40,855 nt of DNA from Deltaproteobacteria bacterium (GTDB lineage Bacteria > Desulfobacterota > GWC2-55-46), in NCBI GenBank assembly GCA_016219115.1, contig JACRCH010000126.1:1-40855 (forward strand), in the 5' to 3' direction. Below, one piece after another: positions 1 through 40,855 of the stretch. The notes beneath the pieces are model-generated. The model made no database searches. It saw only the letters and a list, made by a program, of their open reading frames with translations, and was not told where the DNA came from. Numbering within the stretch: position 1 is the stretch's first letter; the number at the start of each line of letters is the position of its first letter. The position numbers and the translations under genes are program-made.

Positions 1-22
1 CGCCCGCTTAAAGAAGCGGGCG
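1..22. terminator. GC-rich hairpin at the window edge
   Basis: A perfect 9-bp stem (CGCCCGCTT / AAGCGGGCG) with a 4-base loop is followed on the plus strand by TTTCTGTT. It lies just beyond the stop codon of the minus-strand superoxide dismutase gene. It could end that transcript, or end a plus-strand gene left of the window; the T-rich side that is visible favours the plus direction. The other flank is not in view. Confidence 0.5.
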
Positions 23-52
23 TTTCTGTTCTTGAATGAGTGTAAGGCGGCT

Positions 53-664
53 TCAGCTCGCCGCCTCCATCTCTATCTGGCCGAGGTTTATCCGGTCGAG
101 TCTCTTTGCGGCCATGTCCCAGTTGATGTTCTTGACGAAGGCGTCGAGATAAGGCGCCCTCTTTACCCCGAAGTCTATCACATAGGCGTGCTCGTAGACA
201 TCAAGCACGATGATGGGGACGACATTGACCGGCACCCTGTCGTTGTGCGCGTCGAGGCAGTAGTTGTGGAGTTTCCCGTCATAGGTATTCAGTCCGAGGA
301 TGACCCAGCCCCTGGCGGCCATGCCGCAGGCCTTCAGGTTGTCTATCCACCTGTCGAAAGAGCCGAAATCCCTCGCCAACAGGTCCGATAGCTTTCCTTT
401 GGGTTTGGCGCTCTTTACCCCGAGGTTCTCAAAATACAGCTCGTGCAGCACCACCCCGTTCAGGGCGAAGGTCTCGTCGGTCTTTAAAGCCCTGAACTCG
501 CTGAATATCTGGTTGGCCTTCGTAAGGTCCACGGTTTTAAGGCGGTCCTCTATCTCGTTGAGCTTGTTGACATAGCCCGCGTAGAGGATGTCCCTGTGCT
601 GGGAGATCTGGTTATCTGAGATGCCGTCGAGTTTAAGGTCGAATTTCTTTTGTTGATGAGCCAT
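53..664 (-). CDS. Fe/Mn-family superoxide dismutase (divergent subfamily)
   Basis: The 203-residue product has the Fe/Mn superoxide dismutase plan: an N-terminal helical hairpin followed by an alpha/beta domain. The four expected metal ligands can be placed at His23, His74, Asp155 and His159 (the last two in DVYEHAY), and the gateway Tyr at Tyr31. Two usual features differ: the second-shell His pair after the first ligand (HGKHH in typical enzymes) is replaced by ILY, and the Trp of DVWEHAY is Tyr. Family members convert superoxide to peroxide and oxygen in the cytoplasm; no signal peptide is seen. The ATG at 664 is preferred over an in-frame GTG six bases upstream because GGAGG lies 8-9 bases before the ATG. 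The metal (Fe or Mn) cannot be told from sequence. Confidence 0.85.
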   Translation of the reverse strand: MAHQQKKFDLKLDGISDNQISQHRDILYAGYVNKLNEIEDRLKTVDLTKANQIFSEFRALKTDETFALNGVVLHELYFENLGVKSAKPKGKLSDLLARDFGSFDRWIDNLKACGMAARGWVILGLNTYDGKLHNYCLDAHNDRVPVNVVPIIVLDVYEHAYVIDFGVKRAPYLDAFVKNINWDMAAKRLDRINLGQIEMEAAS

Positions 665-741
665 TGTCACGCCCTCCTTTTTTGCTTAAGGTTGTTTTAC
701 CGGGTCGAAGTCGGATGAAACCAGGATTGCCGGAAAGGTTT

Positions 742-770
742 ATGATACTGGTTTACTTAGAAGTAAAGCA
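742..770 (-). promoter_or_regulatory. Putative sod promoter with a 16-bp palindrome
   Basis: Upstream of the superoxide dismutase gene the minus strand has a TATCAT box (747-742). About where a -35 box and spacer would lie, there is a perfect inverted repeat, TTTACTT-AG-AAGTAAA (752-767). The palindrome would overlap the promoter, as expected of a repressor or redox regulator site. No matching regulator family was identified, and the -35 box is poor. Confidence 0.35.
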
Positions 771-817
771 GGCAAAAGCGATTGTGTCAAGCGGGGGAGT
801 CTGCCTTGAGATGGGGC

Positions 818-1180
818 CTATATGAACCTGTTGAGGAGTATGCTGAAAACGCTTATCACGACGGCCCCGAGTATCGCCGTAAAAAACCCGGCCACGCTGA
901 AGCCCGAGACGACATTGCCGACGAACCATAGCAAAAACCCGTTTATTATGAGCGTAAAAAGCCCCAGCGTCAGGAGGTTTATCGGGAGCGTAAGGATAAT
1001 GACCAGCGGTTTTATGAAGATATTGAGTATCCCGAGCAGTATGGCGGCCTTTATCGCCGGGCCGTACCCGACGACACTTATCCCCGGCACGAGGTACGCG
1101 GCTAAAAATACCCCGGCCGTCAGTATGATCATGCGAAGCACTATGTTTATCATCGTCGAATGGTAAGAGGTGTTTTGCAT
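818..1180 (-). CDS. YvlD / phage-holin-family small membrane protein
   Basis: This 120-residue protein is almost entirely hydrophobic, with four predicted membrane helices (roughly residues 13-30, 38-55, 59-80 and 88-115). The order of helices, the PGI turn after helix 1 and the NIFIKPLVIILTLPINLLTLG stretch (first part shown in most homologues as N-x-x-I-K-P-L) match the mycobacterial four-helix phage holin superfamily, typified by Bacillus YvlD. Despite the name these are usually chromosomal proteins of unknown role, and no phage genes are nearby. The ATG at 1180 follows a TTG at 1186; another Met lies at 1153. None has a clear ribosome-binding site, so the start is uncertain. The gene has no obvious functional link to its neighbours. 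Confidence 0.75.
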   Translation of the reverse strand: MQNTSYHSTMINIVLRMIILTAGVFLAAYLVPGISVVGYGPAIKAAILLGILNIFIKPLVIILTLPINLLTLGLFTLIINGFLLWFVGNVVSGFSVAGFFTAILGAVVISVFSILLNRFI

Positions 1181-1210
1181 AATCAAAAGTGCTTATGAGC
1201 CTTCCCCGGT

Positions 1211-1375
1211 TTTAATCACAAAATTCCCTGTAGCAAGATAGAGAGTTTCCTTGTAAAACCCTCCCCCATCGAGGGGGAGGGTAGGGGTGAAAAAATGTTT
1301 TCACCCTCCCCGCTTCCCGTTGCATCGGAAGAGCGCAACGGGAGTCCAGCCCTCCCGTCGAGGGAGGGGAGGGTT
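1211..1375. repeat. Dispersed repeat family R1, copy a
   Basis: This GC-rich, hairpin-forming block fills most of the gap between the YvlD-like gene and the phosphatase gene. Positions 1297-1344 are identical over 48 bases to 34148-34195. That core contains the stem CCCGTTGC / GCAACGGG (1316-1323 and 1335-1342). It is flanked by poly-C/poly-G hairpins around 1258-1282 and 1349-1373. The left part, a 'ctgtagca' and 'tttcctt' stretch at about 1228-1252, is shared with the block at 3006-3050 and is absent from the copy at 34 kb, so the copies are mosaics. Confidence 0.85.
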
Positions 1376-1403
1376 TGGTATGGTTGTTAATTTTTAGCAT
1401 TTA

Positions 1404-1448
1404 GCCCCTTTTCGGGGCGCCTTTTCAAGCCCCCGGCTTTACCCGGGG
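1404..1448. other. Two short hairpins downstream of the phosphatase gene
   Basis: Two stems follow the stop codon of the minus-strand phosphatase gene: GCCCC/GGGGC (1404-1418) and CCCCGG/CCGGGG (1431-1448). Neither has a clean T-run on the minus strand, so they are weak terminator candidates or part of the repeat-rich spacer. Confidence 0.35.
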
Positions 1449-1495
1449 TACATGACTCTTCACCCACCACCCTTTAGTCAGCTCCCAACCTGAAC

Positions 1496-2275
1496 TTAAC
1501 AACCCTTTTGAGAGAGCACTTCGAGCATCTCTTTGTGGATGAGGCCGTTGGAGGCGAGGCATTCGTCGCTTGCGTCTATCGAAAAAGGCGCTCCTTTAAA
1601 GTCCGTTATTGTCCCTCCGGCCTCTTTTAATATCAGCGCGGCGGCGGCCACGTCCCAGGGCTTCAGTTTCATCTCCCAGAAGCCGTCGAACCTCCCGGCG
1701 GCCGTGTAGCTTAAGTCGAGGGCCGCGGCGCCGGCGCGTCTTATGGCCTGTGCCTTGAGCGAAAAGTTCGAGAAGTGGTCGAAGTTGTTATCCTTCGATG
1801 TCCTCAGGTCATAGGGGAACCCCGTGGCAAGGAGGCTGTGGTTGAGGGAGTTCACCTTTGAGACTGAAAGCCTGACCCCGTTGAGGTACGCGCCGGCGCC
1901 CTTCCCGGCCGTGAACATCTCATCGAGCATCGGGTTGTAGACGACCCCGAACTTTACCTCCTCGGCCTCCTCAAAGGCTATGGAGACGCAAAAGACCGGA
2001 AAGCCGTGCGCGTAGTTGGTCGTGCCGTCGAGCGGGTCTATTATCCACCTGCGGGAGGACAATGATGCCACCTCAAGGCTCTCCTCGGCAAGTATGCCGT
2101 GGTCCGGGAACGCCTTCTTTATCTCACCCACTATGAGGGCTTCTGATCTTTTATCGAGCTCGGTGACGATATTGACCGCCCCCTTGAACTCGATACGGCC
2201 GGCCTTGCCGAGGTTATCCCTTAAGAGCGAACCGGCCTTTCTGGCGGCGTTTACGGCTAATTCTTTTATATCCAT
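1496..2275 (-). CDS. suhB: Inositol-monophosphatase family protein (SuhB-like)
   Basis: The product (about 259 residues) carries the two signature motifs of the Mg-dependent, lithium-sensitive phosphatase family: WIIDPLDGTTNY near the middle, with the metal-binding Asp residues, and WDVAAAALILKEAGG near the C-terminus. An upstream EES supplies the further acidic ligand. Such enzymes remove phosphate from inositol-1-phosphate, and some act on fructose-1,6-bisphosphate or NADP; bacterial SuhB also binds RNA polymerase in antitermination. The sequence does not separate these roles. A GTG at 2311 would add 12 residues, but no ribosome-binding site precedes it and the ATG at 2275 gives the usual family length. 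It lies downstream of the fmdB-like gene on the same strand, with a terminator between them. Confidence 0.85.
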   Translation of the reverse strand: MDIKELAVNAARKAGSLLRDNLGKAGRIEFKGAVNIVTELDKRSEALIVGEIKKAFPDHGILAEESLEVASLSSRRWIIDPLDGTTNYAHGFPVFCVSIAFEEAEEVKFGVVYNPMLDEMFTAGKGAGAYLNGVRLSVSKVNSLNHSLLATGFPYDLRTSKDNNFDHFSNFSLKAQAIRRAGAAALDLSYTAAGRFDGFWEMKLKPWDVAAAALILKEAGGTITDFKGAPFSIDASDECLASNGLIHKEMLEVLSQKGC

Positions 2276-2385
2276 TTTTAACGGTCCGTAACCCTCAGGG
2301 TCGTTATCCACCGGGGGGAGTTATATTTTACGCAGGGTGGAAAGTTTTTGAGAGGTTATATTTTACGGGAAGAGTCCTGTTACGG

Positions 2386-2427
2386 CAAGAAAAAGATGAG
2401 GCCCGAAGATATTATTTTCGGGCCTCA
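2386..2427 (-). terminator. Rho-independent terminator after the FmdB-like gene
   Basis: A perfect 10-bp stem (GAGGCCCGAA / TTCGGGCCTC, 2398-2426) is followed on the minus strand by a T-rich run (2396-2386). It is placed to end transcription of the FmdB-like gene before the phosphatase gene. Confidence 0.85.
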
Positions 2428-2464
2428 AATGTCGGTTGTACGGTGATTTCCTAAGTCGTCTTCC

Positions 2465-2710
2465 TCAGCATTTCGGGCACCCGGAGCAGCCGGGCGGGGT
2501 GCCTGAAGAATCTTTTTTGTCTTTCTTGTCGCCCTTGGCGTAGTCCGTGGCGTACCAGCCCGAGCCCTTCAGGTGGAAAGAGGACTGGGAAATAAGCTTT
2601 TCGACCTTGCCTGAACAATGGATGCATTTTTCCACGGGCTTGTCGGAAAACTTCTGCATCACCTCGAAGTCCTTGCCGCATTTTGTGCATCTGTACTCAT
2701 AGATCGGCAT
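2465..2710 (-). CDS. FmdB-family zinc-ribbon protein
   Basis: This 81-residue protein begins MPIYEYRCTKCG, the hallmark of the FmdB/CxxC_CxxC_SSSS family. CxxC pairs at residues 8-11 and 34-37 would bind one zinc, and the next segment contains the family's SxSSFHLKGSGWYATDY pattern. The C-terminus is a Lys/Asp-rich linker ending in CSGCPKC, which could hold another metal. The family was named as a putative regulator of amidase/formamidase genes, but its function is unknown. A good promoter lies just upstream (2748-2776) and a terminator follows, so it is probably a single-gene transcript. A GGAGG lies 12 bases before the ATG, slightly farther than usual. Confidence 0.85.
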   Translation of the reverse strand: MPIYEYRCTKCGKDFEVMQKFSDKPVEKCIHCSGKVEKLISQSSFHLKGSGWYATDYAKGDKKDKKDSSGTPPGCSGCPKC

Positions 2711-2747
2711 ACAGCTGAAATACCTCCGATAAAATTTGACCAGTTAT

Positions 2748-2776
2748 ATTGTATGGCCGCCGGCGCGATATGTCAA
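2748..2776 (-). promoter_or_regulatory. Sigma70-type promoter for the FmdB-like gene
   Basis: On the minus strand a consensus -35 box TTGACA (2776-2771) is separated by exactly 17 bases from TACAAT (2753-2748). The transcript would start about 30 bases upstream of the FmdB-like ATG at 2710. Confidence 0.75.
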
Positions 2777-2902
2777 CAGGTTATAATCTTTAAGCCTTGA
2801 ACGGATCGCGTCGAAATGATGAAGTTGTGAGAAAAGGCATAGACCGGGGAAATGAGTTGTGAGAAAATACGGATATATCGGGCGTACTCGCGGGCCGCTC
2901 TT

Positions 2903-2968
2903 TCAGCATGTTCGGAAGGCAGCCTTCTTGTTGTCGTAATGGTGCGGAATAGCTTGGGTTTTAGCCAT
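2903..2968 (-). CDS. Short ORF (21 codons), possibly a frameshifted small gene
   Basis: On the minus strand GGAGG lies 6 bases before an ATG at 2968. The reading frame gives MAKTQAIPHHYDNKKAAFR and stops at TGA (2903-2905). If the frame is shifted by one base after AAF, translation continues through a helix-like stretch (EHAERAAREYARYIR) for about another 45 codons. That pattern fits a real small protein broken by one indel or a sequencing error. No family was recognised. Confidence 0.3.
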   Translation of the reverse strand: MAKTQAIPHHYDNKKAAFRTC

Positions 2969-3005
2969 GGGAAGCCTCCGTTATTTTAAATTTTCTTTAA
3001 CTTGT

Positions 3006-3112
3006 AATTTTCTGTAGCAAAGCCACAGGGTTTCCTTATAAAAACCCTCCCCTCGATGGGGGAGGGTTTGATACCCTGCAAGCCTTGGCTTGCAGGGAGG
3101 TTCATTCCCCTG
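3006..3112. repeat. Mosaic repeat block (parts of R1 and R2)
   Basis: The left part (3006-3070) matches the left half of R1 copy a, including 'ctgtagca', 'tttcctt' and the CCCTCCCC...GGGGGAGGG hairpin. The right part (about 3080-3112) is a palindrome around CTGCAAGCC/GGCTTGCAG followed by GGAGGTTCATTC. It is a reverse-complement relative of the R2 element at 33.8 kb. The rest of the 2711-3191 gap holds only the short ORF above and no other feature that I can see. Confidence 0.65.
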
Positions 3113-3191
3113 GGTCTTATCCTCCGGGGTCAGGTCTCTTTTTCAATGTTTTGAAGACCCGTGGTTTTTTTAGCCAGGGCAGGGTTCACTA

Positions 3192-4502
3192 ATGGTATCA
3201 AAGGAAAACGACACCGGTAAAAGCCTCAAATACTCCATCAGGGATGGGGTGTTCGCCAGCCTCATGACGGGTTTTACCGTCGATTATTTCACCCCGTTTC
3301 TGCTCCTCCTTGGCGGCACATTGAGGCATGTCGCCGTGTTGAGCGCTCTGCCCAACCTCATCTCTTCGATCATCCAGCTTAAAAGCGCGGACATCCCCGA
3401 GAGGCTGAAGTCGAGAAAGAGGGTGATAAACCTCTTTGTCCTCCTCCAGGCCCTCATGCTTATCCCGATGACGGCGAGCTTCATGCTCGGGGAGGCGAGG
3501 ATAGCGGTCTTTATCGCCACGGTCACCCTCTTTACGTCGTTCGGCGCCTTTGTCGCCCCGGCGTGGGGCAGCCTCATGGCCGACCTCGTTAGAGAAGACA
3601 GGCGGGGCGAGTACTTCGGATGGAGGAACAAGGTTTTAGGCCTTGTCACGATAGCCGCTGCCTTCGGGGCCGGGTTTGTGCTCCATCAGACCGAAAGGTT
3701 CAATGTCTTTTTGGGCTTTGCCGCTGTCTTCGGATTGGCCTTCGTCTTCAGGGTCGTCTCCTGGAGGTACTTGAGGAAGATGCACGAGCCCGAGATGGTC
3801 CACAGAAAAGAGGACTACTTCTCGATAATAGACTTCATATCCAGGGCGAACACCAGCAACTTCGCGCGGTTCGTAATCTTCGTCTCGGTGATGAAGTTCG
3901 CGGTCAACATAGCCTCGCCGTTCTTCGCGGTCCTCATGATACGGGACCTGAAGTTCAATTACCTGACCTATACGGTCATAACTCTGGCGGCGACCCTTGC
4001 CACGAACATCTCCATAAAAAGGTGGGGGGTGCACGCCGACAAGATCGGGAACCTCAAGGTACTGAGGCTCACCTCGCGCTTTATCGCCTTTGTGCCTCTT
4101 TTGTGGGTAATCAACCAGAACCCGTACTTCTTATTCGCGGCGCAGATGTTCTCTGGTTTCGCGTGGGCGGGTTTTAACCTCTCGGCCTCCAACTTCATCT
4201 ACGACGCGGCGAGTCCCGGCAAAAGGACCCGCTGCATCGCCTACTTCAATGTGTTCAACGGCCTTTCACTCTGTCTCGGCGCGCTTTTAGGCGGCTATCT
4301 GGCGCAGATGACGCACCCGGGGTTTTTGAAGTACAACATCATGAACCTCATACTGATCTCGGCTATTTTGAGGCTGGGTGCGGCGTTCTTCCTGCCGTTT
4401 AACCTGAAGGAAGTAAGGGAAGTCGAAGAGATAAGGAGCCACCAGCTCATCTACAGCATGATAAAATTGAAGTTCAAGTGGGCCTCGAAGGGGAAGGACT
4501 GA
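3192..4502 (+). CDS. Major facilitator superfamily transporter
   Basis: The 436-residue product has about twelve hydrophobic helices in two halves, separated by a charged central loop (around residues 195-215, KMHEPEMVHRKEDY). The segment after helix 4-5 (SLMADLVREDRRGEYFGWRNK) is the cytoplasmic signature loop of an MFS subgroup, with its Arg/Gly pattern. The substrate cannot be inferred: no known sugar, drug or metabolite transporter motif was recognised, and the neighbours (MsrA, FmdB-like) give no hint. The gene stands alone, converging on msrA with only 12 bases between the stops and no clear terminator. The ribosome-binding site is weak. Confidence 0.8.
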   Translation: MVSKENDTGKSLKYSIRDGVFASLMTGFTVDYFTPFLLLLGGTLRHVAVLSALPNLISSIIQLKSADIPERLKSRKRVINLFVLLQALMLIPMTASFMLGEARIAVFIATVTLFTSFGAFVAPAWGSLMADLVREDRRGEYFGWRNKVLGLVTIAAAFGAGFVLHQTERFNVFLGFAAVFGLAFVFRVVSWRYLRKMHEPEMVHRKEDYFSIIDFISRANTSNFARFVIFVSVMKFAVNIASPFFAVLMIRDLKFNYLTYTVITLAATLATNISIKRWGVHADKIGNLKVLRLTSRFIAFVPLLWVINQNPYFLFAAQMFSGFAWAGFNLSASNFIYDAASPGKRTRCIAYFNVFNGLSLCLGALLGGYLAQMTHPGFLKYNIMNLILISAILRLGAAFFLPFNLKEVREVEEIRSHQLIYSMIKLKFKWASKGKD

Positions 4503-4514
4503 GAGGGTGAGGGG

Positions 4515-4985
4515 CTACAGCCCGCAGCGCTTGATCCCCCTCTTTTCAAGATACCTCTGGTGGTACTCCTCGGCCGGATAGAAAATTGACGCAGGCGTTA
4601 TCGCGGTCACTATCGGCCTCTTAAAGGCCCGGCTGTCCTCAAGCCTCTTTACGGATTCCCTCGCGGCCTTCTCCTGCTCCGGCGTATGGAAGAATATCGC
4701 GGAGCGGTACTGACTGCCGACATCCGGGCCCTGCCTGTTAAGGGTCGTCGGGTCGTGTGTCTCCCAGAATACGCCGAGAAGCTCCTCGTAGCTGACCTTG
4801 TCCGGGTCGTACTCTATCTCTACCGCCTCGGCGTGGCCGGTGGTATCGGTGCAGACATCCTCATAGGTCGGGTCTATGAATCTCCCGCCTGTATATCCGA
4901 CGGTCGTCTTTATGATACCCTTTACCGCTCTGAAGGCCTCTTCCACACCCCAGAAACAACCTGCCGCGAAAGTAGCTTTTTCCAT
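4515..4985 (-). CDS. msrA: Peptide methionine sulfoxide reductase MsrA
   Basis: MsrA reduces the S-epimer of methionine sulfoxide in proteins and repairs oxidative damage in the cytoplasm. The 156-residue product has the catalytic GCFWG motif with the nucleophilic Cys10, then GYTGG, the [15 protein letters not shown] segment and GSQYRSAIF, all typical of the family. A Cys near the C-terminus (KRCGL) could act in resolving the sulfenic acid. A longer reading frame begins at 5030, but GGGGGAG lies 4-5 bases before the ATG at 4985 and the protein then begins in the usual way. No msrB is fused or adjacent. Confidence 0.93.
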
Positions 4986-5030
4986 GGTCTCCCCCTCAAA
5001 ATGATAGACGGCATATTGATATTTTATCAT

Positions 5031-5330
5031 AATTCGCCGGGATGGGCACCAAAGGCGAAGGATTTATCGGTTTATCAGGTTCGCCTCGGAAGTGCTTCAG
5101 AAGGTCCCTGCGTCCGAAAAGGTCGAGTAGTAACAGCCGGAGCATCTGCCGCAACGAATAGCCGGGGCGGCGCTTGAATTTGAGCCATGCGAGTATAAAG
5201 GCGGATTTGGGTAAGCGCTGCGTTCCTTGAGGGTATAGGGTTTTTCATCATTGACCCTTGCAAGGGCGAGGGATACGGCTACATGACTGGAGAAAATCTT
5301 GAGCATCTGACCAAAATGGAAAGGCCTGTA
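5031..5330. other. Intergenic spacer with no recognised gene
   Basis: The spacer between the divergent msrA and FAD-dehydrogenase genes is about 390 bases long. Its right end holds a promoter (5339-5367). The rest has only short open frames with no recognisable protein, ribosome-binding site or repeat. An AT-rich stretch at 5018-5032 could hold the msrA promoter on the minus strand, but the boxes are weak. Confidence 0.4.
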
Positions 5331-5338
5331 TTTAGGAA

Positions 5339-5367
5339 TTTCAAGTGAATCGTAATCCTGCTATACT
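5339..5367 (+). promoter_or_regulatory. Extended -10 promoter abutting the FAD-dehydrogenase start
   Basis: TGC-TATACT gives an extended -10 element (TATACT at 5362-5367), with a weak -35 (TTTCAA) 17 bases upstream. Only six bases separate the -10 box from the ATG at 5374. Transcription would therefore be expected to begin at or next to the start codon, leaving no room for a leader. Confidence 0.5.
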
Positions 5368-5373
5368 CTGGGA

Positions 5374-6717
5374 ATGGCTGTAACGGACTACGATTGCATA
5401 ATCGTCGGCGCTGGCCCGGCCGGGATATTCGCCGCCCTCGAGATCGTGACTAAGAGCGAGGGCAAAAAGGTCCTCCTTGTCGAGAAGGGCAAGGACCTCG
5501 CCGGGCGCGACAGGAAGGAAATATTCTCGGGGTGGGGCGGGGCCGGGACCTACAGCGACGGCAAGCTCAACATATCGAGGGATGTCGGCGGTTTTTTAAA
5601 CGAGTACAAGGCCCCCGCGGAGCTCGATGAGCTCCTTGCCTACGCCGACGGCCTGTATCTTAAGTACGGCGCCCCGGCGGAGATCAAGGGGCACGACAGG
5701 GAGGCGGTCGTGAAGCTGGAGGAGGCGGCCGCCAGGGCCGGCTTGAGGCTCATATCTTTCCCCATCAGACACATCGGCACGGACAGGTGCCTGGGCCTTC
5801 TTAAGAACCTGAGGGCCGAGCTTGAGGGCAAGGTCGACATGCTCTTTGACAGGGAGGTCGCCGAGGTCATCACCGCCAACGGCGCGGCCGCCGGCATAAG
5901 GACGCTTGACGGCGCGGAGTTCCGTTCGGATTTCATAATACTGTGTCCCGGCAGGATCGGGGCGCGCTGGCTTCAGGAAGTCGCCAGAAAGAACGGGTTA
6001 CAGACCGACAACAACCCGGTTGACATAGGCGTCAGGGTGGAAGTCCCGGCAACGGTCTTGAGCCAGGTGACGGATGTGGTCCACGAGGCGAAGCTCACCT
6101 ACAACTCCAGGAAGTTCGACGACCCGGTGAGGACATTCTGCATGAACCCCTACGGGGTGGTCGTTAAGGAGAGAAACGCGGGGTTCTGCACCGTCAACGG
6201 CCACAGCTACTCCGTCAGGAAATCCGAAAACACCAATTTCGCCATCCTCGTCTCCACGGTCTTCACCGAGCCGTTCCGCGAGCCGATAGCCTACGGGGAA
6301 TATATCGCAAAGCTTGCCAACCTTTTAGGCGGCGGCATCATAGTCCAGAGGCTCGGAGACCTGCTGCACGGCAGGCGCTCCACCGCCGACAGGATAAAGC
6401 GCGGGGCCCTGAAGCCGACCTTGCAGGACGCCACCCCCGGGGACCTTTCCTTCGTCCTGCCCTATAGGTATGTCTCGGATATCATCGAGATGCTCGAGGC
6501 CCTTGACAGGTTCGCCCCGGGCCTGAACTCCCCGTCCACGCTCCTGTACGGCGTGGAGGTCAAGTTCTACTCACTGAGACCAAGGCTTACGGGCGCGCTG
6601 GAGACCGAGATAAAGAACCTCTTTGCCGCCGGGGACGGGGCCGGGGTCACAAGGGGGATACTCCAGGCGTCGGTATCGGGGGTGATCGCCGCCAGAGAAG
6701 CGCTCAAGAGGATGTGA
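5374..6717 (+). CDS. FAD-dependent dehydrogenase (COG2509 type)
   Basis: The 447-residue protein opens with a Rossmann FAD-binding motif (VGAGPAGIFAALE) followed at about residue 33 by the acidic end of strand 2 (LLVEKG). The sequence GRDRKEIFSGWGGAGTYSDGKLN (about 44-66) is characteristic of the uncharacterised FAD dehydrogenases of COG2509. A C-terminal GDGAGVTRGILQASVSG completes the FAD site. No signal peptide or membrane helix is seen. Homologues are widespread in anaerobes; the substrate is unknown. The gene lies alone between msrA and trmJ. It has no Shine-Dalgarno sequence and a promoter within six bases of the ATG, so the transcript may be leaderless. Confidence 0.85.
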   Translation: MAVTDYDCIIVGAGPAGIFAALEIVTKSEGKKVLLVEKGKDLAGRDRKEIFSGWGGAGTYSDGKLNISRDVGGFLNEYKAPAELDELLAYADGLYLKYGAPAEIKGHDREAVVKLEEAAARAGLRLISFPIRHIGTDRCLGLLKNLRAELEGKVDMLFDREVAEVITANGAAAGIRTLDGAEFRSDFIILCPGRIGARWLQEVARKNGLQTDNNPVDIGVRVEVPATVLSQVTDVVHEAKLTYNSRKFDDPVRTFCMNPYGVVVKERNAGFCTVNGHSYSVRKSENTNFAILVSTVFTEPFREPIAYGEYIAKLANLLGGGIIVQRLGDLLHGRRSTADRIKRGALKPTLQDATPGDLSFVLPYRYVSDIIEMLEALDRFAPGLNSPSTLLYGVEVKFYSLRPRLTGALETEIKNLFAAGDGAGVTRGILQASVSGVIAAREALKRM

Positions 6718-6784
6718 CTCTCAGCCGCACCTTGAAACCGGGGCGCCGGAGTGTGAAAAAATATAAGAGACGGAAAAGGGCCGC

Positions 6785-7660
6785 ATGAGAGGCAGGAGAA
6801 AGGCGCGGGAGAAGAAAAAGTCTCCGGTCTTCGACAATATAGAGATAGTGCTTGTAGAGCCGCAGAGCCCTGGGAATGTCGGGAGTGTGGCCAGGGCGAT
6901 GAAGAACACCGGGTTTAAAAGGCTCGTCCTCATAAACCCGTGCGACTATAAGAACAACGAGGCCTACTCGATGGCCTGCAAGGCCGACGACGTCTTAAAG
7001 GGCGCAACGGTCCTGCCGGCCTTAGCTGACTGCGTAAAAGATACCGGCCTTGTCATAGGCACCACCAGAAGGCAGGGGCGCATACGCTACCCGATACTCA
7101 CGCTTGATGAGGCCGTGCCGAAGATCCTCGAGTTCGGCTCGAAAAACAGGGTCTCGATACTCTTCGGGAGGGAAGACCGGGGCCTGGAAAACGACGAGAT
7201 ACCGGTGTGCGATATACTCCTTGAGATACCCGCCGACGAGGATTACGGCTCGCTGAATCTGTCCCACGCGGTCTTTCTGGTATGCTACCGCCTCTTTGCC
7301 GCCGAGTGCGCCAGGGCTCCGACCGTTAAGGTGGCCCCCAGGGAAGAGCTTGAGAGGATGTATCTGCACATGGAGGAGGCGTTGAGGGCTTTAAGCTACG
7401 GCGAGATGGGAGGGGTCCACCTCCTTGAGTCGATACTCCGCAGCTTCAGGCGCCTTTTCGGCAGGACAGGGCTGATGCAAAAGGAGATCAATATGCTGCG
7501 CGGCATATTCGCGCAGATAGAGGGCAGGGTCTCAAAGGCTCAAGCGGATGAGCCGGGCCCGGATAAGCTAAAGACCGGAGCGCGCCGGGAGCCGTCTTTG
7601 GAAACCGGCGCGGCATGCCGGCAAACGGCCCCGCTTCGGCGGAAGATAAGTAAGGAGTGA
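6785..7660 (+). CDS. trmJ: TrmJ-type tRNA/rRNA 2'-O-methyltransferase (SPOUT)
   Basis: This SPOUT-fold enzyme is expected to methylate the 2'-OH of nucleotide 32 in tRNA using S-adenosylmethionine. Motif 1 is VLVEPQSPGNVGSVARAMKN (about residues 20-39), with the catalytic Arg. Motif 2 is FGREDRGLENDEI, and motif 3 is IPADEDYGSLNLSHAV, forming the knotted cofactor site. A C-terminal helical extension follows, as in TrmJ rather than in the shorter TrmL. The last 40 residues are a charged, low-complexity tail (many Lys/Arg/Pro) that looks unstructured. AAAAGGG lies about 5 bases before the ATG. The next feature downstream is the cobalamin riboswitch, so it is probably not part of that operon. 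Confidence 0.88.
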   Translation: MRGRRKAREKKKSPVFDNIEIVLVEPQSPGNVGSVARAMKNTGFKRLVLINPCDYKNNEAYSMACKADDVLKGATVLPALADCVKDTGLVIGTTRRQGRIRYPILTLDEAVPKILEFGSKNRVSILFGREDRGLENDEIPVCDILLEIPADEDYGSLNLSHAVFLVCYRLFAAECARAPTVKVAPREELERMYLHMEEALRALSYGEMGGVHLLESILRSFRRLFGRTGLMQKEINMLRGIFAQIEGRVSKAQADEPGPDKLKTGARREPSLETGAACRQTAPLRRKISKE

Positions 7661-7664
7661 AAAG

Positions 7665-7695
7665 TCTTGACACGCTGAGTCTAAAAATGTCAAGA
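7665..7695 (+). other. 8-bp inverted repeat containing TTGACA
   Basis: TCTTGACA (7665-7672) and TGTCAAGA (7688-7695) are exact reverse complements separated by 15 bases. They lie between the trmJ stop codon and the riboswitch. The left arm contains a consensus -35 hexamer, but no good -10 box follows at 17 bases. The repeat could form an RNA hairpin at the end of the trmJ message or be a protein site upstream of the riboswitch transcript. Confidence 0.4.
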
Positions 7696-7734
7696 TGACT
7701 CTGACTCAGGCTTTAAGACAACCGAATAGAATAT

Positions 7735-7912
7735 CAGGGTGATCCCCTTTCAAGGGGGATTTAAAAGGGAATCCCGTGACCCGCTTCGGCGGAGAATCGG
7801 GAACGGACCCGCCACTGTAAACGGGACGAAATCCGCTGTAACGCCACTGGCTGAAAAGGCCGGGAAGGCGCGGAGAGTAGGACAAACCGTAAGTCAGGAG
7901 ACCTGCCCGGAT
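7735..7912 (+). promoter_or_regulatory. Cobalamin riboswitch (B12 element)
   Basis: The RNA would carry the conserved core of the cobalamin riboswitch in the right order: GGGAATCCCGTGA, an ACGGACCCGCCACTGTAA segment, a variable arm with GGCCGGGAAGGCG, and the B12 box AAGTCAGGAGACCTGCC at 7891-7907. It lies upstream of the corrin and cobalt-uptake genes and is followed by a terminator at 7981-8014. Binding of adenosylcobalamin in the family favours termination or hidden translation starts, so cobalt import and ring synthesis would fall when cobalamin is plentiful. The outer boundaries are approximate. Confidence 0.96.
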
Positions 7913-7980
7913 ATGCCTCACGGAACTCTTCGAAGGTAAAGAAGGTGAGGGAACTCGATATTTTTTCATCGGAATACCCA

Positions 7981-8014
7981 TCCTCCCTTCGTTCTACGAA
8001 GAGGGGGTTTTTTT
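7981..8014 (+). terminator. Riboswitch expression-platform terminator
   Basis: An 11-bp stem with one mismatch and two G-U pairs (TCCTCCCTTCG / CGAAGAGGGGG, 7981-8007) is followed by seven T residues (8008-8014). Its place between the B12 box and the first cbi gene suggests that the riboswitch acts by premature termination. Confidence 0.85.
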
Positions 8015-8057
8015 ATTTCGGGTTTTTTCACGGCTAAACAATCGGACGGAGAATTAT

Positions 8058-9098
8058 ATGGCGACTTCAAGCGGTAAGGAAAACTCAAAAAAAGCGGTCC
8101 TCATCCTCGGCCACGGCAGCAAGGCCGAAGGGGCCAACGAGACATTGAGGGAAGTGGCGGCCTGCGTCAAGGAGAGGGGGGGCTACGGGTTCGTTCTGCC
8201 GGCGTTCCTGCAGCTCGCGTACCCGAATATAAACGAGGCGATAGGGATGATGGTGGAGAAGGGCTACACGGACATAACCGTAATGCCGTATTTTCTCTAC
8301 CTGGGGCTCCATGTCAAAGACGATATCCCGGCGGAACTCGATGAGGCCAGGAAAAGACACCCCGGCCTTAAGGTGACCATGGCCCGCTGCCTCGGGTTCG
8401 ACGGCAGACTTATCGATGTGACGGTCGACAGGATAGAGGAGGCCTCAGGGAAGAAGGCCCCTGCAATCTTTCCCTTTGACCAGCACCCGATTGAAAAGGA
8501 GAGCTTCAGGATAATCTCCTCGGAGCTCGATGAGTCGGCCTTTGACGCCCTTAGATTACCGGTAATAAAAAGGGTCATACACACCACGGCGGACTTCGAG
8601 TTTAAGGATATCCTGAAGTTCAGCCCCGGCTCCGTGGAGGCGGGGATAGAGGCGATAAAGGCCGGGCGCGGTATAATAACGGATGTGAAGATGGTCGAAA
8701 GCGGCATCACCAAAGGCAGGCTCAAGCCTTTCGGAGTCACCGTGCGCTGCTTCTCCTCCGACGCGGACATCACGGCCGCGGCAGCCGAGGCAGGCACCAC
8801 GAAGACGGCCGCCTCGATGCGTAAGGCCGTACCGTATCTCGAAGGGTCGATAGCGGCTATAGGGAACGCCCCTACGGCTTTGACGGAGCTATTGAAGATA
8901 GTCAGGGAAGGCGGCCCCAGGCCCGCCCTCATAGTCGGAGTGCCCGTCGGGTTTGTCGGGGCAGTTGAGTCGAAAGCGGAGCTTCTCGGCTCCGGCCTGA
9001 CCTTCATCACTGCCTCCGGGAGAAAAGGCGGCTCGACGGTGGCGGTGGCCATCGTGAACGCGTTGTTGATAGAGGCCGGGCAGATGGCCCTCAAGTAA
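8058..9098 (+). CDS. cbiX-cbiC: CbiX-CbiC fusion: sirohydrochlorin cobaltochelatase / cobalt-precorrin-8 methylmutase
   Basis: Residues 12-130 form a short CbiX domain with the chelatase histidines His19 (LILGHGS) and His85 (YLGLHVKDD); it inserts cobalt into sirohydrochlorin, the first step of the anaerobic route. Residues 150-346 form CbiC, which moves the C11 methyl group to C12 to make cobyrinic acid; the catalytic His175 is in RVIHTTADF, and the VGVPVGFVGAVESK segment is conserved. The protein thus joins the first and the last ring-building reactions. It is the first gene after the riboswitch, with a GGAG 7 bases before the ATG. Both domains look intact. The two activities are assigned by family. 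Confidence 0.93.
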   Translation: MATSSGKENSKKAVLILGHGSKAEGANETLREVAACVKERGGYGFVLPAFLQLAYPNINEAIGMMVEKGYTDITVMPYFLYLGLHVKDDIPAELDEARKRHPGLKVTMARCLGFDGRLIDVTVDRIEEASGKKAPAIFPFDQHPIEKESFRIISSELDESAFDALRLPVIKRVIHTTADFEFKDILKFSPGSVEAGIEAIKAGRGIITDVKMVESGITKGRLKPFGVTVRCFSSDADITAAAAEAGTTKTAASMRKAVPYLEGSIAAIGNAPTALTELLKIVREGGPRPALIVGVPVGFVGAVESKAELLGSGLTFITASGRKGGSTVAVAIVNALLIEAGQMALK

Positions 9099-9179
9099 GA
9101 CGGTAAAACAGGAAGCTGGCGGAGATATACCCCTGTAAGAAAGCGGGACGCCGTCACGAAGACCGGTAAAGACATCCAA

Positions 9180-10151
9180 ATGCATATACCCGACGGTTAC
9201 TTAAGCCCCAAGACATGCGCGGCCTTTTACGCCGCCATCATACCCGTCTGGTTTATCGCTTCAAAGAGGGTCGAATCTTCGCTTGATAAGGTCAAGGGAC
9301 TGCCGCTTCTGTCGTTAGGGGCCGCCTTTACTTTCGTAATAATGATGTTCAACATCCCGATCCCAGGCGGTACCAGCGCCCACATGGTCGGCACTACCAT
9401 CGTGGCGGCGGTACTTGGGCCCTGGGCGTCGGTTGTGGCTTTAAGCCTGACGCTTGCGCTGCAGGCGTTCCTTTTCGGGGACGGCGGGATAACGACTTTA
9501 GGCGCGAACTGTTTCAACATGGCCTTTCTTATGAGCTTTTCTGGCTACTACGTAAGAAAGGCCCTCTCTGCCGGCTCACCTTCAGCGTTCAGGTCGTTTG
9601 CGGCCTCTGCCGTGGCGGCTTATGCCGCGCTGAATTTAGCGGCACTGGCCGCGGCGCTGGAGCTGGGGATCCAGCCGGTCATAGCGCACTCGCTCGACGG
9701 CAGGCCCCTTTACGCGCCTTATCCGCTCGGGGTCGCCCTGCCGGCGATGATGATACCCAATATGGTCTTTTTGGGCCCCGTAGAGGCGCTCGGAACAGCT
9801 CTCGCGCTCTCTTACATACTCAAGACCGGCGGGGTGCTCTATAAAGAGAGGGGCGGGCTCAGACACCTCTGGGTATTGCTCGCGGTATTGATAGCGCTGG
9901 TCCCGCTCGGCCTTCTGGCTGCCGGCACGCCGTGGGGCGAGTGGTCCAGAGAAGAATTCTCAAGGCTCGTAGGATACGTGCCCCAAGGCATGCAGAGCGT
10001 TCCCGGGTGGAAGGGGTTTTTTCCGGGGTACTCGGCCCCGTGGGCAGCGGGGGGTTACGGTAAAGCCGCCTTCTATGCGCTCTCAGCCCTCGGAGCAAGC
10101 GTTGTGTCAGTCTTTTTGATCTACCTGTGGGGCAAGATATGGCGCAGATGA
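9180..10151 (+). CDS. cbiM: CbiM cobalt ECF transporter S-component with CbiN-like C-terminal domain
   Basis: CbiM captures cobalt(II) in the inner membrane. The protein begins MHIPDGYLSP, the metal-binding N-terminus in which the amino group and His2 contribute ligands. It continues with about seven helices, including the conserved IPGGTSAHMVG and FGDGGITTLGANCFNM segments. Residues about 225-323 form an extra unit with a helix at each end and a periplasmic loop, typical of the CbiN/PDGLE domain that is often a separate protein. No separate cbiN is present, so this is a fused CbiMN type. The 81-base gap from the previous gene holds no other feature. The stop overlaps the cbiQ start (ATGA). 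Confidence 0.93.
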   Translation: MHIPDGYLSPKTCAAFYAAIIPVWFIASKRVESSLDKVKGLPLLSLGAAFTFVIMMFNIPIPGGTSAHMVGTTIVAAVLGPWASVVALSLTLALQAFLFGDGGITTLGANCFNMAFLMSFSGYYVRKALSAGSPSAFRSFAASAVAAYAALNLAALAAALELGIQPVIAHSLDGRPLYAPYPLGVALPAMMIPNMVFLGPVEALGTALALSYILKTGGVLYKERGGLRHLWVLLAVLIALVPLGLLAAGTPWGEWSREEFSRLVGYVPQGMQSVPGWKGFFPGYSAPWAAGGYGKAAFYALSALGASVVSVFLIYLWGKIWRR

Positions 10152-11035
10152 CGCTGCCCGGATGGTTTAAGGAGGCCCGCGGCGCTCCGTGCGCCGCAGG
10201 CGGGAGGTCAGCCCAAAGGTCATTTGTCGAGAAGAACCTTGCCCGGTTCAACTCTTTCACTAAAGAGGTACTGGAGCCTGAGGAGTACTCAAAAAAACGG
10301 GGGCTTCTTCAGTGGATAACGCCCAAGGCGCGGATCGCGGGGATATTTTTTATGATAGCTGCGGCGGGGCTATCGACAAACGCCTATGCGTTATCAGGGG
10401 CGGTCTTTCTGACGGCGCTTCTGACGGCCTTCTCGGGCGTGGGGTTTTCCGCCCTGGCAAAACGGGTATGGCCGGCTGTAGTCTTTACGCTTGTCATCAT
10501 CTCTCCGGTCTTTTTCAGTTTCTTTACTCCGGGAGAGAGGCTCTTCGGGGTGAGCGCGGGGCCGTTTGAGGCGGCGGTCACTAGGGAAGGCGTCTTGAGC
10601 GGGCTTTTCTTTGTCACGCGGGCGGCATCCATGGTATCATTGGCGGCGTTATTGCTCCTTACAACCGGTCAAACGGAATTTTTCAGAGGGCTTGCCGGAC
10701 TGCCGGTCCCGCGGTTTTTCGTAACGGCCCTCTATATGATGTTCAGGTATGTCTTCATACTTTTAAAGGTCGCCGAGGACGCCAACCTCGCTCTCAAATC
10801 AAGGACGGCGGGACGGGCGCGGATAAAAGAGTCGCAGCAGTGGTTCTCGTCGCGCGCCGCCATGATACTCAGGAAGTCCCTCAATGCCGCCGAAGAGGTC
10901 AGTATGGCCATGGCCTCCAGGGGCTTTGACGGAAAGATAAAGACGCTGCGGGGTCCCGGGCTCGCGGTCAGGGATTATATATGGCTCGCAGGCGCGTTGT
11001 TTATTTTGTTCCTGTCTTTCGGCTTGAGTTCTTGA
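10148..11035 (+). CDS. cbiQ: CbiQ cobalt ECF transporter T-component
   Basis: CbiQ is the membrane coupling subunit that links the CbiM substrate-binding unit with the CbiO ATPase. The product (about 295 residues) has a polar N-terminal section, then about five hydrophobic helices from residue 55. The C-terminal cytoplasmic part contains the coupling motif MAMASRGFDG, in which Ala-Ser-Arg-Gly matches the A-R-G type motif of T-components. The start at 10148 overlaps the cbiM stop as ATGA, suggesting translational coupling. An ATG at 10139 (with GGGG upstream) and a GTG at 10127 are alternatives. It is followed 13 bases later by cbiO. Confidence 0.9.
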   Translation: MTLPGWFKEARGAPCAAGGRSAQRSFVEKNLARFNSFTKEVLEPEEYSKKRGLLQWITPKARIAGIFFMIAAAGLSTNAYALSGAVFLTALLTAFSGVGFSALAKRVWPAVVFTLVIISPVFFSFFTPGERLFGVSAGPFEAAVTREGVLSGLFFVTRAASMVSLAALLLLTTGQTEFFRGLAGLPVPRFFVTALYMMFRYVFILLKVAEDANLALKSRTAGRARIKESQQWFSSRAAMILRKSLNAAEEVSMAMASRGFDGKIKTLRGPGLAVRDYIWLAGALFILFLSFGLSS

Positions 11036-11048
11036 CCCGGGGTCCGAT

Positions 11049-11861
11049 ATGAAAGAAGAGGTCTACAGAGCCGATGGGCTCGGTTACAGTTACGGCGGCC
11101 GGGTCGCTTTGAGGGAAATCTGCTTCACGGTCCGCTCCGGGGAGAGCCTCGCGGTACTTGGCGCCAACGGGAGCGGCAAATCGACCCTGTTGAAGATATT
11201 AAACGGGCTGATCTTCCCGAAGACGGGGAAGGTGGAGTTCATGGGGGCCCCGCTTACCGAGGAGTCTTTAAGCGGGGAGTTTCTCAAGTGCTTCAGGGAG
11301 CGGGTCGGCTTTGTATTCCCGGAGCCGGATGTGCAGCTTTTCTGCCCGACTGTCTACGACGAGCTGGCTTTCGGCCCTCTTCAGCTCGGGGTCCCGGACT
11401 CCGAGATAAAAAAACGGGTAGATGAACTCCTTGAGATGCTCGGGATATCGAACCTTTCGGGAAGGGCCCCGTACACATTGAGCGGCGGGGAGAAGAAAAA
11501 GGTCGCCATAGCGTCGGTCCTTTCGGTAGACCCGGACGTGCTGCTTCTGGACGAGCCGACTAACGGGCTCGATCCCAGGACGCAGGTCTGGTTCTTTGAG
11601 CTCCTGCAGTCGCTCAAGGTCATCAACAAGACCTTCATCATGTGCACGCACGACTTGAGCCTCGTGGAGGACCTCGCTTCCCGTGCCGTCGTCCTGGACG
11701 AATCCCACAGGGTGGTCTTTGACGGTCCGGCCCTTGATGTGCTTAAAGACAAGGACCTCCTTTTGAGGGCGAACATAATACATGAACACACGCACAGGCA
11801 CGGCGGCATTACGCATATCCACAGCCACGGGCCGTACTCGACCCATGACGAGCACGACTGA
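11049..11861 (+). CDS. cbiO: CbiO cobalt ECF transporter ATPase with histidine-rich tail
   Basis: CbiO powers the cobalt ECF transporter by ATP hydrolysis. The 270-residue protein has Walker A GANGSGKST (38-46), the Q-loop Gln96, signature LSGGE (144-148), Walker B VLLLDEP (164-170) and switch His201. The segment VFPEPDVQLF is the Q-loop form usual in ECF ATPases. The last 26 residues (245-270) hold nine His residues, a tail not needed for ATPase function and likely to bind Co or Ni ions. A single ATPase gene is present, so it would work as a homodimer. The OprB-type porin gene begins 32 bases downstream. Confidence 0.94.
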   Translation: MKEEVYRADGLGYSYGGRVALREICFTVRSGESLAVLGANGSGKSTLLKILNGLIFPKTGKVEFMGAPLTEESLSGEFLKCFRERVGFVFPEPDVQLFCPTVYDELAFGPLQLGVPDSEIKKRVDELLEMLGISNLSGRAPYTLSGGEKKKVAIASVLSVDPDVLLLDEPTNGLDPRTQVWFFELLQSLKVINKTFIMCTHDLSLVEDLASRAVVLDESHRVVFDGPALDVLKDKDLLLRANIIHEHTHRHGGITHIHSHGPYSTHDEHD

Positions 11862-11893
11862 GAATCTAAAAAACATCGGGAGGGGAGCAAAAG

Positions 11894-13204
11894 ATGAACA
11901 GGCTGTCAGCGCTGGTTTTCACATTGACATTCATATTTTTAAGCGGGAATGCCTGGGCGGATGAGTTGGCGGAAGTCAAAAAAACAGGCTCTGGCGGCGA
12001 GATAGAGGAGCTTAAGGCAAGGATAGAGGCCCTTGAGAAGAAGGCGCAGGATACCGAGGTGGTCGATGAACTCGGCCACAAGCTCCATCCGATACACAGC
12101 ATATACGGCTTGAAGATAAACGGAGGAGTAACGGTCACGGCGCAGGGCGTAAACCGCATAAAAGGGGCGCACACCAGGGGGGCCGCGGCTATCTCCGCGG
12201 ACCTTGCCTTGGAGTCCCAGGTAGGCAAAGACGGCAGGGCGGTGGTGGTCCTTGATTTCCAGAACGGGGCCGGCTTAAGGAACCTCCCGGCCTTTTTTAC
12301 CTCCCCCAACGGCAACCCCACTGGGCCGAACAACGACATAGAGTCTTTCAACAACGACGGCGTGCATGTGGCCCAGGCCTATTATGAGCACAGCTTCGCC
12401 CCCAGCCTCGTAATGTCGGTGGGCCAGCTCGACATTACGGGCTACTTCGACGCCAACGCCTTCGCAAACAACGAAAGGAAGCAGTTTTTGGCCAATACCT
12501 TCGTCAATAACCCGGCGATAGAGTTCGGCGGCTCAGGCAACTTCTACGGCCCGGGCGTCAGGGTCACGTACTGGCCGGTCGAGAAGATCGATATCACGCT
12601 CGGCGCCTTCGAGGGGAACGGCGATTACGTCGACGCGTTCGACAACCCGTTTCTTATGGGTGAGCTCAACTTCAAGCTTGAGCCGATGGGCAAAACCGGC
12701 AACTACAGGGTCTACTACTGGAACAGGCAGGGCAGGACCCAGAATGATCTCGTTAACACCGCCAACCCCGGCGACACCGGGCTCATAAAGGCCGAGAACA
12801 AGGGCTTCGGCGTAAGCATCGACCAGAAGGTGACGGAAACCGTCGGGGTGTGGTTCAGGGCCGGCGAGCAGAGAAAACAGGTGGCCCGGTTCGACAGGCA
12901 TTTGAGCCTCGGCGCCAGCATAAACGGGGCCGCCTTCGGCAGACACGACGACGCGATCGGCCTTGGCGTAGGGACTTCATACATCGGCAAGGTCTATAAG
13001 GACTATAAAAAGAGCCAGGCTGCCAACTTCAAGGGCTCTGCCGAGACCTACATGGAGGCTTACTACAGCTTTGCGGTCGGCGAGGCCGCCGAGAACTCCG
13101 GGTTTCACATCACCCCGGACATCCAGTACGTCACCAACCCCGGGGGAGACTCCAACGCCGGTAACCTCTTCATATACGGCGTAAGGCTTCAGGCGTTCTT
13201 TTAA
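11894..13204 (+). CDS. OprB-family outer-membrane porin in the cobalt operon
   Basis: The 436-residue product has a signal peptide ending at about residue 22 (GNAWA-DE), then a predicted short coiled coil (about 34-54, EIEELKARIEALEKK). A beta-barrel with alternating polar and aromatic strands follows and ends in a C-terminal Phe (LQAFF). The C-terminal third, with GFGVSIDQ, ETYMEAYYSFAVGE and ITPDIQYVTNPGG, matches the carbohydrate-selective porin OprB family. It begins 32 bases after cbiO, has a strong GGGAGGGG ribosome-binding site, and has no promoter or terminator before it, so it is probably co-transcribed under the riboswitch. A role in letting cobalt or corrinoid precursors cross the outer membrane is inferred from context only; sugar uptake is the family default. 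Confidence 0.85.
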   Translation: MNRLSALVFTLTFIFLSGNAWADELAEVKKTGSGGEIEELKARIEALEKKAQDTEVVDELGHKLHPIHSIYGLKINGGVTVTAQGVNRIKGAHTRGAAAISADLALESQVGKDGRAVVVLDFQNGAGLRNLPAFFTSPNGNPTGPNNDIESFNNDGVHVAQAYYEHSFAPSLVMSVGQLDITGYFDANAFANNERKQFLANTFVNNPAIEFGGSGNFYGPGVRVTYWPVEKIDITLGAFEGNGDYVDAFDNPFLMGELNFKLEPMGKTGNYRVYYWNRQGRTQNDLVNTANPGDTGLIKAENKGFGVSIDQKVTETVGVWFRAGEQRKQVARFDRHLSLGASINGAAFGRHDDAIGLGVGTSYIGKVYKDYKKSQAANFKGSAETYMEAYYSFAVGEAAENSGFHITPDIQYVTNPGGDSNAGNLFIYGVRLQAFF

Positions 13205-13390
13205 AAGAGGGCCGGGGAATCGTCTTTGGGCGGAGGATTTTCTGTGGAGAGATTTCATTCAAGGAAGCTGTTTCTCAGCGGTTTTAAGAGACTCAAATGG
13301 GGGAGGTGAGGCGGTTTTTTTCCGGTTCATTCACCTGAGAGAGTATTGCAAAGAGATAAGGCGGTAAAATAAAAACAAGGAGGTTTCGGG

Positions 13391-13564
13391 ATGGAAAGGA
13401 TTCTTGAGAGAGACTCGTTTATGAAGGCGGTCCTGCCCGCGCTTGCCGTTGTGGCGCTCGCTTTCACCATGGTTGTAATAGCCTACGGCATGGAGTCCGT
13501 GGCCCCGGGCGTACACGACGCCTTCCACGACTTCAGGCACACAATCGGCATGCCTTGCCATTGA
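13391..13564 (+). CDS. cbtB: CbtB cobalt-transport subunit
   Basis: This 57-residue protein has one membrane helix (about 13-33) and a C-terminal tail with the spaced histidines His42, His46, His50 and His57 in a pattern HDxFHDxRHxxGxPCH, the mark of CbtB. CbtB is usually found with the five-helix CbtA and under cobalamin-riboswitch control. It is thought to aid cobalt import, with the His tail offering metal ligands. AGGAGG lies 8 bases before the ATG. It follows the porin gene by 186 bases, a gap with no clear terminator. A typical CbtA is not present; the next gene encodes a smaller four-helix protein. Confidence 0.85.
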   Translation: MERILERDSFMKAVLPALAVVALAFTMVVIAYGMESVAPGVHDAFHDFRHTIGMPCH

Positions 13565-13583
13565 TCCCTCCCGGCCCATTCAT

Positions 13584-13610
13584 GCCGCCCCCTCTTTTAA
13601 AGGGGGCGGC
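13584..13610. other. GC-rich hairpin between cbtB and the membrane-protein gene
   Basis: GCCGCCCCCT pairs with AGGGGGCGGC around a short loop (13584-13610). No T-run follows, so it is a weak terminator candidate and may instead protect RNA or be a repeat fragment similar to the poly-C/poly-G hairpins elsewhere in the window. Confidence 0.4.
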
Positions 13611-13719
13611 TGATGACGGGAGAGGAGGTATCCCGGTTTTCCGGGGCGTTCGCTCGGCGCCGGTCTATGATGGATATGTCTATGAACGGGTTCGCAATGA
13701 CGCGGCGGGAGGTATCATG

Positions 13720-14130
13720 ATGTCATTTTTAAAAGAATGCGTTCTTAAGGGCGCGCTTGCCGGCGTTGTCTGGGGCTGGATAGCGATGGTCTTGAATTCT
13801 TTCACAGGGATTTTCGTATTCGAAGGGGGCTTTACGCACGACCTTGTGACATTCAGCGTCGCCGGGGCGGTATTCGGGGTCGTCGTAAGCGGGTTTTTGT
13901 TCGTGGGCGGCAGGTTTGTCCCTTTCAAAAAGACGCTGCCCAGGGCCGTCTTCGTATCAGTGTTTATATGGCTTGTATTGCGGGCCGGAGGCGTTCTTCT
14001 GTCAAGCATGGAGCCTTCCAGGTATCATGTGCTCACGCCTGAGACGCTGCAGGGGTTGTTTTTGGCGGTGGCGCTCGGGACATTGCTCGGGATTTTCAGG
14101 AAAGACGGACAGCAGCGTTGCGGCTGTTAG
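13720..14130 (+). CDS. Four-helix membrane protein in the cobalt locus, function unknown
   Basis: The 136-residue product (137 if the preceding ATG at 13717 is used) has four hydrophobic segments at about 10-33, 45-66, 75-95 and 112-128, joined by short loops. The C-terminus ends in CGC. GGGAGG lies 7 bases before the second ATG, which favours that start. It does not look like CbtA, which has five helices and about 240 residues, but it takes the place where cbtA often lies, directly after cbtB. A role in cobalt movement is a guess from position. No family was recognised. A terminator follows about 145 bases downstream. Confidence 0.65.
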   Translation: MSFLKECVLKGALAGVVWGWIAMVLNSFTGIFVFEGGFTHDLVTFSVAGAVFGVVVSGFLFVGGRFVPFKKTLPRAVFVSVFIWLVLRAGGVLLSSMEPSRYHVLTPETLQGLFLAVALGTLLGIFRKDGQQRCGC

Positions 14131-14154
14131 CAGGTTGCGGAAAAACGCAAACCG

Positions 14155-14270
14155 ACCCACCCATCGTGGTGGGTCCCCCGACAATCCACGGAAGGGTTAT
14201 CCACCGGGTGCTCGCCGACTCACGAAGTGATAAGGCGAGCTGTACAAATGGAATCTTCCTTACCAGCCAC
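14155..14270. repeat. Dispersed repeat family R3, copy a
   Basis: This block starts with an ACCCACC...GGTGGGT hairpin and runs through the segments 'acaatccacgg', 'ccaccgggtg', 'actcacgaagtgataaggcg' and 'ttcctta'. It aligns over its full length with 15729-15835, in the same orientation, with scattered differences. It begins 25 bases after the membrane-protein stop codon. Confidence 0.8.
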
Positions 14271-14274
14271 GAGC

Positions 14275-14305
14275 AAAAGGGAGTGCAATTGCGAGCCCTT
14301 TTTTT
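14275..14305 (+). terminator. Terminator closing the cobalt-uptake operon
   Basis: AAAAGGG (14275-14281) pairs with CCCTTTT (14296-14302), with an inner self-complementary GCAATTGC, and is followed by a run of T residues to 14305. It could end the riboswitch-led transcript, in which case cbiD and later genes need their own promoter or read-through. Confidence 0.65.
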
Positions 14306-14448
14306 AATGTTAATAGAAAGCGCATGTGACCATATGGCATGCAAAGCTGTAAACAAAATATCGGGCGTACCAACGCTAAAAAAGAGCAATTTGTAAGACC
14401 TGGACGACTTGAGCCGCTCGCCGCCTGCTGCCCCTTCATAGGGGCGGC

Positions 14449-14565
14449 ATAAGGCGAGCTTTAGAAATGTAAAATTTCCTTGCCAGGCAGAGCAACGCTC
14501 TGCAATTCACTCCGGCCAAGTCGTGGATGAAAAAGTCCAGGACGGACTTTTTCAGCATCCTGATA
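14449..14565. repeat. Dispersed repeat family R3, copy b (right part)
   Basis: This copy shares 'ataaggcgagc', 'tttccttgcca' and a hairpin with the other copies. The hairpin is a perfect 11-bp stem TGAAAAAGTCC / GGACTTTTTCA (14528-14554), followed by CATCCTG. The same arrangement occurs at 15800-15896. It lies about 30 bases before the cbiD start. The rest of the 14131-14590 gap holds R3 copy a, a terminator and an AT-rich stretch (about 14300-14400) without a convincing promoter. Confidence 0.8.
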
Positions 14566-14590
14566 GACAAGTGGAAGAAGGGCGCCTCTT

Positions 14591-15703
14591 TTGGAAGATA
14601 CTGGAAAAAGGGTATTGAGAAAAGGGTTCACTACCGGGACCTCGGCGGCCGCCGGGGCGAAGGCCGCGGCGGCCGCCCTGTTCGGATCGCTTGCCGGAAG
14701 ACCGTACGCTAAAACCTCCAAAGTCTCCGTTACTCTCCCGCGCGGCGGCTCCCTCGATGTGCCGGTAGAACTGGTCGAGGCGGCCGGTAAAACGGCGAGG
14801 GCCACGGTCATAAAAGACGCCGGGGACGACCCGGATGTGACCAACGGGGCCGAGTTCGTGACCGAGGTGGAGTTTGTGCGGGAAAACGGGAAGAGATCGA
14901 GGGTCATAATAAAAGGCGGTGAAGGCGTCGGCGTGGTTACAAGACCTGGGCTCAAGACCCCCGTTGGAAGGCCCGCCATAAACCCCGTACCACTCAGGAT
15001 GATAAGGGCTTCGGTACTTGAGGCGGCAAAGGCCGCTTCATTAAACGCAACGGTCGTGGTCACCGTTACGGTACCGAAAGGCAGGCAGCTCGCTGAGAAG
15101 ACGATGAACCAGAGGCTCGGCATCGTCGGCGGGATCTCGATACTCGGAACGACGGGCATCGTCGAGCCGATGTCGCTGGCCGCTTACAGGCACTCCATAA
15201 GCTGCGGGACGGATGTGGCCCTGGCGGGCGGCCTCAATGAAGTCGTCTTCTCGACCGGCAGGTCGAGCGAGAAGGTCGTTGAAAAAAGACTAAAGCTCCC
15301 GGTCATCGCCTATATCCTCACCGGAGACCACATGGGGTACGCTCTGAAGGACGCGAAGGGGAGAAAGGGGCTTAGAAAGGTAACCGTAGCCGGACAGTTC
15401 GGCAAATTCACGAAGCTCGCGGCCGGGCATTTCGAGACCCACTGCACGGAATCGAGCGTTGAGTTCGAGTTCCTCGCCGGGTTATGCAAAAAGCGCGGGG
15501 CCGGAGACGATCTCGTAAAAAGGGTATTGTCGGCGAATACCGCGAGGGAAGTATTCTTTATTCTGAAAGAGAAAGGCTTCGATAATATTTTAAAGACGGT
15601 AACAGACATGGTAAGGAAGAATTCGGAGGCTATAGTCGGAGAAGGGACAGAGGTCAAGGCCATACTCGTGGGGTACGATAACGACATCGCAAGCGTCTCT
15701 TAG
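14591..15703 (+). CDS. cbiD: CbiD cobalt-precorrin-5B C1-methyltransferase
   Basis: CbiD adds the C1 methyl group to cobalt-precorrin-5B, using S-adenosylmethionine. The 370-residue product has the N-terminal LRKGFTTGTSAAAGAKAA, the central GGEGVGVVTRPGL segment and RLGIVGGISILGTTGIV (about 175-191), all diagnostic of the family. The conserved Cys of the N-terminal TTGxCA motif is Ser here. No ATG or GTG is available near the start; a TTG at 14591 or 14615 must be used, since an in-frame TAG lies at 14564. The gene stands between two directly repeated R3 elements, about 30 bases after one and with the next beginning about 20 bases after its stop. Confidence 0.93.
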   Translation: MEDTGKRVLRKGFTTGTSAAAGAKAAAAALFGSLAGRPYAKTSKVSVTLPRGGSLDVPVELVEAAGKTARATVIKDAGDDPDVTNGAEFVTEVEFVRENGKRSRVIIKGGEGVGVVTRPGLKTPVGRPAINPVPLRMIRASVLEAAKAASLNATVVVTVTVPKGRQLAEKTMNQRLGIVGGISILGTTGIVEPMSLAAYRHSISCGTDVALAGGLNEVVFSTGRSSEKVVEKRLKLPVIAYILTGDHMGYALKDAKGRKGLRKVTVAGQFGKFTKLAAGHFETHCTESSVEFEFLAGLCKKRGAGDDLVKRVLSANTAREVFFILKEKGFDNILKTVTDMVRKNSEAIVGEGTEVKAILVGYDNDIASVS

Positions 15704-15721
15704 CATTCCGTTGAAGAACGG

Positions 15722-15905
15722 CCCGGCCCGCCCGCCGGGCGGGTCCCCGGCAATCCATGGACGCAAAGCCCACCGGGTGAGCGCCGGCTCACGAAGTGAT
15801 AAGGCGAGCCGTATGAATGAAAGTTTCCTTGCCAGAGACATACCCCCGCATGGTCGTAGTTGAAAAAGCCATGGAGGGACTTTTTCAACATCCTGTCAGG
15901 CGGAT
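15722..15905. repeat. Dispersed repeat family R3, copy c (long)
   Basis: This is the longest copy. Its left part (about 15729-15835) aligns with copy a, including 'ggctcacgaagtgataaggcgag' broken only by small changes. Its right part (about 15800-15900) aligns with copy b, including a 9-bp stem TTGAAAAAG / CTTTTTCAA (15860-15888) followed by CATCCTG. It fills the space between cbiD and cbiET and ends only about 10-15 bases before the cbiET start codon. Confidence 0.85.
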
Positions 15906-15912
15906 ATACATT

Positions 15913-17142
15913 ATGATACATGTGATAGGCATTGGGGTCGGCGGAAGAAGAAGCTTGAACGGGGCCGCGCTTGATATTATCGGCAAGGCCGGTCTCCTGG
16001 TCGGCGGCAGGAGGCACCTCGACGAGTTCCCGGAGTCAAAAGCGAAAAAGGCGGCCGTGACAGGCAGCCTTGAGGATGTCACCCGTTCCATAAGGGAGCA
16101 TGCCGTAAAGGGCGGGAAGGGCGGCGTGGCGGTGCTCGCCACCGGAGACCCGCTCCTCTACGGCATAGCCGGATACATCATCAGGAAGTTCGGCAAAGGC
16201 CGGGTCAACATAATCCCCAATGTAAGCACCGTACAGGAGGCCTTCGCCAGGATCAAGGAGAGCTCCAACGGGGTAAAGGTGGTAAGCGCGCACGGTCGGG
16301 AGGCGGACTTCCAGTCGCTTGCGTCGGATATCCTCAACAACGACAGGGTCGCGATATTCACCGACCCCGGCAACTCCCCGGCCAGGATCGCCAAAGAGCT
16401 ACTTGCAAGGGGGGTTGGCGACAGAAAGGCCTATGTCTGCGAGTCGCTCGGTACGGATAAAGAGAAGGTCATAAGGGGGACGCTAAAGGCCTTATCCTCG
16501 AAAAAGGCCTTTGCCCCCCTGAATATCCTCATCCTTATAAAAGATAAGAAAGAGGGAGGCAGGGGCCGCTTGAAGCTCGGGGTCCCGGACGAGATGTTCT
16601 CGCACTCTTCAGGGATGATCACCAAGGAGGAGCTTAGAGTCGTGTCGCTCTCCAAGCTCGAGCTCGACAAAGAGAGCATCGTATGGGACATAGGCGCCTG
16701 CTCGGGGTCTGTTGCCATAGAGGCCGCGCTGATAGCCTCATCCGGAAAGACCTGGGCGATAGAGAAGGATAAAAAGAGGGTCTCGGACATCAGGAAGAAC
16801 AAAAAGAGGTTTAACGCCGCGAACCTTGAGATAATATCGGGTGAGGCCCCGGGATGCCTCACAAAAGAGATGTCCTCGCCGGACGCCGTCTTTGTCGGCG
16901 GAGGCGGCAAGGGGGTCGTGGAGATTCTACGCGCCGTCTCGAAGAGGGTCAAAAAGGGCGGCAGGGTCGTGGTAAACGCCGTGACGATGGAAACGGCCGG
17001 GGCCGCGTTAGATTTTTTCAAAAGGAGCGGGTGGGAAAAAGAGATGGTATTGATAAGCTTATCGAAGGCCAAGGACCTCTGCGGGCTCAATATGCTGGTG
17101 GCCAATAACCCGGTCTTTATCATAAAAGGTGTGAGGCCTTGA
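15913..17142 (+). CDS. cbiET: CbiE-CbiT fusion (CobL type): cobalt-precorrin-7 C5-methyltransferase / precorrin-6B C15-methyltransferase, decarboxylating
   Basis: The 409-residue protein joins two enzymes. Residues 1-205 are a tetrapyrrole methylase domain (CbiE), starting MIHVIGIGVGG and containing LATGDPLLYGI. Residues about 215-409 are a Rossmann methyltransferase (CbiT) with the S-adenosylmethionine motif VWDIGACSGSVAIEAA and the acidic AIEKD. Together they methylate C5 and C15 and remove the acetate carboxyl on C12. A longer frame begins at 15817, but that part is the R3 repeat; the ATG at 15913 follows AGGCGG by about 8 bases. The stop overlaps the next start (TTGA). Confidence 0.94.
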   Translation: MIHVIGIGVGGRRSLNGAALDIIGKAGLLVGGRRHLDEFPESKAKKAAVTGSLEDVTRSIREHAVKGGKGGVAVLATGDPLLYGIAGYIIRKFGKGRVNIIPNVSTVQEAFARIKESSNGVKVVSAHGREADFQSLASDILNNDRVAIFTDPGNSPARIAKELLARGVGDRKAYVCESLGTDKEKVIRGTLKALSSKKAFAPLNILILIKDKKEGGRGRLKLGVPDEMFSHSSGMITKEELRVVSLSKLELDKESIVWDIGACSGSVAIEAALIASSGKTWAIEKDKKRVSDIRKNKKRFNAANLEIISGEAPGCLTKEMSSPDAVFVGGGGKGVVEILRAVSKRVKKGGRVVVNAVTMETAGAALDFFKRSGWEKEMVLISLSKAKDLCGLNMLVANNPVFIIKGVRP

Positions 17143-17864
17143 AGGCCTTTGGGACTTTCTACGGGGTCGGGGTCGGCCCGGGAGACCCGGAGCTTCTAAC
17201 GCTCAAGGCGATAAACGTATTGAAGGGCGCCCAAGTCATAGCGGTGCCCAGGTCTTCGGACTCTTCATCCGACGGGTTGAGCCAGGCGCTCCGGATAGCG
17301 GAAAAGGCCGTAGACCTCAAAGGCAAAGAGATGATGGAGCTTCTCTTCCCGATGACAAAGGACAGGGAGTCATTGAAGTCCGCGAGAAAAGAGGCGGCGG
17401 CCAAAGTCGCCGGAGCCCTCAAGGCGGGTAAATCAGTCGCCTTCATAACCCTGGGCGACCCGATGTTGTATTCTACCTTCAGCTACCTTGTCCCGCTCGT
17501 CAGGGAGGTCGCGCCCGAAGCCCCGGTCAAGGTAGTGCCCGGAATAACCTCTTACGGCGCGGCCGTCTCCGCCGCCGTGGTGCCGCTGGCGGAATCGGAC
17601 GAGAAGGTCATAATCATACCTGCGGCGTACGACATCGACGAGGTGAAGGGGCTGCTTAAGTCCTTCGACACCGTAGTACTTATGAAGGTCAACAGGATAT
17701 TCGACAGCCTTTTGGACGCTCTCGTTTCCATGGGGCTTGACGGGAGCGCGATCCTTGTTTCGAGGGTCGGCTGGCCTGAAGAAAAGATAGTCACCGACAT
17801 AAAAAGCCTCAGGGGCGGCAAGCTCGATTACTTCTCGACCGTCATAGTCAAAAAGGGGATATGA
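17139..17864 (+). CDS. cbiL: CbiL cobalt-factor II C20-methyltransferase
   Basis: This 241-residue tetrapyrrole methylase adds the C20 methyl group to cobalt-factor II, an early step of the cobalt-first route. The N-terminal GTFYGVGVGPGDPELLTLKA carries the glycine-rich cofactor loop, and FITLGDPMLYSTFSYL the second conserved loop. The segment VVPGITSYGAAVSAA is typical of CbiL/CobI. The start codon is TTG at 17139, overlapping the cbiET stop as TTGA; a normal start is not available in this position, so translation is probably coupled. It overlaps cbiF by four bases (ATGA). Confidence 0.93.
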   Translation: MKAFGTFYGVGVGPGDPELLTLKAINVLKGAQVIAVPRSSDSSSDGLSQALRIAEKAVDLKGKEMMELLFPMTKDRESLKSARKEAAAKVAGALKAGKSVAFITLGDPMLYSTFSYLVPLVREVAPEAPVKVVPGITSYGAAVSAAVVPLAESDEKVIIIPAAYDIDEVKGLLKSFDTVVLMKVNRIFDSLLDALVSMGLDGSAILVSRVGWPEEKIVTDIKSLRGGKLDYFSTVIVKKGI

Positions 17865-18646
17865 AGGGTATGGCAGACAATGTCGCTTCAACCGTCAGCT
17901 TCGTCGGCTCGGGCCCAGGGGACCCGGAGCTTATAACGGTCAAGGGGATGAGGCTTCTGGAGAAGGCCGACGTGGTGGTGTACGCCGGCTCCCTCGTAAA
18001 AGAGAAGGTGCTGAAGTACTGCCGCGAAGGTATAGAGATACACAACAGCGCGTCGATGAACCTGGACGAGATAATGTCCGTGATGGTCAAGGCCGCAAAA
18101 GAGGGCAAGGCCGTCGTGAGGCTCCATACAGGCGACCCGTCGCTCTACGGGGCCTTGAGGGAGCAGACCGATCTCCTCGACAGGGAAGGGATCCCCTTCG
18201 AGGTCGTCCCCGGGGTCTCGTCGGCCTTCGCCTCGGCGGCGGCATTAAAGAAGGAGCTTACGATGCCCGGGGTGACCCAGACCGTGATATTCACGAGGCT
18301 TGAGGGTAGGACCGCGGTGCCCGAGAGCGAACGGCTCTCGGCCCTGGCCGCGCATAACGCAACAATATGCGTCTTTTTGAGCTCGTCGATGATAGACAGG
18401 GTCGTTGCGGAGCTTAAAGCAGGATACCCCTCCGACACGCCCGCGGCGGTCGTCTACAGGGCTACATGGGAGGACGAGAAAAAGGTCACCGGGACGCTTG
18501 AGGACATCGCCGTGAAGGTAAAAGCCGCCGGCATAACGAGACACGCGCTCATAATAGTCGGAAGGGCTATAGGGGGAGCGGACGCTTCGGGCAAGGCCTC
18601 TATGCTCTATGACAGGGATTTCAAGCACGGCTACAGGAACACATGA
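17861..18646 (+). CDS. cbiF: CbiF cobalt-precorrin-4 C11-methyltransferase
   Basis: This 261-residue tetrapyrrole methylase adds the C11 methyl group to cobalt-precorrin-4. It shows the family's GSGPGDPELITVKGMRLLEKADVV opening (broken here by family convention after the Asp-Pro), VYAGSLV, LHTGDPSLYGAL and VVPGVSSAFASAAAL. The closing VGRA motif is present. ATGA overlaps link it to both cbiL before it and the VanZ-family gene after it. An internal ATG at 17870 is a possible alternative start. It looks full length. Confidence 0.94.
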   Translation: MKGMADNVASTVSFVGSGPGDPELITVKGMRLLEKADVVVYAGSLVKEKVLKYCREGIEIHNSASMNLDEIMSVMVKAAKEGKAVVRLHTGDPSLYGALREQTDLLDREGIPFEVVPGVSSAFASAAALKKELTMPGVTQTVIFTRLEGRTAVPESERLSALAAHNATICVFLSSSMIDRVVAELKAGYPSDTPAAVVYRATWEDEKKVTGTLEDIAVKVKAAGITRHALIIVGRAIGGADASGKASMLYDRDFKHGYRNT

Positions 18647-19014
18647 GAAGGATTTTTCTGAACTGGGCCCCGTTTGCCCTTTATACCGCTCTTATAGTAT
18701 ATCTGTCTCTTACGCCGCACCTTCCGGAAGGCCCAAGAATATACCAGATAGACAAGCTCTATCATTTCATGGCGTACGCGATAATGGGGCTTCTGCTCGC
18801 CAGGGCCGTCGCAACAGGGCCTGCCCTCAAGACAAGGACGGGGGCTGTGGTGCTTATAACGGCTCTCGCCGGATTTTTATTCGGGGCGCTGATGGAGATA
18901 GGGCAGATGTTCGTCCCCGAAAGGACCGCCGAGGCGCTCGACGCTTTAGCCAACGGGGCCGGGGCGTTTGTCGGGGCCGTTGTTTACGGGCGGTTCATCC
19001 ACAAAAAAGACTGA
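18643..19014 (+). CDS. VanZ-family membrane protein inside the corrin operon
   Basis: The 123-residue protein has four hydrophobic segments (about 8-25, 41-58, 67-86 and 99-117). The pattern LSLTPHLPEGP, IDKLYHFMAYAIMG and GALMEIGQMFVPERTAEALDALANGAGA is the VanZ-like family, including the conserved D-K-x-x-H and R-x-x-x-x-D-x-x-A-N motifs. Family members occur in many bacteria; the first was named for low-level teicoplanin resistance, but the biochemical function is unknown. Its start overlaps the cbiF stop (ATGA) and the creatininase-family gene begins 14 bases after its stop, so it is co-translated with corrin enzymes. What it would do there is not known. Confidence 0.85.
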   Translation: MRRIFLNWAPFALYTALIVYLSLTPHLPEGPRIYQIDKLYHFMAYAIMGLLLARAVATGPALKTRTGAVVLITALAGFLFGALMEIGQMFVPERTAEALDALANGAGAFVGAVVYGRFIHKKD

Positions 19015-19028
19015 CAGGAGGCCGTGCC

Positions 19029-19745
19029 ATGCTGATAGGCGAAGTCACGATGAAGGAGTTCGAAAAGAGCCTTAAGAAGTCAAGGACGCTTATCATTCCG
19101 TTCGGCACGGTCGAGGCGCACGGGGCGCACCTGCCTTTGAATACCGACACCCTCATAATAAGGGAGGTGGTAAGGAAGGCCGCCGATAAGACAGGCGTGT
19201 ACATGGCCCCGCCCGTTCAGTACGGCGTATGCACTTCAACGGGGCAGCACCCCGGCACCATCGGCATAACCGCCGAGACCTTAAGAAGACTTGCGACCGA
19301 TATCGTAAGGGACGCTTACAAAAAGGGTTTGAGGAACTTCATCCTCATCTCGGGACACGGCGGAAGCCTCCATGTCTCGGCGATGAAAGAGTCTGCCGAG
19401 GCTTTGAAGGAAGAGCTCGACGGTATCAAGATAGCGGCGCTTTCCATCTACGAGATCCTCGGCAAAGAGGCCGATGAGATCGCGGAGACGAAAAACGACT
19501 CGCACGCCGGAGAGATCGAGACCTCGCTGGTGCTGCACCTCGCCCCGAGGCTCGTCAAGGGCACTTCGAAAGAGGAGTACCCGGCGCTCCCGAAGCCCGT
19601 GGTGGTAAAGGACAAGGTCAGGTACTGGCCCGGGGCCGTCTGGGGAGACCCCGGGAAGGCTACCGTTGAGAAGGGCGAGCGGATGTTCAATATCATGGTG
19701 GAAAGCGTCTGCAATCTCGTAAAGAAACTCGACAGGGTCGGATAA
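19029..19745 (+). CDS. Creatininase-family amidohydrolase inside the corrin operon
   Basis: The 238-residue product has the metal-binding pattern of creatininase-family enzymes: Glu29, His31 and Asp40 in GTVEAHGAHLPLNTDT, the ISGHGGS loop with another His, and HAGEIETS with the last Glu. The family contains creatininase, formamidopyrimidine deformylases and the mycofactocin protease MftE, all metal-dependent hydrolases of amide or peptide bonds. It lies between the VanZ gene (14 bases) and cbiG (6 bases), so it is in the corrin operon. No cobalamin step is known to need it; a role on a corrin amide, lactone or precursor is only a guess. A GGAGG lies 7 bases before the ATG. Confidence 0.87.
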   Translation: MLIGEVTMKEFEKSLKKSRTLIIPFGTVEAHGAHLPLNTDTLIIREVVRKAADKTGVYMAPPVQYGVCTSTGQHPGTIGITAETLRRLATDIVRDAYKKGLRNFILISGHGGSLHVSAMKESAEALKEELDGIKIAALSIYEILGKEADEIAETKNDSHAGEIETSLVLHLAPRLVKGTSKEEYPALPKPVVVKDKVRYWPGAVWGDPGKATVEKGERMFNIMVESVCNLVKKLDRVG

Positions 19746-19751
19746 CGACCG

Positions 19752-20828
19752 ATGAGCGCCACTGAGACGATATCTTTATTCCCTGTGACCGAAAACGGCT
19801 ACAGCCTCGCCCTCAAGCTCAAAAAGAAGCTTGTCGGCGTGACGGTCTTCAAGCCCCGCGAACTCAGGGGCGGCAGCCTCTTCGGCAAAGTGAAGGAGGC
19901 CTTCAGGACTTCGGACGCGCTTGTCTTCGTATGCGCCTCGGGGATCGCGGTCAGGGCCATAGCGCCGCTTCTTAAAGGCAAGCACATTGACCCTGCCGTC
20001 ATCGTGATGGATGAGAAGGGAGGGTTCGTCATAAGTCTTCTTTCCGGGCACCTCGGAGGGGCCAACAGGCTCGCCGGAAAGATAGCCTCCCTTATCGGAG
20101 CCGCCCCTGTCATTACCACGGCGACGGATGTCATGGGCCTGCCGTGCGTTGAGGATATCGTCGAGAGGTTTTCGTTTTCGATAGAGGATGTAAAAAAGAT
20201 AAAGGTCGTAAACTCCGCGATAGTCAAAAGAACCGGTGCAGCCGGGGGCGCCGCGGTGCTCGTCGTCGATGAAGACCCGGGAAGGTTGGCGGCCGTTAAA
20301 AAGGCGTTCGGCAAAACCCAGGTCTTCAGCTTCAAAAAAAGACTGCCTGAGGACTTCAAAGACTTCAGGGCGTGTGTCCTGATAACCTCTTTGGCCGGTA
20401 AAAAAAACGCTGCTTCCGGCAAGATTATGGCGCTTCGCCCGAAGGAGTTTGTGGCCGGTGTCGGGTGCAGGCGGGGCGTAAGGGCGGGCGAAGTCGAAGA
20501 GGCGTTCAACGAGGCGTTGAAGAAGGCCGGTGTTTCCCCCCTGTCCGTAAGGAACCTCGCCACTATCGACATAAAAAAAGACGAGAAGGGGCTCTTGCTC
20601 TTCGCCAAAAGGGCGGGGCTTTCCATCGAGTTCTTCAGCTCCTCGGAGCTTAACGGGATAAAGAGGCTTCCATCAGGCTCTTCACGGGTGGTCAGGGAAA
20701 AAACGGGGGCCGGCGGGGTTTGTGAACCGGCGGCGCTACTCTCTTCGGGGGCAAAGAGGATATGGTTGAAAAAGATAAAGACGGAAAGGGTCACGGTGGC
20801 CCTGGCCAGGGCGCCGTTTACGTTGTAG
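19752..20828 (+). CDS. cbiG: CbiG cobalt-precorrin-5A hydrolase
   Basis: CbiG opens the ring-A delta-lactone of cobalt-precorrin-5A and releases acetaldehyde, the step before CbiD. The 358-residue protein has an N-terminal domain with FVCASGIAVRAIAPLL and ISLLSGHLGGANRLA, the family signatures, a middle linker region, and a C-terminal CbiG_C domain beginning VAGVGCRRG (about residue 236) and including LATIDIKKDE. It follows the creatininase-family gene by 6 bases. Its 3' end overlaps the cbiH reading frame by 67 bases. All expected parts seem present. Confidence 0.93.
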   Translation: MSATETISLFPVTENGYSLALKLKKKLVGVTVFKPRELRGGSLFGKVKEAFRTSDALVFVCASGIAVRAIAPLLKGKHIDPAVIVMDEKGGFVISLLSGHLGGANRLAGKIASLIGAAPVITTATDVMGLPCVEDIVERFSFSIEDVKKIKVVNSAIVKRTGAAGGAAVLVVDEDPGRLAAVKKAFGKTQVFSFKKRLPEDFKDFRACVLITSLAGKKNAASGKIMALRPKEFVAGVGCRRGVRAGEVEEAFNEALKKAGVSPLSVRNLATIDIKKDEKGLLLFAKRAGLSIEFFSSSELNGIKRLPSGSSRVVREKTGAGGVCEPAALLSSGAKRIWLKKIKTERVTVALARAPFTL

Positions 20829-21547
20829 GCATCGGGCCGGGGGCCCTTGAGCACCTGACCGAGAGGGCGAAGTGCGCCATAAAGGAGTCCGACCTTATCG
20901 TAGGCTACACAAGATACGTCGGCCTCATAGAGCCGCTCATAAAAGGCAAAGAGGTCTTCACGAACGGCATGACCTTCGAGGTCGAGAGGTGCCGTAAGGC
21001 CCTTGAGCACGCCAGCGGCGGTAAAACGGTTTCGGTCATCTCCTCGGGGGATTCGGGCATCTACGGCATGGCCGGGCTTATACTTCAGCTCTCCGCCAGG
21101 GAAGGTTTCAGGGTGAAGATAGAGGTGGTGCCCGGCATCCCCGCCTTCGTCAGCGCGGCGTCCATTCTCGGGGCCCCGCTCATGCACGACTTCGCCTCCA
21201 TATCCCTTTCGGACCTCCTGACCGACCGGGAGAAGATAGAAGAGAGGGTCGAGATGGCGGCAAAGGCGGATTTCGTCATCGTGTTATATAACCCCAAGAG
21301 CTCCAAGAGGGTCGAGGGGCTCGGTAAAGCGATAGATATCGTCAGACGCTACAGGGATAGCTCCACCCCGCTCGGTCTGGTGAGGAACGCCGCGCGGGAG
21401 GGCGAGGAGGCTGTCCTGACGACCCTCGGCGGGATAGACGGCTACTACGACAAGGTCGATATGCTCTCGATAATCATAATAGGCAACTCGACGACATTTA
21501 AGGCTGAAGAAAGGATGGTTACGCCGAGGGGATACAGGGATATATAG
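20762..21547 (+). CDS. cbiH: CbiH cobalt-factor III C17-methyltransferase (ring-contracting)
   Basis: CbiH methylates C17 and contracts the macrocycle, giving the ring-A lactone that CbiG opens. The 261-residue protein has VYVVGIGPGALEHLTERA after a hydrophilic lead of about 17 residues, then the SSGDSGIYGMAG loop and VVPGIPAFVSAASILGAPLMHDF, typical of CbiH/CobJ. The ATG at 20762 is preceded by AGAGG. No later start codon lies before the conserved beta strand, so the 67-base overlap with cbiG seems real. The two genes encode consecutive steps. Spacing to deoB is 20 bases. Confidence 0.93.
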   Translation: MVEKDKDGKGHGGPGQGAVYVVGIGPGALEHLTERAKCAIKESDLIVGYTRYVGLIEPLIKGKEVFTNGMTFEVERCRKALEHASGGKTVSVISSGDSGIYGMAGLILQLSAREGFRVKIEVVPGIPAFVSAASILGAPLMHDFASISLSDLLTDREKIEERVEMAAKADFVIVLYNPKSSKRVEGLGKAIDIVRRYRDSSTPLGLVRNAAREGEEAVLTTLGGIDGYYDKVDMLSIIIIGNSTTFKAEERMVTPRGYRDI

Positions 21548-21567
21548 CAGGTCCTCTCTTTGAGATT

Positions 21568-22749
21568 ATGAACAGTGGAATAAAAAGGGCGATAATAATA
21601 GTCTTCGACAGCCTCGGCATCGGTGAACTCCCTGACGCAGCGGAGTATAACGATGCCGGGAGCGACACGCTTGATCACCTTGTCAGGCAGTGCGGCGGGA
21701 TAGATATCCCCAACCTCAGGTCTTTCGGCATAGGCAATATCGAGGGGGTGGATTCTATCGAAAGGCGCCCCGCCCCGATAGCCTCATACGGGCGGATGGC
21801 CGAGGCCTCCAAGGGAAAGGACACCGCCACGGGCCACTGGGAGATGGCCGGGATAATACTCGATAAACCCTTCCCCACCTACCCCGGCGGTTTCCCCCCG
21901 GAGATACTCAAAAGGTTCGAAAGAGAGACCGGTTACGGAGTGCTCGGAGGCTCTCCCGCATCCGGAACAGAGATAATCAAAGAGTTCGGGGAGGAGCATT
22001 TAAAGACAAAAAAACTCATAGTCTACACATCCGCCGACAGCGTCTTCCAGATAGCCGCCCACGAGGATGTCATTGCTTTGGAGGAGCTCTACAGGGTCTG
22101 CGGGGTCGCCAGGGAGTTTCTCTACGAATACAACATCGGCAGGGTCATAGCAAGGCCCTTTAGAGGCAGGCCCGGCGGCTTTATGAGGACGGAGCACAGG
22201 AAGGACTGGGCGATAGAGCCCCCCGGGACTACCGTGCTTGAGAGGATAAAGGAGAAGGGGCTCCCTGTAGTCGGGGTCGGCAAGATAGGCGACATATTCG
22301 TCCATAAGGGGCTGACCGAAGAGGTCCATACAAAAAGCGACAGCGACGGCATTGATAAGACCCTGGAGGCCCTCAGGCGGGTGCGAGAGGGGCTGATATT
22401 CACAAATCTCGTTGATTTCGACACCTTGTACGGACACCGTAACGACCCTGCCGGGTACGCCGCGGCCCTTGAGAGGGCCGACAAGAGGATACCGGAGATT
22501 AAAGACTTGCTTAAAGAAGACGATATATTGTTCATAACAGGGGACCACGGGTGCGACCCGACTACCCCCTCGACGGACCATTCGAGGGAGTATGTGCCGC
22601 TGCTCGTATACGGTAAAAGGATAAAGGGCGGGGTAGACCTCGGCACCAGAAAGACATTCGCCGACCTTGGCCAGACCCTTTCCGAGATATTCGGGGTGGA
22701 GCGTATACCCGGCGCTCTCTCTTTCCTCGAAGACATTCTAACTGCTTGA
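21568..22749 (+). CDS. deoB: DeoB phosphopentomutase
   Basis: DeoB interconverts ribose-1-phosphate and ribose-5-phosphate (and the deoxy forms) in nucleoside salvage. The 393-residue alkaline-phosphatase-fold enzyme has the metal site FDSLGIGELPDA at the N-terminus, the phosphorylated Thr region GKDTATGHWEMAG (about 84-96), and metal motifs GDHGCDPTTPSTDHSREYVP near the C-terminus (the last split across two loops). It begins 20 bases after cbiH with no terminator, so it may share the corrin transcript. Its role there could be to supply ribose phosphate for the lower nucleotide loop, but that is only an idea. The ribosome-binding site is weak. Confidence 0.93.
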   Translation: MNSGIKRAIIIVFDSLGIGELPDAAEYNDAGSDTLDHLVRQCGGIDIPNLRSFGIGNIEGVDSIERRPAPIASYGRMAEASKGKDTATGHWEMAGIILDKPFPTYPGGFPPEILKRFERETGYGVLGGSPASGTEIIKEFGEEHLKTKKLIVYTSADSVFQIAAHEDVIALEELYRVCGVAREFLYEYNIGRVIARPFRGRPGGFMRTEHRKDWAIEPPGTTVLERIKEKGLPVVGVGKIGDIFVHKGLTEEVHTKSDSDGIDKTLEALRRVREGLIFTNLVDFDTLYGHRNDPAGYAAALERADKRIPEIKDLLKEDDILFITGDHGCDPTTPSTDHSREYVPLLVYGKRIKGGVDLGTRKTFADLGQTLSEIFGVERIPGALSFLEDILTA

Positions 22750-22908
22750 AAAAAAGGTGAAGATAGCCTCAGACGCGGTCTGGATGCCGGATTTGGGGCT
22801 GAGAGAAAGGTAGGAGTGAGGTTCAGCAAAGTCGGGACACGGGAGATGTCCAGGCCCATGAACTCTATGCCCGGTAACTGAGGCGGCGGAAATTCATTTC
22901 AAGCGAAA

Positions 22909-24291
22909 GTGGAATGCGGGATGTTTAAAGAAGGAACGCTCAATTTAAATGCCGAAGGCGTAATATTAAGGTTCGGCAACAGCCTCGAAGACATACTCGG
23001 GTACGGATCCGAAGAGCTTGTTGGCAAAGATTTTTCGTGCCTTGCCCCTCGCGGCGCTGAAGCCTTTTTCAAGACCCTCCTTAACGCTGTCAACGAATCC
23101 GGCGTCTACACCTCCCGCGAAGTCAGGATGCTCCGTAAGGACGGCACCACCGTAGACCTGTTCCTTTCCGCCTACCCTTTGAGGGACCGCACCGGGGACC
23201 TCTATTCCTTCATGATCGTCTTAACAACGCAGATGGGCCCGGAAGTACCGGGAATACTCTCCGAAGAGTTTCAGCGGGTCTTCAGGTTCTCAAACGACGC
23301 GGTGGCCATAACCGACAGGGAAGGCTCCATAATGGATGTGAATCAGGCCTTCCTCGATACATACGGCTACAGAAGGGAAGATGTCCTGGGAAAGAACCCG
23401 AGGATTTTGAAGTCGCGGCATTCGACCGGAGAGATGTACGAGAAGATGTGGAGAGACATCCTCGACCCCCGGAAGAACTTCTGGAGGGGCGAGATAATAA
23501 ATGTGAGAAAAGACGGGACCGAGGTGCCTGTGGTACTGTCGATAAACGCCATAAAGGGTTCTGACGGGGAGATAAAGAACTTCCTCGGGATCGGCTACAA
23601 CATGTCAGAGAAAAAAGAGATGGAGAGGACGAACCGGATGTACATCGACCATGTCGTCCATGACCTCAGGGGCCCGCTTACCACCATAATGGCGAACTCC
23701 GAGCTTCTCATGGCGCAGATACAGGGGCTTACGGAAAAGAGCAGGAAGAAGCTCGACGCGATATTCCAGTCATCCCAGAAATTAAACGCCATGACAGGCG
23801 ACATCCTCGACTACAGCCGCGCTCAGTCCGGGGGCCTCACGCTCAGAAAAGAGAAGGTAGATCTTACGAAGGTGTTCAGGGAGGCCGCCATGCCCTTCGA
23901 GACCTCGGGTAAAAAGCTCCTTCTGAACGGCTCGGAGTACGGAGAAGACTTCTCTGTTGACAGCGCCGTTAACGCCGACGCGGGAAAGCTCCAGAGGATA
24001 ATCTATAACCTCCTGAATAACGCCTTCAAACACGCCGCTACAGAGGTGAGAGTTTCCATGGAATTTCCGGATGGAGGGCTCAAGGTGACGGTATCGGACG
24101 ACGGCGGGGGTTTTTCCGCACAGGATGCCGAGCGGATATTCGACGCCTATTACCAGACCGAAAGCGGGGTAAAGACCGGAGGGGCGGTACTCGGGCTATC
24201 CATAGCAAAGTGTTTTGTGGAGGCGCACGGAGGGCGCCTCTGGGCAGACGGGGGCAAAGGCGCGACCTTCGGCTTTTTCATGCCAGGGTAG
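22909..24291 (+). CDS. Soluble PAS-PAS sensor histidine kinase
   Basis: The 460-residue protein has two PAS domains (about 10-107 and 118-236), the second ending in a PAC motif (FLGIGYNMSEKK). A HisKA domain follows with the phospho-acceptor His251 in HDLRGPLT, then an ATPase domain with the N-box NLLNNAFKHA, G1 DDGGG and a G2 region GGAVLGLSIAK. No membrane helices are seen, so it should sense a cytoplasmic signal through the PAS domains. Both PAS domains lack an obvious haem or flavin signature to the eye. No response regulator is adjacent, so its partner is unknown. The start is a GTG at 22909 or an ATG at 22921. The 22750-22908 gap holds no clear gene. Confidence 0.88.
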   Translation: MECGMFKEGTLNLNAEGVILRFGNSLEDILGYGSEELVGKDFSCLAPRGAEAFFKTLLNAVNESGVYTSREVRMLRKDGTTVDLFLSAYPLRDRTGDLYSFMIVLTTQMGPEVPGILSEEFQRVFRFSNDAVAITDREGSIMDVNQAFLDTYGYRREDVLGKNPRILKSRHSTGEMYEKMWRDILDPRKNFWRGEIINVRKDGTEVPVVLSINAIKGSDGEIKNFLGIGYNMSEKKEMERTNRMYIDHVVHDLRGPLTTIMANSELLMAQIQGLTEKSRKKLDAIFQSSQKLNAMTGDILDYSRAQSGGLTLRKEKVDLTKVFREAAMPFETSGKKLLLNGSEYGEDFSVDSAVNADAGKLQRIIYNLLNNAFKHAATEVRVSMEFPDGGLKVTVSDDGGGFSAQDAERIFDAYYQTESGVKTGGAVLGLSIAKCFVEAHGGRLWADGGKGATFGFFMPG

Positions 24292-24297
24292 CCGACA

Positions 24298-24412
24298 GTC
24301 CGCTTTAATATTTCCTTCGGGTTGAGTTAAGCGCGGCTTGCCGCGCATATAAAAACAGATCTCCCAACGGAAACCCCGCCAGCCAAGCTGCGGGGCGGTT
24401 CATCCACAGGAT
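24298..24412 (-). repeat. Dispersed repeat family R2, copy a
   Basis: Read on the minus strand this block has the order GAACCGCCCCGC, a hairpin around GGCTGGCGGGG, TTTCCGTTGGG, ATCTGTTTTTAT, CGGCAAGCCGCGCTT and CAACCCGAAGGAAATATTAAA. The same ordered pieces occur on the plus strand at 33826-34038, but with about 110 extra bases before CAACCCGAAGG. It fills the gap between the histidine kinase and the molybdate regulator promoter. Confidence 0.85.
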
Positions 24413-24446
24413 ACTTAAAAACAGTTTTACCGCTCCCTGAAAAATG

Positions 24447-24478
24447 TTGACAACGGTTATTCCCTGCTGTATATTACG
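24447..24478 (+). promoter_or_regulatory. Promoter of the molybdate regulator with overlapping operator-like motif
   Basis: TTGACA (24447-24452) and TATATT (24470-24475) are separated by exactly 17 bases. A 23-nt motif, GTTATTCCC, six bases, ATAT, two bases, CG (24456-24478), covers the spacer and the -10 box; it recurs inverted at 24908-24930. That placement suits auto-repression. The ATG at 24484 is only 8 bases after the -10 box, so the transcript should start at or within two bases of it. Confidence 0.75.
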
Positions 24479-24483
24479 CCCTG

Positions 24484-24894
24484 ATGACCAACGCCGTCCG
24501 AAAAAAAACCGCCGGGAAGAACCCTCCTGAAAGGACCGCGCCCAATATATCCTATACGGTCGAAGGGCATATCTGGATAGAGGGGAAGGAGGGGACCTTC
24601 CTCGGCGTGGGCCGTATCACGCTTCTTGAGAGGATAAAGGAGTTCGGCTCGATAACCAGGGCCGCAAAATCCATCAACATGTCTTACAGGAAGGCGTGGG
24701 AGCTCGTAGAGTCGATGAACAGGCAGGCGTATTCCCCGCTTGTGACGGCTTCGGCCGGCGGCAGAAACGGCGGCGGGGCGACTGTCACGGAGGCCGGGCA
24801 GCAGGCCATAGCGGCCTTCAGGCGGCTCGATGAGGGGTTCAGAAGGTTCAGGGAGGATATGGCGCAAAAGATAGCGGGGCCGGTTAAGCGCTGA
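24484..24894 (+). CDS. ModE-type winged-helix regulator without a molybdate-binding domain
   Basis: The 136-residue protein is the DNA-binding half of ModE: VEGHIWIEGKEGTFLGVGRITLLERIKEFGSI (shown here in family order) leads into the helix-turn-helix at about 55-79 (GSITRAAKSINMSYRKAWEL), followed by a wing with an SAGGRNGGGATVTEAG loop. Full ModE proteins continue with one or two Mop/TOBE domains that bind molybdate; this one stops after a charged helix. It lies directly upstream of a porin and modABC, so it probably controls them and itself. How it would sense metal is unclear. The first residues are basic and may be disordered. Confidence 0.87.
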   Translation: MTNAVRKKTAGKNPPERTAPNISYTVEGHIWIEGKEGTFLGVGRITLLERIKEFGSITRAAKSINMSYRKAWELVESMNRQAYSPLVTASAGGRNGGGATVTEAGQQAIAAFRRLDEGFRRFREDMAQKIAGPVKR

Positions 24895-24907
24895 TTTTTT
24901 TCGGCAT

Positions 24908-24930
24908 CGCTATATTTGACGGGGAATAAC
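24908..24930 (-). promoter_or_regulatory. Second copy of the ModE-type operator motif
   Basis: Read on the minus strand, GTTATTCCC (24930-24922), six bases, ATAT, two bases, CG ends at 24908. It equals the motif over the regulator promoter at all fixed positions. On the plus strand it reads CGCTATATT, eight bases, ATAAC-G, resembling the inverted half-sites known for ModE in enterobacteria. It lies 13 bases after the regulator stop codon and 105 bases before the porin start, where control of the porin-modABC transcript would be expected. Confidence 0.7.
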
Positions 24931-25035
24931 GCTGGCGCCGGGCTCGTGCACGCGGTCAACCGGTTTGCCGACCGTAATACCCGAAAAGGAATAACGAAGC
25001 GCATGCGTTTATCACAACACGGGAGGATGATGGAG

Positions 25036-26163
25036 ATGATCAAGAGGTTGTTTATGTCCGCCGTCATGGCGGGCGCAGTGTTGTTAGGCTCAACGGTATG
25101 GGCCGCTGAGGTCAAAGAGGGAGGGCAATCGGTCGAGTTCAAGCCGAAGCTCGGCGGCTACATAGAGGCCTGGTACAGAAGCGACAACAGTGATTTGACG
25201 AACCAGACCACGGCCTCCAAAAAGGTCGATAACGAGTTCCGGGTGAGAAGGGCACGGCTCACGGCAAGCGGGAGCCTGAACGAAGCGCTCGGGTACAGGC
25301 TTACCGCAAGCCTTGACGGCCCCAGCCCGGCAAGCTCCGCCTCGACGGTAAAGCTTTGGGACGCCTACATGAGCTACACGGTGAACGACCTCCTGATAGT
25401 CACCGCCGGGCAGTTCAAGTACGACTTCACCCTTGAGGGGCTTGAGTCAACCCCGGACAGGGTCCCGGTACTCCGGGCTGAGTCGATAAACGACATAGCC
25501 GGAAAGCTCGGCACAAAAGGAGGAAGCTTCAGGGACATCGGCGTAAAAGCCAACGGCTCGTATAAAAGGGCGCTCGGCCTTACCTACGGAGTTGCCATGA
25601 TCAACGGCAGCGGCATAAACGCCGGGGATAATAACGCCGAAAAGGACATCGTCGGCCGGGTGACAGTGACGCCGGTAGAAAACCTTACCGCGGGCGTATC
25701 AGGATACGGGGGAAAGGGCCAGGACGAGACGGCCGGTTTTGAGGTCAAGGAGAGCGCCTGGGCGCTTGACGCCGAGTATCTTTACGAGGGCCTTAAGCTC
25801 AGGGGCGAATACATTGCGGCGAGATTGCAGAACTGGGATGCGGCAAGCTCGTCTGCCGCACAGGGCAAGACGCAGAAACCGAAAGGCTGGTATATGCAGG
25901 CTTCCTATAAACTCCCGCCGGCTCCATCCGTCGAGGTCATGGGCAGGTACGAGGACTACGAGAAGGATTCGAACACGGCCGACAGCCGCCTGAAGACCAC
26001 CACCGTGGGCCTTACCTATTACCTTAAAGGCAAGACGCGTATAAGCGCCAATTACCTTATGAGAAACGCCAACGGCTCAACGACCGTAACGGCTCAGGAG
26101 ACCGACGCCGTCGGTAGTAGGATCGGCAACCTCTTTCTGTTGCAGGCGATCATGGTATTTTAG
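25036..26163 (+). CDS. OprO/OprP-type porin in the molybdate operon
   Basis: The product (about 375 residues) has a signal peptide MIKRLFMSAVMAGAVLLGST (continuing to VWA-AE). The mature part begins FKPKLGGYIEAWYRSD, then VRRARLTASGSL and GQFKYDFTLEG, hallmarks of the phosphate-selective porin O/P family. It ends in a barrel strand with a C-terminal Phe (QAIMVF). Family members are trimeric outer-membrane channels that prefer anions. Its place between a ModE-type regulator and modA suggests passage of molybdate or tungstate; that substrate is inferred. GGGAGG ends 9 bases before the ATG at 25036; ATG codons at 25027 and 25030 are alternatives. modA follows after 69 bases. Confidence 0.87.
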   Translation: MIKRLFMSAVMAGAVLLGSTVWAAEVKEGGQSVEFKPKLGGYIEAWYRSDNSDLTNQTTASKKVDNEFRVRRARLTASGSLNEALGYRLTASLDGPSPASSASTVKLWDAYMSYTVNDLLIVTAGQFKYDFTLEGLESTPDRVPVLRAESINDIAGKLGTKGGSFRDIGVKANGSYKRALGLTYGVAMINGSGINAGDNNAEKDIVGRVTVTPVENLTAGVSGYGGKGQDETAGFEVKESAWALDAEYLYEGLKLRGEYIAARLQNWDAASSSAAQGKTQKPKGWYMQASYKLPPAPSVEVMGRYEDYEKDSNTADSRLKTTTVGLTYYLKGKTRISANYLMRNANGSTTVTAQETDAVGSRIGNLFLLQAIMVF

Positions 26164-26232
26164 TCTTCAATGTCTCTTTTGTGTTTGACTATCACGGCCA
26201 CACTATTATTTAATACAAAAGGAGGTTTTTCG

Positions 26233-27012
26233 ATGGGTACTTTCCTGAGAACCGCTGTGAAGGCCGCGCTGGCCGTCTGCCTGGTCTTTGTCACGCTCTT
26301 TTTTACATGCCGCAGCTCGCCGGCCGCCGGCACGCTCACGGTAGCCGGGGCCGCTGACCTGACCTTCGCCTTCAAGGAAATAGCGGCGGAGTTTGAGAAG
26401 GAGACCGGCCTGAAGGTGATACTTTCCATGGGCTCCACGGGGATGCTGACGAGGCAGATAGAGCAGGGCGCGCCGTTTGACGTCTTCTTCGCCGCCAACA
26501 GCAAATATATTGACGAGCTTAATAGGGGCAACTATGTCATGCCTGACACCGTCGAGCTTTACGCCGTAGGGAGGATCGTGCTGGCGGTAAACAGGTCATC
26601 CGGCATCCGGGCCACCGAGCTTGCCGACCTTTTAGACCCACGGATCAAAAGGGTGGCGATAGCCAACCCGGATCACGCCCCCTATGGCGTAGCCGCAATG
26701 GAGGCCATGAAGTCGGCCGGACTCTGGGAGAGGCTCAAAGGAAAACTCGTCTACGGAGAGAACGTCAGAGCTACTCTCCAGTTCATACAGACCGGTAACG
26801 CGGAGGCCGGCATAGTCGCCCTCTCGGTAGCGGACCTTCCTGAGATAAGCTATACGGTGATAGACTCAAAGCAACACAACCCGATAAAACAGTCGGCGGC
26901 CGTGGTAAGGGGCACCCGGGAAGAGAAGGCCGCCAGGGATTTCATAAAGTTCGTAAACGGCCCGAAGGGAAGGCCGATAATGAAAAAATACGGGTTCGCA
27001 CTGCCGGAGTAG
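26233..27012 (+). CDS. modA: ModA molybdate-binding periplasmic protein
   Basis: ModA binds molybdate or tungstate in the periplasm and delivers it to ModBC. The 259-residue precursor has a signal peptide to about residue 33 (RSSPAAG), then LTVAGAADLTFAFKEIAAEF with the oxyanion-contacting Ala-Asp region, SMGSTGMLTRQIEQGAPFDVFFAA with the Ser contact, and NPDHAPYGVAAMEAM. These are the standard ModA motifs. AAAGGAGG lies 7 bases before the ATG at 26233; a longer frame from 26170 would spoil the signal peptide. Whether molybdate or tungstate is preferred cannot be told. It is followed 10 bases later by modB. Confidence 0.93.
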   Translation: MGTFLRTAVKAALAVCLVFVTLFFTCRSSPAAGTLTVAGAADLTFAFKEIAAEFEKETGLKVILSMGSTGMLTRQIEQGAPFDVFFAANSKYIDELNRGNYVMPDTVELYAVGRIVLAVNRSSGIRATELADLLDPRIKRVAIANPDHAPYGVAAMEAMKSAGLWERLKGKLVYGENVRATLQFIQTGNAEAGIVALSVADLPEISYTVIDSKQHNPIKQSAAVVRGTREEKAARDFIKFVNGPKGRPIMKKYGFALPE

Positions 27013-27022
27013 GGTCGGTCTC

Positions 27023-27679
27023 ATGGATTTTTTTCCGTTATACCTCACGATAAAGGTCTCATTCGCGGCCACGGTCTTTACCGTGGCCATCGGCCTTGTG
27101 ATAGCGTGGACGATGGCGAAGAAGGAGTTCTTCGGCAAAGACATCCTCGATGTGGTCGTGATGCAGTCGCTCGTCATCCCGCCGACCGTTCTCGGGTACT
27201 ACCTGTTGGCGCTTCTGGGGAAATCGAGCCCGCTTGGAAGGTTCCTTGAGGACGCGCTGGGGTTCCAGATAGTCTTTACCTGGAAGGGTGCGGTGGTGGC
27301 GGCGTTCGTCTCGTCATTGCCGCTTTTCGTAAAGCCCGCGCGCGCGGCCTTCGAGGGCGTTGGGGCGGAGCTTGAGAACGCGGCGCGTCTTCTCGGCAAA
27401 TCCGAGATATACATCATCCGCACCGTCACTCTGCCGCTGGCGTGGAGGGGGATACTCGCCGGGACCGTGATGTCGTTCGCGAGGGCCACCGGGGAGTTCG
27501 GGGCCACTCTTATGATAGCCGGAAACATCCCGGGGCTGACCCAGACGATGCCTGTAGCGATCTACGACGCCGTGCAGAGGGCCGATGACTACACGGCCAA
27601 TATCCTGGTCGGGTTGATAACGCTGTTTTCCTTCACGGTGCTCTATCTGGCGGGCAGGTTCACCAGGGGAAGGTTTTAG
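27023..27679 (+). CDS. modB: ModB molybdate ABC transporter permease
   Basis: The 218-residue inner-membrane protein has five to six helices and the ABC-permease EAA loop (ENAARLLGKSEIYIIRTVTLP, about 119-139), which contacts ModC. The motif ARATGEFGATLMIAGNIPG is highly typical of ModB. It forms the dimeric channel that moves molybdate from ModA into the cytoplasm. It follows modA by 10 bases, and the modC start codon comes directly after its TAG stop, so the three genes are one unit. Confidence 0.93.
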   Translation: MDFFPLYLTIKVSFAATVFTVAIGLVIAWTMAKKEFFGKDILDVVVMQSLVIPPTVLGYYLLALLGKSSPLGRFLEDALGFQIVFTWKGAVVAAFVSSLPLFVKPARAAFEGVGAELENAARLLGKSEIYIIRTVTLPLAWRGILAGTVMSFARATGEFGATLMIAGNIPGLTQTMPVAIYDAVQRADDYTANILVGLITLFSFTVLYLAGRFTRGRF

Positions 27680-28774
27680 ATGAGCCTTAACTTTGAGCTT
27701 AAAAAGAGGCTCCAGGGGTTCTCGATAGACGTCGGGCTAAGGATAGACGAGGAGCTGATGGTGCTTTTCGGGCCGTCGGGCGCCGGAAAGACGATGATAC
27801 TTAAGATGATCTCCGGCATCGTAAGCCCGGATGAGGGGGTCGTGGAGGTCGCTTCGGCAAGGCTATTCGACTCGAAGTCAGGGATAGACCTGCCGATACG
27901 CTCCAGGCGCATAGGATATGTCTTCCAGGACTACGCGCTATTTCCACACAAGACCGTCTTCGGGAACATCTCCTACGGCATAGACTACCTTGAGGACTCG
28001 GAGATAAAGAGAAGGGTCGGTGAGCTTCTTGAGATCATGAGGCTTACGGGTCTCGAAAACCGCTACCCGCATGAGCTCTCAGGCGGGCAGAAGCAGAGAA
28101 CGGCGCTTGCCCGCACGCTTGCTGCAAGCCCCAGGGTGCTTCTGCTAGACGAGCCCTTCTCGGCGCTCGATTACCAGGTGAGGGAAAAACTCCGCTCCGA
28201 CCTCCTTAACATCCACAAGCTCTACCCCATAACCACCATACTTGTCACCCACGACCTTGAAGAGGCGTTCATGCTCGGCAAAAGGATCGCCGTCATAAAT
28301 AACGGCAAGATCGAGCAGACCGGAAGCCGCGAGGATGTGTTCTACAGGCCCCGTACCCGTAATGTCGCCCGCTTCATGGGCGTGAAAAACATCTTCAGCG
28401 GCACTGTCGCGGGGTTTGACTCAGCGCACACGATAATACAGAGCCGGGACCTGGGGACGATAAAGGCGCATACCCCGGGGGGGGCCGCTTTAGGGGTCGG
28501 CAAGGAGGTCTCTTTCTGCATCAGGCCCGAGGAGGTCATAGTCATAAGGCCGGACAAGGTGCTCGACAACAGGGTACAGGACAACCTCTTCGAGGGGGAG
28601 ATAATCGAGACTACCGGGAAAGGCTCCACCCATACGATGTACTTGAAGATAGGCTCTGGAGGGGCGCTCTTAAAGATCGAGCTCCCGAACTTCGTATTGC
28701 GGAAGTTAGCTCTTGCCACAGGCAAGCGTATCAGGATATCATTAAAAAAGGAGGATGTCTGGATAATACCCTGA
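27680..28774 (+). CDS. modC: ModC molybdate ABC transporter ATPase with TOBE domain
   Basis: ModC hydrolyses ATP to drive molybdate import. The 364-residue protein has Walker A GPSGAGKT (31-38), Q-loop YVFQD, signature LSGGQ (133-137), Walker B VLLLDEP (153-159) and switch His191. After residue 230 comes a linker and a C-terminal TOBE/Mop-like domain (about 290-362) that in some ModC proteins binds molybdate and inhibits transport. As the local ModE-type regulator lacks a Mop domain, this is the only visible molybdate-sensing candidate in the operon. The start abuts the modB stop with no gap. Confidence 0.94.
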   Translation: MSLNFELKKRLQGFSIDVGLRIDEELMVLFGPSGAGKTMILKMISGIVSPDEGVVEVASARLFDSKSGIDLPIRSRRIGYVFQDYALFPHKTVFGNISYGIDYLEDSEIKRRVGELLEIMRLTGLENRYPHELSGGQKQRTALARTLAASPRVLLLDEPFSALDYQVREKLRSDLLNIHKLYPITTILVTHDLEEAFMLGKRIAVINNGKIEQTGSREDVFYRPRTRNVARFMGVKNIFSGTVAGFDSAHTIIQSRDLGTIKAHTPGGAALGVGKEVSFCIRPEEVIVIRPDKVLDNRVQDNLFEGEIIETTGKGSTHTMYLKIGSGGALLKIELPNFVLRKLALATGKRIRISLKKEDVWIIP

Positions 28775-28791
28775 GGGCTTAGCCTGATTTG

Positions 28792-29739
28792 ATGAATTCA
28801 AAGGAAAAACATACGCACCACCACGATATCGACAGGGCCCTGAAGGGGCGCCTGAGGCTCTCTATCGCGCTCACGGCGGTCATATTCATAGTCGAGCTTG
28901 TGGGAGGTTATCTCACCAACAGCCTTGCCCTCATCTCCGATGCCGCGCATGTCTTCATGGACGTCTTCGCGCTCTCTTTAAGCTGGTTTGCCATCTACAT
29001 CTCCGAGATGCCTCCTTCCGAGACCAGGACCTGGGGACTTCACAGGGTCGAGGTCTTCGTCTCTTTCATCAACAGCGTTGTCCTTTTTCTCCTCACGATC
29101 TTCATATCCTACGAGGCCTACCGGAGGTTTTTAAGCCCAGAGCCCGTAAAGAGCGTGGGAATGATGGTCGTGGCCGTCGTGGGCCTTGTGGTAAACCTCG
29201 TCGTGGTGCTGTGGCTCAGGCGCTACGCCGAGAGCGACATGAACATCCAGAGCGCCTTTATCCATGTCGTCGGCGACGCCGCGGCGTCGGTGGGGGTCAT
29301 AATCGGCGCGATTGTGATATACTTTACCGGGTGGTTCCCCGTAGACCCCCTGATCAGCGTCCTGATATGCCTTATAATATTCTCCGGGGCTTACAGGATA
29401 ATAAAGGAGTCCTCGCACATACTCCTCGAGGGGGTCCCGAAGGACATAGACTTCAACAGGGTCATGGAGGATATAAAGTCGGCCAAAGGGATCTCGGGCG
29501 TCCACAGCCTCCATATCTGGTCGATATGCCACAATGTCTACGCCCTGAGCGCGCACCTCGACATAGAGCCCGCCCAGAGGTGGAGGATGGGCGAGATATT
29601 CGATGAGATCAATGAAAAACTTGCCGAAAATTACCATATTTTTTATACTACCTTGCAGGCGGAATGCTCGGGGTGCAACCCCAACGACGTCTTCGGCAAG
29701 ATCGCTCACAAGGAACGGAACCACAACCATCTCCACTGA
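28792..29739 (+). CDS. Cation diffusion facilitator (Zn/Co efflux type)
   Basis: The 315-residue protein has six helices and a C-terminal cytoplasmic domain. The two transport-site motifs are visible: His53-x3-Asp57 (AAHVFMD) in helix 2 and His158-x3-Asp162 (HVVGD) in helix 5, the pattern of Zn2+/Co2+/H+ antiporters such as ZitB and CzcD. Both ends are His-rich (KHTHHHD at the start, HNHLH at the end). It exports divalent cations from the cytoplasm; zinc is most likely, with cobalt possible. The gene begins 17 bases after modC without a terminator, so it may share that transcript. A TTG just before the ATG is an alternative start. Confidence 0.9.
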   Translation: MNSKEKHTHHHDIDRALKGRLRLSIALTAVIFIVELVGGYLTNSLALISDAAHVFMDVFALSLSWFAIYISEMPPSETRTWGLHRVEVFVSFINSVVLFLLTIFISYEAYRRFLSPEPVKSVGMMVVAVVGLVVNLVVVLWLRRYAESDMNIQSAFIHVVGDAAASVGVIIGAIVIYFTGWFPVDPLISVLICLIIFSGAYRIIKESSHILLEGVPKDIDFNRVMEDIKSAKGISGVHSLHIWSICHNVYALSAHLDIEPAQRWRMGEIFDEINEKLAENYHIFYTTLQAECSGCNPNDVFGKIAHKERNHNHLH

Positions 29740-29791
29740 CGACTTCATGCCCGGAGTCCTTTTGTAAAACAGCCGTTTCAGGGGGTATATA

Positions 29792-32248
29792 ATGCCGAAA
29801 AAGAATCCGTTACCCGTGGAAGACCTCTTCTGGAAGTGCGACCCCGGCAAGTTCACCTTCAATACCACCGACGAGGTCCCGTCCCTGCAGGAGATAGTAG
29901 GGCAGGACAGGGCGCTTAAATCCATCGAGTTCGGCCTGGGGATTTCCAACAACAACTACAACATATTCGTCCTGGGCGAGACCGGCACCGGCAAAGGCAC
30001 CTCGGTCAAGGATATAGTCGAAAAAAAGGCCAGGGAAGAGCCGGTCCCCGACGACTGGTGTTACGTCTATAATTTTTCGAACCCGGATGCGCCCAAGGCC
30101 CTTTCCCTTCCCCCGGGAAGGGGCGCGGATCTTGCCGTCCAGATGGACGACCTCGTTGAGTCTTTGAGAAGGGACATCCCGAAGGTCTTCGAGAGCAGGG
30201 ACTACGAAAAGCACCGCGACGAGATACTCGAGGGCCAGCAGGAGAGGACAAAGGCGCTTTTTTTCAGGCTGGAGCAGAAGGCGATCGAGAAAGGGCTGCT
30301 CCTCAAGAAATCCGTAAGCGGGCTCTCGGTAGTGCCAGCCAAAGACGGCAAGGCCATGAGCCAGGCCGACTTCGACGCGCTGCCCAAGGACAGGAAGGCC
30401 AGGATGGAGGAAGACCTCACTCTTATGCAGGAGAAGCTCAGCGACGTCATAAGGGAGGCCCGCGTCATAGAGAAGGAGACCAAGGAGAGGATAAACTCCC
30501 TTGACCGCGAGGTCGTCCAGTACGTGGTCAATCCCCGTATAAACGAGCTTCTGGACGGGTTCAGGGAGTTCAGCATCGTCGTCGAATACGTCAACATGGT
30601 CAAGGAGGACGTATTCGCGAGCATAGACGACTTCAGGCCCAGGGAGGAGGTGCCGATGGCGCTCGGCGCCTTCAGGCTTCAGAGGCCGGAGCCGACCTTC
30701 GAGCGCTACAAGGTGAACCTCATCGTCAACCACAAGGGCTCCGTAGGCGCCCCGGTGGTCTTCGAGACCAACCCGACTTACTATAACCTCTTCGGCCGCA
30801 TCGAGTACAGGGTCCAGCTCGGGGTGGCCACGACTGACTTTACGATGATAAAGGCTGGCTCGATACACAGGGCCAACGGCGGCTACCTGATAGTCAACGC
30901 CCTGGATATACTGCGTAACATATTCGTCTACGATTCTCTTAAGAGGATGATAAAGAACGGGGAAGTGTCGATTGAGGACGTATGGGAGCAGTACAGGCTG
31001 GTCTCCTCCTCGACTCTCAAGCCCGCGCCGATCCCGGTGAACATCAAGCTGGTGGTCATCGGCGAGCCCTTTATCTATTATCTCCTGTACAACCTCGACA
31101 GCGAGTACAGGAAGCTTTTTAAGGTCAAGGCGGATTTTGACAATGTCATGCCCAAGGACGACAACAATATCAGGAAGTACTCGTACTTCATAGCTGCGCG
31201 GTGCAGGGAAGAGGGCCTCCTGCCGTTTGACAGAAGCGGCGTGGCGCGCATCGTTGAGATGGGGTGCAGGCTCGCCGGTGACAAGGAGAAGCTTTCGGCC
31301 CGGTTCAACGAGATAACGAACTTCGTAGTCGAGGCGAGCTACTGGGCGCGGCTCGCTAACGCGAAAACGGTGACGGGCGAGCATGTTGAGAAGGCCCTGC
31401 ATGAGAAGACCTACAGGAACTCCAAGATAAGCGACAAGCTTACCGACTACATAAAGGAAGACACCATCATGGTGGACACCGACGGCAAGGTGGCGGGCCA
31501 GGTCAACGGCATAGCCATACTCGACCCCGGCGACTACGCCTTCGGTAAACCGTCGAGGATAACCGCCAGCACTTACATGGGCGACTCCGGCATAGTGAAC
31601 ATAGAGCGGGAAGCGAAGATGAGCGGCAAGATCCACAACAAGGCCCTCATGATACTCTCAAACTTCCTTCAGGAGAGGTTCTCGCGGAAGTTTCCGCTCA
31701 CATTCTCCGCCTCGCTCACATTCGAGCAGCTTTACGACGAGATAGAGGGCGACAGCGCGACATGCACGGAGACCTACGCGATTCTCTCCAGCCTCTCCGG
31801 CGTGCCGATCGACCAGAGCATCGCCGTCACGGGCTCCATGAACCAGAAGGGCGAGGTCCAGCCCATAGGCGGGGTGAACGAGAAGATAGAGGGGTTCTTC
31901 GAGGTCTGCAAGGCCAAGGGCTTAACGGGCAGACAGGGCGTCGTCATACCGAGGCGGAACGTAAAGAACCTGATGCTCAAGAAGGAAGTGGTCGATTCCG
32001 TCCGGGACGGCAGGTTCGCCATATACCCGATAGATATGGTCGATGAGGGACTCGAGATACTCACCGGAGCCCCCGTGGGAGAGAGGGGGCCGGACGGCGA
32101 GTTCCCCGAGGGGACTGTAAACAGCCTGGCCGAGAAGAGGCTACTGAGCCTCTCCAGGACATTCAAGGAGTTCTCCAGGCCCGCAGTTCAGAAAAAAGCT
32201 GCCGCTAAAGAGCCCAACTCAGGCAACGATAGCGATAAAAAGAACTGA
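29792..32248 (+). CDS. Lon-like ATP-dependent protease (AAA_32 / S16, YcbZ-LonH type)
   Basis: The 818-residue protein begins with the PLPVEDLFWKCDP segment of the AAA_32 group. It has a Walker A loop GETGTGKG (62-69), a helical insert (about 130-250), a second ATPase part with HRANGGYLIVNA, and a C-terminal S16 protease domain with catalytic Ser655 (GDSAT) and Lys698 (NEKIEG). The 43-residue Ser-Lys spacing equals that of classical Lon. It lacks the Lon N-terminal substrate domain, as do E. coli YcbZ and relatives, whose targets are little known. AGGGGG precedes the ATG. It begins 52 bases after the efflux gene and may have its own promoter nearby. Confidence 0.9.
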   Translation: MPKKNPLPVEDLFWKCDPGKFTFNTTDEVPSLQEIVGQDRALKSIEFGLGISNNNYNIFVLGETGTGKGTSVKDIVEKKAREEPVPDDWCYVYNFSNPDAPKALSLPPGRGADLAVQMDDLVESLRRDIPKVFESRDYEKHRDEILEGQQERTKALFFRLEQKAIEKGLLLKKSVSGLSVVPAKDGKAMSQADFDALPKDRKARMEEDLTLMQEKLSDVIREARVIEKETKERINSLDREVVQYVVNPRINELLDGFREFSIVVEYVNMVKEDVFASIDDFRPREEVPMALGAFRLQRPEPTFERYKVNLIVNHKGSVGAPVVFETNPTYYNLFGRIEYRVQLGVATTDFTMIKAGSIHRANGGYLIVNALDILRNIFVYDSLKRMIKNGEVSIEDVWEQYRLVSSSTLKPAPIPVNIKLVVIGEPFIYYLLYNLDSEYRKLFKVKADFDNVMPKDDNNIRKYSYFIAARCREEGLLPFDRSGVARIVEMGCRLAGDKEKLSARFNEITNFVVEASYWARLANAKTVTGEHVEKALHEKTYRNSKISDKLTDYIKEDTIMVDTDGKVAGQVNGIAILDPGDYAFGKPSRITASTYMGDSGIVNIEREAKMSGKIHNKALMILSNFLQERFSRKFPLTFSASLTFEQLYDEIEGDSATCTETYAILSSLSGVPIDQSIAVTGSMNQKGEVQPIGGVNEKIEGFFEVCKAKGLTGRQGVVIPRRNVKNLMLKKEVVDSVRDGRFAIYPIDMVDEGLEILTGAPVGERGPDGEFPEGTVNSLAEKRLLSLSRTFKEFSRPAVQKKAAAKEPNSGNDSDKKN

Positions 32249-32250
32249 CG

Positions 32251-32300
32251 CGGCCAGCCCTTGAGCCCTGCGGGGGAGTCAGCCCCGCAGGGTCTGGCCG
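32251..32300. other. Large hairpin between the protease gene and queE
   Basis: An outer arm CGGCCAG / CTGGCCG encloses an 11-bp inner stem CCCTGCGGGG / CCCCGCAGGG. It lies just after the Lon-like stop codon. No T-run follows, so it may be a rho-dependent end point, an RNA-stability structure or a palindromic repeat. Confidence 0.55.
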
Positions 32301-32312
32301 TAAAGGCAGGAT

Positions 32313-32951
32313 ATGATAGTTAGCGAGATATTCAAAAGCATCCAGGGGGAATCGACCTACGCCGGACTGCCGTGCGTATTCATAAGGCTCGCAGGGTGCA
32401 ACCTCAAGTGCTCATGGTGCGACACCCCGTACGCCCGGGTGCCCGACGGCGCCCTTGAGCTTACGGTCGAGGAGATAGCGGTCAAGGCGCGCGGCTTCCA
32501 CTGCGCGCTTGTGGAGATAACCGGTGGAGAGCCGCTGCAGCAGAGGGACACCAAAAGGCTCATTACAGACCTTCTGAACGAGGGTTTCAGGGTTTTGATA
32601 GAGACCAACGGAAGCATAAGCCTCGAGGGGCTCGACCCCAGGCTTGTTAAGATCGTCGATGTCAAGTGCCCTTCAAGCGGCCACGGCGGGTCATTTTTGA
32701 TGGACAACCTTAACTTCATAACCCCGGACGACGAGGTCAAGTTCGTCATAGGCGACAGAAACGACTATGAGTACGCCAGAAGGTTCCTGGAAGAGTGCGT
32801 TATGGCCAGGACTTCCAAGGTCCTCTTCGCCCCGGTAAGGCCGGCGCTCGAACCCAGGGAGCTTGCCGGGTGGATACTTAAGGACTGTCTCCCGGTCAGG
32901 CTACAGCTTCAGATACACGGCTACATATGGCCGAACGAGAGGGGCAGGTGA
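32313..32951 (+). CDS. queE: QueE 7-carboxy-7-deazaguanine synthase
   Basis: QueE is a radical-SAM enzyme that turns 6-carboxytetrahydropterin into 7-carboxy-7-deazaguanine on the path to queuosine in tRNA. The 212-residue protein has SIQGESTYAGLPCVFIRLAG leading to the [4Fe-4S] motif Cys29-x3-Cys33-x2-Cys36 (CNLKCSWC), and EITGGEPLQQ for S-adenosylmethionine binding. DVKCPSSGHG is also a family feature. No other queuosine genes are in the window. A short gap after the hairpin at 32251-32300 contains AGGCAGG before the ATG. The next gene, ccsA-like, begins 70 bases later. Confidence 0.93.
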   Translation: MIVSEIFKSIQGESTYAGLPCVFIRLAGCNLKCSWCDTPYARVPDGALELTVEEIAVKARGFHCALVEITGGEPLQQRDTKRLITDLLNEGFRVLIETNGSISLEGLDPRLVKIVDVKCPSSGHGGSFLMDNLNFITPDDEVKFVIGDRNDYEYARRFLEECVMARTSKVLFAPVRPALEPRELAGWILKDCLPVRLQLQIHGYIWPNERGR

Positions 32952-33020
32952 GGGGACGATATCCCTTGCGCCGCTTTTTCGCGGCGAATTAAAAAATCTT
33001 CGAGGTAAAGACATCTCGGT

Positions 33021-33803
33021 ATGAAACCGTTCCTCTACGCCACGATTATCCTGTACGCTTTGAGCTTCATAACCGTCGTAGTCCATAACATATCCGGCTC
33101 AAAGGCGCTTGAGAAGGCCTCGAAGGCGTTTTTGGTCCTGGGGCTTCTTGTCCACACGGCGGGCCTCATCCAGAGGATATCCTCGACGGGGCACGCCCCG
33201 ATGGCCTCGATGTACGAGACGCTGGTCTTCTACAGCTGGACGGCGGTCCTTGTCAGCGTTATCGTCATCTTCAGGTACAGCGAGAGGGCGACAGAGCTCT
33301 TTACGGTCCCGGTATCCGTCCTCGCCATACTCTTCGCGCTCGCCAACGAAAAGCCGGGCGGGCCCCTTACGCTGATACTCAGGACTCGCTGGTTTGAAAC
33401 GCATGTGACGGCCTCTTTCGCGGCCTACGCGTTCTTTACCCTGGCCTTCTCGGGGGCTATGCTCTACCTCATCAACTACTCGAGAGGGAAGCAGGAGCCC
33501 GAGCTTAAGAAGTTCCAGGAGATAGCGGCGCGCTGCGTCATGTGGGGGTTCTTCTTCTTCTCGGCCTCCATGTTCGCCGGGGCCGTCTGGGCGTATCTGG
33601 CGTGGGGGACTTATTGGCTCTGGGAACCGAAGATCATCTGGTCCTTTATCGTCTGGTTCTACTATGCCGGGGCGATGCACGCCTACTTCGTAAAGGAATG
33701 GAGGGGCAGGGGGCTGACGGTAGCGACCGTCATTGGTTTCTTCGTCGTCCTGTTCACTTACCTCGGCGTCTCCATGCTCATGAAGAGCAGCCACAGCTTT
33801 TAA
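33021..33803 (+). CDS. CcsA/ResC-type cytochrome c assembly protein
   Basis: The 260-residue protein has about seven to eight membrane helices. The tryptophan-rich haem-handling motif is WAYLAWGTYWLWEPKIIWSF (about 191-210), the CcsA form of the WWD domain, with conserved His residues on either side (HAPMASMYET and GAMHAYF). CcsA with CcsB (ResB) exports haem and attaches it to c-type cytochromes outside the inner membrane. In most homologues the motif reads WxWDPKE; here it is WxWEPKI. No ccsB/resB is next to it. It follows queE on the same strand. The terminator at 34042-34073 ends this unit. Confidence 0.85.
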   Translation: MKPFLYATIILYALSFITVVVHNISGSKALEKASKAFLVLGLLVHTAGLIQRISSTGHAPMASMYETLVFYSWTAVLVSVIVIFRYSERATELFTVPVSVLAILFALANEKPGGPLTLILRTRWFETHVTASFAAYAFFTLAFSGAMLYLINYSRGKQEPELKKFQEIAARCVMWGFFFFSASMFAGAVWAYLAWGTYWLWEPKIIWSFIVWFYYAGAMHAYFVKEWRGRGLTVATVIGFFVVLFTYLGVSMLMKSSHSF

Positions 33804-33825
33804 GACTCCGGGTAAAATCTGAAAA

Positions 33826-34038
33826 GATGAACCACCCCGCAAGCCTTGCTAGCGGGGTTTCCGTTGGGAAATCTGTTTTTATGTATACGCCGGCAAGCCG
33901 CGCTTGATTAAAATTCTCCGCCATAAATGACGGAGAATTTTGATGGTATGGAAGACCATTTGTATTTGCCAGCCTTGACCCGTCGCTAAAGCGATGGGAT
34001 TGCGGAGTGGCACACCCATTCAACCCGAAGGAAATATT
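33826..34038 (+). repeat. Dispersed repeat family R2, copy b (split by about 110 bp)
   Basis: The left part (33826-33907) matches the minus-strand order of copy a: GAACCACCCCGC, CTAGCGGGGTTTCCGTTGGG, ATCTGTTTTTAT and GGCAAGCCGCGCTT. Its right part (34019-34038, CAACCCGAAGGAAATATTAA) matches the far end of copy a. Between them lie about 110 extra bases that start with a perfect 11-bp hairpin, AAAATTCTCCG / CGGAGAATTTT (33910-33941), and include a second one at about 33979-33998. No gene is seen in this gap. Confidence 0.8.
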
Positions 34039-34041
34039 AAA

Positions 34042-34073
34042 AGCCCCCTCCCGTTAAAGGAGGGGGCTTTTTT
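34042..34073 (+). terminator. Strong, probably bidirectional terminator
   Basis: A 10-bp stem AGCCCCCTCC / GGAGGGGGCT (34042-34068) with a 7-base loop is followed by TTTTTT on the plus strand. The left flank (TTAAA) gives a shorter T-rich run on the minus strand. It separates the plus-strand queE-ccsA unit from the converging methyltransferase gene. Confidence 0.88.
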
Positions 34074-34086
34074 ACGGGAAGTCTTT

Positions 34087-34225
34087 TTTAATCACAATAA
34101 AAACCCTCCCCCATCGAGGGGGAGGGAAGGGTTGGGGTGAAAACAGGTTTTCACCCTCCCCGCTTCCCGTTGCATCGGAAGAGCGCAACGGGAGCCCAGC
34201 CCTCCAATCAAGGGAGGGCTGGGCT
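34087..34225. repeat. Dispersed repeat family R1, copy b
   Basis: It shares 48 identical bases (34148-34195) with copy a at 1297-1344. Both also begin TTTAATCACA and carry the CCCTCCCCCATCGAGGGGGAG hairpin (a stem shown here without its loop context). Copy b lacks the 'ctgtagca...tttcctt' piece found in copy a. Its right end runs into the stop codon of the methyltransferase gene. Confidence 0.85.
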
Positions 34226-35040
34226 TAAGGAGATACCCCGCTGGCAAGGCCTGCTGGGTGGTTTATAGGGACGCTCGGCGAGTGCCGTTTTTTCTTCCCC
34301 TCTTTCTTCCACCAGACGATGGCGGATTTCTTGTGGAAGCGGGCAAAGAGGGTGGTGCGTTTTTTGACGAGTTTTTTCCCGAGGAAGTCCCTGAGTTTTC
34401 CGTCGTGCTCCTCCGTCACTATCCCCAGGTACTCCTTCCAGAACTCCACAGCCTCATCGAGGCTTGAAAAAGGCTGGTCGAAGTCGTAGTCGATTATCTC
34501 GACATTGGCGAATATCCCCATCGAATGAAGCGCCGTGTAGGTGCAGAGATAATCCGTCCTTTTGCCGAATGGCTTGTTGAAAAGAAGCGGATAGAGCTCT
34601 TTGTAGTAGAACTTGTCGGAATCAGGGTCGGCGCTCTCTATGATGAAGACGTATTTTTTGGCTAGCCTGTCGATCTCCCCTAAAAACTTCTCAGGCTCCG
34701 AGAGAAGTGCAGGCACATTGGCGCAGAGTATCGCGTCGTGCGGCTTTACCCTGACCTCCCCCCACGAAGCCAGGACAGGGGTGATCTTTTTAATCCTGAG
34801 CTTCGAGATGTCTTCCTTGAGAAGGTCTATCATCGCCTTTGAAGAATCGAGCGCCGTGACAACTTTGCCGGCCTTTGCCAGGGGGATGGCTAGCGTGCCG
34901 CACCCGGAGCCGATGTCGAGGAAGGTCTTCGCCCCTTTCGCCTTCGGCAGTATGTATGAGAGGGCGATATTTGGGAGCGTGTTGTATTTAAGGCCCCTGT
35001 GGTACCACCCGGCCTTGAGCCTGTTCCAGAAACCCTGCAT
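34225..35040 (-). CDS. Class I SAM-dependent methyltransferase
   Basis: The product (about 271 residues) has a Rossmann cofactor site TFLDIGSGCGTLAIPLAKAG (around residues 39-58), then VTALDSSKAM for the ribose-binding acidic residue and CANVPALL as motif IV. The substrate is unknown; the overall pattern resembles small-molecule rather than nucleic-acid methyltransferases. The last 12 codons (NHPAGLASGVSP) are not typical protein: they are an R2 repeat fragment (34228-34263), so the original stop seems to have been lost. The ATG at 35040 has GGAG 6-7 bases upstream; the ATG at 35052 is an alternative. It follows the AsmA-like gene by about 20 bases on the same strand. Confidence 0.8.
   Translation of the reverse strand: MQGFWNRLKAGWYHRGLKYNTLPNIALSYILPKAKGAKTFLDIGSGCGTLAIPLAKAGKVVTALDSSKAMIDLLKEDISKLRIKKITPVLASWGEVRVKPHDAILCANVPALLSEPEKFLGEIDRLAKKYVFIIESADPDSDKFYYKELYPLLFNKPFGKRTDYLCTYTALHSMGIFANVEIIDYDFDQPFSSLDEAVEFWKEYLGIVTEEHDGKLRDFLGKKLVKKRTTLFARFHKKSAIVWWKKEGKKKRHSPSVPINHPAGLASGVSP
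34226..34266 (-). repeat. Dispersed repeat family R2, copy c (fragment)
   Basis: On the minus strand the sequence runs ACCACCCAGCAGG, CTTGCCAGCGGGG and TATCTCC. It matches the first 35-40 bases of R2 copies a and b. It forms the 3' end of the methyltransferase coding sequence, providing its last residues and the stop. Confidence 0.75.
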
Positions 35041-35060
35041 GGCGTTCTCCATAGATTATT

Positions 35061-38000
35061 TTAGGGCAGCGCCTCCTTCCCCTGCCTGAATATCCTCTCC
35101 GGCGTCTCCAGCAGCCTCTTGAATATCCCGAGCACGCCTTTTTCAAGCCCTGTTATCGGCTTGGGGTATATGTCCGGGTCGCTTAACGGCCCGTCGACTC
35201 CGAAGTACATGCTCACAACGCTTTTGTCCTTGCCGGTTATTATCCAGCCGGCAAGAGGGATCTTCGAGATGATCTTGTCAATGGTGACAAAGGGGCTTAT
35301 GGCAAGAACGGCGTCTATCTTTCTCTCCGGAACGGTTAACTCCCCGACGGCGGACATCCTGAGGGAATCGCTGTCGAAGGCCATATTTTCGGTCAGAATT
35401 ATACCATGGTCCAGCGAGAAATCCCCCGATAAAGTTCTGTACGGAAGGCCCTCCTTGAAAAGCTCGTCGATGGATAGTATGTTGACTATCGAAAATATCT
35501 TGGTGAGTATCGTCCCCTTCCAAAGTTTCCCTTTCTTCGACCTGAGCGCGGCGGACCCGCTCAGTCCAGCGGAAAAAGGCTCCGCTGCCCGTCTCCAGGC
35601 AAGCTTCACAACGCCTTCCAGGCGGCCGGTGAGGACCTTACTTTTTACGCCAAGGGACTTAAACATCGTCTCCAGCTCGATGTCCTCCAGCCTGAAGTCG
35701 GTCTCAAAGAGAAGAGGCTCTTTTGTGTCCTTGAAGTAGGTTAATCCGCCTTCGACCCTCCCGCCGTCTATGGTGAGGGTCACCGGGGCCAGGACAGCGG
35801 CTTTGGCGGTCAAATCCACACGGGTCTTAAAGCCGGTGAACGGGTGCCCCCACGCTATCCCTTCGTTTACGGTTATTTCGCCGCTGCCGGTCACCGGGAG
35901 GCCGCTGTCCTCTCCGTTGTCATACGCCCTGGCGTCAGCGCCCGCTTTCGCCTTTGCCGTAACTGTCTCCCTCGGTACAAGGTCGTCGGTATTGAGGCGC
36001 GGGGAGGTGAAGTTGAAGTTCACAACCCTGCCTGCCACATCCGGTATGTCTATCGTCCCGGAAAGGCTCGTCTCTCCGGCCTCCATTCCGTTTATCTTTA
36101 TGTTCGCCCTGTTGCCGTCCATCATCATCGCCGCGTTTATGCTCTTTACGGGTTTGGCGATGAGGGTCGTTTTGAAGCCGCCGTCTTTTACGAGGGCCAC
36201 CACCTGGTAGACAGGATTCGCCTCAACGGATTTTTTCGCCGAGCCTATCCTGAAGGAGATAAGCCCGGTGGACTCGTACTCACTTATCAGGAAAGGCGAA
36301 ATGTTGTCGAAGTCCGCTATTCGAAGCTCCTTTGACTGCGCGACATAGCTGTAGACGGGTCTGTCGACAAGGAAGTTCCCGGCCAGGGCGACGGAAGAGC
36401 CGCCGAAGTTAAGATCGGCCCTTTTCACATCGAGTTCGTTGCCTTTTAAGACTATGTAGCCTTCGAGGCTCAAGGTGTAGTCGGGCGCCTTTTTAATCAC
36501 GTTCTTGTATTCCACGGCAGCCCCGGTCGTATCGAGGTAAGCGGCCGCGGCGAAAGAGTCCCTGGAACCGCTGCCGCTCGCCTTTATTATCATCTTGCCG
36601 TCGACCGAGAGCTTGCCTGCCACCTTGGGCGGAAGGAATTTTTCTACGGTATTCCCGGTCAGCTCGCCCTCGGCGCTTATGTCAAACGACGGTGTCTTCA
36701 GGTAGTCGTCGATAAAGCCGGTTATCCTGAAGTCCGAGTCGCCTTCGAAGCCCCGGGCCTCGTTCACGGTGATCCTTTTGTTATCAAAGCCGATATCGGC
36801 GAAGACTGACTTGAAAGAGCCCGCAAACCCGTCGTATGAAAGGGAAGATACCCTCAACTCAGCCGCGCCGGAGTACCGGGTCGCGGCCTTGTCCTTAAGC
36901 GAGCCGCTGAGATCGAGGTCCAGATCCGCCTCCCCGGCGGCCCGTATTTTCCCAAGGATAGCGCCGGCGCCGGTCTTGTCGCTTTTGAGGATATCCCCGG
37001 CAGCAACGATTGTCTCGGCCGCGTCCAGGGAGGCCTTGACGGAGGCCCTGTAGACCAGAGGCCCGGTAAGCTCACGCAACTCCGCGTTGAGGTCCTCAAG
37101 GACCTCTTTGTCGCATCTGCCGTAGAGCTTCGGTATGGAGATCGTACCGTTTGAAAGACCGACGGAGCCGGTGAAATCGGTGCAGGTCTCCTTGATGCCC
37201 CGGTACCTGAAAGAGAGGCCGTTTAAAAGGGTGGTTACCCTGAACCTCTCCGGCTTGCCGAAGACCGTGCCGTCCATAAGCTCTTCAAACGGGCCTGACA
37301 ACGTGAAGTCCATGACCGTGACATCCCCGTCAAGCGGGGTAAAGTCCCGTGCCACCGAAGCCGCCCCGTCCGCTATCACCTTGACCGGTATCAGGCCCTT
37401 GAAGGTCTTCAGCGGTATCGGGGTCGAGGAGGCCCTGAGCGTGAAAGACTCTTTGCCCCCGGCGACATCGACGCTGAAAGAGCCCCGGAGGCTGAAATCC
37501 GGCAGCGCTATCCTGACATCGCTCAGCCGTATGGACTTTTTCTCTCCCCACACCGCATCGAGTATCGCGGAACCGGCGTTTGAGAACATGGGGCCGGTAA
37601 AAACGGCCGGGAAGTCGGCCTTAAGCTTCTTGTACATAACGACGCTTTTGATCTCGGCCTTCCTGCCGAAGGTGTACGAGAAGGCCGCGTTTGCGGTGGC
37701 TTCCATGGAAGAGCCCCGCGCCTTTTTGAAGTACGGGTTGAAGACCCCGATATTCAGGGCTTCGATGTTCCCCGAGCCTTCGATCTCCGTGCCGGCGGGG
37801 TTGCCGGTGCCGGTAAAGGTTATCATCGTGGAAGGCTTAAGGCGTCCACCGGCCCCGTAGGCAAAACCGCCGGGCGCGCGGTAGAGATATCCGTTGATGT
37901 CGGTTATATCGAAGTAGGCCGGCGTGGACGAGGTCTCATCGAGGACCTTTAAGGCGCTTCCCTGCACGTACAGGGAGTTTACCGCGGCGCGGCCCTTCTC

Positions 38001-38402
38001 TTTATCCGTCTTGAACTCAAGGAGGTCTTCTATGTTGATTCGTCCCTCCCTGTCCCTCTTTATAAAGAGGCTTGCTCCCTTGAGCTCAAGACGCTCGATG
38101 ACGGTCTTCCTTAAAAGGAGCGGCCACAGCGAGACCTGTACCCTCAGCTGCTCCGCCCGGAGCATTTCTTCGCCTTTCTGGAAGGCCTCGACCCCGTCGA
38201 GGGTCAGGTCAGGGGACGGCAGCGCCTTGAGCACGATCTTCTTGATACGGATCTCGCGGCCGACCCTTGACCCTATCATGGACTCGATACTCGAATGGAA
38301 GCGGCTCAGATCGACGGGGAAGGCAAGAAGGTATAAAAGTCCCGCCATGACTATGGTCCCCGATATGAGGGCCGCAAGCGCTATGCGCCCGGTTCTTGTC
38401 AT
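35061..38402 (-). CDS. AsmA-family envelope protein
   Basis: This large protein (about 1113 residues) has a single N-terminal membrane helix (about 7-28, IALAALISGTIVMAGLLYLL) and a long periplasmic part. The first 130 residues (RVGREIRIKKIVLKALPSPDL, in family order, and LWPLLLRKTVIERLELKGASLFIKRD) are the AsmA domain. The rest is repetitive beta structure with an AsmA-like C-terminal domain (about 930-1090), which contains FSLDHGIILTENMAFDSDSL. Relatives such as TamB, YhdP and YdbH are thought to form hydrophobic grooves that carry phospholipids between the membranes. The start is an ATG at 38402 or a TTG at 38417. The methyltransferase gene follows closely downstream. Confidence 0.85.
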   Translation of the reverse strand: MTRTGRIALAALISGTIVMAGLLYLLAFPVDLSRFHSSIESMIGSRVGREIRIKKIVLKALPSPDLTLDGVEAFQKGEEMLRAEQLRVQVSLWPLLLRKTVIERLELKGASLFIKRDREGRINIEDLLEFKTDKEKGRAAVNSLYVQGSALKVLDETSSTPAYFDITDINGYLYRAPGGFAYGAGGRLKPSTMITFTGTGNPAGTEIEGSGNIEALNIGVFNPYFKKARGSSMEATANAAFSYTFGRKAEIKSVVMYKKLKADFPAVFTGPMFSNAGSAILDAVWGEKKSIRLSDVRIALPDFSLRGSFSVDVAGGKESFTLRASSTPIPLKTFKGLIPVKVIADGAASVARDFTPLDGDVTVMDFTLSGPFEELMDGTVFGKPERFRVTTLLNGLSFRYRGIKETCTDFTGSVGLSNGTISIPKLYGRCDKEVLEDLNAELRELTGPLVYRASVKASLDAAETIVAAGDILKSDKTGAGAILGKIRAAGEADLDLDLSGSLKDKAATRYSGAAELRVSSLSYDGFAGSFKSVFADIGFDNKRITVNEARGFEGDSDFRITGFIDDYLKTPSFDISAEGELTGNTVEKFLPPKVAGKLSVDGKMIIKASGSGSRDSFAAAAYLDTTGAAVEYKNVIKKAPDYTLSLEGYIVLKGNELDVKRADLNFGGSSVALAGNFLVDRPVYSYVAQSKELRIADFDNISPFLISEYESTGLISFRIGSAKKSVEANPVYQVVALVKDGGFKTTLIAKPVKSINAAMMMDGNRANIKINGMEAGETSLSGTIDIPDVAGRVVNFNFTSPRLNTDDLVPRETVTAKAKAGADARAYDNGEDSGLPVTGSGEITVNEGIAWGHPFTGFKTRVDLTAKAAVLAPVTLTIDGGRVEGGLTYFKDTKEPLLFETDFRLEDIELETMFKSLGVKSKVLTGRLEGVVKLAWRRAAEPFSAGLSGSAALRSKKGKLWKGTILTKIFSIVNILSIDELFKEGLPYRTLSGDFSLDHGIILTENMAFDSDSLRMSAVGELTVPERKIDAVLAISPFVTIDKIISKIPLAGWIITGKDKSVVSMYFGVDGPLSDPDIYPKPITGLEKGVLGIFKRLLETPERIFRQGKEALP

Positions 38403-38677
38403 TTTTTTCTTTGCCAAAGCGGGTCCGGTAGTTTTGATTTTGTAAAGCGTTTGATACGCCGTACGCCTGTGCCGCGCGGTTTTTGAAGAATTTACCGATG
38501 TAAACTCCGCGTTTGCCGTCGGGTGCTTCGATCAGGTTTTTACGGATGTTTTCGGAAAGAAGCGGCAGGGCCTGCGACCCCGGCCTCACGGACAGACCCG
38601 GCCGCAGAAACGGTGGTATTAAAGGGTCACTCTGTCAATGATCTGAAAACCAGCGGGTCATGAGGCCCGTGGAGGTC

Positions 38678-39370
38678 TCATTCCTTCGAGAAGTATATAT
38701 CTCCTATGTAGGACTCGGCTGTACTTTTCGTGTCATCGGAATCTATCATGACGGAGACCTTCCCCACGCTCGGAGGCTCTTCACCGAATAGTCTTTTGTA
38801 GTCCTCGTAGACGTTCCTCTTTTCAGTAAACCACTCTCCAAGGCCGGCGCTCCCGCTCCTTATGACGACGTATCTGGTGTTCGATGTCTTTGTGCTGGTG
38901 ACAGTTGAGCCCTGCGGGGCCCCGGTGTCCCAGATGTATCCCACCAGCCTGCTGTTCACCACGGCCGGGAACTTGGGGAAGATGACATAGACCTGGGCGG
39001 CCTGGTCATCGGTCGATTTTTTTCTCACATCGGCCCCTTCCGGGATCTTCGTGACTTTCCATTTCCAGCTTATATACGGGTACTCTCTGATGTCGAACTT
39101 GACTTCCCTGTACAGGGCCGAGGATGTGGAAGAGCTCTTGAGGTGTATGGTCTTGCCTGCCTCGGTATCAACGACCTCGAACTGGGCGGTCCCTTTCCAC
39201 TCCTTCAATTCCCACCCGTCGGGGATCCCTGAAGCCGATTTTTCTATGGGGATAGTGATCCGGTTTTCAGCCGTCGAGGAGGCCGTAAAGGCAAGATAGA
39301 ACAGCAGGGTCGCCAAACAGGCCAGTGTAAGGAAAGCTGGCTTCAGGTTTTTAATATTGTTAAATTTCAT
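38678..39370 (-). CDS. DUF3047 protein, exported
   Basis: The 230-residue product has an N-terminal hydrophobic segment (about 12-32, LTLACLATLLFYLAFTAS) that acts as a signal peptide or anchor. The remainder matches DUF3047: PDGWELKEWKG, REYPYISWKWKVTKIPEGADVR, DDQAAQVYVIFPKF, LVGYIWD and a closing VSVMIDSDDTKSTAESYIGDIYF. The fold is expected to be a beta-sandwich like carbohydrate-binding modules. Function is unknown. The ATG at 39370 follows AGAGG by about 8 bases; a longer frame from 39424 would put charged residues ahead of the signal segment. The 275-base gap to the AsmA-like gene shows no gene or clear terminator. Confidence 0.82.
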   Translation of the reverse strand: MKFNNIKNLKPAFLTLACLATLLFYLAFTASSTAENRITIPIEKSASGIPDGWELKEWKGTAQFEVVDTEAGKTIHLKSSSTSSALYREVKFDIREYPYISWKWKVTKIPEGADVRKKSTDDQAAQVYVIFPKFPAVVNSRLVGYIWDTGAPQGSTVTSTKTSNTRYVVIRSGSAGLGEWFTEKRNVYEDYKRLFGEEPPSVGKVSVMIDSDDTKSTAESYIGDIYFSKE

Positions 39371-39463
39371 AAACAGGGCCTCTTTGACGCGACACTGACG
39401 AATAGTAGGAAGGATCGGGTACATAAAACCAAAGAGGGCCGCAAGTACGAGTATATATTAGAA

Positions 39464-39469
39464 ATTATA
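39464..39469 (-). promoter_or_regulatory. Candidate -10 box for the DUF3047 gene
   Basis: The minus strand carries a consensus TATAAT (39469-39464), about 95 bases before the DUF3047 start. The -35 region 17 bases upstream (TTTCCT) is poor. A second AT-rich TATATA lies a few bases downstream. The rest of the 39371-39640 gap shows no gene. Confidence 0.4.
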
Positions 39470-39640
39470 GAGGCGCAAGTCTTTTAAGGAAACCTGACGC
39501 CTCCGGAGCCGCCAGTCAAAGACTCTCCCGGTCAGCACTGATGAAAACTGGAGGAAAGGCCGTTAAAAACGGAAGGAAGACCTCTTTGAAAGAGCAGGAA
39601 TACCGTGATCGGCCCGGCGCATGGACCCTCCCGCAGCTTT

Positions 39641-40777
39641 TCAGAGCCCGGGGACCAGTCTCTTAAGCCACCCGGCCTTCGGAGAGATAGCACCCTCTGG
39701 GCACATCTCCTGGCAGCAGTAGCAACGTATACACCTGTCGTAGTCGATATCTATCCGCTGTGTTTTGGTCATGACCCCGGCCGGGCACACCTCCACGCAT
39801 ACAGTGCAGAGCGTGCACTCGGAGTCGCTTATGTGCGGCCTCGCCGTGAGCGCTTTTCTGAGCCTCCTGTCGATGAAGTAAGGGAACCGGGAGGCGAAGT
39901 TGGTGTGCGAGATGGGCGGGAGCTTGAAACCCTTGACCCTTACGGCCTCCATTGGTTCGCCGAGGACGGCGATACCGTCGAGGGACGCTCCCTTTAAACC
40001 CCGTCTCCCGGCCTCTTTGAGTATAGGGACGTCTTCGGCCTTCACCCCGACTATCCCGGCTATGACGGTATCCATAGCTACGGCGTCCTCAGAGGCGAAG
40101 ACAAGCCCTATCTTTCTCGGGTCCCCGCTTCCGGGGCCGTTGCCCTCCATGCCGACTATGCCGTCCATAATGGTAAGCCGCGGGTTTAGAAAACCGTAGA
40201 GGTCAAGTAGCATCCCGGCGAAGTGCGAGCTTTCGACCCCGGCCGAGAGGTGCCACTGGGGCTTCAATTTGCCCGGCACGCAGCCGAAAAGGTTTTTTAC
40301 CCCGAGGGTCATTACCATCTGGGCGTGGGTCTTAAGCTTGGGAAGGTTTATTATACCGTCCGCCTCTACGGCCTCTTTTGCCACTTCGAGGCGTTTGAAG
40401 GTGTGGCCGTCGGGGTTTTCGGTTACGCAGAGCGTTTTGAGGTCCACAAACGGCACGCCTTCGGCCTTACAGACCTGAAGTATCCCGCACTTCTCCGCGA
40501 TCTTGAGCGCGCTGCCTATGCCGGGGCTGTCGCCGACGATGGGGGTGGCCCCGGCTTCCCTGACAAGCATTATCGCGGCCCTCACTACGGTCGGGTGCGT
40601 CGTGACGGCGGCCTCAGGGGGGCGTCCGGCCAGAAGGTTGGGTTTCAGAAGTATGAGCTCGCCTTTTTTGACGAACTTCGAGATACCGCCAAGAAGGCCC
40701 AGCGCCTCCTGGACGGCCGAGTAGACAGCGGCCTCGTCGTACCCTTCGCACCTTTTTATGGCGACTTTCGTATCCAT
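39641..40777 (-). CDS. DUF362 protein with C-terminal 2[4Fe-4S] ferredoxin domain
   Basis: The 378-residue protein has a DUF362 domain (about 5-300) with LLKPNLLAGRPPEAAVTTHP, VGDSPGIG and LPKLKTHAQMVMTLGVKNLFG, the family hallmarks. Residues about 318-365 form a ferredoxin module with two clusters, CTLCTVCVEVCPAG and CIRCYCCQEMCPEG. These proteins are common in anaerobes, and their reaction is not known; an electron-transfer or iron-sulfur-dependent role is likely. No signal peptide is seen. AAAGGTGA lies 5 bases before the ATG. The plus-strand side to the window end (40778-40855) shows no gene. Confidence 0.9.
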   Translation of the reverse strand: MDTKVAIKRCEGYDEAAVYSAVQEALGLLGGISKFVKKGELILLKPNLLAGRPPEAAVTTHPTVVRAAIMLVREAGATPIVGDSPGIGSALKIAEKCGILQVCKAEGVPFVDLKTLCVTENPDGHTFKRLEVAKEAVEADGIINLPKLKTHAQMVMTLGVKNLFGCVPGKLKPQWHLSAGVESSHFAGMLLDLYGFLNPRLTIMDGIVGMEGNGPGSGDPRKIGLVFASEDAVAMDTVIAGIVGVKAEDVPILKEAGRRGLKGASLDGIAVLGEPMEAVRVKGFKLPPISHTNFASRFPYFIDRRLRKALTARPHISDSECTLCTVCVEVCPAGVMTKTQRIDIDYDRCIRCYCCQEMCPEGAISPKAGWLKRLVPGL

Positions 40778-40855
40778 ATCTTCACCTTTAAAGATATTTT
40801 AATCGAGGTTGCCGTTGGTAGACAAGTTTGAAAATGCATCGCGCCCGCATTCCCC

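Follow-up and report, generated by a model that had tools for sequence, protein, structure and literature searches.

The operators of Escherichia coli ModE follow the consensus ATCGNTATATA-N6-TATATANCGAT (PMC2700814, PMC545781), and ModE boxes of this type are already known. In Desulfovibrio and Desulfotalea, ModE consists of a single domain, and its sensing mechanism is unclear (Rodionov 2004, PMC545781). How a ModE without a sensor domain responds to molybdate has been a testable question since 2004. The locus described here resembles that of Desulfovibrio and Desulfotalea in encoding a ModE-like protein with the DNA-binding domain only, close to molybdate transport genes, but it keeps the E. 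coli-type motif, whereas the Desulfovibrio motif is CGGTCACG-N14-CGTGACCG (PMC545781).

We analyzed a stretch of 40,855 nucleotides, referred to as the window, from the genome of a deltaproteobacterium (contig JACRCH010000126.1). Three palindromes in this window very probably serve as operators for a short ModE-like protein whose gene lies among them. As a dimer, this protein would repress its own promoter and, through transcription reading on from modE, also the porin-modABC genes downstream. The features of the locus are:

24447..24475, + strand: sigma70-type modE promoter (TTGACA at 24447-24452, 17-nt spacer, TATATT at 24470-24475)
24455..24478, no strand assigned: site 1, predicted 24-bp ModE-type operator covering the promoter spacer and the -10 box
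24484..24894, + strand: modE-like gene encoding 136 aa, with the winged-helix ModE domain alone (profile, sequence and fold matches)
24908..24931, no strand assigned: site 2, predicted operator, inverted relative to site 1
24973..24996, no strand assigned: site 3, further predicted operator between modE and the porin gene
25027..26163, + strand: gene of an outer-membrane porin (Porin_O_P family), the first one past sites 2 and 3 (start at 25027, 25030 or 25036)
26170..27012, + strand: modA, molybdate-binding protein (TIGR01256 above cut-off)
27023..27679, + strand: modB, permease (TIGR02141 above cut-off)
27680..28774, + strand: modC-like ATPase (C-terminal TOBE_2 domain at 28517-28765)

The regulator is best described, from its sequence, as a single-domain ModE-like protein and not as a classical ModE. 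Its N-terminal part has the ModE winged-helix DNA-binding domain, although the match to TIGR00637 (E = 3e-24, 84.8 bits) stays below the curated cut-off of 98.5; Pfam assigns HTH_1. Both phmmer and Foldseek returned 2ijl, 1b9m and 1o7l, so that the best solved relatives are the short ModE of Agrobacterium (2ijl) and the DNA-binding part of E. coli ModE (1b9m, 1o7l). The quality of the AlphaFold model is moderate (mean pLDDT 68), with low confidence for residues 1-39. The C-terminal tandem molybdate-binding (Mop/TOBE) domains are lacking, since neither this protein nor any aligned relative continues past the DNA-binding domain. The same single-domain size in eight relatives shows that this is not a truncation of the present assembly. 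As for a ModE, candidate ModE-box operators adjoin molybdate transport genes.

A 23-nt motif had been recognized in an initial annotation of the sequence in two copies, at 24456-24478 on the plus strand (GTTATTCCCTGCTGTATATTACG) and at 24930-24908 on the minus strand (GTTATTCCCCGTCAAATATAGCG), with equal fixed positions, and both were found exactly so. The full unit, however, is a 24-bp imperfect palindrome, CGnnATAn...GGAATAACG, of which each 23-nt motif represents one strand at sites 1 and 2, and a third related site at 24973-24996 (CGTAATACCCGAAAAGGAATAACG), 65 bp from site 2, had been missed. Site 2 lies 13 nt past the modE stop codon (24892-24894), in agreement with the distance given before. 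In most family members, the stop codon of modE is followed by 6-8 consecutive T immediately ahead of site 2 (24892-24903 in the window).

Throughout the 2.30-Mb genome, the exact motif pattern matched sites 1 and 2 only, compared to 0 matches for a reversed control pattern, and the palindromic pattern with 0-1 mismatch matched only sites 1, 2 and 3; as the pattern was derived from the window's own two sites, its significance was tested in relatives. With up to 3 mismatches, 38 matches occurred genome-wide against 66 for the reversed control, and hence there was no excess beyond the three sites. The scan with 0-1 mismatch thus leaves three sites at this locus instead of a random scatter. An enrichment upstream of other molybdenum genes, which the initial annotation had proposed to look for, was not seen in this genome: no other gene has a convincing site, and its sequence does not point to a broader regulon of molybdoenzyme genes.

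The family sample comprised 30 genomes, 10 with and 20 without modE. The strict 24-mer occurred in 8/10 of the former and 0/20 of the latter (P = 8e-6); its 10 matches were all located at modE loci, while the reversed control gave 0. As modB is present in 29/30 of these genomes, the absence of the box tracks the absence of modE and not that of the transporter. In a wider set, a box was found near modE at 19 of the 22 short-modE loci in named genomes, including Nitrospirota and other deltaproteobacterial lineages. These 22 loci held 23 sites near modE, whereas 0.2 would be expected from the remaining sequence of these loci. The window's sites supplied the half-site alphabet, and 7 of the loci belong to family members already seen; among the other 15 loci, 12 have a box. 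The boxes thus accompany modE in relatives and are absent from the 20 genomes without it. Together with the uniqueness of the sites in the genome, this supports the earlier proposal that they are operators of the local ModE-type protein. A looser symmetric pattern gave 19 matches in the family, counted over both strands and mostly scattered, and only one outside the modE loci looked meaningful. This ModE-type box (G020, L150 1501-1524) is located 16 nt before a Mop (molbindin) gene, identified by its TIGR00638 match, with wtpA-like and moeA genes as neighbors. No other Mop gene was found in the family. G020 also has a second short ModE, and by its sequence context the box is independent support for such boxes marking molybdenum genes. 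In another family member (G025, L065), modE matches fall into two frames around the middle, which suggests a frameshift in a low-completeness assembly or a broken gene.

Site 1 is tightly interlocked with the start of modE. The claim that the first motif copy overlaps the spacer and -10 box of a consensus promoter was borne out by TTGACA-17-TATATT, which meets 11/12 consensus positions and recurs in 8 other family genomes. The site spans the spacer and the -10 box, which itself forms the right arm, and the modE start codon lies 5 nt past site 1 and 8 nt past the -10 box. An in-frame start codon 2-8 nt behind the box and 5-11 nt behind the -10 hexamer was found in 17/20 modE genes with such a site, the exceptions being G013, L082 and L088; G020, in which the upstream box is degenerate, deviates as well, and in both G013 and G020 the start codon lies at a greater distance behind the box. 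Because this leaves no room for a ribosome-binding site before the start codon, the modE mRNA is probably leaderless. This combination of TTGACA, box, TATATT and start codon is conserved among family members as well as in Nitrospirota and other lineages. A search of open-access text returned no account of a leaderless modE with an operator locked into its promoter.

The sites further downstream appear to differ in their role. No recognizable sigma70 promoter was found at sites 2 and 3 (best score 3.6 versus 14.5 at site 1); site 2 is absent in 4/10 of the modE-bearing relatives, and site 3 has a counterpart in G006 only. In some of the modE-bearing relatives, modE and modA are only about 60-170 nt apart and site 2 is lacking; there, the transporter genes are likely transcribed from the modE promoter, which makes an accessory role of sites 2 and 3 probable. 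The earlier idea of auto-control and control of uptake by one factor is supported with a correction: site 1 sits on the modE promoter, but sites 2 and 3 have no recognizable one beneath them, and therefore it is probably the modE promoter on which control of uptake would mainly act, while sites 2 and 3 would assist as operators.

Could the sites serve another protein, or none? A histidine kinase gene with a PAS domain (22909-24291) lies upstream and adjoins modE in nearly all modE-bearing relatives, which might hint at its partner response regulator as the binding protein. The kinase, however, is equally present at the locus in relatives lacking modE, which have no sites, and the palindrome follows the layout of the published ModE consensus and not that of a response-regulator direct repeat, which leaves this or any other regulator a very unlikely candidate. 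It is scarcely credible that conservation of a strong promoter is all there is to site 1 and that sites 2 and 3 resemble it by chance. In site 1, the right arm is indeed the -10 box, and sites 2 and 3 are less conserved; but the left arm GTTATTCCC, a part of the promoter spacer, is preserved in 14-20 of the 20 genes (the number varies by column), and a promoter alone would not conserve it. Moreover, site 2 fits the strict pattern although it has no promoter beneath it, several relatives have it again downstream of modE, and 10/10 strict matches in 30 genomes are at modE.

Genomes of the family without modE mostly have the Moco riboswitch (RF01055) instead. It was present genome-wide in 18/20 modE-lacking genomes, with covariance-model scores of 58-91 bits (gathering score 36), and in 0/10 modE-bearing ones, as neither this genome nor the nine others gave a match (Fisher P = 2e-6, an optimistic value because related genomes are not independent). 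When modA upstream regions were first scanned in 14 modE-lacking genomes, the riboswitch was located before modA in these. The two modE-lacking genomes without a riboswitch are G028, in which no modB was detected, and G007, which has neither element; at its locus (L194), modABC occurs without detected modE or Moco riboswitch, and no kinase gene was found between deoB and modA. Where contigs were readable, the gene order in modE-lacking genomes is deoB - histidine kinase - modABC - CDF transporter - lon-like gene, and by this order the riboswitch holds the same chromosomal position as the modE unit. At least four changes between the modE and riboswitch states are required by the ModB tree and likewise by that of the neighboring Lon-like protein, both built by a quick method, and the strongly supported branches of the latter force four; the ModE tree is poorly resolved and does not settle the order of gain and loss. 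In genus g5, a modE-bearing (G014) and a riboswitch-bearing genome (G005) align at about 86-90% identity until the kinase gene ends, and once more starting inside modA; in the interval, G014 has modE, site 2 and the porin gene, and G005 has the riboswitch. From these comparisons, the modE unit and the riboswitch have been exchanged in place at least four times, once within a genus. We found no account of such an in-place exchange in open-access text. A Cobalamin riboswitch (RF00174, 122 bits) is located on the + strand of the window at 7720-7924.

These data are consistent with the following model. The short ModE-like protein would bind the palindromes as a dimer. At site 1, the dimer would cover the spacer and the -10 box and block RNA polymerase; as polymerase would be excluded by a protein on site 1, repression of modE is the natural reading. 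Porin-modABC would be repressed as well, since these genes would be read by read-through from the modE promoter. Sites 2 and 3 may act as accessory sites by looping to site 1, by blocking read-through or by silencing a weak internal promoter. Molybdate supply may modulate the ModE-like protein, perhaps through the TOBE domain of ModC. The unit would represent a protein-based alternative to the Moco riboswitch at the same position in related genomes.

The sensing step also admits another explanation: with genuine operators, the protein could regulate itself constitutively without sensing molybdate, and negative feedback alone would steady transporter levels. The protein does lack a molybdate-binding domain. 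Neither a Mop protein nor a PF03459 TOBE domain was found in this genome, whose completeness of 89% means that a sensor could be missing from the assembly, and Mop is absent from 9/10 modE-bearing family genomes (this one and eight others). The TOBE_2 tail of ModC, however, could be the sensor; no other TOBE-type domain was found in the genome, and this one is encoded in the same operon as modE. In addition, a box precedes the Mop gene in G020, and the element stands in for a cofactor-sensing riboswitch, which suggests that sensing was kept. The short ModE-like protein of Campylobacter jejuni is reported to control molybdate and tungstate transport (Taveirne 2009). We consider constitutive autoregulation rather unlikely. 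That the ModE-like protein reads molybdate status via the TOBE domain of ModC is a guess. It is improbable, though conceivable, that the sensorless ModE and an operator fused to a leaderless promoter form an exchangeable cassette which replaces the Moco riboswitch in place, reads molybdate via the TOBE domain of ModC and so couples repression to transport.

In this family, a predicted protein switch and an RNA switch have clearly traded places at a single chromosomal position, also among close relatives, while the neighboring genes stayed unchanged. The arrangement of operator, promoter and start codon, shared across phyla, predicts leaderless, autorepressed modE genes.

Compared to E. coli ModE, the protein has a winged-helix DNA-binding domain of the same family and is encoded next to modABC, but has no C-terminal molybdate-binding domains. 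Its predicted operators share the CG ends, the TAT/ATA arms, the equal spacing and, at site 1, a position over a promoter with those of E. coli, and differ in the inner arm positions (GTTATTCCC) and, at site 1, in being placed on the regulator's own, seemingly leaderless promoter. The short ModE-like proteins of Agrobacterium (2ijl) and Campylobacter jejuni are alike in their size of about 135 aa and their one domain. The Moco riboswitch RF01055 occupies the same position before modA in relatives lacking modE and presumably does the same job, but is an RNA leader element, whereas the element in the window is a putative DNA operator. In Geobacter, E. coli-type boxes are predicted as well, and the regulator has been split or lost between relatives: G. 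sulfurreducens, unlike the window, has a full-length ModE and many predicted sites, while G. metallireducens keeps the sensor domain and has lost the DNA-binding one, the reverse of the ModE-like protein described here (PMC2700814).
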